DNA of 64,000 nt from Owenia fusiformis (taxonomy: Eukaryota; Annelida; Polychaeta; Sabellida; Oweniidae). Numbering within the stretch: the first letter of the stretch is position 1; the number at the start of each line of letters is the position of its first letter. Shown here in pieces: positions 1 through 64,000 of the stretch. The notes beneath the pieces were generated by a model. It searched no databases and was not told where the DNA came from. It was given only the letters and a program-made list of their open reading frames with translations. The stretch is from positions 9,389,278 to 9,453,277 of the forward strand of contig CAIIXF020000008.1 in assembly GCA_903813345.2 (NCBI GenBank), given 5' to 3'. The translations under genes were made by a program, and so were the position numbers.

Positions 1-603
1 CACTGAAGGTAAAAATAGCTGTTTGAAATATAGAATGCAAATTATATTAAATACTGGGTTTGATTGGCTGGAAATAGCTACATTAGCTACATATGTGAAT
101 TGACTATCATGAATAAAATTTAAGGTTCTCCAATCGTTCATTACTGTAATCAACCTGTAGTCCTTGTTAAATGATATTTTAATACTATCAAATGCAATAA
201 TAGATCTTACAATGATATCTTTGCTTTTAATTCTTTTTACTATTTGACCATATACTTGGGAGCAGGATTTTTCAATGGAAAATTTTATTAACCATGGAAT
301 GCAATAGTGTCTTAATAATAATGATTTATTGCAATTCATGGTAATAGACCATTGCATACATCTTTTTCAAGAATGCCCAAAATAATTTAATGTCTAATAA
401 TTACTGTTTCCTGCTCCAACCTATATGAGGAGATTTACTATTCTAAAAGCCACCTATCAATGTATACAAATGTTTGCCTTCATTCATAACCTACTGACAA
501 AGAATCAATGAAAGGGTCCCCAATAATGTTGCAAGACACATAAAAAATTGTTTGGGATTCGCAATGCTATTGAGCTGCTGTTCCGTTGTGAGAACTCAGA
601 CAT
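1..603. other. AT-rich flank, no gene seen
   Basis: This stretch is AT-rich and unique-looking, with no open frame, splice pattern or obvious repeat that I can support. It is the far upstream flank of the first LRR-Ig gene. Confidence 0.5.
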
Positions 604-664
604 CACATGGTTGGGTCATGTTAACTTAGTAAATCATCCCTATTGAATGAGTATGTCATGTGAT
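604..664 (+). promoter_or_regulatory. Conserved proximal promoter of LRR-Ig gene 1
   Basis: The block opens with CACATGGTTGGGTCATGTTAACTT (604-627) and closes with GTCATGTGAT (655-664). Both blocks recur in the same order before LRR-Ig gene 2 (12891-12955), and the second recurs before gene 3 (20349-20358). GTCATGTGAT contains the E-box CATGTG within a TCATGTGA core, the type bound by MiT/TFE bHLH-zip factors. That is family knowledge and binding here is inferred. The element lies about 104-115 bp upstream of the first splice donor. Confidence 0.6.
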
Positions 665-720
665 GTTTACACCGTGATGAAGTTTCAATTTATACAACTT
701 TATTGCATTCTCTTCCACAC

Positions 721-768
721 CTAGACACTGATTCCTGAGTACACGACCTGGTTTAACACAATCTTTAG
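721..768 (+). other. Non-coding first exon of LRR-Ig gene 1
   Basis: The sequence around GACACTGATTCCTGAG...GGTTTAACACAAT resembles the first exons of genes 2 and 3 (GACACTAATAAGCGA, GACACTGATAAGCGA). It ends at a donor AG|GTAAG at 768/769; a second good donor lies at 779/780. The intron then runs to the acceptor TTGTAG at 2414. The transcription start is not visible, so the left boundary is approximate. Confidence 0.6.
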
Positions 769-959
769 GTAAGAATTAGGTAAGTATACTGTTTTTACTT
801 ATCATAGAAGTATTGGTTTGAATATTGAAAATAAGCATGATACAATCTGTGAACAAAGAAGGTCTTTGGATTAGATATATGCATAGCGTTTGAGCTTAAG
901 TTAAAATAAAATAGATAAAGCAATACAATTATATATAATTTTTGTTAAATTTCTCTAAT

Positions 960-1610
960 ACTCATTATTGAATTCAAAATGATTTTTGGCTCACACAGTG
1001 AGCCTATGGGATTGACTAGTCAAATTTTCTTTAAATATCAGACACTATGTTAAAGAACCTTCAAATAAGCGGTAGTAGCTGATGTATTTGAAACATTTCC
1101 TCTGAAGATTTCAAAGGTCTTTGAATTACGGTTTTCAGTATTTACTCTATAACATTTGACAAAAAGTAGGACTTGGTCATTTCAGGGAACTTTCTCATGT
1201 ATAAAGTCAGTAGCAGGTTTTGTGATTGACAAATTTCTCAAAGTTTGTCTTTATACTTCATTACAAGTAGTTGCTCAGTATATGTCAGCTTAAATTTTTA
1301 CCGTTTTTGAGATATTTGATATTAAAAAACAGTATAAATAGGTTGTTTTTCATCTTGCTTCAGTTTGACCAAATCTTTTTTAAATCATCTACAAGTTCTC
1401 AGGAGTTCAAATCTGACCTTAGATTTAAGGTTTGACCTTTGTTGAACTTTGAAAGGTCATAAAAGTTAATTTTTCAAATTGATTTTTTGGATTCAAATTT
1501 TCCCCAGCTTTATCACATCAGAAGTATAAGAACCACCAAAATTTTCAAGGTCTAAGCTCAAGGTCATTAAACTTGGTCTTCTATCTGAATTTCTCAAAAT
1601 TTGAGACTAC
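960..1610. repeat. Degenerate dispersed repeat in intron 1 of LRR-Ig gene 1
   Basis: It opens with a perfect 7-bp stem hairpin (GGCTCACACAGTGAGCC, about 989-1005). It continues with runs of the 'aaggtcaaa' type. The part around 1361-1430 is similar in reverse orientation to 55330-55400 in UBR7 (shared 'atcatctacaagttctca'). It is therefore a family member rather than unique DNA. No coding capacity was seen. The 64-codon frame inside 1623-1817 has no recognisable family and I do not call it. Confidence 0.45.
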
Positions 1611-2421
1611 AAATCAATATTTTTGGTTGAAAGTCAAAGGGACTTGGGTCCTTCATTTAAATATGTAAGCACAATTGCCCTAATGCAGTTAGAAAACAAC
1701 AGTCATAAGAAAACATCATCCTATACAGTCAATGATCATAGACAAAAAACATTGTCAAATGCTCACTGTCCTAACCCAGTAGTCAGGAACCATCATTCTA
1801 AACAGCTAGATCATTGAAACTACCCATATACAATGGAATTCAGCAAATGTTTCTCTCTATGATTGACATTGTGGATTGATAAACTTTTTTGAATTTAATT
1901 TCAGTTTTTGATTGTTCTTGAATGTTATTTGTAATTTTTGACTGTTTGGTAATTGCTCAACATCATATTTGAAAAGAGCTTGCCTAGTGCAACCAGGAAG
2001 TTATATTATTTTGACAAAAACCTCTTAACATTTTAAAACTCAACTTATACATGCATATTTGAATGGACTCGATAAGCATAAAGTATTTTGGGTCATCATG
2101 CCTGATACAACCAGGAAGTTTTATTATTTTGCTGAAGCTATGGGGATTATGTTATTGGTTGCTCATACATGTACATTCCATTTTTATGATCCTTGCAGTT
2201 TATATGCAATCTAGATGAAATAGAGTAGGTGATTAATTCAATAGACCCACAAGGCCCATCTAGATCTGTCAGTCGCTACAGAAAAGTGTGCTGTGAATAA
2301 TGTTTTATATGTTGTCCTTCATAGAAATAGAAGCTGATATAGGAATAAAGTAGAAATGAATATGTGTTTCCATTTACCTAATAACCAGTGTAAGTATTTT
2401 GTGCACCTTTGTAGACTAGAG

Positions 2422-4197
2422 ATGCTGCTGTATCACTCGATGCTGCTGGTGCTGCTTGCAGTAACACTACCAGGACATAATGATGCTTCAACGGTAGGAC
2501 CCACCACAGCTAAGGCAACTACATTGAAGCCAACAACAATGAATCCAACTCCAGTTAAACCTACTACCGGGGGACCAACAACAACCTCAATTATTGATAT
2601 TTGTCCAAAAGGATGTAGGTGCCCTCCTATGGGTATTGATAAAGTGGTCAACTGTTCTGGGGCAATGTTACAGGATGTGCCAATTGGTATACCTAATGAC
2701 ACTACCATACTTGATTTAAGTTTCAATAACATAACAAAATTGATTGGAAAGAATTCTGCTCTTGCAAATCTAAGCGAGATGAGGTTGCTGTATATAAAGA
2801 ACAATGCTTTGAACACTATTGAAGCAGGTGCTTTTGAAGGTTGTAGAAATCTGAGTGAAATTCACTTTAACAACAACATTTTGAGTAACAATGGAATCCA
2901 ACCAGGTGTTTTTAATGACACTGCTGATGAAATGGGAAATTTGTATTTTGAGGGAAATGAAATGAATGAAAATATAAGCGCTGAAATGTTCAAAGGTATA
3001 AAATCAATTGTTGGACTGTTTTTTTCAAACAACAGTTTTACAGTGTTGAAAAGGGGCATGTTCAAATATACCAATTCGCTAAAGGTTGTTACTTTTGTGG
3101 GGAATCAGATAAAGACCATTGAAGATGGTGTGTGGAATGACATTACAAGTCTAACATCTTTGGACCTGAGTTTAAATGATTTTAGCAGTCTCTCCTCTTC
3201 AATGTTCAAAGGCCTGATAAATTTGGATCAGTTGTCTATTCAGTCATGCTCCCTTGTGAATGGTATCGAAGATGGTGCTTTCGAAGATATAGTGAACCTC
3301 AGCTACCTTATTCTAGAAAATAATGGCTTGAGCAAACTCTCTCCTAATTTATTTATAGGTCTTGCTCAATTGACAGAGCTTTGGTTGTCTGGCAATGCTA
3401 TAGAAGCCATTGATGGTATGGTGTTTCAATATTCCCCATCACTCGAAACAGTTCTTGTCAATGGTAATTCTATATCTCAAGTCACTGGCTCCATTCAAAA
3501 TCTGACCAAACTGAAACTGTTTGATCTTAAAAGTAACAACATTAAAACCTTGAGAGATGGTTTCTTCCCCAATAATGTCACCACTAATCTGACCATAGAT
3601 CTAACTATGAACCCTCTTCATTGTAATTGCTTCCTTAACTGGATTGGTAAAATGCCAAATGATGTGACTGTCCAAGGTATATGTGAAACTCCTCATAAAG
3701 TTAGTGGTAGGGATATATCTAAAGTGGGTAAATCTGAGTTTGTTTGCTATAAGCCAACTATCACTTCTATGACTGATAACCTTACAGTCAGTGCTGGTAG
3801 TAATGTAACAGTGTCATGTTCAGCAGAAGGGGACCCTCTTCCCACTATTATTTGGCAAGCAAGTAAAATTGGTGTACGTAAAGTAATTGGGCCACCATCG
3901 GACGACTCTTTGTTGTCTAATGACGGCAGCCTTACCATCACAAACTTTAGCCAAGCCTATGAAGGGAATTATACATGTTCTGCCATTAGCTCTCTCACCA
4001 GCAATTCTTCTGTTAGAACACTTACAATAAGAATTGGTTCCCATCCCTCCTCCAGTACATGGAATTTGACATATGGTCAGTTTGTTGGCAGTGTTATTGG
4101 TGCAGTTCTTGGTACATTTGTCCTAACTGTTGTTGTCTTTCTCATAATACAGTACTTCAGGTCTAAGAGGAGAGCGGGTTATGAACAGTCAATATAA
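2422..4197 (+). CDS. LRR-Ig transmembrane receptor 1, mucin-like N-terminal stalk
   Basis: This is a 591-residue type I membrane protein, probably a cell-surface recognition or adhesion receptor. Domains in order: signal peptide (about 1-22), short Thr/Pro-rich stalk (about 23-58), LRRNT cysteine cap starting CPKGCRCP at residue 61, roughly 11 leucine-rich repeats, LRRCT cap (NPLHCNCFLNW, about 396-445), one Ig domain (VSCSAEGDPLP ... NYTCSA, about 449-541), a single transmembrane helix (about 554-579) and a 12-residue tail ending AGYEQSI. I chose the ATG at 2422 rather than the upstream in-frame ATG at 2356. The acceptor TTGTAG|ACTAGAG ends at 2414, is shared with both paralogs, and leaves this ATG as the first codon followed by a clean signal peptide. 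Many NxT/S sites suggest glycosylation. The tail has no catalytic domain, so signalling would need a partner. Ligand unknown. Confidence 0.9.
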   Translation: MLLYHSMLLVLLAVTLPGHNDASTVGPTTAKATTLKPTTMNPTPVKPTTGGPTTTSIIDICPKGCRCPPMGIDKVVNCSGAMLQDVPIGIPNDTTILDLSFNNITKLIGKNSALANLSEMRLLYIKNNALNTIEAGAFEGCRNLSEIHFNNNILSNNGIQPGVFNDTADEMGNLYFEGNEMNENISAEMFKGIKSIVGLFFSNNSFTVLKRGMFKYTNSLKVVTFVGNQIKTIEDGVWNDITSLTSLDLSLNDFSSLSSSMFKGLINLDQLSIQSCSLVNGIEDGAFEDIVNLSYLILENNGLSKLSPNLFIGLAQLTELWLSGNAIEAIDGMVFQYSPSLETVLVNGNSISQVTGSIQNLTKLKLFDLKSNNIKTLRDGFFPNNVTTNLTIDLTMNPLHCNCFLNWIGKMPNDVTVQGICETPHKVSGRDISKVGKSEFVCYKPTITSMTDNLTVSAGSNVTVSCSAEGDPLPTIIWQASKIGVRKVIGPPSDDSLLSNDGSLTITNFSQAYEGNYTCSAISSLTSNSSVRTLTIRIGSHPSSSTWNLTYGQFVGSVIGAVLGTFVLTVVVFLIIQYFRSKRRAGYEQSI

Positions 4198-5187
4198 CTC
4201 AAGCCATGAAAACATTTTGATAAATGTTATCTAAGAAATACACAAATGTGTTCCCATTAATAGAAGTGCGACATCAAAAATACAACACAATACTTGGTTG
4301 TATACACCTGATTGATAGTAGTACTAGGATGTGTAGCACATATCTCGCAAATTGAATTGTGGTTGTTATATTACTTGTATATATTTTCATATACATGATG
4401 AATTATCAGCAAATCCATAGTAACTGTAATAATCAAAGAATATGTAGATGTTGTCTGATAAATTCATTTTGAGTTCAGTTTTGTATCACATACCATGTAC
4501 CATTATACTATTAAATACCGGTATATGTATTTTTTATTTTACTTCCATCAGTAAATGTATTAACATAATGGCTTTTATGAGATTCATATTGACAGCAGTC
4601 CTACTATTCAACCTTTACCGTATTACAATTAAAAGTACACGTGTCAACAAAGATCTGATTGCTTAAATGTTGTACAATTTATATGAAACATAATTGAAAT
4701 TTTAGCGATTATCTGTGCATACCTTGGAGCAAGAATAGTATTCAGATTATCATGTATATAAGTATATCCATCAGTTTGTTGCTTTTGCTGTACATATTGC
4801 ATTTTGATAAACCAGAACAATAATCTGCCATGGGATGCAATGGTACTGTAAGTTGGATTTGGTGATTCTTGAATATCTAGATTTGAGGTATGTTGAGATG
4901 TTTTATCTCATGGATCAAAAAGCTTGTGGGGATCACAATAAAATGATAACCATCACTTTTAATGACTGTTTGAACTCTTCCATCAAAGAATATGTCTTAT
5001 AAAATCAGAGCATGTTGAAAGTATATATTGATTAATTTTACAGTATCATGTACAGATATGGAATATGTAAGTGTAAAATATGTTTTCCTATTTGACAATT
5101 GTGTTTACATACTATCTAATATTCAGTAATTGTTTTTATCGTATGATCTGTAAATTAAGCCCTTGGTCAGTTCTTGTGCTGTACCAA
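4198..5187. other. 3' flank of LRR-Ig gene 1
   Basis: AT-rich sequence, probably containing the 3' UTR. An AATAAA lies at 4937-4942. No gene is seen. The short open frames at 4448 and 5080 encode only hydrophobic low-complexity peptides with no family resemblance. Confidence 0.4.
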
Positions 5188-5280
5188 TCTGTATTGCTAC
5201 TGAGATTGTCCCCATTGATAATCTCTGTAGCAACACAGAACATATTGGTACGGAGGGGACAATCTTAGTAGCAATACAGA
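5188..5280. repeat. Hairpin, 26-bp inverted repeat
   Basis: 5188-5213 and 5255-5280 are reverse complements with one mismatch (TCTGTATTGCTACTGAGATT... against ...AATCTTAGTAGCAATACAGA). The loop is about 41 bp. It looks like a small foldback or MITE. Confidence 0.75.
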
Positions 5281-5346
5281 GAATACAGAATATTTCCTAG
5301 GGATTATATCCAAAGTAAAATGTATTAAGATCACATGATAAAAACG

Positions 5347-5458
5347 TTATAGAATGATTTTAAGTGTAATACAGGATATATTCTGCTCTCGATCGTTCCA
5401 ATACAGGGTTTCTCGGGAAGAATATATTCTGTATTGCACTTCAAATCATTCTATAACT
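5347..5458. repeat. Hairpin MITE-like element
   Basis: The left arm starts GTTATAGAATGATTTTAAGT (from 5347) and the right arm ends with ACTTCAAATCATTCTATAAC (to 5458). The arms are about 40 bp and pair with few mismatches. No coding capacity. Confidence 0.75.
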
Positions 5459-5892
5459 AACTATAAATTGTAAAATAAACTATAGCAATTAAAAAAAGTA
5501 CATGTATTTGTAATACACTCTTATAGATTTAGAATATATTATAGATGTATCAATGAAATATAGTGTACTACTGTAGGTAGGGAAATCAACATATTCCCAT
5601 TTGCCTGTATAATAAGCAAAAGCAAAGTTTGAACTCTCTCTCTTCTGCAATTTTAAGTAGATTATCTAGAATATATTTTAAATATATTTAACTCAATGTG
5701 TTTCTCTTGTCTTTCAAAACATATTGGTGTCATGGTAACATTACCTGAGAAAAGGTTACATTGATACTAGACCTTTCCAGTAAACCCTGCCACATTTTGC
5801 TATATCAACGAATCTAGGATGTATTGGCGAGATTGAAGATGTCATAGCCTGTAACTTATTGCTAATTTTGAAAACTCCTTAGTATGTCTATT

Positions 5893-6390
5893 GTTCAGGG
5901 TGTCCAACAACATGTATCCAAAAGAAGGGAATAACTCTTCTTTCCCTCACAGAAAAAGCTGAATACCTTTCACATAATGAAAAAGATTCCTAGAAATATG
6001 TAAATTACTTCTTGAGAAATTTGACAATTTAGATGACATGCCTTAAATTACCAGAATCATGGTCAATCAAGAACTGAATGCAATTCCAAAAATGGGTGAT
6101 GGTGTTAAAATGAATTATTCTCTAAAACTAAAAAGAGTAACAGTACCTGGTTTTGATGTTACTTTCAGGTAATTTGATGATGAAATTTCTTTTAGATTAC
6201 TGAATTTCAAGAACATGAGTATGGGTGATGTGGTACTAAAACAAACTTTTCTCTGAAATTAAATAGAGTTTAATGAAACTCTCAGATGCTTAAGATAATT
6301 CAATTGTCTGTCAGCTTTCTAAACTTCAAAAATATTCCTTCATCACCCACTCCCTGTTTATCTCTTTACAATTTTTGGGACACCCTGTAC
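5893..6390. mobile_element. Non-autonomous DNA transposon, TIR ACAGGGTGTCC(CAAAA)
   Basis: The left end reads TTCAGGGTGTCCAACA and the right end reads TTTTTGGGACACCCTGTAC, so the termini are inverted. A second member, in the opposite orientation, lies at 46678-47023 and shares internal blocks (for example GACATGCCTTAAATTACC against GGTAATTTAGAGCATGTC). No transposase remains. Confidence 0.7.
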
Positions 6391-6714
6391 CTAACTATGT
6401 ATAACAAACTATGGCATAATCATACTTGTTTATATATACTAGCTTCTTTGATATACTAGATATAGTATTAAAGTGTTCTTTGGAGGCTCTGTTGGGGAAT
6501 TTTAGTAGTTTAATTTTCATATCACCCTTATGTATCTCTCAGATTATGTAACTCTCAGATGCTTAAGATAATTCTATTGTCTGTCAGCTTTCTAAACTTC
6601 AAAAATATTCCTTCATCACCCACTCCCTGTTTATCTCTTTACAATTTTTGGGACACCCTGTACCTAACTATGTATAACAAACTATGGCATAATCATACTT
6701 GTTTATATATACTA
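6277..6714 (+). repeat. 165-bp direct duplication, offset 273 bp
   Basis: 6277-6441 and 6550-6714 are near-identical, starting AACTCTCAGATGCTTAAGAT and ending TTTATATATACTA. The duplicated block carries the right end of the preceding MITE plus its flank. The second copy sits inside another repeat (6483-7692). Confidence 0.8.
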
Positions 6715-7692
6715 ACTTACAAGATAAGATATTTCACTTTTTGTGATTGTATAACATGGGGTCTATGGGGAATCTTCCCGAACTAGAAATCATGTTTTAA
6801 AAAAATGTGAATTTTTAAAGTTGATAAACAATTTTTCAAAACCATATTTCTTGGTGTACTTTTACATGTAGATTTCAAAAATGACAATTAAGACTAAAGG
6901 ATAGGTATCGATATGGTGAACTGAATTCAACAATCTTTTTCAATTAAACCAATTGTTGAAAACATTCTGTAAAGAAACAAGGTCCTTTGTGTAATGTTGA
7001 CTGATTGGCAATAGTTTAATGCGAAAGTTATTTATATATATTTTATATAACTGTTTTTGTTAACATTTTTCGTTTTTTAGTGCAATTGTTTTTTTGTTCC
7101 TTTCTACCAATTCTTGAGAATGAAATAAAATCTCTTTCCGAATCTTGTTGGAATAAAATAGCATATAGAACATTTTCTTAGACCTCTCAATATTATAGTT
7201 ATACAAAGGAAATCTTGGTTGATTTAACAAAAAGTATTCAAAACAATTAAAACAAAACCCCTCAAAATAGATAAAAATTAAGAAAAACCTTTTATTCCAT
7301 TCTCAAGATACTTTTTTAAAATCAACCAAAATTTCCTTTGTACAATTACAATATTGAGAAACCTAAACATGTTGTGTTTATGTTGTTTTGTTCCAATGAG
7401 GTTCGGAAAGATGTTTCATTTCATTCCGAACATATGATACCAAGAACAAAAGAAGTGTCTGATGTGTTTTCTAAAACAATATAGAGAAAAGTATATACAT
7501 TTATTTCAAATTATATTGTTACCATTCAAAAGATGACCATTAAATTGATGATGTGTAAACTTTTCAGAATTTTTTGATAACTGGTCTAAGAGAAACGTGT
7601 GTTCAAAAAGTTCACCATATCGATACCAATCCTTTGGAATATATAATGACGTAAATCAAGGTTACTTCTACTCGCATCTAGTCTATTGATGG
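6483..7692. mobile_element. Dispersed element containing a long foldback (6893-7640)
   Basis: Its two ends (ATTTTCATATCACCCTTATG near 6515; CTACTCGCATCTAGTCTATTG near 7670-7690) recur in a short copy at 45581-45912. The outer parts therefore define one family. Between them, 6893-7640 is an imperfect inverted repeat: the left side has GGTATCGATATGGTGAAC, the right side has GTTCACCATATCGATACC, and matching continues inward past 'tcctttgta'. The centre lies near 7265. No coding frame was seen. Confidence 0.6.
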
Positions 7693-9143
7693 ATTTGGTC
7701 AGAGGACTCGTGCTCAAAAAGGGATTTCCTCTATTGCAGCTGAATTCAGAAGGCTGCCATTTGGGTTATCAGGAGTCTTTTAGTGCAATGTTCATCAATT
7801 GATCAACTTTGAAACTAGCAGATATCTGCAGTGTTAATTCAGTTGAGCAAAACATGAAAATTTGGGCATGCCTTTTGCACTGGTATTGAAACTGCATGCT
7901 TTTCAAATTTCATTATTCAAAGGGGACTTAAAAGAGAGGGAGACTTTTGGAATTTACAGGTATGCCTAATATGTGTTTAGAATTCTTTATCAAATATAGA
8001 GACGATGTCTCTCTAAAGAACTGGTCACTCTATGACAAATATTCCACACTGCATTATACACCAGGTGTCACAAGATATATGTGTATTTATATTATACTTC
8101 ATATATAGACTATACATATTTTTACAGTAAGATTTGGAAATTATAGACCAATTTCCTTATTAAGTATGTTGTCCAAACTTATGCAATGTTGAAAGACCTC
8201 TTGAAAAAGATGAATGAAATATTACATAAGATCACATTTTTTACATTGGTTATAAAGACTAACAAAGTTCTGTATTGCATCTAGACATGCTAGATAACAT
8301 GTTATTGTAAATTGTGTACACTTTAGTTGCTCTGCAACACAATTTGATATGGACACTGATATGACCACTTTGTAAGGGTGTAGAGTGCAAATGTTTTGTA
8401 TGTTCTGATATGTTATATTATGAAATAAATGTATATGTATGAGATAAGCCAACCAATGTGTTTGTAGTGTTAACTATATATCCTATGTTTATATTAAACT
8501 GCATCTGTTTTACAGAATATAGACTTCTCTGGATATAGCTGCATGTGTGTGTATCCAGCATGTATATTTTGATGTATATACTAGTATATGTTTCAGTTAT
8601 TTTGATAATTGGAGTGTGTAGTGATGGATTCGATAACCACAGACACGGTAAATATATATACTTTTGTGTACACAAATAACCAAAAAAGGCTACCTCAGTA
8701 CCTTACAATGATGTAGCTAGCAAGATAAAAGTGACGAGGCAAAAAATATTAGGAAGAAAAAAACGATGAGATCCAAAATGATGGCTATGTAAATCAGTCA
8801 GAAATTTGAACATTTTTTCGTTGGAAATATGAAGGTAAAGTAATAAGTAAAACACCATAAGACACGATCTTGGTTCGATGATGGCAATAGAACACGATGA
8901 TAACCCTTACATGATGAGATTGTGCACTATGGATCAAAAATTGATGACTCAAAACTTCATTAATTTCGGAATATTAAGATCTTCAAAAAGCTTGTCTCGT
9001 CTGCCTCATCCTGGCTATGCTAGAGCCTTATTATGAAATATCTATTAAAACAAGAGTAACATTTTCTATATCAATTGATTTAAATGAAAGAAACCCTAAA
9101 CAGTGAAGTTATGCACATGATGTCTTATGAAATGTAATTTCAG
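7693..9143. other. Upstream of RNase T2; missing first exon not located
   Basis: This AT-rich stretch should contain, or lie within an intron after, the first coding exon (signal peptide) of the RNase T2 gene. The first mapped exon begins mid-codon (phase 1). A short ATG-to-donor piece at 8625-8648 ends in the wrong phase. No convincing exon was found. Confidence 0.4.
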
Positions 9144-11730
9144 TGAGACACCCAGCTTCAAACTCTCTTAGTCCAAGTGATGTCATATTGGAACTTGGCC
9201 AACACAGCATCCAGTCTGAGCAATGGAATTACCTAAGATTGGCAAGATATTGGCCTCAGAGCTTTTGTTTGCAAGCAAGGGTAAACAAAGAGAAAATAAA
9301 ATGTTTTCCTTTTTATTATTCGCGTTATGTTTTAAAGCACAAAGAGCAATATTTGAACTACACATAAAACAGGGCTAAATTTAAAGACAAATAAAAAATA
9401 ATTTCTAAATTGAATCTACGAATAACTGTATAACATTAATTAGAAAAAGAAAATCCAAACAAAAAATGATGAGAAACAAAAGGCAGCATTGGCATAACAC
9501 AAATTACAAAGATACTTCTCATTAATTAATTAATTAATTAAGTTACCAATAATTGTAAATGAACTATTTTCTGTAATAGATGCATGTTCCTACTATATCC
9601 TGCACTGTACCTGATTTTGTACATGATTTCACCGTGCATGGATTATGGTAAGGCATTGTCTTATTATTAAGTGATTGGGATCATTCTAATGATTTTCAAT
9701 TTACAATTTTACAATTTATTTTAATTTGAAGTTCTGATTCTCATAAGTATTTTAATTTATTTTGATAATTCAATTTCAAGATATAATCAGAATCTATTCA
9801 TGAAATGATGAATAATTTCTATTAACATATATAATATTGTACTGGTATATGGACACATTCTATGCAAATAATCTATATTCTACAGGCCTACATTAAATAC
9901 TACATTTGGTGGACTTTCTTTCTGCAATAACTCATGGCCATTCAACACATCAACTTTACAGGTAGTACTATTGTGTTACTTTTGCGTTGCTCTATGATAT
10001 AAGTTAGTGTTCTCAAGATGTTTAAAGTAAATGTTGTAGGTACACCTCAAAAGGTATTATGGAATCATGGATCGTGGTATATTTACCCAAAATTCACATC
10101 CAAGCTCTGGGGCACTACATGTGACCACTATGGTCAAGTACTTACTATATTTAATAACTAAATGTGCTTTTAAAGAAATAAAGGATGTTAGACTTTGCTT
10201 TTGTATTTGTTCAGTCATACTTTTGGATATTATGGTTTGTTTTCATCTTGACTGGTATTTGGTATTTCCCCCTTTGACTATTGTAATTACACATTTAATA
10301 TTCTAATGTTGTCTGCCTTACAGAGCCTAGTGCCCCTGATGACAAAACTGTGGCCCCCACTCTGGAATAATTACTCATTGTGGTAAGGAATTGTCTTTAG
10401 TTCATTTATGATGACCAGAATATGTATTTATGAAATGAAGTAATGTTACTAGTTCAGGATATCATCATTAATATAGACTATGTAGTATTATATAAAAGAA
10501 GTGTTTCTTGCTGCAATCCAATCCTAATCTGCAATCTGGGTTGCAATCCAAGGCCTGCACAATGTGTTTCAGGGGTCATGAATGGTCCAAACATGGTACA
10601 TGTGCACTAGATCTCCCAGCCCTACATGGAGAGTATAGGTTTTTTGCTCACACTCTGGGGTTACATTTAAGATACAATATTACCAGGTAATGGATGTGTA
10701 CTTGTAAACAATATATGAAATAGGACACCTTTAGTTTTGAAGTTTGGATTTTTGTTTTCCATGTCTACTTATAGTTCTGACATTGTCTTGTATTACAGAT
10801 ACCTCAGCCAATCCAACATTCGTCCATCAGAAACGCAGATGTTTTCAGTAAGTAATGATATTTTTTGAAAATGTACATATTTCATAGGGGGGGCCCCCTT
10901 CATACATATACATATTGAAAAACATAATATAAATATGTAAATTGTTTTTTTTAAGAATAAAATAACTAGTAAAGTAATGACACTGTTGTTTTTAGTATTC
11001 CTCTCTGGTTGGAGCCATATGGAACAGAATCTATTTCATTCCATGGGTGCAATGTATACCAAGTAAGGTATGTGTAACCAAATATCTAAGGTGAAAGGTC
11101 AAAGTTCAAGGCCAGAGGTCATGAAGGTCACATTTAAAGATAAAGGTCTACAGTACTCGTAGACAAAAAACTATAAATATGTAGGGACAAGAGCAACATA
11201 CTGACAGATTCCATCTGCTCGTCTGTCTGTACGAAATTGTATTATTCACAATAGCTCATTTACTACAGGCCTACTGATTATCATTGTTGAAAAAATATTT
11301 TTTTAATTTATCATTTATTAGTGAATTGGTAATATTATATTGGTAACAATTTTGCAAGCCTTAAAATGGGCCTTTTTGGGCATAATTTGGCCCTTTTAAA
11401 GCCTTTTTTGGCCAATTCATCAAAAATGGGTCTTAATTTTTCAAACTTTGGGCCCAATTTTTTGTTTTAGGGCAGATCTCTTTTTTATTACAGAATCAAA
11501 GTTTGTCCCCCCCCCCCTTGTTGATTTCTGGATCCGCCACTGTCTTGTGACACAAAAATAACACATTTTAACATTTTCTCTTGTAGAGTCCAAGATACCA
11601 GTTATTGTTCCAAGTTGTGCTGTGCTTTGATAAGCAGTTACAACTAATAGATTGTGAGTCTGTGACATACTTCATATGTGACCCTGATCAACCTATACAA
11701 ATTCCACCTATAAATCATCCTGGTAAATAA
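9144..11730 (+). CDS. Ribonuclease T2, multi-exon (5' exon not found)
   Basis: An acid endoribonuclease of the RNase T2 family. It cleaves single-stranded RNA via a 2',3'-cyclic phosphate, usually in lysosomes or as a secreted enzyme. Exons with consistent phases: 9144-9280, 9580-9647, 9886-9961, 10324-10382, 10573-10686, 10799-10847, 10996-11067, 11587-11730. Seen in the translation: LARYWPQSFC near the start, active-site box CAS I as FTVHGLW (split by intron 2), CAS II as GHEWSKHGTC, and paired cysteines. Both catalytic histidines and the CAS II Glu are intact, so the enzyme should be active. Every junction is GT-AG. The last exon reads into stop TAA at 11728-11730. A downstream acceptor at 11942 could give a slightly different C-terminus. 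The signal-peptide exon lies further upstream and was not identified. Confidence 0.85.
9521..9541. repeat. (ATTA)n microsatellite
   Basis: Five to six tandem ATTA units in the first mapped intron of the RNase T2 gene. Confidence 0.8.
11340..11541 (-). repeat. GGCGGATCC-ended repeat in RNase T2 intron
   Basis: The stretch has repeated 'ggcc..ttttgggc' blocks, a C run (about 11509-11518) and ends with TGGATCCGCCACTG. In reverse this is CAGTGGCGGATCCA, matching the end CAGGGGCGGATCC of the element at 29625-29833. The same family recurs around 59022-59525. It is probably a non-autonomous DNA transposon fragment. Confidence 0.55.
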
Positions 11731-12890
11731 AATTTATTTTTCAACATTTACTTGTAGGCAAGTAAATAAGGTCAAAACTCAAAATAACTAAAATGTGGTT
11801 TGCATGCTTCAGACATGCTCTTAAATATCACTGAATACATGTTGATTAAATGTAATTTGGTTTGATATATATACGAGTAATATTGTTGGTTTATTTGGTG
11901 ATATTTTTCAGTTTTATTTATTTATCTATGTTGCCATTACAGTTTGTAGATAACTATATCAATATTGAGCTGCAACATTACTGCAAATATTTTGTGTTTG
12001 AATTTCCTCGAAGAAGTTCATTATCTTAATTCTAAGAAGTTCATTATCTTACAAAAATCCCATCAGACAGAACAGTTTGGAGGATATATTGAATCCATCC
12101 ATCATTCATTCTATCCACTTCTTGTAGTGAACAATTTTCCCTCAATGCCCATCAAACAAGCTCCCCCTAGATGGATCTTTATTCTTTTTGGGAAAATGTG
12201 TTTCAATTCTTAAAATAGTTGCTGTACTTTGTACATTTGCATATTTTGCAATACCATTAAATATAGAACTGATTTATGGCAATAGCAACACTGTTACTTC
12301 TGGGAAGTTAAAAAGTAAGTGTCAGAATGGAAATTACATATTTTCTCACTTGTATATACTTTGTAAATAAAATATTTAGTTACATTGCACTAAATCTATC
12401 AAAAACAGATAAAGACACAGTAATATATAGGTCTTTGTCTTTTACTTAACAAATTAACCAGTCCATACACATTTCATAATTGTACAACTAGTTTCTTTTC
12501 CCAAAGCTGTCCTTACTCATTTTGTAACTCCTACACATCACGTGGGCAGTCATATTGAAATGAATTATTTCTATATTTAACCAATGCTGATTTATTATGC
12601 CAAGACTGAAAAGCAGGAGTATTTTTTTGATTGGCTTTCCTGTAAAAGATTGAATAGGAACTTAAACATCTCTATATAATGAGATTCAAAAAGTTGTGAT
12701 ATGTGAAGTTTCAGAAAAATTCAATGTGATGTTATGATGTGATTTCTCAAATATTTTAGATATAAGTTTACCAACAATAAGAATAATTATCATGAGTGTA
12801 TGAGTAATGTGGAATATTCCAATGTGTCATGTTCATCTTGGAAATAGTTGGGTTTTTGTCGTGTAAAGTCTGACTTCTAAAACTTGAATT
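11731..12890. other. Intergenic, RNase T2 to LRR-Ig gene 2
   Basis: AT-rich sequence with AATAAA overlapping the RNase T2 stop region (about 11726). No gene seen. The frames at 11965 and 12188 have no recognisable features. Confidence 0.4.
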
Positions 12891-12955
12891 CACATGGTAG
12901 GTCATGTTAACTTGAATCATTTTAATTAAAAACTTCTGCAGTTTAGTCATGTGAT
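12891..12955 (+). promoter_or_regulatory. Conserved proximal promoter of LRR-Ig gene 2
   Basis: CACATGGTAGGTCATGTTAACTT (12891-12913), then TGAATCATTT, then GTCATGTGAT (12946-12955). The order and spacing match gene 1, and the last two blocks also match gene 3. The E-box element is 110 bp upstream of the first donor. Confidence 0.6.
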
Positions 12956-13009
12956 AGCCCTATATTAACAAGAAAATATAATCTGACTTCATCCAAAGAC
13001 TTTTTATCT

Positions 13010-13065
13010 TTGCACTTGGACACTAATAAGCGATTTCAGCAACTGGTTCAACACAATTATAACTG
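13010..13065 (+). other. Non-coding first exon of LRR-Ig gene 2
   Basis: The exon contains CTTGGACACTAATAAGCGAT and GGTTCAACACAATTATAACTG. It ends at the donor CTG|GTAAGA (13065/13066). It is similar to the first exons of genes 1 and 3. The left edge is approximate. Confidence 0.6.
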
Positions 13066-13962
13066 GTAAGATCACAACACTTATATTTCTTTAATTTTGA
13101 TTTTATTTATGAGTTTGATTGGTGTTAATGATGTTTTTATGTCTCAATATTATACTATTTTTGTCTAAGATCCTTTCAAAATTGTGTAGGAAAATTAACC
13201 CGTATTTTTACAAAGTATTTTTTATCAATCTTCCTTAATATTAAGGAAATTACATATTTATATTGTAGTATATTGATTATCATGATCAAGAGAAGGAACT
13301 TATGAAATTAAATAGCCAAGGAGTTTCCTCATAAAACATTAAAGAGCAAATAAAAAGAGCACCGAGTGTACTTATGAAACTCTATACCCAAATGTATCTT
13401 TGTTCGGATATTTGAATGCAGTTTTCTGACTTGTTATTGTTAAAATTACCAAAATAAAAAGAAATAAAGAAGGCACAAGATGTTCTCATAATCAACAACA
13501 GAGTACTGTAGACCTTTTAAAAATATTGTCATACTGAACATGCTTTGCAAGGATCGCATGTAAAGAGTATTGGTTTGGAGAAACGAAAGCAGTGTCTTTA
13601 TCATTTATAGTAGTTTTATGGTATACTGTGCATGTTATGTTTCTTTGCATTGTCATCCATTTGTGACTGTTCTACTGTAAAATAGGATAATCTGGCTAGT
13701 TTCCACTCTGTCACATGAGGCATGTGACCATGTCGTTTTAACTAACATTTTAAAAATGTGACATTACTTTTTTAAGAAAAGATTATCTGAAAACCTATGA
13801 TGAACAAATAACAAATAATGTAAACTATGTCAACATTCTACAAACATGAGACACCAGCATTGTTCCTCTTTTCCTGGTTTGTATGTTTTTATTGACATTG
13901 GATGTCATACTTGTATTTTTCCATCCGCTCAGTCATTTATTGTATTCTCTGTATATTTGTAG
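13066..13962 (+). other. Intron 1 of LRR-Ig gene 2
   Basis: The donor is GTAAGA at 13066 and the acceptor is TTTGTAG ending at 13962. The interior is AT-rich, with no repeat or exon recognised. Confidence 0.55.
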
Positions 13963-13969
13963 ACTAGAG

Positions 13970-16252
13970 ATGTTGCGGTATATGTCTATCACGATTGTGT
14001 TGCTAGCACTTATGCTACCTGGACATGATCTGAATGTGATAATAACTTGCCAAAACTGTCCCCCACCTACAACTACAGTTAAACCAACCTCAACCGAATC
14101 AACTACAACAAATCCTATGACTACTAAAGCATGGACATCAACATCAATACCAACAACAGCAACTGTTACATCAACTACAAGAGAACCAACTACTGCTAAA
14201 ACAACTACTGTGAAATCTACAACTAGCGAACCGTCTACGCCATCACCAACCACTGTTAAAACAACTACAGTGAAACCTACAACTAGCGAACCGTCTACGC
14301 CATCACCAACCACTGCCAAAACAACTACAGTGAAACCTACAACTAGCGAACCGTCTACACCATCACCAACCACTGTTAAAACAACTACAGTGAAACCTAC
14401 AACTAGCGAACCGTCTACGCCATCACCAACCACTGCTAAAACAACTACAGTGAAACCTACAACTAGCGAACCGTCTACGACATCACCAACCACTGTTAAA
14501 ACAACTACAGTGAAACCTACAACTAGCGAACCGTCTACGCCATCACAAACCACTGTTTTGTCAACTACAGCAAAATCTACAACTGTTAAAACAAGTACAG
14601 CTACTACAACCATGGCTCCTACTACTGAAGGATCAACAACACCAATTGGTGATGTATGTCCAAAAGTATGTAAGTGCTCAACTAAGCATCGTGAGAAAAT
14701 TGTAGATTGTTCTAATGCAATGTTGCAGGATGTCCCAAGGGGAATACCTAAAGATACCAACATACTTGATTTAAGTTCAAATAGCATAACAGTATTGAAT
14801 GGAACTAATTCTGCGCTTAAAAATCTACCTGAGCTAAGATTGCTGTATATAATGAGCAATACTTTGACCATTGTTGAAACTGGTGCCTTTGAAGGTTGTG
14901 GAAAACTGAGTGAGATTCATTTCAGCAACAACTCTTTGGGTAACAATGGAATACAGCCAGGTGTTTTCAATGACACTGCAAATCATATGTATTATTTGTA
15001 TTTTGAGAGAAATGGTATGAATGAAAATATCAGTGCTGATATGTTCAAAGGTATGAAATCGATTGAAGGAATTTATTTTTCGTATAACAATTTTACAATG
15101 TTGAAAAGGGGCATGTTCAAATACACCAATTCACTCGGCGATGTTCGATTTGAGTACAATCATTTGAAAACCATTGAAGATGGTGTCTGGAATGATGTCA
15201 CAAGCTTAAGAACTATGGACCTCAGGTTTAATGATTTCAACAGTCTTAACTATCAAATGTTCAAAGGCCTGATCAATATGGATCAGTTGTATATACTAAG
15301 ATGCCCTCTTGTTAATGGTATTGAAGATGGCACTTTTCAAGATATGAGAAAGCTCACTTTCCTAACGCTAGAGGGCAATGGGTTGATCACACTTTCTCCT
15401 AAATTACTCCAAGGTCTTGCTCAGTTGAGCACTCTTTGGTTGTATGGCAATGCTATAGAAGCTATTGATGGTTCAGTGTTCCAATATTCCCCATTGCTCG
15501 AAACAGTCCTCCTCTGGGATAATGTTATTTCTCAAATTACTGGCTCCATTCAGAATCTGAGAAACTTAAAAGAATTTGATCTTAGTGCCAATGCAATCAA
15601 AACTCTAAAAAATGGCTTCTTTCCCAATAATGTCAAATCAGATCTCACCATTGATTTAAGAAGGAATCCTCTCCATTGCAATTGCTTTTTCAACTGGACT
15701 GCTATCCCTAGCAGATCCAAAAACATAACCGTCAAGGGTATCTGTGTGACACCAAGTAAACTCAGTGGTAGGGATATAGCTAAAATTAGCAAATCTGAGT
15801 TTGTTTGTCATGCGCCATTTATCACATCTGTGACTGATAACATCACAGCCAGTGTCGGGAGTAATGTGACTGTCTCCTGTACAGCAGAAGGTGACCCTCT
15901 TCCCACTATTGTTTGGGAAGGAAGCAGCATTGGTGTACGTAAAGTAATTGGGCCACCATCAGATGACTCTTTATTGTTTAATGATGGCACCCTCACTCTC
16001 ACAAACTTCAGCCAAGCTTATGAAGGGAATTATACATGTTCTGCACAGAATGATCTTGCCACTTCTATGAAAACAATTACTGTAAGAATTGGTCCAAATC
16101 ATTCATCCAGTAGATGGAAAATTACATTTTGGCAATTTGTTGGTTGCATCATCGGTGCCATTCTCATTACGTTTGTTTGCACTTCTATTGTGTTCCTCAT
16201 CATTTGGTACTTCAAGGATAAGAAGACTGCTGGTTATCAATTAGCAAACTAA
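13970..16252 (+). CDS. LRR-Ig transmembrane receptor 2, long mucin-like stalk
   Basis: A 760-residue type I receptor, paralogous to the genes at 2422 and 24761. Layout: signal peptide (about 1-22), very long Thr/Ser/Pro stalk (about 32-224) containing six 20-residue repeats, LRRNT from residue 230 (CPKVCKCS), about 11 LRRs, LRRCT (NPLHCNCFFNW, about 565-614), one Ig domain (VSCTAEGDPLP ... NYTCSA), transmembrane helix (about 722-747) and a 12-residue tail ending AGYQLAN. The start at 13970 follows the shared acceptor at 13962; the upstream in-frame ATG at 13883 is intronic on this model. The stalk should be densely O-glycosylated and would hold the LRR head away from the N-terminus, not from the membrane. 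It probably acts at the cell surface in recognition; ligand unknown. Confidence 0.9.
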   Translation: MLRYMSITIVLLALMLPGHDLNVIITCQNCPPPTTTVKPTSTESTTTNPMTTKAWTSTSIPTTATVTSTTREPTTAKTTTVKSTTSEPSTPSPTTVKTTTVKPTTSEPSTPSPTTAKTTTVKPTTSEPSTPSPTTVKTTTVKPTTSEPSTPSPTTAKTTTVKPTTSEPSTTSPTTVKTTTVKPTTSEPSTPSQTTVLSTTAKSTTVKTSTATTTMAPTTEGSTTPIGDVCPKVCKCSTKHREKIVDCSNAMLQDVPRGIPKDTNILDLSSNSITVLNGTNSALKNLPELRLLYIMSNTLTIVETGAFEGCGKLSEIHFSNNSLGNNGIQPGVFNDTANHMYYLYFERNGMNENISADMFKGMKSIEGIYFSYNNFTMLKRGMFKYTNSLGDVRFEYNHLKTIEDGVWNDVTSLRTMDLRFNDFNSLNYQMFKGLINMDQLYILRCPLVNGIEDGTFQDMRKLTFLTLEGNGLITLSPKLLQGLAQLSTLWLYGNAIEAIDGSVFQYSPLLETVLLWDNVISQITGSIQNLRNLKEFDLSANAIKTLKNGFFPNNVKSDLTIDLRRNPLHCNCFFNWTAIPSRSKNITVKGICVTPSKLSGRDIAKISKSEFVCHAPFITSVTDNITASVGSNVTVSCTAEGDPLPTIVWEGSSIGVRKVIGPPSDDSLLFNDGTLTLTNFSQAYEGNYTCSAQNDLATSMKTITVRIGPNHSSSRWKITFWQFVGCIIGAILITFVCTSIVFLIIWYFKDKKTAGYQLAN
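14221..14580 (+). repeat. Six 60-bp tandem repeats coding the mucin stalk
   Basis: Six consecutive 60-bp units, each starting AACTAGCGAACCGTCTAC, differ at only a few positions. They encode TSEPSTPSPTT(V/A)KTTTVKP. Near identity suggests recent expansion, and copy number may vary between alleles. Confidence 0.95.
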
Positions 16253-16408
16253 ATCAACTGAAGTAAATGTTAAGATCACCTTGCCATTCTCATTACATTT
16301 GTTTGCACTTCTGTTGTGTTCTTTATCATTTGGTACTTCAAGGATAAGAAGACTGCAGGTTATCAATTGGCAAATTAAATCAACTGAAGTAAATGTTGTG
16401 ATCACCTT
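16156..16408 (+). repeat. 126-bp tandem duplication of the gene 2 3' end
   Basis: 16156-16281 (end of transmembrane segment, cytoplasmic tail, stop codon and start of 3' UTR) is repeated at 16282-16408 with a few substitutions. Both copies carry TACTTCAAGGATAAGAAGAC and AAATCAACTGAAGTAAATGT. The second copy falls after the stop and is not translated in the main transcript. Confidence 0.9.
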
Positions 16409-17237
16409 ATCAAAAAAACTAAAATATGTTCTTATATTAAAGCAGCAACTGCTAATTCTGATTCAGAGGTCGATCTTGCTGTTAAGCTTGTGGCATTAGG
16501 TTCACGATTGAAATAAAAATATGGAACATGAATTTATTATTTAGCTTAGAAACGGAAAATCAAATATGTTACAGTATGGTTATAATTTTGAAAATATAGA
16601 TGTGGTTTTGCACAAATTACATTAAAAGCGATGGTATAAAAATGTAAGTAGATTTATATGATTGTAAATGTAAGTCAAAATTAATTGGACTTACAGAATG
16701 ATGGTATTATCTGATTCTGCTTTTTAAGTATTGTACAGAAGACATTTAATGCAATTTCAAAATTGCAAGCAGGTTGTGTAAATCAAAATTTTAAAAAAAT
16801 AGTATAATTGTGCAATGTATATACTTTATGCTGCGTACAGTCATACGCTATTTTTGTTATATCTTTGTTGTGCTACCTATTATTTATAAAATAAACTGAA
16901 GCTGTATCAGCTAAACGAAAAACAGATTTTCAGGTGAAGATTTGGTTATGAACAGTACGTGTATGGTGATTTCAGTCATACAGTACAAATGTTTATTAGA
17001 ATTAGACTAGATTGTATATGCAGTGAAAATTGTCAAGCGGAACACCCAAGAACACATTTGACTCCCTAAATTGAACACTTTTGTGTGGTTCGAATGGTGT
17101 TCCACTTGCACATGTCCTTCTGCATATGGTATTCAGAATATGCTTATACTATATGAATTCTTAGAAATGGATGTGTTGACATTCTGAGACTTATTGATAG
17201 CCCCACTTTTATATGAAGCCTGATTGGTTGAGAAAAG
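16409..17237. other. 3' flank of LRR-Ig gene 2
   Basis: AT-rich; AAAATAAACTGAAG near 16888 may serve for polyadenylation. No gene seen. Confidence 0.4.
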
Positions 17238-17630
17238 TTGGAGGTATATCTAGTACATATTTTAGACATATACTGTCAAGCCTGTAAATGTCAAGATATA
17301 GAATCTGAGCTACATTTCATGCTAAAATGCGAAACATATAATAATGAAAGACTTTTTACCAAAGTTAAACACCATATCCCTGATTTTGATTTTACAGACA
17401 CTAGTATTAACAATTTGAAGATAATCCTTAATAATCCGAAAATTGCATCAATTACATCGAACTACATATCAAATATTTTCCACATTAGAAATGATTGTGT
17501 ATAATGATTATCTAAAGTGTCCCATAAGCCTTTGAAGGCTGGGTGCACGCTCGTTTGTATTGATTATATATGTATGTGAAATTGTGCACGAGACACTGAA
17601 ATAAACAAATACTTACTTACTTATTTAAAA
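17238..17630 (+). mobile_element. LINE-like retroelement 3' end (pol C-terminal remnant)
   Basis: The open frame ending at 17504 carries the zinc-binding tail pattern found after the reverse transcriptase domain of non-LTR elements: CQACKC...ESELHFMLKCETY. After the stop comes a short 3' UTR with GACACTGAAATAAAC, then TACT/TTAC tandem units to about 17630, a typical LINE 3' end. The 5' part is missing, so this is a 5'-truncated insertion. Confidence 0.65.
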
Positions 17631-18182
17631 ATGATCATTTTTTCTTTGCTGTACATAAATCTTATTCACTATTGTCAGTATTATGAATATATTTGATTTG
17701 TTTTGGGATAGAAATTGGAATACTCAGACTAATGCTGTTCGTTATCTAATTTTGCCCTTGTAAACTCTCATTACTAATCTGGTGAATAAGTGACATCTAT
17801 CAAGAAGTACGTAAAATTATGCGAGTCTTTGAATGAGTCGAGCATAAGTCTTTGTATTGGTCATGATATCAACAAAATTGTATTTAACCTTATACTGACC
17901 TATTATATTTTGAAATATATATTATATTAATAACTGTACATATATCTCGTGTTTATCAGATTATTTGCCTAATAAGATCAATACGTTTCCCATATCAAAT
18001 ATTACAATATTTTCAGACGATTGGAATTGATACATATTTGAATCTGCAAGCATTTCAAAAGTGCTTTTTGTATCAGTAATTATTCTTGATTAAGTCGTCT
18101 CAATACCACCAGCTAAGATGTTTTTATCATAATCATCTTTACACAAACAGTTAAAAAGTTGAAGAATAAGATATTGAAGGAT
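17631..18182. other. AT-rich, nothing recognised
   Basis: No open frame, splice pattern or repeat could be supported here. Confidence 0.4.
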
Positions 18183-18930
18183 TGGTCCCATGTTGAAATG
18201 GACCATGGCCATACCATGGTATACCATGGTATGGCCATAGTATACCATGGTATATGGCCATGAAATGCAATGAAATACCATGGTATTACCATGGCCGATC
18301 ATGATCGTTAAATGGCACCATTACATTTCATGGTTAACAGCGTGTTTTTAACATGGAGTTTTCCATTGAAAAAATACTGCCGTTTCGCAGTATTTCGTGG
18401 TCAGAAACCATCAAATGCAATGATATCATGGTCAAGTTCTCGACCATGATATCATTGCATTTGATGGTTTTTTGACCATGATATCATTGCATTTGATGGT
18501 TTCTTACCATGAAATACTGTGAAACGGCAGTATTTTTTCAATGGGAAACTCCATGTTAAAAAAGCGCTCCCGACCATGAAATGCAATGGTGCCATTTAAC
18601 GATCATGATATACCATGGTATACCATGGTCAATTAACATGTAATTTTGTATCTAAAAAATACCACCGTTTCACAGTATTACATGGTCAAATACCATCAAA
18701 TGCAGTGATATCATGGTCTAGACATTCAACCATGATATGCAGTGGAGCCATTTAATTACCATGATCTACCATGGTATACCATGGTCACTATACTTAAAAT
18801 TTTGCATTTAAAAATACTGTTATTTTGCAGTATTTCATGGTTGCAGACCATCAAATGCAATGATGGATGCAAACCATCAAATGCAATGATGGTTGCAAAC
18901 CATCAAATGCAATGAAGTACAGTCAAGATG
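18183..18930. repeat. Palindromic CCATGG satellite and large foldback
   Basis: Multiple self-complementary ATACCATGGTATACCATGG motifs frame a large inverted repeat. The left arm (about 18296-18435; 'gatcgttaaatggcacc', 'taacatggagttttccattg', 'gcaatgatatcatgg') pairs with the right arm (about 18440-18620) in reverse order. A second, smaller copy occupies about 18610-18790. The motifs GAAATGCAATG and ATCAAATGCAATG recur throughout. The minus-strand frame at 18090-18302 is a by-product of the repeat. Confidence 0.8.
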
Positions 18931-19204
18931 TTTAATCGAAGACTGGATGTTGGACTTACAAAATATTAAGTTTATCTCCTATTTTACCGACAAAAGTCAA
19001 ATAAAAGTAAAGCATATTTATTTACCAAAAAAAATTTGTTTCTAGGGTTATTAACTTAATTGTTCATCATAGAAATTAATTTATTAAATAAATGAACAAA
19101 AGTATATAAGGTTGTGATTTTGATGAATATCAGAATCACTAATTATAATAATTTGGTTATCTAATTAACATTTATTAATAAAGATATTTCATGTAAAAAT
19201 ACTT

Positions 19205-20295
19205 TTTGAACATGGTCTTTCATTGTATTTCACTGCATTGCAAGAAAGACCATTGCATTTCATTGCATATCATGATCAATCATTGTATTTCATTGCATTT
19301 CATGGTTAAACGTGGTATTTCAATGCATTTCATGATCCATTTCAACTCTGACCAATTTTAGACTTGACACTCTTCTTAGAGTTCTTTTTAGCAATGAAAT
19401 ACCATTGTATTTGATGGTCAGGTTTGACAATGAAATGCTATGAAATACAATCAACCACGAAATGCAATGATATGCCATGATAAATGATAGTTATGATTTT
19501 GGCAATGAAATACCATGGTATGACCATAGTATTTGATGGTCAGGTTTGACAATAAAATGCCATGAAATACCACCAACCATGAAATGCAATGATAAAACCA
19601 TGATAAATGAGAGTTATGATTTTGGCAATGAAATGACATGGTATGACCATGGTTATTGATTGTCACACGGTACAATGAAATGCCATGAAATGTCATCAAC
19701 CATGATATACCATGGTAATACCATGGTAAATGATGGTCAGGTACATAACAATAAAATACCATGGTATGACCATGGCATTTGATTGTCACATCGTACAATG
19801 AAATACCATCAACCATGATATACAATGGTAATACCATGGTAAATGATGGTCAGGAACATGGCAATGAAATACCATGGTATGACCATGGTATTTGATTGTC
19901 ACATCTTATAATGAAATGCCATCAGCCATGATATACCATGGTAAATTATAGTCAGGAACATGGCATTGAAATACCATGGTATTTGATTGTCACACCTTAC
20001 AATGAAATGCCATGAAATGCAATCAACCATGATATACCATGGTAATACCATGGTAAATTATGGTCAGGAACATGGCAATGAAACACCATGATAATATCAT
20101 GGCATTTGATGGTTAACTTTGAACATGAAATACCATGAAACATGGTATAACATGATATACCATGGTATACCATGGTCAAAAATTGACCAAAAAAGCATCA
20201 TTGCCACCATGGTCAGAGTTGATGGTAATTTCATGGCCAATCATGATAGACCATGGTAAACCATGGTATACCATGGTATCATGGTTTACGTTTAA
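19205..20295. repeat. Tandem ~100-123-bp CCATGG-rich repeat array
   Basis: About six degenerate tandem units between 19380 and 20130. Each has the order GGCAATGAAATACCATGGTA, 'tttgatggtcag/ttgattgtcaca', 'aatgaaatgcc', CAACCATGATATACCATGG. Unit starts are near 19487, 19608, 19731, 19844, 19946 and 20058. Flanking parts are looser. The array ends directly against the gene 3 promoter. Confidence 0.8.
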
Positions 20296-20358
20296 ACATG
20301 GTCCTTATCTTGACATGAATCATTTCTATATGGAACCTGTACACTTGTGTCATGTGAT
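20296..20358 (+). promoter_or_regulatory. Conserved proximal promoter of LRR-Ig gene 3
   Basis: ACATGGT (20296), CTTGACATGAATCATTT, then GTCATGTGAT (20349-20358). The last element is identical to those of genes 1 and 2 and lies 119 bp upstream of the first donor. The distal block is less conserved than in genes 1 and 2, perhaps eroded by the adjacent satellite. Confidence 0.55.
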
Positions 20359-20422
20359 ATAGGTAATATATTCATACGGTGGTGCAATCTCAATTCATTC
20401 AAGTACAATCTACCTGTCTTGG

Positions 20423-20477
20423 TACACTTGGACACTGATAAGCGAATACGTTAGATTGTTTCACGAAATATATTAAG
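20423..20477 (+). other. Non-coding first exon of LRR-Ig gene 3
   Basis: ACACTTGGACACTGATAAGC closely matches the gene 2 first exon. The exon ends AAG|GTAAGAATG at 20477/20478. The intron then extends to TTTGTAG at 24744, about 4.3 kb, and is filled with mobile elements. Left edge approximate. Confidence 0.6.
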
Positions 20478-20846
20478 GTAAGAATGCTAGATACAGTGGC
20501 AATTATATATTTAAGTCATTTGGGTCAACTAAATTACATAAATTTTAGACTGATTGTGCTTTTCAATAATGTCCTTTATTTATTCTCTCTGTTTTCATAA
20601 TTGTTACCAACTTGGCTCTTGTGCTTATGTATTTCATACTTAGTAAGGTTCTAGGTAGCGGAATGGATATGATATGTTCTGTACTTATCCCGCTATTTCA
20701 GAGGTCCGAGAAATACAGGTATCCATCCCGGTTTCGGTTCAAAGTTTAAAAATGATTTTTATCCATTGTGGGATCCACAGCCTTTACCTAGCCTTTTGGA
20801 ATAGTTCAAAAGCGTTAGGTAAAGAGGGACTCTGATAAATCAGAAT

Positions 20847-20989
20847 TATAGGATATCCTATGATTTTGAGGAATATCATTTTTATCTACGAGGTGATATT
20901 GATATCTGCACGAGAGAGCGAAGCGAACGAGTGCATATATCAATATCACCGAGTAGATTAAAATGATATTCTGAAAAAAATCATAGGAT
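20847..20989. repeat. Hairpin element with GATATTGATATCTGCACGAG loop side
   Basis: The left arm begins AGGATATCCTATGATTTTGA and the right arm ends AAAATCATAGGAT; inner parts also pair (GAGGTGATATTGATAT with ATATCAATATCACC). A partial copy (left arm) sits in UBR7 at 57149-57249. A related flank (GACTCTGATAAATCA) occurs near 36811. Confidence 0.7.
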
Positions 20990-20993
20990 GTTC

Positions 20994-21265
20994 TTATTAT
21001 CCTACACTTACAAGGAGTGTACTAAATGTATAATATCATTGCAAAATGAATTCCATGCCAAATAGAGTCAATTTGGCGGGAAATCAACAAGCAGAGTATA
21101 TCGTCACAATATCCTCCGCATATTGGGTTTTCCGGAGTATATCGTCACGATATCCTCCGCCCGGAGTATATCATTACGATATCCTCCGGATATTCATTTT
21201 GCCAATAAATATCAAATTTATTTTTTAATGTTATTATACATTTAGTACACGAAGTGTAGGATAAT
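20994..21265. repeat. Inverted-repeat element with internal CGGAGTATATCG palindromes
   Basis: The left end TTATCCTACACTT...AGTGTACTAAATGTATAATA pairs with the right end TATTATACATTTAGTACACG...AGTGTAGGATAA. The interior has three spaced copies of the near-palindrome CGGAGTATATCGTCACGATA. A non-coding foldback-type element. Confidence 0.65.
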
Positions 21266-21270
21266 GATTT

Positions 21271-22115
21271 TTATCCCATCGAACGAAGTTCGGAGGGATA
21301 TAGGGAACGCCTCCGTCCGTTCGTACGTACGTCCGTCCGTCCGGGCAATAACTCAAATACAGTTAGCCCGATTTTATTTATATTTTGTATACATATACCC
21401 TATGGGGGTAGAAGTTCTGCTCGAAAGGCGATTTTCAAAATGGCGGCCATTTTAGTGCCGATTTTACAGTAATTTAGGTGCAATATGTAAAACTGTATAA
21501 CTGGAATATGTTTTAAATGTAAAAAAATTAAAGGACATTAATAAAGCTAGAAATGTGGATATTGAAGAAGCACGTGGCAGCCATCTTGAAAAATGACGAC
21601 CTTTACTCGTTATTTTACGATTTTTGCTGTAACTCGAAAAGTAGTGAAAAAATTTTGTTCATATTTGGTATGTGAATACTATAAGCATGGCACACTGTCT
21701 AATGACACTTTTGGTAGAAGGCGGCCATTTTTCAAAATGGCCGCCATTTTTCAAAATGGCCGCCATTTTAACGTATTTTGCTATAACTAGAAAAGTAGTG
21801 GAGCGATTTTGTTCATATTTGGTATGTGAATACTATAAGCATGGCACACTGTCTGGTACACTTTTGGTAGAAAGTGGCCATTTTGAAAAATGGCCACCAT
21901 TTTAACGTATTTTACCATAACTGGAAAAGTACTGGAGCGATTTTGTTCATATTTGGTATGTGAATACTATAAGCATGGCACACTGTCTGGTACACTTTTG
22001 GTAGAAAGTGGCCATTTTGAAAAATGGCTGCCATTTTTGCTATATACTTTGTTTGTAAAAATACCAGCCATGGCTGTTCGACGGGATTTGCTACGCTTTG
22101 ACGTTGCTGTTGTCG
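21271..22115 (+). mobile_element. Foldback-type element, GTCCGTCCG / AAAATGGCCGCC family, copy A
   Basis: The left end is TTATCCCATCGAACGAAGTTCG, followed by a CGTCCGTCCG run, then tandem units with 'aaaatggccgccatttt'. The right end is GTTCGACGGGATTTGCTACGC...TTGCTGTTG. The right end read in reverse (...ATCCCGTCGAAC) mirrors the left end, so the termini are short inverted repeats. The open frames here are repeat translations. Confidence 0.65.
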
Positions 22116-22711
22116 AGTTTAATACTGATCTTAACAAGTTAGTAGGAAACGTCTCACTATTTTTTGAAAAAAAAAGTTTTAAAATATATTTAAATCATGA
22201 TATGAAATAGAAAATAATGTTGCATTCGAAAACTTTAGAAGGTAGATTGTACGAATAAACTAAGTAGAGTACATTTTGAATATTAATGAAGGATCTGTTT
22301 TGAGAGGTTTTATCAGGTCCACTTCATTCATTTGCATGTGATTTGTTCATCTTGAATGTTATCAGGAGTTTGTTTATTCTGGTAAAGGCTCGGACTAGTG
22401 ACACACTTCTTTATTTGAGCAATCTTAAAGTAGCTATGGGAAATGTCAATCAATTTTAGATAATATAAATCCAGAAGTAAAGCATGTATATATCAATAAA
22501 TGTTTTACTGTGTGTGTATGTACACAAAAGTCCTAAAAGGTAGGATCAAAGAGTATTATGAAACACAATAAGAAAAGGCATATCTAAAAGCACAACCAGT
22601 TATAAGGTAATCGTACCCTCTACAACCCTATTATCTAACGTCAAAATCGTAAATATCACAATCAATTCAAACCCACAAAACAAGAAATTGTCATCATTAG
22701 TCTGTTAGTAA

Positions 22712-23380
22712 TTATCCCAACGAACGAAGTTCGAGAGGAATATAGAAAATCCGCCCGTCCGTTCGTTCGTCTGTCCGTGCGATAACTCAAATACCGTTTG
22801 ACGGATTTGATTTAAATTTTATAGGCTTATACGTGTAGGACCTGCGTTCATGAAGGAATTCTCAATATGTCCTCTCAGTTCAAAATGGCCGCCGTTTTTC
22901 GTAAAAAACGTAATCGTTGATAACTCAAATACCATTGGACGGATTTGGTTCAAATTTTATATACCGATGCCTAACCACAAGAGTTAAATCCAAGTAAGGA
23001 CTTAGCCTAGAGATAAAGGAGCGCTGGTCGAGAAAGACTGTTCAAGATGGTCACTTTTCAAAATATTTGGCATTTGTCATTTACAAATGTAATCTTTGAT
23101 AACCCAAATACCAATACCAGGAGATGGATTTGTTTAAAATTGTATATGCTGATTTCTAGGGTCAAGGGAGCTCTGTTCAAGAAGAAATTTTCAAGATGGC
23201 AGCTGATTTTTAAAATGGCCGGCATTTTTCATAAAAATACCAGCGAATGGATTTGTATGTTGATACCTAAGGACAAGGGAGCTCTGAAATTTTCAAGGTG
23301 GCTGCTATATATCATTCATATATACGAGTATTTTTGTTCGGTGGGATTTGCTACTCCATGGTGTTGCTGTTTTATAGCTA
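22712..23380 (+). mobile_element. Foldback-type element, copy B
   Basis: TTATCCCAACGAACGAAGTTCG at the left; GTTCGGTGGGATTTGCTACTCC...GTTGCTGTTTTATAG at the right. It carries the CGTCCGTTCGTTCG run and internal 'caaaatggccgcc' units. Same orientation as copy A, in intron 1 of LRR-Ig gene 3. Confidence 0.7.
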
Positions 23381-23399
23381 TAACTGCATCGAGGAGTTG

Positions 23400-24744
23400 A
23401 AAAATACAATGTTTTAAATCAAGTAACTTGTCAAGCTTATCTTGCTTATCACGAGAAAAGAGGTTCAACAGTTTGTACATCAATTGACATAAAAATTAAT
23501 ATGGATGTGAACATTGTGACCTAAGAAACATTATACCCTTTCAACTGAAAGGTAGAAACTTATGTTACGATTTCATCCAAAATAAATGGCCTGGTATTGT
23601 GAAAACCTGAGGCCCAGGAATGCGTTAAAAATGTTTAAAAGGTCCGCTAGTGTACTGAGTTTTTAATGCGTCGGTGTATACATGTATATTATACTTTACT
23701 AAATTATAAACATGTAGGCTTATAAGAATAAGAATAATTTTTATAAGCTTAATGGATAAGAATAAGACTGATTTTTTTTTATTAATGACAGTATACCCGG
23801 GCTTCAGGTGAAAACCCCTTTGGGCTTGGAATGGAAAATTTACTAATTGATATAGTTTCTGTTCTTGTTATTGTATCATGGACACGGTTGATTTGAAAAG
23901 AATTATCTGAGATTTTTTTTGAAAAACACATTCTGGTTTAGAGATGTTTTTAATCCCCAAATTATCTAATGTTCTAGCCCCAGCCTTCATTTTCAGCGAA
24001 CTCTTATTCTTTGGCACAATTCTAATTTATATCGTCTTGGATGTATACATTATTGTTTGACATGTTTGATACGATTGTGTAAGACTGAGGCAAGTAGAAC
24101 TTGTGACCACGAGGTACTCAAATCACATTCCAACACACATTCGAACTATGATAAGTATTTAGAAGACTGACAAATTCTTTATGTTAATCATTAATAGTCA
24201 CACAACAGAAGGTTATTTAAGATTGGTGGTTAATCTCAATATTGTATATAAATGACATCTAATTTAGTACCGGAAGTAAAGCGTATTTTGTTTATCAAAT
24301 TCAAAAATATCAAAAATATGATAATTTCTAATTAATAATATAAGTAAGCAATAATCTTACAGTAACAGTACTTCTCCAACGCCATGCCATTTATTTATTT
24401 ATCCTTTGTGTGATGTGTTTGATAACCTTTGCGAGCTTTTTACCTTTACTATTATGTGTTCGATTGACAGATCTTGTCATTCTTGTGTTTTCTTTGAAAT
24501 GTTCTCTGCTTTGGTTTAAATGTGATTTTTAACATTGTTTTCTTGGTTTTTTAGACATGCATCAAGTCTCTGGACCAAATCCCCCCTCCCAACTTACCTC
24601 CCTTACCCCATGGGCACATGTGGAAGAGATGTTTCGAGGAGCATAACTCAAAGGGACTTCAAGCACTCGATTTTGTGATCACATCAGAAATAAAAATGTT
24701 TCCATCTGCATAATAACTATTGTAATATTTTTACAACTTTGTAG
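23400..24744. other. Remainder of LRR-Ig gene 3 intron 1
   Basis: AT-rich, no exon recognised. It ends with the acceptor ACTTTGTAG at 24744, the same acceptor sequence as in genes 1 and 2. Confidence 0.45.
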
Positions 24745-24760
24745 ACTAGAGCCACTAAAG

Positions 24761-26611
24761 ATGTTGCTGTATCACTCGATGCTGCTGGTACTTCTAGCAG
24801 TAACGCTACCAGGACAAAATCATGCTACAACGGCAGGACAAACCACAGAACAGCCAACTACAATGAAACCAACAACAGTGAAACCCACCTCAATGAAACC
24901 AACAACAGCTGATGTAACTACTACCAAACCAACTACATCAAAACCAACTTCATCGAAACCAACTACCATGGCTACTACGGAGGGACCAACAACAGGCCCA
25001 CCATTGGTTCATCTTTGTCCAAATGGATGTAATTGCTCATCCATGGGTGCCGATAGAATTGTCAACTGCACTAAGGCCATGTTACAGGATGTGCCTATGG
25101 GTATACCTAATGACACTACTGTACTTGATTTAAGTTATAATAACATAACGAAATTGAACGGAACCAATTCTCGTCTTGCAAATTTAACAGTGTTAAGATT
25201 GCTGTACATAATGAACAATACGTTGAACACTGTCGAAGCAGGCGCTTTTGAAGGTTGCGGAAAACTAAGCGAAATTTACTTCACCAACAACTCACTGGGT
25301 AACAATGGAATACAGCCAGATGTTTTCAATGACACTGCGGACCAAATGGGTTATTTGTATTTTGAGAGAAATGGTATGAATGAAAATATCAGCGCAGAAA
25401 TGTTCAAAGGTATTAAAGCAATTACAGGACTTATGTTTGCAAATAACAATTTTACAATGTTGAAAAAGGGCATGTTCAAGTACACCAAGTCACTTACGGA
25501 TGTTCGTTTCGAGTACAATCATTTGAAATCCATTGAGGGTGGTGTTTGGGATGATGTTCCCACTTTAACAGTTATGGATCTAAGGTATAACGATTTCAAC
25601 AGTCTTAAGTACCAAATGTTCAAAGGCCTGAAAAGTATGCTTAGTTTGCATATACTTAGGTGTCCTATTGTGAATGGTATTGAAGATGGCACTTTCCAAG
25701 ATATGACAAAGCTCACTTTTCTCACTCTGGAAAGCAACGGTTTAAGTAAACTCTCCCCTGATTTACTTCAGGGTCTTGGTCAGTTGAAAACTTTACGGTT
25801 TTATGGTAATGCCTTAGAAGCTGTAGATGGTTCGACGTTTCAATATTCCCCTTTGCTCGAAGATGTCGCCCTGTGGGATAATGATATCTCCCAAGTTACT
25901 GGCTCCATTCAAACTCTGACCAATCTGAAAGAATTTAGTCTTGCAATCAATAGAATCAAAATCTTGAAAGGTGATTTCTTCCCCAATGTCACCACTCCTC
26001 TGTCCATCGACATTAGTAGGAACCCTCTCCATTGTAATTGTTTCTTTAACTGGACCAGCGGGATGTCGAAAAACACAACGGTTAAGGGTAACTGTGAAAC
26101 TCCTCGTAAAGTTAGTGGTAGGGATATATCTAAAGTGGGTAAATCTGAGTTTGTTTGCTATAAGCCAACTATTACTTCTATGACTGATAACCTCACAGTC
26201 AGTGCTGGTAGTAATGTAACAGTGTTCTGTGCAGCAGAAGGTGACCCTCTTCCCATTATAATGTGGAAAGCAAGTAAACTTGGTGTTACTAAAGTAATTG
26301 GGCCACCATCGGATGACTCTTTGTTGTCTAATGATGGCAGCCTTACTCTCACAAACTTCAGCCGACCTTATGAAGGGAATTATACATGTTCTGCCCTTAG
26401 CCCTCTCACCACCGGAAGTCTTGCTGTAAGAACAATTACTATAAAAATTGGACCCAATTCCACGCCCAGTCCATGGAAAGTGACGTATGGTCAGTTTGTT
26501 GGCAGTGTCGTTGGTGCAGTCCTTGGTACATTTGCTTGCACTGTTATTGTGTTTCTTATCGTTGGATACTGTAGGGCTAAGAAAACAGCAGGGTATCAAC
26601 AAACAATTTAA
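24761..26611 (+). CDS. LRR-Ig transmembrane receptor 3, mucin-like stalk
   Basis: A 616-residue type I receptor. Signal peptide (about 1-22) nearly identical to gene 1; Thr/Pro-rich stalk (about 23-80) built of TTxKPT-like units; LRRNT from residue 86 (CPNGCNCS); about 11 LRRs; LRRCT (NPLHCNCFFNW); Ig domain (FCAAEGDPLP ... NYTCSA); transmembrane helix (about 579-604); 12-residue tail ending AGYQQTI. The acceptor is at 24744 and the first ATG at 24761, after a 16-nt exon lead. The LRR part resembles gene 2 more than gene 1. The LRRCT-Ig junction is almost identical to gene 1 (KVSGRDISKVGKSEFVCYKP). This mosaic pattern points to sequence exchange between paralogs. Confidence 0.9.
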   Translation: MLLYHSMLLVLLAVTLPGQNHATTAGQTTEQPTTMKPTTVKPTSMKPTTADVTTTKPTTSKPTSSKPTTMATTEGPTTGPPLVHLCPNGCNCSSMGADRIVNCTKAMLQDVPMGIPNDTTVLDLSYNNITKLNGTNSRLANLTVLRLLYIMNNTLNTVEAGAFEGCGKLSEIYFTNNSLGNNGIQPDVFNDTADQMGYLYFERNGMNENISAEMFKGIKAITGLMFANNNFTMLKKGMFKYTKSLTDVRFEYNHLKSIEGGVWDDVPTLTVMDLRYNDFNSLKYQMFKGLKSMLSLHILRCPIVNGIEDGTFQDMTKLTFLTLESNGLSKLSPDLLQGLGQLKTLRFYGNALEAVDGSTFQYSPLLEDVALWDNDISQVTGSIQTLTNLKEFSLAINRIKILKGDFFPNVTTPLSIDISRNPLHCNCFFNWTSGMSKNTTVKGNCETPRKVSGRDISKVGKSEFVCYKPTITSMTDNLTVSAGSNVTVFCAAEGDPLPIIMWKASKLGVTKVIGPPSDDSLLSNDGSLTLTNFSRPYEGNYTCSALSPLTTGSLAVRTITIKIGPNSTPSPWKVTYGQFVGSVVGAVLGTFACTVIVFLIVGYCRAKKTAGYQQTI

Positions 26612-28500
26612 ACCAATAAACGGTGGTATATTCTTCTACCCAGTGTTTTTGTGAAGGGCTGTTGGGCATCGGCGTCTGTAACATATGGTTACTCTTTTGA
26701 AATTGCAACTGTGAAGTAATATTTTTTATTCTTTAGTTTATTTGTAAATGCCCTTCTTAGATGACTTAATCAGATGTTGGAGAGAAGCATATATTGTAGT
26801 CATTTAAAGAGTTCATATATCCAATTCACCATTTTAAAACTTAATATATCTCTTTGCAAAATAATGTACAGTGACATTAAATTCATGGATTCTCAATCTG
26901 TTTACATGTGTATGCCGTTGCATTAACTTATGTGAGGCTAAGTAAGGCCAGTGCTCAGTGACTTAAAAGAGTTCGGACTTAAATACTCTTAGTACGAGTG
27001 TAATATTGTGCATTGTTTTAATGGGAAAATCATGCCTACATTCATATGTTGTTTTTTGTAAATATGTATGTATATAGTGTTCTTAGCCGAATTCAGAGAA
27101 TAATCACTTGAAGAACCAAATATATGGTATGATATGGTCCATGGACTCCGAATATATTATTATTATTAGCTCATGTATTCAAGGCTCGTGATTGTTATGA
27201 AAAACTGTGACATTTTGTAACACGATACACCCCCTACAACCTAGAGTGTGACATCTGAATGATGAGTAGACTGAGATGATTAGAGAACATTAAAGTTGTA
27301 CATATTCTAGAAATATCTAAGAGTCGCAGTGTAGGATCAAAGTATTATTTAGTTTGCTGCACAAAGTAGATAACATTTACTATTGTCAGTAGTATGTTTG
27401 CTTGATCTCTGATATGTCATCAACAAGGCCAATCCCTACTCATGAACAGATGAAACACCGCGTTGGTTATGTTCTAGGATTAAGAAGCTCTTCTTCATTC
27501 TAGATTATGTCAAGATTCATTGAGAAAAAGCAGGCCAGGATTTTGCTCGGTTACATCCGGACAAATCCCAGACTTCGCCTTTATAGACCAATCAGAAGCA
27601 TCGTTTAACTTTGAAGTTAATATAAGTTTGAAGTCTACAAAATATTTTGTGTAACAGTATGCCATGGATCTCTATGAGGATAGAAGTCCAGGGATATACA
27701 AAGAGTAGAATTAACAATTTTTAGCCTAATTTGTAGAAACCAACACACCACACAATATTGTATATATACACTGTGATATACCAAATTAAAGAATAGCAGA
27801 GCATTGTGATCAAGATTTTAGAATGGTGTAAATACAAAGTCTGATTATATTGGTGATTGATTCAAGTGTTCATTGTAAACAAAATCCGATTTATGATTGT
27901 GTAAATATTATAAAATCTGAAACTATTCACTCACTGTATTGAACGCCGTACATATTTTGTAATGCAACTGTCTTTATAATACGTTTTCATAATAAATTAT
28001 GTTTACTTGTAAACAATGACATTTGACTGTTAATATGAATACAAATGTGTCTTTAATGATTCAAGAATATGATTAGCATAGTAGTTGAGAAATGAGAAAT
28101 AAATATGCGCAACTAAAACATTTTATTTTTAAGGTCTACTCCGGTTGTATAAGTTGAATTTGAGGATCCACCGCAAACATGTCGATAATTTCCAACCATT
28201 TTCAAGAATGTATATACTTTTAACATCACTTATTGCTTATAAAAATGTTGGTGTGTTGCAAACGTTGCAAAAATTACTGTTATCAGTTATTGTTATCAGC
28301 TTGTTCAGACTTTATGTGATACTTGACTACTTGTAAATGAATCAGTTGAACAAGAAACTTTGCCCTTCCTCGAACTTTTAAGTGTATGTGTACTTGAAAT
28401 TGTAATTTTAAAACAGTTACTACTTGCCAGTTTGTCACTTCGTTAGAAATCAACTAAACGACAATTTATTCTTTACAGAGGTGAACATGATTGATTTATC
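26612..28500. other. Intergenic after LRR-Ig gene 3
   Basis: AT-rich. AATAAA at 26615-26620 is very close to the stop, so the used polyadenylation site may lie further on. A slightly more GC-rich patch near 27530-27610 includes GACCAATCAGA (CCAAT-box-like) but no gene follows. Nothing else seen. Confidence 0.4.
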
Positions 28501-29190
28501 ACTATCCCAACGAACGATGATTGGGTGGGATATTATAGTGAAGCCCTCCGTCATTCCGGAAAATAACTTGAATACTAATGGACGGATTTTCTTCATTTTT
28601 AATGGAAAGGTGGATATTGGTAAATAGTTTTACGCAAAAAACTTTTTCAAGATGGTCGGCGCTTTGAAAATGGCGGTATTTTTCAAAAATCTAAGATTTT
28701 CATTTCTAACCAAAGTAATGAGTTTGAATATATTGAATTTTGGTCTATCTGACATATATTCCTCAGATACTATAGGCGGGGTGTCGAGAGGGGTTCAAGC
28801 AACAGGAATTTTGGTTATAATTTTGAGATCTTTCTTAATTATAGCTATATTAAACTCAAATGAATGGTAATCTATGGTACATTGCAAATATTGTATCATT
28901 CTGATTCGTGCCTCAGAAAAATCAAAATGGCTACCTAAAGCATGAATTCGCTATAATTCAGAGATCTCTCTCAAAATTAGGTTACATTTTAGGCCTACTA
29001 CATTAGATCAGATGCTTAAAATGCTTAAATTGGTCTACTCTGATTTACCTCCAGTATCTGTATTTTATTATCAGCAACTTATCAGGTGCAGAGTACATAT
29101 TTAGCTATATTTTATTGTGACATTTAGATTCATGAATATTTTGTTTGTTGGGACTTGCTTCTCCGTGGATTTGCCGTTTTCTAGTTCTAT
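28501..29190 (+). mobile_element. Foldback-type element, degenerate copy C
   Basis: The left end is TATCCCAACGAACGATGATT and the right end is TTTGTTGGGACTTGCTTCTC...GCCGTTTTCTAG. Internal 'tttcaagatggtcgg' and 'gaaaatggcgg' match copies A and B. More diverged, so older. Confidence 0.6.
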
Positions 29191-29364
29191 GCTGTAGATC
29201 TTTTCAAACTCATCTGCGTTGGGATCATGATGTTGCATTGATTATCATCCATGTTCACCATTGTACAGGAAGGTTCTCATTTCTAAATAGCATCGATTAC
29301 CCAAATGCAGTTTGCATGCAGATAGTGGGTGACATCTATTAGTAGCATAAGATAATTTGGGACC

Positions 29365-32300
29365 TCAAAGTTTTGAATGCTGATTTTTCAAAAATTGTTT
29401 CTTTAGAACTCTTCTTAGAATCTTTCCTGTAGCATTCTTTGGTAACTCTTCCACGAACTGTATTCCTCCTCTGAGTTGTTTATATGGTGCCACTTGGTCT
29501 GAAATTGCAGTAATTATTTTTATTTAGTTTTCAATTGGGGAAAAAATAAAAGGCACGGTTCGCCTGGGTTAGAACTGTAGAAAAGCTGGAAATAGCCTAT
29601 TAAAATAACCATCCCATGCATAACAGGGGCGGATCCGGTAACCAACAAGGGGGAGGGGCGCATATTTAAAGTATGCTAAAAAAATTTGGCCCCTAAAACC
29701 AATAAGTTTCTTGATAATTTGGCCTAAAATTAAAAAATAAGGCCTTTAAAGGCCCATTTATGCCCAAAAGGCCCATTAATCGGGCCCCTAAAAGTTGCCC
29801 TATTTATTTTTCTGCCCCCAGATCCACCAGTTCATAAAAAATATATAGCATACGTTGCAATTGCAATACTACACCTAAAGTATCCAAAAACTATATATCT
29901 TCTCACCTTTGGTATGTTGAATGAGATCCTCTCCAGTCACATTTCCTTTGGCTTGCTTCATTAGTACAACATACGCCCTGGGAAGCTCTCCTGCAAGTGT
30001 ATCAGGGATGCCGATCACAGCGGCCTCGGACACTCCTGGGTAACCTTGAAGAACTCTCTCTAGCTCAGCAGGCGCAACTTGATAACCCTTGTACTTTATG
30101 AGTTCTTTTAGTCTGTCCACAATATAGAAGTGACCATCATTGTCATAGTACCCTATATCACCTGGAAATGTGATAGTTCATGTTGTTATTTCTGGTCAAA
30201 TGTATCCTCAGCAATTTTTTTTCAAGGATGCGTACGCTTTGTCTAAGAGAGATAATCTACTATTTCATTGACACAGACAATCACATGTTCCGGAAGGGCC
30301 TGCTACCTGTATGGAACCATTTCTCTTTGTCTATGGTAGCATCTGTGGCTGCTTGGTTGTTGAGATATCCTTTCATCACTTGGGGGCCCCTCATACATAT
30401 CTCACCTTCTTCACCCATACCAAGGCTTTTCCCCGTCTCGGGATTTACTATCTAATCAGAATACATATGGCGTATCAGGGAAAGCAGCGTAGCTTTGTTT
30501 TGTTGAGGCATGTTAAAGAAAAAATGTATGTTCATCAAAAAATTAAATTTTGGGTGAGGTTTATTTTCGTTCTCCTTATGAAAAGGTAAAGGCATATCTG
30601 AATAGATTCGTGCTCTCTAAATTAACAAACGAGGGTTAAGTAAAACACATTTCTTTCTCAAAATCCTAGAATCACTATTAGGTCACTGTTTAAATACCTT
30701 GCATTCAGATGATGGTACAAGGATGCCTATCGAGTTTGATTTCCAGTTTCTAGCTGGTGATATATGGCACAGTGGTACTTCTGTAAGACCGTAGCCTGAA
30801 ATCAGAGTTTTTGCAATTTTGACAATATAGGACAAATGCGGCCAGTATTAGTCAAACCACCTCGTGACTAGTGCCATGGTTAAGAAATGATACCATTACA
30901 AAGCTTAAACATGTGAGACAGTCAATTCAAGACGATTTTTAATCCGTTTGCATCCTATTATTTTGATTCGATTTGGATTGTATTTTCCGAAAGTACCTCC
31001 GTGAACTTAGCCAATGTAATTCGGCGTCGAGTTGATTTTGACACCAACCATTACCTTTGACTCGTACTTGAATAGTTGTACCTTGTTCATTAAACGGCTG
31101 AATAGTTATATTAGTTGTACCTTGTTTAAACGGTGGAGATTTCATTTTCCTGGTAAGACTTTTTCCAGCATTCAGGTTCAATGGACCGGCTCCACTTCCC
31201 ATTCCTTTAACACTTGAGAGATCATATTTACTCAAATCGGGTACATTAGAGAGAGCCACAGCAATAGTAGGGACCATGTTCAACATTGTTACCTTAAATC
31301 AGACATAAACTGTCCTAATCTTTTTTTAATATTATTCGAAACAATAATTATAAAATACAAATAATTACTCTCGTAATCTCGTAATTGATTAGTGAGACAA
31401 AATTTACGACGCAATTTGTAACAATGTTATTTCATATCATCATTGGATCTGTCAAAGAGTATCTTTTATATTTGTGAACTTGACAAAGAACACCCCCCTC
31501 TTACTCTTGCTGTATACGTGCAACAAATACACTACCCTATATTTTTGCACTGTTTCTAAGTACAATTCAGGAGAGAATCTATACATTGTCAGAATCTTCC
31601 AACCTCTTGTGAGACCATGGCTTAGGAAATATGTAAACCCGTATATATGAAAAAATGGTATAGCTGCTATGACGCAATGCTTGAACGAACCTGTCTTGGG
31701 AGCAAGCCCTGGATGTCTGGAAATGAAAGATTTGTAGCCCTAATGCATGTGTTCATATTGTATTGTACTTTATGATACATCCCCTTAAATGTAATATACA
31801 TTTTAAGTAATCCTTTGTCACGTGATTGTTTAGTTTGTTAGATTTTTTGTAGATTTGTTTGTTAGATTGTGTTACATACACATCCTTCACTATTATGCTT
31901 GTAACTCTAAAACAGGTTTTAGAAAAACACATCGAATGCTATTACTCTTCTCTTGTCTCAAATGCAGTAATAGGTATGTAACACGGCGACAACCCGAGGG
32001 CGACAACGGAGCAGATCAGAACAGACTGTACTATTTCTCTGGATAAAACTCTAATCACGGGCTGGCAGGGGATCCGATGTAAATGAGAATAGCCAATTTT
32101 ATAGTCTTCGTGAGACACGGTAATTTGAAAACTACTTAGTTTACATATGGTAAATATATGCGTCATTGTTGTGTTTGTTCAACGCGGTTTGAATAACTTA
32201 ATTTGGCTGAATATGAAACTTACTTCTCAAATTAATAAAATACTATGGTAAACACTGGTGAAATGTTTCGATTTATAAGATGACAACTATTCCCGAGCAA

Positions 32301-35210
32301 CTATACTATGGAAATGGACTAAGAGAATATTGAGTATACATCTTAAAATATTAAAAACTCTGGAACATTACAATGATTTCCTAAGAACATTAATTTGTGA
32401 AAATACTTACATATGACTAAGTTACATCCAAAAATTCTTTGAAAGTCACTTTCAGAGGAATACTTTTTTTTATATTCCAATGTTAAAACTTCAAAACAAT
32501 GAAGCTCATACATCTATTTGGTTTACTAATAGCAAGATATATAGTATAGCAAGATTCAAGGACATTTATATATCATGCTTTATTAACAGCTTGTAAATAG
32601 ACGAAAACACGGGACAAGTTTCTATCCCCTGTTTATGCTTCTTTGCAAATACTGATAACAAAGTTCTGGTACCAGGAATGTGTCAAATTAATCAACCTAG
32701 ATGGTGTTTGAAAACCAGATGTTTTTTAAGTTTCCGTGACCTTAAATAATTAATATTACCAGTGAAGTTGGATCAACCATGTATATTTTCCATTTTGAGG
32801 GGCCATCTCAAACTTTTAAAAAAAGAAGGACGTTTCATATTGTTCTTAGAAATATATATTACAATGAATGTCATGACGACTCTTGTCAACTACGTGGCAT
32901 TTTACATTGACTGATGAGCAAAGTTGATATATTGTTGAACTCGTGTGGCTTGCTTTATTTACCGAAGTGTAACTAATATTTAAGAAAACAAAGAAGCATT
33001 GTCCAGTAAACAATATCGAGCCATTGGACTGACGAATTCATAAGTTATCAATACTAGTATTTCTATTTTGTTATTGAAAATAATTTTGTTATCTTTATTG
33101 GACAGAATATGGTCAACTTCGTGTTATTGATTAGGTTTTTTGAAATTGTATGTAATGTTTATTTAATATTTAATAGAACATTATTATCATACCCTCTTTG
33201 TTCAGTTGTAGCTATCATATTGTGATGTGTCAACATACAGCCCTTAGCTACTCCCGTAGTACCACTGGAATAAAACAGGAACGCAGTGTCTTGCTTAGGG
33301 TTGGACAATAAACTTCTAGGACACATATCTCCACTGTCGTTGCTGAGTGAGCTGTATGGTAAACAACCTGATGGTACATTTTGGTCTATTACAAATACAT
33401 GCTGGAAAAATAAAGACAAATGATTTACTAGATACTAATGATTTGGATCCATAAAAATATAAAGAGCATTCATCTTTGATTGTTATAATCATTCCTGAAT
33501 GGCGGGGAAGGGGTGTTAGCATTGTTCTTTATGCGTTCGATCATAAATTGGGATATTGAGGTTACTTCTTGCTTTGTTTAGAATATTCCTTGGTCTTTTT
33601 TCCTTTTGAAACTGTGTTTATAGCTAATCAAGGTTATTATTACAAGATTAAACAATAAAGTTTACCTTGACTGATGCGACACCTATCGCTGCTTCTTGGA
33701 TCTTGTTGATGAAGTCATTTGTTGTAATGACAATAGTTGTACCAGAATCCTTCAGTTGATGCTGTAACTCTCCTTTAAAATATTAGTGGTCAGTAATTTG
33801 TGTTGATTGTTCTTATAATGTGTTTCGGTGCATCTAATTCTAGACTCATAGACATGGAGGGTGGCAGGTTCAGTTTTTAAAAAATCCAAGGGGTTCTATG
33901 TTGACAAAATCACTTGAAAAGTCCTAAAAACGTTAAATACTGCATGCTTTTGTAGAATTATTGACCGGGGAGGGGGGCAATTGAACCTCTGACCCCCTGG
34001 GCTACGGGCCTGGCTACCCATTTACTCATTTTGTTGATGTTGCCACGTAGTATAAATTTGGTAAAGTGTGTGTGATCATATAAACCTAAATTTCTTGTTT
34101 TCAGCTGCTTAGGCCAGGCTTTAAACACCATATTAGCAATTAGTTATTTAATTTGCAGTTGAACATTGATGACAAATCTGATTGGATTCTCCCAAACAAT
34201 TAAATTAGATGGACGCCATCCAGTTTTGTAATTATTTGATAAAAATATCGTCGAGGTAAACCAATGTAACAATTGTGCATTTGATGATTGTCTCATAATT
34301 ATTTCTAGGTATACTCTGTATTACACAAATCTAGGGGATAATTGTGTAGCCCCCAAAGTCCAATTGATGAGCGTTCTGTGCTTAAATTCATCCTCACCAG
34401 TTGACCTCCAGTAAACCCTTTCGTTTCTTCCATGCCTTAAGCAAATGTGTGTCGGAGAGAGCATTGTTTTATTTATTTCTATTCTTAGCGTCATTTTTGT
34501 GAGCTATGACAAAGAATTATGCAAGTCCTCAAAGGATTAGATAAACATATTTAGTTTGTTTACAATATATACGTGACTAGGTAAGACAAATTCAATGTGT
34601 TCCTACCTTTAGTATAAATAGGATTTACAAATGTAACTACTCCTCCGCATCGTAGTACACCATAAGTAATGAGAGGGTACTCTATGTTGTTCCTACATGC
34701 GATACACAGTACATCCCCTTGTTTGAACCCATGCCGCACCAAGCCACTGGCAATGGATCGTGTAAATGTTCGTATATCTGAATACCTGTATCCTTCACCA
34801 GACTTTGAATCTGCCTAGAGTTATAACATGTAAATCAGCACCGCTGACACCAATTTATAAATTCAGTGTTTTATCATATGTAGGATATCCGGGGAAGAAT
34901 ACTGTATTAAGACTGTTAAATATTATTCTTGTGATCATGATTGGTTGAGATGTTGTGTTTTCTATGTCTCTGGTGTGTCATTTATATGGATGTCCTTTCT
35001 TACTGTGTTTTATAGTGCTTGAGGTTTTCCACTTTTAGCCATTGTGCTATGCTATGTTTACTGAGAGGCGATATAAAGACTATAAAAGGTTTTACTTGCC
35101 AATGCAGTTGCTTCCCCATATTCATCTAGCTGGTCCAGAATGTAGTCCTCAAACCTCTTTTCTGGGATAAACACATCAGACAAAGGACTTTTAATAATCT
35201 TCTCTAACAT
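29365..35210 (-). CDS. Acyl-CoA ligase, 4CL/luciferase-like (ANL), with C-terminal SKL; possibly broken
   Basis: ANL-family adenylate-forming enzyme: it activates a carboxylic acid with ATP and then transfers it to CoA. Exons in transcript order with matching phases: 35210-35096, 34810-34607, 33772-33666, 33401-33193, 31292-31121, 30795-30698, 30451-30307, 30161-29907, 29498-29365. Motifs: A3 [18 protein letters not shown]5 QGYGLTEV (across a junction), A7/A8 [17 protein letters not shown] followed by [19 protein letters not shown]10 [11 protein letters not shown] with the catalytic Lys. The last residues are HSKL, a peroxisomal PTS1 signal. Between exons 4 and 5 about 65 family residues, including the A4 'PxxHxxG' segment, are missing. 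The phases do not match across this gap, and a direct splice reads GGG TAA. Either one exon (length 3n+1) is hidden in 31293-33192 or the gene is a decayed copy. 'Luciferin 4-monooxygenase-like' is a common label for such proteins; substrate unknown. Confidence 0.85.
29625..29833. mobile_element. Small element with CAGGGGCGGATCC termini, in ligase intron
   Basis: The left end is CAGGGGCGGATCCGGT. The right end in reverse is CTGGTGGATCTGGGGGCAG. The interior is made of 'ggcc..aaggcc' blocks and a G-rich AAGGGGGAGGGG near the left end. Same family as 11340-11541 and 59022-59525. It sits in the last intron of the ligase gene. Confidence 0.6.
31293..33192 (-). other. Intron 4 of the ligase gene; expected A4 exon not found
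   Basis: AT-rich. I read the minus strand for a frame resembling the A4-containing region ('LPxxHxxG', then 'FDP..F') and found none. The one long frame (32166-31942) shows no family resemblance. Confidence 0.5.
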
Positions 35211-35489
35211 TGTGTTCGTCTTTTGTTATTGTAAAATGGATTGGCATTTGTATTGTATTGTTATGTTGTATAAATAAACTATAATGCTCCACAATAGTTG
35301 GAATATGTATCAAGGTCAAAGGTATGGATTCGTTCCAGATAAGAGATATTGATTTGTAATTGTACAGGGTATTTAAACGTTGTCAACCTTGATCTAATAA
35401 GGTACTCGTGCTGATTGTATTATTAGACTCAACTCTGTATAGTTGAGAGTTTTAGAATTGAAGTAAACTACCCAAAAGGCATACCAGTG

Positions 35490-35720
35490 AGCCCTGGTGG
35501 GGAGGTTGGAAAAAAGTTTCAACAATATTTGATTGCGTGTCCCCGTAGGGACGTTCAGAAATTGCGCATGCCGGCCATATTTCAGGCCGTCAGCGCGGGG
35601 TATTGGGTAAAGTTTTCAACTAGCAATAACCACGCCTCGGATAAACCTCATTGGCTATGGTACCGCCACTGCGCAAAGCTGACGTCACAATGGCAACTTC
35701 GATATATATAAATCATTGTA
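35490..35720. promoter_or_regulatory. CpG-rich promoter-like island
   Basis: This block is far more GC- and CpG-rich than its surroundings. It contains a perfect CRE palindrome TGACGTCA (35680-35687), an NRF1-like TGCGCATGCCG (35563-35573), CTCATTGGCT (inverted CCAAT, about 35648-35657) and ACTGCGCAAAG. It lies 280-510 bp upstream of the ligase ATG, so it may be that gene's promoter. A family repeat is not excluded. The 74-codon plus-strand frame through it has no recognisable features. Confidence 0.5.
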
Positions 35721-36231
35721 TAGAAAATAATCTGGCTAAATTTATTTGCATATTTTTTATATTTATTAGGTTTAATTCTCAAAAGTAATATTTATTTTTA
35801 CTTTTTCCTCTAAAATACACCTTTTCTTTATTTTAGCATTATTTAATTAAAACGTTTATTAAGAAATATACTCCAAATCATTAAATATTTGTATAAACAG
35901 TATACTGCCCTTTATTTAACCATTGCTCCGACTATGGTTTATACGTTGTTTATATACAATGGCCTATTTCAACATCAATCACTGCTGCCACCTTAATATA
36001 ATAGTATAATTTAACACATGCAACACGTGCTGCCATCTTAATTTGAACCAAACAGTTTTATCAATAGCCTAGCCTAAATGTTCTTTTCAATAAAAACTGC
36101 ATTAAATGTTTTATTGGTCATGTTCATTTTGAATATAAGTTAGTACTCTCATTTCCAGTTTGACTTCCACTGTCATCATTGGATATTTATCTAGCTGCAA
36201 AATAATTTATGAATCTGATAAATAAGATATT

Positions 36232-36434
36232 ATCTTGTCTCGTCTACATTGTGCTAGTTTCTATTTAGTCTCCGAAATGCTAATTCTTATGTAAAGTTAA
36301 GAGAAACTGGGGAGTCAAACAATAGTTTGCGGCACTTTAAAGGCTACTAATGAGCTTGACTGGCTAGTTTCTATTTAACTTTACATAAGAATTAGCATTT
36401 CGTAGATAAGACTATAGTGTAGACTAGACAAGAT
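36232..36434. repeat. Hairpin MITE, ~75-bp inverted arms
   Basis: The left arm ATCTTGTCTCGTCTACA ... CGAAATGCTAATTCTTATG pairs with the right arm CATAAGAATTAGCATTTCG ... TGTAGACTAGACAAGAT. The centre is about 50 bp ('ggggagtcaaacaatagtttgcgg'). No coding capacity. Confidence 0.8.
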
Positions 36435-37747
36435 GGTTATCGGATTTAAGATTTGTTAGTTTTGCGAATGTATCAAATGTCCAATGATGCCTGTTTTTAG
36501 AAAGTCAGTGGTGAGCGTATGTATTAGATTGCACATATTAGATTAAACCAAGACCTGGATGGTGAGTCTAATTCCATGTCATGTATACAGGTGCGGATGA
36601 TTATAACACGTGCCACTGTATGTTGCGTGATACTAAATTGATGTCATTAATAAGTCATCTATACCTTCAATTAAGAAGTGAAGAAAGCTAATTTCAGTTC
36701 CACACATTGTGGAATCTACAGCCTGTTCTATGATACTATCCCTTGTTGTGATTTACAGAAAGTACAAGCTTTAGGCTCTTTAGATAAAGAATGAAAGAGA
36801 GACTCTGATAAATCAAAATGAGTTCCACAGGTTTACAGTTTTTTATCCTCCAAATGATTAAGATCTTATAAGTGACGTTTTTTTAATAAATATTTATTAC
36901 AAATAAACAGTTAACAGTAACATAATATACAAAAAACGGCATGTTTACATGCTTCGTAGTTAATCCCCCGGCAGCCCGGTTAATCCCTATCCAAAGCGAA
37001 CATAAAGTTAGAAAACCTGATACCATCAAGAACTATGTGTTAAATTCACCAGTACATGGCACACTGACCATTGCTAACTTGAATGCCCAGGATGATACCC
37101 TGCAAGCAGAGTGTAGTTATAAACTACGAAGAAGACGGAGCTCTCTTTTTAGAAGTGAAGTCAATGAATGCAAAGGATACTATACTAGGATGAAGAAATG
37201 AAGGCTTCTTCGGCTTTCTTTTCTTCCTGCTTACGGATTATCGACATTCATGATGATGGATGAATAGGATGATTTACTTGACCAAAGTTAAAGTTGTCAA
37301 TCATTTGTAGTCTTTGGTATGAAAAACATAAATTCTGTATCTAGCGTTCCCAGCACCATAGCAACAAATTACATATAAAATATGGCTTGCAACGTAAATA
37401 ATTCTAAGTTGACACTTACATCAATAGTTGAGGGCTACCAATGTACTAGATAGTAGAATGGTATTAAATTGCGCTCAAGAACACTACTTTTTCTGCATAG
37501 TGGTCGTGTGAGTCATCTCACTGAAATGAGCATGAACATAATTTGTGAACTTAATGAAAGGAATCTTATAAATTGGTCCAAGACTTTCTAAGGATGTTTT
37601 TTGTCCAGTCTTTTGATATATGGAAATTGAAAGGGCATCGTTAGGCTACTTGAAACTTCTTTCTCACTTCCTGCTATCGATCGATCAATAACATCTAATT
37701 TCTTGCTTTTTTATGTTGGGATAGCTGATATTTGTGACTTGACTAAG
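36435..37747. other. Intergenic with a shared ~85-bp segment (37100-37185)
   Basis: 37100-37185 ('taccctgcaagcagagt ... aaactacga ... ggagctctctttttagaagtg ... tgaatgcaaagg') matches 40948-41028. The open frame 36941-37201 spans it and has no recognised family. A GACTCTGATAAATCA block (about 36811) links to the hairpin family at 20830. No gene assigned. Confidence 0.45.
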
Positions 37748-37923
37748 CTTGTATTCGCGAATGCAAATAACGGCTGTCGGCTACCGGATTAAACTACTAT
37801 TTTAAGACCATCACTTTTAAATATGAATGGACTAATGACAGGGACTATTCCTATGTAAGTGGATGCCCCATAAAATAGGTTAATCCGGTAGCCGACAGCC
37901 GAAAGTTGCATTAGCGAGCTAAG
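37748..37923. repeat. Hairpin MITE with perfect 22-bp core TIR
   Basis: CGGCTGTCGGCTACCGGATTAA (37771-37792) is exactly reverse-complementary to 37880-37901. Weaker pairing extends outward (TCGCGAATGCAA against TTGCATTAGCGA). The loop is about 87 bp. Confidence 0.85.
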
Positions 37924-38381
37924 AGCATGGCTGAAGAAATATACCGTTTTAACAATATGCCTCTGACCAAGGATGTCCTTGCTCTGCCTATAATTTTGTT
38001 TCTTTGTAATTGTACATAATATGAGGATAACATGCCATCACTGCAAGAATATAATGATGATGGTATTCCAATAATATTGCAGCAGCAAACGACTCTAGTT
38101 ACATTGTGTATGTGAGGTATATTCTCTTACTGGCAGTTATATGTAATATTGAACACATGTGGCAATGTCGTGCATCAGTATAAAATTGCGTGAAATGCAA
38201 AACCATCTCAAAAAATTCTGAACCTATAGATCCACTTAAAACTCAAAAAAGCCTAGTCTTGCTTCAAACCAAGAAACCTGAAGAAAGCTAACGTGGAATG
38301 GTTGGTAAAATCAAAATAGTTTTTACAGTGCATATTATGATTAATTATAAATGATGAAGTTAATTGATAAGTTCTCGTATT

Positions 38382-39389
38382 TCAACGTGCTTGTTTCGTA
38401 ATATTCGTATTAGGATTTGCTGAAGATGAACTACCAGCAAAAGACAAACTCCTAGCAAATTGTCTATATCTTGCTATACTGGATAACCAGCAATGAAAAT
38501 TCAAGCGTTGTTGATTATCAAACCAATTACTGGCGTTAGCTGTGGCCAGCAACATCAACACATCTTGTTCGTATTTATCTCCGCACCTGCTGTAATTATC
38601 GTAGCACCTCTTGATTGCATCGAATGTTCTATCTTTGTCCAGGTAGGAAGGCTTCTTATGGAGGAATTTGGAAATAATTTGGGCAAGTTTAGCGACTGTG
38701 TATGGAGCGTAGCCATATTCATAGTCAGGATCATAATCTACGTATTGTTGGTCCAAAAGTTGAGTACGTTTTTCTTCCAGGTCGTCTTTAGTTTGTTTCA
38801 GTTCACGATCAAGACGTTTGTTTTTCAGTTCAGCAAGTTCGAGGTCTTTTTTCATGCGTCGCATTTGCATCTCAAGCGTGGCGACCCTGCAAGCAAGCTC
38901 AGTTACCTCTGAGGAGTTAGCCCCGTTCGGTATTATGCTTTGTGGCTTCTCTCCAGGTAGATCTTCGTCAACAGCGGCCTGTATACTAGCACATCCCATC
39001 TGATGAGCGGCTAACTCAAATCGATTTACCGTCACGCCACATCCTGCACAATCAACTGGAACGAAACTACACGTTTCCAGGTGTGCTTTCATCCTCTCCA
39101 AATGCACTACGGCCTTACAGCCTCTGTCAGAATGATCACATTCGATATTTAATCCATTGATAAAGTTTCGAATTGAGTGAATAGGTCGGATATCATTTGA
39201 GCCTGTCTCTGTTCGGCATTCCGGACAGGTTGAGATCACTCCCGGTCGGGTGAGCCACGTCTGTAGACATCGTATGCAGAATGAATGACCGCACGGTGTG
39301 AGCACTGCGTCCTCTAAGACAGCACTGCAGATACCACACAACAGGTTCTGGTCTATTGCACTGGGGAATCGATGCACTCCGAACCCCAT
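38382..39389 (-). CDS. RING / SIAH-type zinc finger E3 ubiquitin ligase, NRDP1 (RNF41)-like, intronless
   Basis: 335 residues in one exon. The N-terminus MGFGVHRF leads into a C3HC4 RING at about 18-58 (CGIC ... CGHSFCIRCLQTW ... CPEC). A SIAH/TRAF-type zinc finger follows at about 80-135 (IECDHSDRGCKAVVHLERM ... HLETC ... HQMGC). Then comes a linker, a coiled coil at about 163-212 (TLEMQMRRMKKDLELAEL ... LKQTKDDLEEKR) and a C-terminal region of about 110 residues that I do not assign to a domain. The order matches NRDP1/RNF41 (about 317 residues), an E3 that controls receptor and signalling-protein turnover; the role here is inferred. The N-terminal start fits the family. The stop is TGA at 38382-38384. 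The absence of introns in an intron-rich neighbourhood and a higher GC content suggest an old retrocopy that stayed functional. Confidence 0.85.
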   Translation of the reverse strand: MGFGVHRFPSAIDQNLLCGICSAVLEDAVLTPCGHSFCIRCLQTWLTRPGVISTCPECRTETGSNDIRPIHSIRNFINGLNIECDHSDRGCKAVVHLERMKAHLETCSFVPVDCAGCGVTVNRFELAAHQMGCASIQAAVDEDLPGEKPQSIIPNGANSSEVTELACRVATLEMQMRRMKKDLELAELKNKRLDRELKQTKDDLEEKRTQLLDQQYVDYDPDYEYGYAPYTVAKLAQIISKFLHKKPSYLDKDRTFDAIKRCYDNYSRCGDKYEQDVLMLLATANASNWFDNQQRLNFHCWLSSIARYRQFARSLSFAGSSSSANPNTNITKQAR

Positions 39390-42300
39390 TGTTATTTTAC
39401 AAAGAGTTTTTACTGTGTGAATTTACTGTGCTTTTAACTTGGCCTTTATCGTGTTCCTTTGAAATGTTCGATTGCGATCACTATTTTACATATACACTTC
39501 CGTCTCAGTCTAACCTAAGTCACTTAAAAGATGAGTTTTAATCCATCTGTACATATGTTTAATGACGAAACATATCTGCGTGTTAAACTAGTATTGCTTA
39601 TTACAATTTTCAGTGGCACTTTTCAAATAAAAACACAATCCGTGTGTCAATAGTCAATATTATACACCGCCTCCTACTATCTCACCGCACACTTTTGAAT
39701 TTATCCTTGAGAAGATAATTAAACGAAAAACCTGATAAAGATTGCTCTCGTTACAACTGTGCACAGCAACTTACTATTTTTATTTTTTACTGTACAAGGT
39801 TAAAAATAAATTGGAAACTTAAAGTACGAGGGTTGTCCTAAAATATGAACGAATGATAAATAAATGTTCTGCACAAACAACTGTGTCTCCTGAGTAAAGG
39901 GTTGACGTGAGAGTGCATCTAAGTCATTATATGAGCAGATGAGTGCACCCTTGAGTATTCAACCGTCCAAGTCCAACTGGTATTGCAATTGCAGCTTTCC
40001 AATTCACTATTACAATGTGTCCTGTAGGTCTACATGACAGATATTATATTCCATGCTCTATATTTTGCCACGTTGTGAGAATCCAATGTATCTTTAATAC
40101 TACCCCTAAAATTATGTTCGATTGTATCACTTATTACTTATTATCTGCCAGCTGTTCGCGGAGGCTATGCTCTATTATACATCGATGCACGATCTCATCT
40201 GGCAATGAGCCTTTTAAATGTAGCGGATGAACAACCATCGATACTAATCCAATATTTATATTGGAATTCTTTTGCTTAATTAAGAATTTCCCTTCTTGAT
40301 ATCTTTATTTTATGCATTTGCATTGAACGATTTTCAGTCACTTCCTCTAGTTATTTTATTTGATTGATGGATCGCTACTAGGCTAATCGGATTTGACATG
40401 ATAACTCGGTACACATTCCAAAAACGTTCTACTTAACTGTTTCTTTCTGTATGTTTTCCTTCAATTAACAATATTGATACAATCTATACCCTATCCCGAT
40501 TACAAGAAGGCTAAAATAAAACCACTTGAGACAGTGAACAAAGCATAGTAACATTTGCTGTTTCCATAACTAACAATTCTGATTAAACACTTCAACATTA
40601 TTTTCAAACTCAGATCTGTTCAAAAGTACAGCGAAACACCTCTCTAATCCGAAATAACTCAATTTGAAGACTTTTTCATGTTTTCTCTATCCAAAAGTTG
40701 TCATCTCAGCTCCCATTGACGCACATGTTAAAAAATGTGAAATGTAAACACCTGCTAATCTGAACACTTGGCTGGTCCTGTGGCGTTTGGATAAATAGGT
40801 TTTACTGTGTGTTTAACATTCACCAGTTCATATGTCATATATGCATTGATTTATGGTCCTCTTCTCATGTTATATGTGTTAGTTATATTCACTGATATGT
40901 GGTTTAATCAACACATTTCAGACACGATCTCTGGTATGTGATGAACTACCCTGCGTGCAGGGTCTAGTTAAACTACGAGACGAAGCTCTCTTTTAAGAAG
41001 TGGAGTCAAACGAATGCAAAGGGTAGTGGTGAACCTGAGACTAACATAAACCTGATGGTCAAAATATGAGATTTTCTTTTCATCCAAGTATTGTAAGAGT
41101 TGAAGGCCAACTCCATCTAAGTTTTGAAAAAGTTTTGAAGGCCTACAAATGTAATGTTTGTTTCCTTGTGGACTGCTTTATATTTATCAACTATTTTTGT
41201 ATCAGTGATTATGTTCTTGCACATTCGATATTTGCAGGCTGTAATCCAATTTGTATTATAGCTTTAATGATGTATTATACCACTAATCACTTACTAGATC
41301 ATCAAAGTATCTCTTGTAATTACTAAGCTTAGAATGCTACAGGATCTCATATGCATAATCGAGCATTTTCATACATCACACACAAGTCACCATTAGAACA
41401 TATAGCAGAAGCTGTTTTACTCGTCTCCCTCATATGCTGTATTTACCATTCGAGGCAATACTGAATAGTAGCTTAAAATTGCAATTAAATTGTTATTCAG
41501 TTGGGTCATTTGCCAAAGGGTGACATTTGACTGATAAAATTAGGAATCTAATGTTCATTTCTACACCCACCATTCAACTGCTGAAAGGAGATGTTGAATG
41601 CTGGAGTAAAAGGCTCATTCATAGTGACAAAAATATCTGGGTTAATTGGTCAGAAATTTCAAGGGAATGACCTAAAAATAAGGACAAAAGTATGATATGT
41701 TTGATCGTGTCAAACAAAGTAGAAGGTCTAGTTAATATGATATAAAACTATCCACTTAACTTAATATTTTTTTCAGATAACATAATTTTAGTACCTGTCA
41801 AACCTACGAATACCTCATTACACTGTTTAGTTTTGGACAGACAACAACAACAACCGAAATTGCCACCTGGAACTTGGACGTGGGAAACTTAATATTTTGG
41901 TTCCATTTCAGATATGTTATCAATCACCAATCATTAGACCCTGATATTATTTGTCTCCGGACTCTTTTACAAAAGTCTGACGGCACAGTTCAAAAATGTC
42001 TGAATTGCAGAAGTGATCATCCATGGGGCAGTGATCCCTAATGTTTAGACGGGACAAACGTCTAGTTCCATGACGCTGTGTACCAGTCAGACTGAGAAAA
42101 GAAGTACATCGATCTGATTATCGACATCCAAGCATGTTGAACAGTTATAAGGACACACACTTCTAATAGCTAACATCTGAATGTTTCTAACACTTCCAAT
42201 TACAATATTGTTCACTATTCCCCTGCTTCACCACAGTCGATTCTGCTTTCTGAGCATCTCTATGGCTCTCCAACTTGGCCTAGTAGTAATACGAGCCAGC

Positions 42301-42427
42301 GCGGAATCTCATTCAGAAATCATTCCCATGCTAGAGATTTACAATCTATCGTTGTATGTACTTGCCAAGCTAGCTACTAGAGTTAAATATTTCTTAGTTG
42401 GCCTTCAACCTAATTATACTTTGATGA
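39390..42427. other. Gene-poor intergenic region
   Basis: AT-rich. 40948-41028 matches 37100-37185. 41846-41990 may be an endonuclease fragment (see separate entry). The short frames at 40015, 41066 and 42181 have no recognisable features. Nothing else supported. Confidence 0.4.
41846..41990 (+). pseudogene. Possible APE-type endonuclease fragment of a LINE
   Basis: An open stretch translates to TEIATWNLDVGN ... LDPDIICLRTLL. It resembles the start of the exo/endo/phosphatase domain of non-LTR elements ('WNV...', 'PDIICLQE'). It is short and lacks a start, and the catalytic Glu position is Thr. Weak call. Confidence 0.25.
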
Positions 42428-44085
42428 AATTGGCTTTCAATATTGTTGATCAATACCTGAGATGAAATTGGCCTTCAACATTGATGCAATACTTAGCAAT
42501 ACTTATATGAAGTCGACCGTCAACATTGTTACAAAAGATGGAGTTTGATTTTAACACTTTTACAATACTAAGATGAATTTGGCCTTTAACACTGTTCAAT
42601 ACTTAGATGTTTGCCTTAAACTAATACTAAGATGAAGTTGGCATTTAACACTAGAAAACAGATAAAGTTGGCCTTCATCACTCTTACAATCCTAGGATGA
42701 AGTTGGTTTTAAACACTGTTTTAGTATTTAAATGAAAATAATAAAGTTGGCCTTAAACAATTTAACAATACTTAGTTGAAGCTGGCCTTCAAATTGTTGC
42801 AATAATTGAAGTTCTTGGATGAAGTTGGCCTTCAGATTGTTACAATACTTTGATGAAGTTGGCGTTCGATGTTGTCATAATGCTTAGTTAAAGTTGACTT
42901 TGAACAGTGTTAGGAAACGTGTTTATGTTTAGGTAAAGGTAAAGTTTGCTTTGAACAGTGTTACAACACATAGATGATTGAAGTTGGCCTTCAACACTAT
43001 TTGAATACTAGATGGAGTTGGTCTTCAACACTATTTGAATACTAGATGAAGTTGGCCTTCAACACTATTTGAATACTCGATGAAGTTGGCTTCAACACTA
43101 TTTGAATACTAGATGGAGTTGGCCTTCAACACTATTTGGATACTAGATGGAGTTGGCCTTCAACACTATTTCAATACAAGATGAAGTTGGCCTTCAACAC
43201 TATTTCAATACTAGATGAAGTTGGCCTTCAACACTATTTCAATACAAGATGAAGTTGGCCTTCAACATTATTTCAATACGAGATGAAGTTGGCCTTCAAC
43301 ACTATTTGAATACTCAATGAAGTTGGCTTCAACACTATTTGAATACTAGATGGAGTTGGCCTTCAACACTATTTCAATACTAGATGAAGTTGGCCTTCAA
43401 CACTATTTCAATACAATATGAAGTTGGCCTTCAACACTATTTGAATACTAGATGGAGTTGGCCTTCAACACTATTTCAATACTAGATGGAGTTGGCCTTC
43501 AACACTATTTCAATACAAGATGAAGTTGGCCTTCAACACTATTTCAATACTAGGTGAAGTTGGCCTTCAACACTATTTCAATACTAGGTGGAGTTGGCCT
43601 TCAACACTATTTCAATACTAGATGAAGTTGGCCTTCAACACTATTTCAATACAAGATAAATTTGGCCTTCAACACTATTTCAATATTAGATGGAGTTGGC
43701 CTTCAACATTTTTTCAATACAAGATGAAGTTGGCCTTCAACACTATTTCAATACAAGATGAATTTGGCCTTCAACACTATTTCAATATTAGATGGAGTTG
43801 GCCTTCAACATTTTTTCAATACAAGATGAAGTTGGCCTTCAACACTATTTCAATACAAGATGAAGTTGGCCTTCAACACTATTTCAATACAAGATGAAGT
43901 TGGCCTTCAACATTATTTCAATACTAGGTGAAGTTGGCCTTCAACATTATTTCAATACTACATGTATATGGAGTTGGCTTTCAATCCTGTTGCAGAAGTT
44001 TAATGAATTTGGCCTTCAAAATTTTTTCAAAACTTAGATGGAGTTGGCCTTCAACTCTTACAATACTTGGATGAAAAGAATCTCA
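42428..44085. repeat. 34-bp minisatellite array (~1.6 kb)
   Basis: The unit is GATGAAGTTGGCCTTCAACA followed by CTATTTCAATAC(T/A)A, 34 bp. The core (about 42980-43960) is highly homogeneous; units at both edges are progressively diverged and gapped. Because 34 is not a multiple of 3, the open frame at 43622-43897 rotates through three peptides every 102 bp and is not a gene. Confidence 0.95.
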
Positions 44086-45154
44086 TATTTTGGCCTTCCG
44101 TTGCAGGGTAAGACAGTATTATTGCACATTACTTCGTTTTAAAAAATGGTGTCTATTTCCATAATATAGCCTAATTAGCCCAAGGGACATGACTGTGAAT
44201 ATAGTATTAGCTAATTATTGGGACCTTCTCTGGAATAACAGCATCAATATTACTTTAATAAAACCATGCTGAGGGGCAATATATCAATTGTAATATTATG
44301 TTTGAATTCCCATAGGTCAAAAGTGATAATATTGGGAAAATAATTTCCCTTTCGGTTCTGTTAGTCTGTTATACTCTTAACAGTTAAAGGCAGGAATTTG
44401 AATACAAAAATTCTTAGTTATAATATTGCCCATGGAAATACTTTATACTGTTTTACTTTTTTTCTTTTTTAATGTCAATGCCTGATTGTCTTTATATTGA
44501 TATAGTTTTCACTTTTCAGGCCTTCTATGGTCAATATGTTTCAAGAAAACAGCTAAGACTCCGGTTAAGACTTAGATGAAGTTATTGATATTAATATCTG
44601 CCTCAAGTTCAACATTATACGTCAAATATCTTCCTTGAGAAAATTAGCATCTACATATCTTACATTTTCTTCTCTGAATGTATTGATCATTGAACATGTT
44701 GAACATTTAAACTCATAGAAAAAATTTCATTTTATCAATAATCCATGAATGTAAAATTATCAACGTTTTTTAATAGGTCTATAGTCTGATAGTTACTTGA
44801 ATTTTTCAAAATAAATATCTTATCGATTCATGATATTGATGATTAAAGCAGAGTGCCCAAGGGTATCTTATGCTATTGAGCAACAGATGGTAAAAGAATA
44901 TACATTGTACATTGTAATATGCATACATAAATGAATGTGTTCGATTGCATGTGTAATTAAGAATGTTGATTGTAATATATGGAATTATCTCATTTTTAGA
45001 TAAATAAGCATAAAACATGCATGAAGTCTTGGATATCACAGTTTGCAATCAAATGTACAGCTCCATGAACCCCGGGTCCAAGAATCCCCATGTTCTACAG
45101 GGGGAAGGGGGAGGGGCTATAGATTTATTGCTAAATTTATCTAAGTTGGAATGA
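44086..45154. other. Intergenic, nothing recognised
   Basis: AT-rich sequence without gene, clear repeat or RNA features that I can support. Confidence 0.4.
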
Positions 45155-46111
45155 TCTTTAATTGCACAATTACGTATGGGAAGTTTACCACTGGAAATTG
45201 AAACAGGCAGATTTAGAAATGAAAAATTGGAAAATAGAAAATGTACTTTATGTAAATCTGGCAACATTGAGGATGAGGAACATTTTATTATTAATTGTAC
45301 ATTTTATAAGGAAATAAGGAAAACATATTTACAAAATCACCAAATTTTTGAAGAAACAGAATCAACTACGGATCAAAAGTTTCAGTATTTATTTGAAAAA
45401 ATGCCTAGGCAAGCTGCTCATTTTGTTAAACTTTGTTATTTTATAAGAAGAAATGCCATTTATAATGTAAATAACGCAGATGCGAGTAGGTAGTTACCAG
45501 TTTCACCACTAGGTGGCTCGTTCGGGTCAGATAGCATGGCGGGTATAGAGGAAAGTTCCCTTTAACTTAAATTACATCTGTTTTAGTGGTTCAATTTTCA
45601 TATAACCCTTATGTATCTAATAGTTATGCAAATCAAAATATGTCCAGTAAATGAAAATGTTATCTGACCAATACAAGAAAAGATATTTCACTTTTTGTAA
45701 TTTTGTAACATGGGCTCTATGGAGAATCAACCCGAACTAGAAGTCACACTTTCAAAAATAATTAGATTTTCAAACTTGATAAACAATTTTCGAAACGATA
45801 TTTCTAGATGTACTTTTACATGTAGATTTCAAATATAACATCGCTTTGACTGAATTTTGAATATTTAATGGCGTAAATCAAGATTTTTTCTACTCGCATC
45901 TAGTCTATTGAATTAAACTGCATGTATGTGTCTAAGAAATTTATGCTAGTATTTTTAAAATTGTTTGTTATGAATCTAATTGTAATTTTTAACATTAGTG
46001 GTTGATAAGCCCAAGTGGGCTGGGTTGCTTTTTTTACTTTTTTTTGTATTGTATTGTATTGCATTGTATTGAACCTACCACTGTAAATAACAATAAAACT
46101 AAACTAAACTA
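45155..46111 (+). mobile_element. LINE-like retroelement 3' end with a nested repeat
   Basis: The frame up to 45493 reads AQLRMGSLPLEIETGRFRN followed by CTLCKSGNIEDEEHF and INCTFY: the conserved tail after the reverse transcriptase in non-LTR elements. The 3' UTR is interrupted at about 45581-45912 by another repeat. The element ends with AATAAAACTAAACTAAACTA near 46091-46110. 5'-truncated and not mobile on its own. It differs from the tail at 17238, so at least two LINE lineages are present. Confidence 0.65.
45581..45912 (+). repeat. Deleted copy of the 6483-7692 element
   Basis: The start (ATTTTCATATAACCCTTATG), the middle ('gatatttcactttttgtaat', GTACTTTTACATGTAGATTT) and the end (CTACTCGCATCTAGTCTATTG) all match the 6.5-7.7 kb element. 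The foldback interior present there is absent here, so the foldback was probably inserted later. Confidence 0.7.
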
Positions 46112-46677
46112 TAGAAATTCAAAAAAGAGGGGAGCAACGGATATTTTGTGAAATTGGTTCCTTTTTGAAAATTTGAAGTTGGTTCCTTTTTGAAAATTTG
46201 GGCCTGATTTTTGAAAATTTTAATACTTTCATCATAAATCGAGGTCAATTCTTTCAAAGTGGCCTGAAAACAGGTCTATTTTTAAACTGTCCATTTATAG
46301 ACACATTGCCTCCCTCAGAGCCATCACTGCTAATTAGATAACTTGTCATGTTTCTCTGAGGCGAGGAGAGGGGCATTGGTGCAAGACAGTGTACTATTCT
46401 AGCAGCCTGTGTGTTCTTTCCATTTTGAAACTAGAGTCTTCACACTTCACATTTATAGTGGATTTGAAAAGGATCAATCAGCTGAACATCAACATTGTCT
46501 TTAACCCAGGATCTTTAATAAAGACAAGTAGATTTACTTATTCTATAAATCTATTAACTTCATAGAATAAGAAAATTTATTTGTTTTAAACACTAGGGGT
46601 AATAACCGGAATGATGAAGAAAGTGTTCCAATTATTTTTTCTGTTGACAACATTAAGCTATGTGTTATAAATAAATG
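46112..46677. other. Intergenic with loose 'tttttgaaaatttg' repeats
   Basis: A short direct repeat ('gttcctttttgaaaatttg', twice) and AT-rich DNA. No gene seen. Confidence 0.35.
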
Positions 46678-47023
46678 TACAGGGTGTCCCAAAAAAATCA
46701 TACCAAGATTAAAAAGAAATAATTCTGTGAGTGATGAAGGAATAAATTTGATCATCTGAAAGACAATTTAATTATCATAGACATTTAAAGGTTTCACAAG
46801 GTAACTCTATTTAGTTTTAGTAACCATCTGTAGTTCAATGTCCTACTAAGAAAAACACAAAATAACTCTGCATCAATTATGATGGGGGTAATTTAGAGCA
46901 TGTCATCTAAAATGTCATATTTTTCAGGAGGCAATGCACAGATTTCTGCTAATACTGCTTATACATTTCCTTATCATGTGAAAGTTCTCCTGAGTTATTT
47001 GGGTATATTTTTGGAACACCCTT
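46678..47023. mobile_element. Non-autonomous DNA transposon, TIR ACAGGGTGTCC, second copy
   Basis: The left end is TACAGGGTGTCCCAAAAAAA and the right end is TTTTTGGAACACCCT. Internal sequence matches the element at 5893-6390 in reverse orientation ('gtgatgaaggaata', 'gacaatttaattat'). No coding frame. Confidence 0.7.
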
Positions 47024-49327
47024 TAATGCAAGACATAGATACAGACTTACAGTATTTATCACATGTTTAACTGGTACTTAAGTTGTTTGGAAACACATTA
47101 TTATCTCATAGGCTACCTGCAATATATTGCATACCTGTCGTATACTGAAACCTCTTATCTACATACATGTATCTATACATGTACATGTATATCTACAGTA
47201 TATACTTGTTAAAGTGAACACATGTTGAAATAAAGAAACCATCAATTCAAAGTCATTTTTTGAAACATTTTCTTTTTTTTAAAGAAAGATGGCCAACAAT
47301 TGGCTTAGCCATCGTGACCCCCCCCCCCCACCTGACCATTTGCAGATAAGGAAAGGGACCCAAATACTGCATGCAAGACTAAATCCAAGCCTATTCAACA
47401 TATGCTTACTTTGGAAATTATGATCATTAGAATTATAGTTTTTGATATGGTTCTATCATAAGGACTGGAACACAACTGACTGTATAAAAAGTTGTGAAAT
47501 TGGAACTAGGCTGAATAAGTTAATGAGAAAATGTTACTGCTAGAAAGATAATTAAATAGAGTTAACTGAAACAAACAAAGTAATCATAATTTATGATAAG
47601 ATCCTTAGAAGTGACACAAATCTTTATTAAACTGATACATTATAATTAGTGATATGATATCACCAAAGGTAAAGAAATAGGTTTCTAGGTATTAACTGCA
47701 AAACAAGTCATATTAATAATATTCTAAACACAAACTGTACTTCTGGTAAAATAATACAGTATTTGCTTATCATTGATTTTGTGAGTTCTAAAATTCATAA
47801 AATCATTCCAACAGTTTTAATGAGCAAAATAATTCTTGAAATTCTGAGGAAACAAATAAATGTACATGTACCAGTAGTAGTAAAATTCAGAAATACAGGA
47901 AATCAGCAAAATGTCAGTCGCAAAAACAAAGTAAGATCAAAGGTAAGTTGCCTTGCCTTTGTCAATGAATGAATATATTTTTATGAAATTCTACTTAAGT
48001 ACTATGTGTATTTATTTTGAATGATTTGAGTCTTTTAAGTTATACAAACGAAATAAAGGAAGACCAAATTCAACTGAGGCCATGACTTGGAAACAATATT
48101 GCATGCAGATCTCTTGTTCGATGAAAACAAAAATTACACAGATTTCTACTTCAGAATAAGTCAATCTAGCTGTATTATTTATGATAACAATCTCTTTGGG
48201 ACAATAAATGCCAGTAATTGTATTTTTAATTAACTTTTATTGTGTTATATTGTCAAAAGAGGTTATCAGAACTTATAACATGTCAACAGAGGTGAATCAG
48301 TCCCACCATTGTTCAAACCAGGTCTAATGCATCATGGGATATCCTTGGTCCAAATGTATTTCACATTTTGTGGTAGCAGCACTGTCCAATGTAAATGATG
48401 TCATAGGATAGAGATGTAGCTTATCAGTACTGTGATGCCAGAATGAAAAATACATAAGAATCAAGGATCTATAATAACATAGCGACCAAGTAAATAAACA
48501 AAACTCCATAGAAAATATGGTTACAAAATAATTCATAGCGACCCAGAACAGAAACATTGACCATCTGCAGGTATATTTCCAAGCTGAATAATTCATAATA
48601 TATTTCTTCCAATCTTTGCAATCATTGTCCTTTAATTACTTGATGACATGACCCATAAAACATTAATGCTTCATGTTCTCTAATTAAAGGTTCTTTAATT
48701 AATTGCCTCTTCTTCATAACATAGTGACGTGTCCATCAATTCCATTTACCAGTTGATTTCCTTCTAGATATTTCATCCATTTTTTATAGATCAACTTACT
48801 AACTGTTACGGACATAATGAGTGTAAAAGTGAAATGGAAAAAAACACCAGCTCATATATTAACAAGTCAAGGTATTTTATTTATTCACTTATCTTATCAC
48901 TTTTTACATTTTACATTTTTATACAAAACAAGGGAAAATATAATGTTTGCTTTTCAAGAATTTCCAAAATAAAATTATTGCCATTTAGCACTGATTTTTG
49001 TTTGTCAAACTTAAGATGCTATGAGTACAGGTCGTTCCATAATTTACTTTTTATTGCCTTTATACAGAATCTATTAGCCTGATTCCTTTTTTTGTTTAGC
49101 ATTTTGTAAACCAAGGCATCCTTGTGTGAACTAATCATCAAAATATACAATAGGAGAAAGATAAAACAAACTTACTGCATTATTAATTGCTTTAATTACA
49201 TACATGTACACTTTTCCATAGTTAAAGAAAATGCTAATAATCATTACATCATACCTGTATACATGTATATGACTTTAGTTATAATAATTTGGCAATATTG
49301 GCAAAGCTGAGTTAAACAGCACTGAAC
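47024..49327. other. AT-rich intergenic region
   Basis: Contains a C run near 47319-47331 and short ATG frames with no recognisable family. No gene, RNA or well-defined repeat is supported. Confidence 0.4.
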
Positions 49328-50710
49328 GAGAAAAACAGCATCTACACAGAGTAGCAAATCCTGCTGAACAAAAGATAACTAGAAAAACAGCAACTCCACG
49401 GAGTAGCAAATCCCACCGAACAAAACATATTATGCTTATTATAGCTAGTGTAAATGACGAAATGTTTGTGTACTTTGTGATAGAAGCATGAAATTTGGCA
49501 CAAAGTTAGTTTATACCATTGTGAACTAGGCATCATCATATAAAATTTGAACCAAATCCGTTCACTGGTATATGAGTTATCAAAGATTACGTTTTTTAAG
49601 AATATGGGCCGCCATCTTGAAATTCAGCCACCATCTTGAAAATTATTTCTTGAACAGAGCTACTGTGTCCCTAGGCATAATCATATAAAATTTCAACCAA
49701 ATCTGTTCACTGGCATTTGAGTTATCAAAGATAACGTTTTTTACGAAAAATTGCTGCCATTTTGAAGAAGTGGCCATCTTGAAAATGTTTTGTCCAATAT
49801 GGCTACTGTGTCCCTAAGCATCATCATATAAAATTTGAACCAAATCCGTTCACTGGTATTTGAGTTATCAAAGATTACATATTTTTACGAAAAATGGCCG
49901 CCATTTTGAAATTAAGCGGCCATCTTGAAAAGCTCTTTTTGTGCGAAACTCCTTTGTCCCTAGGCATCAGCATGTAAAATTTGAACCAAATCCATTTACT
50001 GGTATATGAGTTATCAAAGATTATGTTTTTTACGAATATGGGCCGCCATCTTGAAATTCAGCCGCCATCTTGAAAATTATTTCTTGAACAGAGCTACTGT
50101 GTCCCTAGGCATAATCGTATAAAATTTCAACAAAATCCGTTCACTTGTATTTGAGTTATCAAAGATTACATATTTTTACGAAAAATTGCTGCCATTTTGA
50201 AATTAAGCGGCCATCTTGAAAATGTTTTGTCAAACATAGCTACTGTGTCCCTAAGCATCATCATATAAAATTTGAACCAAATCTGTTCACTGGTATTTGA
50301 GTTATCAAAGATTACATATTTTTACGAAAAATGTCCGCCATTTTGAAATTAAGCGGCCATCTTGAAAATCTCTTTTTGAGCGAAACTCCTTTGTCCCTAG
50401 GCATCAGCATATAAAATTTGAACCAAATCCGCAAACTAGTATTTGAGTTATTAAAGATTACATTTTTTACGAAAAATGGCGGCCATTTTGAATTCAGTGG
50501 CCATATTGAAAATTCCTTCTCGAGCAGAGGTCCTACACCCATAAGGCATAAGCCTATAAAATTTGAATCAAATCCGTGAAACGGTATTTGAGTTATCGCC
50601 CGGACAAACAGACGGACGGACGGACGAACGGACGGACGGACGGACAGACGGACGGACAGACGGACGGACGGCTTTCCTATATCCCTCTCGAACTTCGTTC
50701 GGTGGGATAA
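49328..50710 (-). mobile_element. Foldback-type element, copy D, largest, eight ~145-bp tandem units
   Basis: On the minus strand the element starts TTATCCCACCGAACGAAGTTCG (50710) and has a CGTCCGTCCG run (50611-50671 on the plus strand as GACGGACGG). About eight tandem units of about 145 bp follow, each with 'aaccaaatccgttcactgg', 'gagttatcaaagatta', 'aaaatggccgccattttga'. It ends GTTCGGTGGGATTTGCTACTCC (49420-49381). An extra, diverged terminus lies at 49328-49371. Non-coding. Confidence 0.75.
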
Positions 50711-50799
50711 TTAATCAAATAAATAGTCTGAATATTATGACAGAGTAGAGTTGTCTCCCTTTTGACAAAATCTGCACCAATGACGTGAAAAGACATCAT

Positions 50800-51432
50800 A
50801 TTAGAAATTCCTTCTTGAGTAGAGGTCCTATTAGCCAATTAGCAAATAAAATTTGAACCAAGTCTGATTACTGGTATTTGTGCTATCAGAAATTATATGT
50901 CTTTTAAAAAATAGTGGCTATTTTGAATTTAATGTTAAAACTTTCTACTTGAGAGGAGGTGCTGTCCCTAAGGCCTCAGTGAACAAAATTTGAACCAAAT
51001 CCATCACTTGGCATTTCATTCATCACATTCTCACAAAAAATGGTGGCCATTTTGAGTTGAGTGAACATCTCGAACCAAATCCGATAACTGGTAATAATTT
51101 TACAATTATCAAAAGCAGAAATTAACATGCAAAATGTCATCACCTGCCATTTGTCACAGACGCAGAACACCAACAGTCATTACAAATGCTGAACACCAGC
51201 TGCTGTCTATAAAATGTTAAAGACGATAATATGTCACCACTTCTGGTTGTGTCAGAATTACATTTTTTCACAAAAATTGCAGCCATTTTGAAACAAATTA
51301 GTTAACTGGTATTTTGGTGATCACCAAGACAGACATCCTGATGGAAGGAAGGATGAACAGACATACAGACCAACAATCGGAAAGATGGATGGCTTTTCTA
51401 TATCCCTACTCAAACTTCATTCAATGGGATAG
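50800..51432 (-). mobile_element. Foldback-type element, degenerate copy E
   Basis: Diverged units ('aaatttgaaccaaatccatc', 'aaaaaatggtggccattttga') and an end TATCCCATTGAATGAAGTTT on the minus strand. A TGTCACCAC-family repeat lies inside it at 51119-51260. Confidence 0.5.
51119..51260. repeat. TGTCACCAC-family short element
   Basis: Begins ATTAACATGCAAAATGTCATCACC and ends AATATGTCACCACTTCTGGT. Related copies lie at 55264-55590, 56071-56215 and 58251-58401. Confidence 0.6.
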
Positions 51433-51460
51433 ATACCCTTGATTACATAATATTATATAC

Positions 51461-51896
51461 AGGGTGAGCTAAAAAAGGTAAGACCATTGAACAAGGTTTA
51501 ATTGTTTACTTTAACCCTTTCATGACGATAGGCTCCATATTGAGCCCTATTACATAATCGCTTTTAGGACGATAGGCTCCTTTTGGCACCACTATTTTTA
51601 TTTACATACATCAATGAAATGACAATATCTCCAGTTCTATTCAGTATTTTTAGACCAAATTTTGACAAGTTGTTGACATGTGATATTGCTTATTAAAAAT
51701 TGTATTTTAGTGATAAAATTATAGTATAGTTAAGTATAGGTCCAAGGTATACGTCATTTCTAGTTTTTACCTAAAAAACGCTCTTACTTATCCGTCACCA
51801 GGCCAACATTTTCCTCTTATATTCAAGTCGAGAAAGGGTTAATTGACTGAGTTATCACCATTTGTTTGGGTTACCTTTTTTGTCTCACCTTGTATC
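51461..51896. mobile_element. Outer MITE, TIR ACAGGGTGAGCTAAAAAAGGTAA, split by an insertion
   Basis: The left end is TACAGGGTGAGCTAAAAAAG and the right end in reverse is TACAAGGTGAGACAAAAAAG. Without the inner element the outer one would be only about 105 bp. Confidence 0.75.
51511..51842. mobile_element. piggyBac-like MITE with TTAA duplication, nested
   Basis: TTAA (51511-51514) then CCCTTTCATGAC at the left; GTCGAGAAAGGG then TTAA (51839-51842) at the right. A TTAA target duplication plus CCCTTT... inverted ends is diagnostic of piggyBac-type insertion. It is 324 bp between the TTAAs, with no transposase. Internal direct repeats 'aggacgataggctcc' are present. Confidence 0.75.
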
Positions 51897-52080
51897 AGAT
51901 GTCAGCTTAGTATCTATTTTGTGAATCTAAGTCTAAACATGTGGTAAAAAATAAATTCTTTCGAAGAAAATGAACATACTGTATGCATGTTTCCAAGTAT
52001 ATAATGTTCTTTTGTATATGTGAGTGTTTTAAACACAGTAAAGCATTTCTTGGTTTGTGTACATATTAAAGTGTGGTATA

Positions 52081-53160
52081 CGAGGGGTGATCAATAAGTA
52101 ATGGACACTTTTTTACACAGATGCTTTTTATAGACCAATCCCTTCGATTTTCTTACCAGTGATACATCATTCTATTATTTATCAACTCTGAAGATTTGAA
52201 GACAAAATATATAATACGTGTTGATATATCCTTATTTCCATGAAGGAGGTACAGGTACCCCGGGACAGACATTTACGTCACATATTCTGAAGCTATTTTA
52301 GCTTGTTTAACATGCAATGCAGTTGAATGCAGGCTGAACAAAACAAACCATTATGGTCATGAATTACCCCATTTTGTTATGCCATAGTTGATTTTGAATA
52401 TTTTATCATCACTATGTGGTTTCATACAACATTCATTCCACAGGACCCTCTAAATAGGTTCCATCAAGTGCTACATGTACACAATTTCTCATCCTCTTAA
52501 GATTGTGAGGCAAGGCTGAATCCATTCTCTGACATGGTAGCAAGATGCAGTTGCACGGGTTGTTTTATTTTATCAATGTCAATAAACCTGCGTCCTTTCT
52601 TTATTGAAATAAGTAGTATAGAAATTAACAAGTCACACTTGAGCAGATCTAGACAATATGGTGCATTGGCCAAGGGCTCAATTTTGAGGTCCAGGGATAT
52701 TGTTTTCTGAACATTTTGAGATCTGTGGGCAGGCGCATTCTCCATATGGAGTAGGGTGTTCCCTTCTCTCACCACCCCTTTCTTCCACATTGCTTTCTCA
52801 AATTGACCTGCAAACCCCTTCCATACAACACTCTGACACAACAATACTTTCTGTTTATGTGTTACAAGTCAGCAAAAAATTTCAAACAACACAACACTTG
52901 TTGCATATAAAAAGTTCAAATCTAACTGAAATTTACCAAACTGGCTAAAAACTTAATATGTGACGTAAATGTCGGTCCCGGGGTACCTGTACCTCCTTCA
53001 CGGAAATAAGGCTATACCAATATGTATTACATATTTTGTCTTCAAATCTTTAGAATTGATAGATAATTGAATGATGTATCACTGGTAAGAAAATCAAAGG
53101 GATTGGTCTATAAAAAGTATCTGTGTAAAAAAGCGTCCATTACTTATTGATCACCCCTCG
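52081..53160 (-). mobile_element. mariner-like element with ~205-bp TIRs, deletion derivative
   Basis: The left end CGAGGGGTGATCAATAAGTA and right end TACTTATTGATCACCCCTCG are inverted repeats that extend about 205 bp inward (52081-52290 and 52957-53160). The element is flanked by TA on both sides (52079-52080, 53161-53162), the mariner target duplication. The interior holds a transposase remnant (52497-52844). Total 1,080 bp. It lies about 150 bp downstream of the UBR7 stop. Confidence 0.9.
52497..52844 (-). pseudogene. mariner transposase C-terminal remnant
   Basis: The frame carries LLHMENAPAHRS, aligned to the 'HxDNAPxH' catalytic motif, and PYCLDLLKCDLL, aligned to 'YSPDLAPCDFxLF'. The second catalytic Asp has become Glu. 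The third Asp is retained. The N-terminal DNA-binding half and the first catalytic Asp are missing, so the protein cannot be active. It needs an outside transposase to move. Confidence 0.8.
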
Positions 53161-53311
53161 TATTCAGGTGTTTTTACTTCTGTTCTATTATGTAATGACT
53201 GTGTTTTGTACACAGTTAAGCATTTCCAGTTTGTCTGCCTACGGAAAATTGTTGTTCACACAATCCTTGTAATGGCAGTTTTTGAACACGGTAAAGTAGT
53301 TTATAGTGTCT

Positions 53312-56300
53312 CTACCTACAGAAGTGTGGTATAGATGTCTCCACTTTCTGACGCTTGCGGGATGACATGCCTTCAAAGAATTCTTTGATGTCTTCTTGCC
53401 GGACAACCTGAAACAATGAATTGAATGGCTTGACATGTAGAGTGTCCATATAAGAATATTGGAAAGATGCAAACCTAGTTTTCAATGGATGATTTTTTGT
53501 AATGTGGAGTAATGTACAAGTCAAAGAAACAAAGGACTAATGAGATATTCCAACCAGGACTCTAAGAAATGCATATTCTTTATTTACCTTGCCATTTTCT
53601 GCAAACTTTTTCAGATAATCACTCAGTTCAGTCTTCAGATCATTGTAACCTAAAATAAATGAAACATTTTCATCTTCCTGTCAGTCAGGCAACCTTTATT
53701 CAGTTATTGTTTGCTACTTAAATTTTGGTTGTACTTACATAAATGTAATTTTTTAAAAGAAACTCGAAAAAGATTTCAGTTTAATTTTCAGCCAAAATCA
53801 ACACACTGTGAAAACAGCTTGATGTACCAAGACACACAATGAAAAATATCCCCCATTTAAATTCAGAACTGAACTCAAGATTTTAGTGAGGGCAAAATGG
53901 GAACACAAAATGGTAATTGTAAATTGGTATAAAGATTCCAATGCACAATGTAGTATTCACTGAGCTATGATCAATCAAAATAGTTCTACTTCATATTGAC
54001 TTACCATGAAGCATTTCCACTTGTTTACTTCTATCCATACTTGAGAGAACATTCATTCCACGCTCGTATTGTGAACCACCATGCTTAGTGCGCCCTCTTT
54101 CTTCATATGCTAGAACTGTGTCTGACTGATCTGTCAGAAACTGCACTTTTGCCATGGTGTACATTTCCTGAAAACAATTATTTTGAAATTATATTTCAAC
54201 ATTTGTTCGCACAATACAATGTTGGCAAAGGTTACAATGACCATTACTCTCTCATGAACTGTTAAACAAAAATTGACCCTACTCTATGTCGCAAACAAGG
54301 CATAAAATGTAACCACCTTATAAGATATTGGGATTGGTTATAAAAGTTAAACAATTTAAGCAAAGTGGAACAAACAGTAGCTATAACAATGTATCACCAT
54401 TTCTTGGTGGTGAAAAAGAACTTCTTTTGAACCTTCAAAGCATTGCTATTGCTCAATGCTTTTTTTCTAAAATTATTCAATCAACAAACCTTGCATGATG
54501 CACATGTACAAAGCTTTGATCTCCATCCATCCTTCCAGAATGTTGCACAGTTTTTCACTTCAAATTTTCTGGTGGAAAGTTCCCCATATTTACATATACT
54601 TCCAACTGAGGTATCCTCAGCAACAGTACTGTCATTTTTATTTACTGGAATGTCATTAGAAGCACCATTTATCTTTTCCTCTTTTAGTGGAGTGTCATCT
54701 TCACTCGTCACATTGAGTAATGGTTCTACTGTTGGTGCAGGCTGTACTCCATCACTACTAGTACTGCATTTTGTCACCTGGAAGTGCAGAACATAATAAT
54801 GGATTGAAGCACATGCATCAATACATTAAATATAATATGCACTGAAGAATTTCTTAGAAGAAATTCAGATGAACTGGGTAGACTCTTAACAGACACTTAA
54901 AAATACTTGACAATTTCTTCATGGGATGAACTTACCTCCTCTGTCTTAGGAACACTTGATTCGGGGATATCAGCTGTATTTGTTGCCTCCTTCACTGGAG
55001 ATACTGTGTCCACATTGACACTTACATCCTGGGTCTGCTGGCACATCTTGCTTGTAACTGTAGATATAAATATTTCATGTTATAATATCCGACTTAAGTT
55101 TCATAAAATATTTCTTGATATAATACAGTGTGACACAAAAATGCCACCCACTATTTTTGTAATAACTTTCTCATGATTTGTTATGTAGACAGTGTTCAGT
55201 GGAAGGTTGGTATGCTTGCACAGCATCAACAATTTGGAAATAAGAGATATCTTATTTTCTGCAGAGGCATGCTCTGTCACACAAGGCATTAATGTGACAA
55301 AATGTCACCACCTAGTTGCTCATGATATTATTAGTTCAATCTTAAGTCAGTTTTGAATTTCTGAGAACTTGTAGATGATTTTGAAAAAACAAATTGGTCA
55401 ATTTGAACCAAGTTGAAAAAGACCTTTTTGACCTCTCTTAACGCTTTTTTACCTTGAAAATGTCATTGAAGGTCAAATCTTAAATATAAAGTCAGATTTG
55501 AACTTCTGAAAACCCGCCGATCGCCAACCATCACCACAAAAAATGGAGACTATTACAATTTGTCACCCTTTTTGATTGTGACATAAAAATCACTCAAAAA
55601 TGTAAAATAGAAAATCTGTGATTTTTAAATTTACACAATAAGCGAGTCAGTTAATCCAAATCATTTGAGAAAAATGGGTAGATATGATATATTACTGATA
55701 ATATATGTAAAACCAATCCAGAAATGACTCAAATAATGCTAACACAGACATCCCAATTTCAGAAAATTGTATTTTTTAACATTTTTTGATGATTCCACTG
55801 AGAGCATACCTGGACAGAAAACATGAATATGTTCTCATTCCTTGGTAGTGCCATAAACATAATTCAAAACGTAGAGTACAGTAGTAAGTTTTTAATGCTT
55901 TTGTACCTGTGGATTGCACTGTGTATGCCCAAAGGAACTCATGTTTAGCCATGCAGTCTTTACAGATCATCTCCTGGAAGATATCAGTGTCAGGTGGATC
56001 CCTACCCAGATGCTGCAAAGAATTACAGTATAAATCAGCAGAGGCAAATGTCAAAATGAGGATAACAAGGCATTAACATGCAAAATGTCACTACCTGCCA
56101 TTTGTTACAGATGCAGAATGCGATCCACCAACCATTGAACAGCAACCGCCCAATGCCTTCACAAAAGGTTGGAGACCATAACAATATGTCATCACGAAAA
56201 GTGGTGACATAAAAACAAAACACATATATAGTTAGTTTATATCAGAATTAAAGATTACACAAACCTGAAATACATGCTCCAATTAAATCATGAATAAAAT

Positions 56301-59300
56301 TTTACGTACACTGGGAGAATGGACAACAGTTTGAGTACTAAATGTCTAAATGATGTAATTCAAGACTTAATTGGTGTTTTTCCAAAATATAGGAGGGGTA
56401 ATTACTTCTATGTTATCAGTATAGAGTTGTGAGGTATTATGAGATATGAAGGGTGTTACTGAAAATTCCTCAGCCCATTTTTGAGAAAGATTAGGTTATT
56501 TTCGAAAAAACAAGGCCTATTTTTTCTAACTGAAGCTGAAGTTTCCATCCCATCCACTGGATCCATCAGATACACCATCACTCAAAACAAGGACCCCAAG
56601 CAAGTCTAGAATAAGATTGCTGTTTTGACAAGGGAGATGAGGGATATTTGGGAGAACATATACATAATATATAGTTCTAGAGTTATACATGTTCGATAGA
56701 TAGGATTGTATCTTACCCTACCATGGTACCAGTCCTCACATATCACACACTGAATCATCTCATCTTCTATCTAGAACAAAGAAAAACAGTTAAAACCACA
56801 TAGAAATAAAATTATAGATCCCCAAAATATAGTATTATTTCCCTAATTCATGCAACTGTATAGAATATTCACATTTCTTATTTTTATCTTATTTTTTTAT
56901 TTCATTAAAACATAAAAACATTTGTACATATTTGTGGCTGTGACATTTATTGTAAATAAATACCCTGTATTTGGTGAAGACTGAAGAGAGTGCAAAACAT
57001 TATATTATTGTACTTACACTATCATCATGATCTGGGTATGGCCTGTGACATGTACAGTAGAGACCTCTATAGTTCTGATTATAGCTGTTATCCTCATTGA
57101 TTGCACATTTTTTCTGCAATAGTTACAAAGGGTAAGATGCGAAAGAAATTATAGGATATCCTATGATTTTGAGGAATATCATTTTTATCTACGAGGTGAT
57201 ATTGATATCTGCACGAGAGAGCAAAGCGATAATCGCTATTACGATATCCCATTTTTTCTGCAATAGTTACAAAGGGTAAGATGCGAAAGAAAACTATATT
57301 ATTTGGGGTATTACTCTCAAATTGGGATATTCAAAATTATTTATTATTTGTGTTACAGATAAGACATTCTAAATGGATAGTTGTTTGGATAGTCAAATGG
57401 GTAATTAAATTGTACATCATATAGTGGTAAATAAATGAAATCATTAGAGATTACATTGATAGTACCATGAAAATGCATGTGAATTCTGATCAATATCCTT
57501 TGAAACATCTATATTTAATAATGATACTTACTGGAGTAAGTTTGCATTCAAAGTTTGGGAACTTGCTATTTCCACAGTCACATCTGAATTCTCTGTAAAA
57601 ATACAAAAAATAAAAATGGTTAAGAATAGCAGACTACATATTTTATTTTTCCAATATTTATTTTGATATTTTACTTTTATCAGCCTCTGTTGCAAATGCA
57701 TACTGTTATAGACTTACAAGAAATTTCTTCCAACATGATTGATCTATCATTTTTCAGCTGAAAGCAGACAGATTTTCCAGGAAATGTACAACTAAACAAA
57801 AAAGTACCTTTTTGTGTATAACTCCAAGAGATCATGTCCCTCATGGCATACTAGACAGCAGGCAAGGCACATTCCAGCAGGACCATTAGCATCACTTTTA
57901 CATGTTACGCATGAGTAAACAGCTTGCCGTGGTATGTAGCCCTGTAGGAAGACATTGAAAAATAAAGATAATGCTATCATAGATGGTAAGATAACAAGCA
58001 ACAAATGACCATTACTGAGGTAAAAATGGCACAATACAGTGGCCTCATGTGGTGAGAAAAGCTGACTTCTTCGAACAAAGCAGAAGTAAAAGCCATGGCC
58101 AATGGTGTAAATGATGATTACATAGGCTCACCATGTGTGAAGTGGCTTGATATTGACAGGCAATAATTTTATGAAGGCATGAACTCAAGAGAAATCCCAA
58201 GAACGGCAAGATGTAAAGATACACAGATAGTGGGACTCTTTCAACTACGAGGCATTAGCATACAAAATGTCACAAGCAAGTACAGTACTGTCATTTGTTC
58301 CAAACGCTGACCACTGCATGCCAAATGCTGACCACCAAACACCATCCACAAAACAGTTGGAGATTATAACAATATGTCACCACTTGGGGTGATGACATAA
58401 TAAGCTAATTATATACACTTGGTTATGAAAGTCAAACAGCGACGCATGGAGTTACTTCGTCATGGGGCTGTTTGACCATGGGGTAATTCCGACATGCTTA
58501 TAATCTCAATCTTCGCAATATATTGAAATCTCCCATGGCTGAGATCTTAATCCAAGATGGCTGAAGGTCAATGTTTGAGTTTGGAATTTTTAATCAGTTC
58601 TCATCAGAGTCACATGTTATTTTCAGGAATAAATATCTCGTTTCATATACAGTCTTCATCTTTCACATTTGCTCAAAGAGTGCACTAATGTACTTAGAAA
58701 AGAGTGTGGAGAATATTTTGTAAAATGTATGAAAAATTAGAAAATTCAGTGACCTACTTTTTAAAAGTGCAAAATAAGTCACTTTATTTTCTCATTTTTT
58801 ATACATCTTATGCACATGGTCAAAGTAGCCCCACAACGAAACCCTTTTGTAGCACACTATCATCATGATGATGTAACAGTGTAAATGGCTCCCTCTGGAA
58901 ATTAAGAGTAATGTCCATATTAATAATCTGCAAAAGACTTGTCTAATAAAAATTTAAATATAATACGCTGGAAGACTAGTAATTGATCGTCAAGACAGTT
59001 TTTGCTTGGAAATTTACGTAAATCTCCAGTGGGCCCGGGCCCCCCCTTGGGTGGGTAATTTGGGCAAAAAAGGCCTTTTGGCCCCCAAAAGTGGGCCTTT
59101 TTGGTCATTAATGGTGCTTTTAAAGCCTTACTTTTTAATTTCAGGCCAAATTTTAAGGAAAATGAGCCTCAAATTTTCCACTTTTGCGTTTTAGGGGCCC
59201 AAAAATTTTTTTATATGGAATTTTTTTTCTCTGACCCGAAATTTGAGCCCACCTCTTGTTGGATCCCAGATCTGCCCCTACCTGCCCTAGCCCTACCATA

Positions 59301-61903
59301 CCAATGGCAGGGGGGGGTTCTAGGAACCAACAAGGGGGGGGGGGCTCAAATTTCAGGTCAGATAAAAACACTTCTGCGCTCGCGCAGAATTTTTTTTCAA
59401 ATTTTGAGGCCCATTTTCTTCAAAAGTAGGACTGAAATTGAAAATAAGGCCCAGTAATGACCAAAAAGGCCCACCTTTTGGGCCCAACCAAGGAGGGGGG
59501 GGGGGGGGCGGGCCACCATTGCATGATTGCCATTTACTGAACACAGCTGGCTCAAAAGCCAGCTGACAAACCGTTAAAATATACCGTCTTGTGAAGTGGT
59601 TTTCTCCAACTTCCAGCAAGGGCGCTGGAATAAGAAACGGTATTTAAGAAGATAATTGAATGTAACTTGCCCTTTTCATGACGAGTGGTGACAAAAAGTC
59701 CCACTTTGTGTGTAATTGCAGTTAAAGTGGAGAAATTCCAGATCTGGCGCGCACCATTTTTTAACTTTTTGCACATGCATGCTCATGCGCATTGTACTTT
59801 TTATCCCCATGGGTATTACCGTTCAAAGATCACGTGACTATTCATATTTAGCTAACGCGAGTTATTTTGTAGCAAATTTTTACTTTCGAAAGTCATGAGA
59901 TCTTGCGAGACCTAAAATGGCTGGAATCTAAATTCAAAAGTTTTGTTGTCTAATAGAACATTGATTTACTACAACAACAGACTGTTGAAGGAACAAAATA
60001 AGGTAACAACAAATAAATTATGTATTGATTCAAATATATAGCGTATTATAAACGCTACTCAGCACAGCGTTTAGTCAAAATGGGCTCGATTTATTCTCTT
60101 CAAGTACACAAACATCTAACTTCCCAGAGCTGACTTCTGTCAGCTCGGTAGAGTAAGATGCCATCTATTTTCCATTAATATGGAAAAAAAAGTCAATTCA
60201 ACAAGAACAACCCACATGCTATCTATTGCAAGACTTACGCCTGCCACAACCGTCGCCATGTTAATCAGTGTTTTTAAGTAGCGCAAGGATCCTGCAATGA
60301 CCGTGGTAGTGTTAACGTGTAAGCCTGGTATAACCTTGACAGGCTGGCATAACCGTGACAATGCTGTATTATATTGCAAGGCATGTCATGACCCTGGAAG
60401 TGTTATCGTGGAAGCCTGGCGCGACAGTAGCCTTTATTGTGGTTTATAAGCGAATGTGAATATTAATGTATAGTAGTAATTTTGATTTTGACATGATTAA
60501 GGTAGTTAAACACCATGATCATAGTATTAAACTGTTTAATTGTAATGACGATCACTTAAAATTGTTAAGGATATTCCTGGCATTAAAGGGGCAATAAGGA
60601 CTGTAGAGAGAAAATTCGAAAATTTTTATTTTTTCTGAGCTATCAGGTCAATATTTGGCTTAATACCTTCTTTGATATACCTATTTTCATAAAATGTATG
60701 TATAAACTATCAATTTCAGCATTAAGAAGTGTAAATTCAATTCAAAGCTTCTATAAAGGGAGTCCCACTTATAGATTTTTAAGATCCACCATGTTTCAAG
60801 AGGAATATCAGCTGAAATAATGTTCATCCAGAGGGTTTCTTTGTAGATAATGAAAATATATGTTAGTCTTGATGAAATATCCAAACCTAAATATATTTTG
60901 ACACTTTTCGATGATCGTTGAATGGCCCCCCTGCACTATTTGTAGCACCTTTAATGTCATACATATTTACTAGTCATTGCAATACATTATACATGTAATG
61001 GTCATAGTAGGACTAAGCCTAAATTTCTACATTACCACCCTTATACCTGGCCTTGCAATACTATATTACAATGTCACGGTCATACCAGGCTTTGCGATCC
61101 CATAATACATTGTCACGGTCATGCCAGGTTTTCAAATACACATTGTCACGGTCACTTACAGTATAGCAATCATAAATTTCTACATTACCACTCTCATACC
61201 CGAACTTGGAATACTATATCACATTGCCACGGCGGTCATACCAAGCCTTGCAATACTATATTACATTGCCACGGTCATGCCAGGCTTTGCAATACACATT
61301 GTCACGGTTAAAGCAGTCCTAATCGTAAATTTCTACATTACGCTCTCATACCTGAACTTGCAATACTATACTACATTGTCACGGTCATGCCAGGCCTTGC
61401 AGAACTATATAACATTGTCACGGTAATGCCAGGCCTTGCAGTACTACAGTATATTACATTGTCACGGTCATGCCAGGCCTTGCAGTACTATATTACATTG
61501 TCACGGTCATGCCAAGCCTTGCAGAACTATATTACATTGTCACGGTCATGGCAGGCATTGCAATATAATACAGCATTGTCACAGTTATACCAGGCTTTCA
61601 CGATAACATTACCACTGTCATGGCAGGATCCTTGCGCTACTTAAAAACATTGAATAACATGGTAACGGTTACGCAAGGCGTTAGTCTTGCAACAGATAGG
61701 GTCGAACAACCTTATTTTGAACTGATAAAATGGCAAAGAAGTTTTAGCTAAATCACCATCAGATATGTGCAGTTTTTGTCATCACTATCTCCTAACACTG
61801 CAGTTGCATCTTCTTCTAGCTTATTCTCTTCTTCTAAGACGTCTACCATGGATATATGGTCATCAGGTTCGACTTTTTCAGCAATATTTTTGGCGCTTTC
61901 CAT
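53312..61903 (-). CDS. UBR7-like E3 ubiquitin ligase (UBR box + PHD-type finger), 11 exons
   Basis: A complete gene model of about 442 residues (human UBR7 is about 425). Exons in transcript order, all GT-AG and phase-consistent: 61903-61757, 57941-57808, 57592-57532, 57113-57018, 56770-56717, 56012-55907, 55057-54936, 54777-54490, 54167-54005, 53649-53588, 53407-53312. An acidic N-terminus (SMVDVLEEENKLEEDATAVL) precedes the UBR box (YSCVTC ... GMCLACCLVCHEGHDLLEL ... RCDCGNSKFPNFECKL). The PHD-type finger follows (YCTCHRPYPDHDDS ... EMIQCVICEDWYHGRHLG ... MICKDCMAKHEFLWAY). The variable acidic middle (exons 7-8) leads to a conserved C-terminal part (CASCK ... YEERGRTKHGGSQYERG ... FFEGMSSRKRQKVETSIPHF). 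UBR-box proteins bind N-degrons. Mammalian UBR7 is reported to act on or bind histones through its PHD region. Intron 1 is 3.8 kb and full of mobile DNA. Confidence 0.92.
55264..55590. repeat. TGTCACCAC-family element, long copy (UBR7 intron 6)
   Basis: Starts near GGCATTAATGTGACAAAATG followed by TCACCACC, and ends TACAATTTGTCACCC...TTGTGACATAA. The interior 55330-55400 matches 1361-1430 in reverse. The short copies (about 145 bp) lack this interior and may be its deletion derivatives. Confidence 0.55.
56071..56215. repeat. TGTCACCAC-family element (UBR7 intron 5)
   Basis: Begins GGCATTAACATGCAAAATGT and ends AATATGTCATCACGAAAAGT followed by GGTGACATAA, so the ends carry short inverted TGTCA(C/T)CAC repeats. 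Confidence 0.65.
57106..57292. mobile_element. 101-bp insertion flanked by a 43-bp direct repeat that copies the exon 4 acceptor of UBR7
   Basis: 57106-57148 and 57250-57292 are identical over 43 bp. The copy at 57106-57148 spans the 3' splice site and first 8 nt of UBR7 exon 4. The 101 bp between them (57149-57249) matches one arm of the hairpin at 20847. The upstream (distal) acceptor copy therefore duplicates a functional splice site. Confidence 0.85.
58251..58401. repeat. TGTCACCAC-family element (UBR7 intron 1)
   Basis: Begins GGCATTAGCATACAAAATGT and ends AATATGTCACCACTTGGGGT followed by GATGACATAA. Same layout as 56071-56215. Confidence 0.65.
58402..59021. other. UBR7 intron 1, nothing recognised
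   Basis: AT-rich intronic sequence. No exon or defined repeat is supported. Confidence 0.4.
59022..59525. repeat. Head-to-head pair of GGATCC-family elements with G runs
   Basis: Two related halves in opposite orientation. The left ends with TTGTTGGATCCCAGATCTGC; the right begins CAGGGGGGGGTTCTAGGAAC with CAACAAGGGGGGGGGG. Both contain 'ggcccaaaa'/'aaggccc' blocks shared with 11340 and 29625. Open frames here are repeat translations. Confidence 0.6.
59526..60218. other. UBR7 intron 1, middle
   Basis: No exon recognised. Mixed composition with some GC-richer patches near 59730-59780. Nothing more supported. Confidence 0.35.
60219..61699. mobile_element. 1.48-kb element: long inverted ends built of a 39-bp tandem repeat
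   Basis: The left end CTATCTATTGCAAGACTTAC pairs with the right end TTAGTCTTGCAACAGATAG. Pairing continues through GTTTTTAAGTAGCGCAAGGA followed by TCCTG. Inside the arms and across 61020-61600 there is a tandem unit of about 39 bp (ACATTGTCACGGTCATGCCA followed by GGCCTTGCAGTACTATATT). 39 bp is 13 codons, so it gives a fake repetitive open frame (61121-61644). Its right end lies 57 bp from UBR7 exon 1. Confidence 0.75.
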
Positions 61904-62147
61904 TTTCTTTTCAGTTTTGTTTATTTCCTGGAGTCAAACATTCTGGTAATTATATATTTTACAGTTTTTTTTATCTTTATTTGATGAAAAATTCATAATG
62001 ACAATTCATGAATCAAATATTCTATTAAATATACATTGATATTAAGATAAATAACTCTGAAGTATGTATGATATTCATATGTTGAAGTATTTTTGTTTGA
62101 CCTACATTACTATCTTGTACTACTCGAAGTTCAGCTTGGTATAAAAC
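61904..62147. promoter_or_regulatory. Putative bidirectional promoter, UBR7 / H3-like gene
   Basis: 244 bp separate the two divergent start codons. It is AT-rich, with no CpG island, no clear TATA at a useful distance and no obvious histone-gene elements. Either transcript may have additional 5' UTR exons that I cannot see. Confidence 0.5.
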
Positions 62148-62234
62148 ATGGCGAGAACAAAACAGACAGCGAGAAGATGGGGTGGTAATAGGCGTAATAG
62201 GCCACGTAAGCGCCCAAAATCCAACCAAAATAAT
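62148..62234 (+). CDS. First coding exon of an H3-tail protein (candidate divergent H3 variant / cenH3), partial
   Basis: The ATG sits in a good context (AAAACATGG). Translation starts MARTKQTAR: after Met removal, residues 1-8 equal canonical histone H3 (ARTKQTAR). Position 9 is Arg, not Lys, and position 10 is Trp, not Ser. The rest is strongly basic and unlike H3 (GGNRRNRPRKRPKSNQ). The exon ends in phase 0 at AAT|GTAAGT (62234/62235), after 29 codons. An alternative donor GTAAGC follows 62205. No histone-fold exon was found before the window end (1.77 kb), so the identity is open: a CENP-A-like or other H3 variant with a replaced tail, or a non-histone protein mimicking the H3 tail. K4 and R2 are kept, so H3K4 writers and readers could act on it; the K9/S10 marks cannot exist. 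It is head-to-head with UBR7. Confidence 0.65.
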
Positions 62235-62401
62235 GTAAGTACCGAAAATAACCTCGTTTGAATGTATGAAGTGATTTTGGAAGATATTCGTTAATGAGTT
62301 TCAAGCTAAAATGTGAATCGCCAAGACCAATTTCAATTTTTGCAAATAATGATATGAAATATTGTAGATCTAAAATACTGCTAAAATCATAGGCCGCGCC
62401 T
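62235..62401 (+). other. Start of the H3-like gene intron
   Basis: Begins GTAAGTACC. AT-rich, no exon seen. Confidence 0.4.
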
Positions 62402-62552
62402 GGAGAGCCTTAAAATTTAAGGCTCTCTAGCCAAAATGCTAAAGAGCCTTAAATTTTAAGGTTCTTTAGCATTTTGGGCTAAAGAGCCTTAAAATTTAAG
62501 GCTCTTTAGCATTTTGATAGCCAATTCTGCTAGAGAGCCTTAAGGAATTCCA
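62402..62552. repeat. Cluster of GAGCCTTAAAATTTAAGGCTC palindromes
   Basis: Three near-perfect palindromes in 120 bp, joined by 'agccaaaatgctaa' / 'ttagcattttgggct' spacers that are themselves complementary. The whole is framed by GCGCCTGGA and TCCAGGCG. The same motif starts again at the window end (63948-64000). Confidence 0.8.
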
Positions 62553-63636
62553 GGCGACAGAAATGACGAAATATTGCTTCTGGGACAAGATCAAACGACT
62601 TTGACATATTCTATACCCAACCTATTTTGTAATTTAACAATCAGCACAAATATACATACCATATTAGCAGATATCGGACAAATTCAAAAAGAAAATTTTT
62701 TTGATCGATAAAATCACTGATTATTAAACCGGAAGTGACTTCTCTGAGGTCCGCGAAGATGAAGAAGATAACATATAAAGATTTCAGTCATTTCAACTAA
62801 CTTTGCCGTCGATTTGAATGGTTTTAAATGATCTTCTAATGCTCACTATGACTTCTATTAGTACTGTTTTGACTTCCCCACTTCATAAAAAAACATTATC
62901 ACTTTTTGCTCAACTCATAAATTTACATATGTACTTCCGGTCTACCGAGAGAAATAAAAGAACCTTTTCAATCCCCAGTCTAAATTTGGCTTTTTAAAGG
63001 TTCAAACATCGATTTTGAAAAGTAAATGTTTGTTTGTTTGATGTTCATGCATATATCGAAAATATATGTCTCTGGTTCACCAGAGAAGGTGTAAGACCAG
63101 GCAATCACGTATATAGCCAGAAAAATGTTATTTTTACCATTTTATCCACTATAAATCGCAACATCCGTTTAGTAAAGATTTTGATGTATAGACATTAATT
63201 GATGGATTGGAGGCTAGGATAAAAATGTTGTTGTTGTGTTGCACAAGCCGCTGTTTCCTCGGCAGTTCACCTCTTGTACTGTAAATTTTCTTTGTGCTCT
63301 CTCATGTGCTTAAATTCTCACTAGTGAGGAAGACGTTTTTGCAAAATATTATGCAAAAATATCTCGTCCAAGAAAAATTCTAAAAAACATTGAAATGGGC
63401 AATTGGAAGTGTATTCTGTGATGTCCCTGGGCTGATGTCCCTGCATTCACCATAAACTGCGTGAAGATGTGCTGTATCTAGCAGAAACAAGATCCTTTTT
63501 CATCCCCGTCTTCATCATACTTTTTGCTATCTTAAAATGGGATTCCCTGTATTCTATAAGCTTGTGACTATAGCCAAGCCAATACAAGTGATTAATTTCA
63601 TTAAACATTGATGATTGAGCGATGGAGCAAGCCCAA
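62553..63636 (+). other. Downstream of the H3-like exon, no exon found
   Basis: I looked for histone-fold-like coding ('REIR.Y', 'LI...PF.RL') in the plus-strand frames and found none. The sequence is AT-rich. Confidence 0.4.
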
Positions 63637-63800
63637 GAATTCTCGAAAAAATTGTATACATATTTTCCGGAGCTCAGAGAACGAACTTCCGGCTTGTTAT
63701 TCACAATAAAAAAAGTGCTCCATCGGGGAATCGAACCCACGCCGCAGAAGTGGAAAGCCAGCACCCTAACCACTATACCAGACTGTTTTTCCATGATTGC
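63637..63800 (-). mobile_element. tRNA-derived SINE
   Basis: On the minus strand a tRNA-like head shows a Pol III A box (TGGTATAGTGGTTAGGGTGC) and a perfect B box (GGTTCGATTCC, complement of 63727-63737). The anticodon stem is mismatched, so this is not a working tRNA. The anticodon-like triplet TTC hints at a tRNA-Glu origin, but weakly. The tail runs through a T run into 'caagccggaagttcg'. The minus-strand frame across it is a translation of the SINE. Confidence 0.65.
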
Positions 63801-63947
63801 GGAAAGCTTTTGGCAACTCTTTAGTAATATACATGTGTGAAATTTTTAAGTGGCATTCTGGGTTGAAAAACTTTCAAGAGTGTTGTTTTATTGTTCAGAT
63901 GACGAAAACTTCAATAAAAAACAATATGAACACGGATTATAAACACA

Positions 63948-64000
63948 AAGGCTCTCTAGCCAAAACACTATGTTCACAGCTAAATAGCCTTAAATTTTAA
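63948..64000. repeat. Partial GGCTCTCTAGCC / AGCCTTAAATTTTAA palindrome element
   Basis: Shares AAGGCTCTCTAGCCAAAA and AGCCTTAAATTTTAA with the cluster at 62402-62552; cut by the window end. Confidence 0.6.

Follow-up and report, generated by a model that had tools for sequence, protein, structure and literature searches.

The H3-tail exon and its divergent neighbor

Which protein is opened by an exon that begins exactly like histone H3 and stands head-to-head with UBR7 in the genome of Owenia fusiformis? The exon lies near the end of the window, i.e., the whole stretch of 64,000 nucleotides analysed here, and the features of the locus are collected in Table 1. Re-reading of the sequence bore out the description given in an earlier note: an exon start reading MARTKQTAR in a strong start context, a closing GTAAGT, departure from H3 after R8 (R-W), and UBR7 on the other strand 244 bp away. 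The start context of the ATG is AAAACATGG, and the ATG is the first Met of its frame, because an in-frame TAA stands two codons upstream. Removal of this Met, which precedes Ala, would leave the H3-like sequence at an accessible position, as is characteristic of H3-tail mimics. Residue 9 of the exon peptide is Arg, as opposed to Lys9 in H3. When the 29-residue peptide was searched against the genome, the single match was the exon itself. One basic segment resembles an AT-hook by eye; Pfam listed no AT-hook in the first 121 residues of the gene model at E values up to 10 (HMMER filters apply).

Table 1. Features of the exon locus and of related sites (window positions unless a contig is given)
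Feature	Position	Strand	Remarks
Exon 1 of the proposed PPC-domain gene	62148..62234	+	Encodes MARTKQTARRWGGNRRNRPRKRPKSNQNN; ends in phase 0
H3-tail-identical segment MARTKQTAR	62148..62174	+	H3 residues 1-8 after Met
Basic stretch RPRKRPK	62199..62219	+	AT-hook-like by eye; no AT-hook listed by Pfam
Predicted splice donor GTAAGT	62235..62240	+	
TATAAAA motif	62140..62146	+	By eye; 1 base between its end and the ATG
Shared upstream region, UBR7 ATG to exon ATG	61904..62147	.	244 bp, 24% G+C
UBR7 exon 1 (MESAKNIAEK...KNCTYLM)	61757..61903	-	244 bp between its ATG and the exon ATG
UBR7 exon with start of UBR box	57801..57950	-	zf-UBR, E=8e-8
UBR7 exon match, end of UBR box	57532..57621	-	Match to human UBR7
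UBR7 exon match, first part of PHD-type finger	57015..57122	-	Match to human UBR7
UBR7 exon match, PHD-type finger, IEDEMIQCVICEDWYHGR	56717..56770	-	Match to human UBR7
UBR7 exon match after the finger	55914..56015	-	Match to human UBR7
Exon 2 of the PPC gene model	C8:9455987-9456262	+	Outside the window
MARTKTTKRK zinc-finger-like ORF	C4:5197974	+	L028

The identity of the neighboring gene as UBR7 is secure from sequence comparison. Six exon matches, PHD-type finger included, were obtained with E values of at most 2.2e-6 each, the query being a partial human UBR7 sequence, which also gave two weak matches elsewhere in the window (E=0.35 and 0.37). The head-to-head spacing hints at co-regulation of UBR7 with the gene of the exon; it does not show that the two share a function. 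UBR7 as a partner of the H3-like N-terminus is likewise only a hint. According to one report, UBR7 binds H3 in human cells, and its PHD has been proposed to contact the methylated tail (PMC9560165); a second source describes the interaction of the PHD with trimethylated histone peptides in human cells as weak (PMC6438984).

Search for a histone fold and detection of PPC domains

The earlier note had offered two readings: a divergent, possibly centromeric, H3 variant, with its histone fold further downstream, or an H3-tail mimic. The exact match to H3 residues 1-8 is what the first of these has in its favor, but no histone fold was found in the same gene. When H3 and CENP-A were run by tblastn against the window and the 27.8 kb that follow the exon, nothing rose above noise apart from the tail: the next-best H3 match scored E=0.66 and contained stops, and CENP-A reached E=2.2 at best. 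The histone-fold exon that the note proposed to look for thus did not appear within this stretch. A genome search with PF00125 produced at least 74 matches, and the nearest of those listed lies on the same contig, C8, about 364 kb away (100 candidates scored). Another contig carries, at about C6:14552.5-14554.1 kb (L005), a split H3 that is divergent and differs in its tail; from the features such proteins are known for, we regard it as a candidate cenH3. Given the lack of a fold in the 27.8 kb searched, the candidate cenH3 elsewhere and the PPC exons that follow in phase, we rejected the exon as part of an H3 or cenH3 gene, and the variant reading is now hardly credible.

Downstream of the exon, the + strand codes for PPC/PCC domains. 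A splice model forced to start at the exon runs through ten exons and, with the stop counted, spans 1,301 letters; its junctions are all in phase 0, except that between exons 5 and 6, and its intron 1 measures 4.5 kb. Exon 4 may begin either at L001 8706 or at 8778. With the former (the longer form), a Pfam scan of 930 of about 1,324 model residues placed PF03479 above the cut-off in two stretches (E=1.4e-41), the membership of exon 1 hanging on the splice model. PF03479 was matched three times genome-wide, each time at this C8 locus, which is the sole locus matched. The PPC1 domain is similar to bacterial single-domain PPC proteins (best E=5.1e-15), and the C-terminal part of the model is rich in Arg and Ser and contains Asn/Met/Gly repeats. 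An unrelated protein downstream, which the earlier note had named as an outcome that would speak against its proposal, is therefore what the forced splice model yields.

Exon 2 starts directly after an in-frame TAG and therefore needs an upstream exon. We consider it probable that the H3-like exon fills this place and opens the coding sequence of a gene paired divergently with UBR7, whose product of about 1,300 residues would have two PPC/PCC domains and an H3-tail mimic as its N-terminus. The PPC gene could instead start at another first exon, in which case the H3-like exon would be a short stand-alone ORF or an H3-tail remnant. Rival phase-0 first exons are indeed present at L001 5695/5752/5830-5865, as three nested ATGs with a common donor at L001 5865 that scores 6.81, compared to 4.23 for the donor of the H3-like exon. 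When the latter is read unspliced through its donor, an in-frame stop follows after 37 codons. The adjacent TATAAAA, if it were a working TATA box, would place the ATG outside the mRNA, and H3-tail remnants are known elsewhere in the genome (e.g., at C10:13670417). Yet the exon combines a strong start context with a GTAAGT in a phase that fits exon 2, its sequence after R8 is not that of H3, unlike that of the C10 remnant, and its synonymous codon differences from H3 genes (see below) oppose a recent copy. An exon outside the PPC gene is the rather unlikely alternative.

Frequency of the H3-tail start in the genome

Occurrences of the H3 start in the 498-Mb genome were compared with the expectation of an order-2 Markov model, for which the window and further fetched loci served as training data. 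For MARTKQTAR, 1.1e-7 sites are expected per window and 0.0009 per genome, as opposed to 21 observed; 19 of these are H3 genes, assigned by a 98-100% match to the 44-residue H3 tail, and the other two are the present exon and a Rho-type GTPase ORF on C1. The shorter MARTKQT occurs 23 times versus 0.42 expected (the 19 H3 genes and four others), and MARTKQ 26 times versus 7.1 expected (the 19 and seven others). Two of the four non-H3 MARTKQT sites are members of a single zinc-finger-like family, one of them in decayed form. The nine-residue match is thus far beyond chance, as the earlier note had held, whereas MARTKQ outside H3 is no more frequent than chance predicts.

The exon could still owe its start to coincidence, its likeness to the H3 tail being accidental or without function. 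The seven non-H3 MARTKQ sites, three of them in short closed frames, agree with such a view, as does an expectation of 0.42 sites for MARTKQT. This explanation is nevertheless quite improbable in view of the two MARTKQTAR sites outside H3. Moreover, the controls were empty for the longer exact patterns: the backward sequence gave 0 sites for MARTKQTAR and 0 for MARTKQT (2 for MARTKQ and 1 for MARTKxTxR), and the seven-residue pattern, once scrambled, did not occur at all (0.35 sites expected). The Rho-type ORF, in addition, keeps its resemblance to H3 up to about residue 18 (E=0.005, small set).

The codons of the tail were also compared. Those of the exon differ from the H3 genes of the tandem arrays at four of eight positions (Met included), from the gene at C8:35969665 at six of eight and from a C9 gene at four of eight; between the exon and the Rho-type ORF, six of nine codons differ. 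All of these differences are synonymous. Because the residues are identical while the codons have diverged synonymously, the comparison suggests selection on the peptide, either by long retention or by convergence, rather than recent insertion of an H3 sequence.

Several further sites were examined and rejected. The three sites that match no further than MARTKQ (on C2, C7 and C8) sit in short closed frames; MSRTKQTTR at C4:30688523 and two non-ATG matches (C5:13719135 and C11:7295936) all run into stops within 20 codons. The C10:13670417 site (L011) is an H3-tail fragment of 28 letters whose frame was read with no histone fold behind it, and C10:14608612 and C10:7893011 appear from their scores to be H3 fragments. 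For comparison, MSGRGKGG, the start common to H4 and H2A, occurs at 38 sites, each of which, judged by position, falls within a tandem histone array or next to a histone match; there is thus no sign in the genome of H4 or H2A mimics with this exact start.

The H3-like start on other proteins

The mimic reading of the earlier note is not only supported but widened, as H3-like starts also occur on unrelated ORFs. The Rho-type GTPase ORF (C1:6878789, -, L004) opens with MARTKQTARASKGKMPQKNIKLVVVGDHSSGKTALL, and its tail and P-loop are encoded in one exon. A stop lies 11 codons upstream of its start, with no earlier Met in between; the first exon opens with MARTKQTARASKGKMPQK and is followed by many further exons (G000:C1:6870000-6878789, -). 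Pfam identified Ras (E=6.7e-40) and Roc (5.8e-18) in the 500 residues scanned of a partial 688-residue model.

The second group consists of multicopy zinc-finger-like ORFs, several copies of which are decayed. At C5:31973876 (-, L007), a 358-residue open ORF begins with MARTKQTVRK and shows zinc-finger-like Cys/His spacing by eye; DUF6058 was its only Pfam match and fell below the cut-off. A search with its first 100 residues brought up 12 further genomic matches, four of them with an in-frame stop. A C7 array (5726429, 5727335 and 5728261, -, L012) shares 35% identity with the C5 ORF over 78 positions (E=1.8e-18), the identity figure being taken outside the first 12 residues. Two copies of this array start with MARTK-stop-TARKNN, and the third with MACAKQTARKNN (MACAKQTARK type).

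The looser pattern MARTKxTxR occurs at 34 sites, comprising 19 H3 and 15 others, and nine of these 15 read MARTKTTKR (cf. the C4 ORF in Table 1). Three of the nine were read: one has an open ORF of 321 residues, weakly related to the C5 ORF (E=0.001), in which a C2H2-like finger can be discerned by eye, and two close after 36 and 10 codons, respectively. The sequence TATATAAAG stands about 35-40 bases before the ATG of the C5 ORF. No polymerase or integrase was noticed on inspection of the multicopy ORFs by eye.

We tentatively suggest, as a possibility somewhat short of even, that the H3 N-terminus serves in this species as a portable tag on unrelated proteins, i.e., the PPC protein, the Rho-type GTPase and the multicopy zinc-finger-like ORF family. 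If so, a GTPase as well as PPC and zinc-finger proteins would be direct targets of H3K4 writers, erasers and readers, which mobile ORFs may in turn exploit.

Proposed function and relation to known systems

Residues 1-6 of H3 form the footprint of H3K4 readers and enzymes. If the PPC gene is expressed and spliced as modelled, Met removal would expose A-R-T-K-Q-T-A-R, which duplicates the free H3 end and leads into a basic stretch. This end could be bound or modified by proteins that act on A1, R2 and K4 of H3, such as PHD-finger readers, K4 methylases and demethylases, and R2/R8 methylases. It might thereby tether the PPC protein to K4-type complexes or, alternatively, compete with nucleosomal H3, and the PPC domains may form oligomers and bind partner proteins in the manner of plant AHL proteins. 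Because Lys9 is replaced by Arg, the mimic should be of the K4 type and not of the HP1/K9 type, and K9 readers should not bind it.

SNAG-domain proteins, e.g., Snail with LSD1, are a familiar case of nuclear proteins whose N-terminus imitates the H3 tail. The SNAG domain, however, is only loosely H3-like, whereas all eight residues are identical here. To our knowledge, the H3 mimics described so far are either such loose N-terminal imitations or short K9-type motifs (for the latter, cf. PMC9768651). G9a, GLP and ATF7IP resemble the present case in having an H3-like motif on a non-histone protein, which is methylated and read like H3; in contrast, their motifs are internal and of the K9 type, rather than a K4-type free end with K9 changed to Arg (PMC9768651).

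Like the plant AHL proteins, the modelled protein carries a PPC domain after a short basic N-terminal stretch, and AHL PPC domains interact among themselves and with further nuclear proteins (PMC8096963). It differs from them in its two PPC domains, its length of about 1,300 residues and its H3-identical N-terminus, as well as in lacking a Pfam AT-hook, the feature expected of an AHL member (first 121 residues, E up to 10). The single matched locus also contrasts with the 29 AHL genes of Arabidopsis (PMC8096963). The bacterial proteins matched by PPC1 (PDB 2hx0, 2nmu and 2p6y), by comparison, are small single-domain chains without an H3-like N-terminus.

A literature search for H3-tail mimics, animal or metazoan PPC/DUF296 proteins and the string MARTKQTAR, with most subscription papers and preprints outside its scope, found no paper on such proteins. 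If an exact eight-residue H3 end is indeed carried by a PPC protein and a Rho-type GTPase, and close copies of it by zinc-finger-like ORFs, H3K4 signalling would extend beyond nucleosomes. Antibodies to the H3 N-terminus may then detect other proteins in such animals.

Other features of the window and of the histone loci

Tandem histone arrays, whose units measure about 6.4 and 6.8 kb, were located at C8:9815557-9873725 and C11:19688695-19738689; the former stands about 364 kb from the exon locus. Within the window, imperfect repeats of the type CACGGTCATGCCAGGCCTTGCA...ATATTACATTGT were seen by eye at 60950-61640, in the region of UBR7 intron 1. Three large single-frame ORFs on the + strand (2338-4197, 13850-16252 and 24647-26611) appear by eye to encode LRR-Ig membrane proteins with Thr/Pro-rich stretches.
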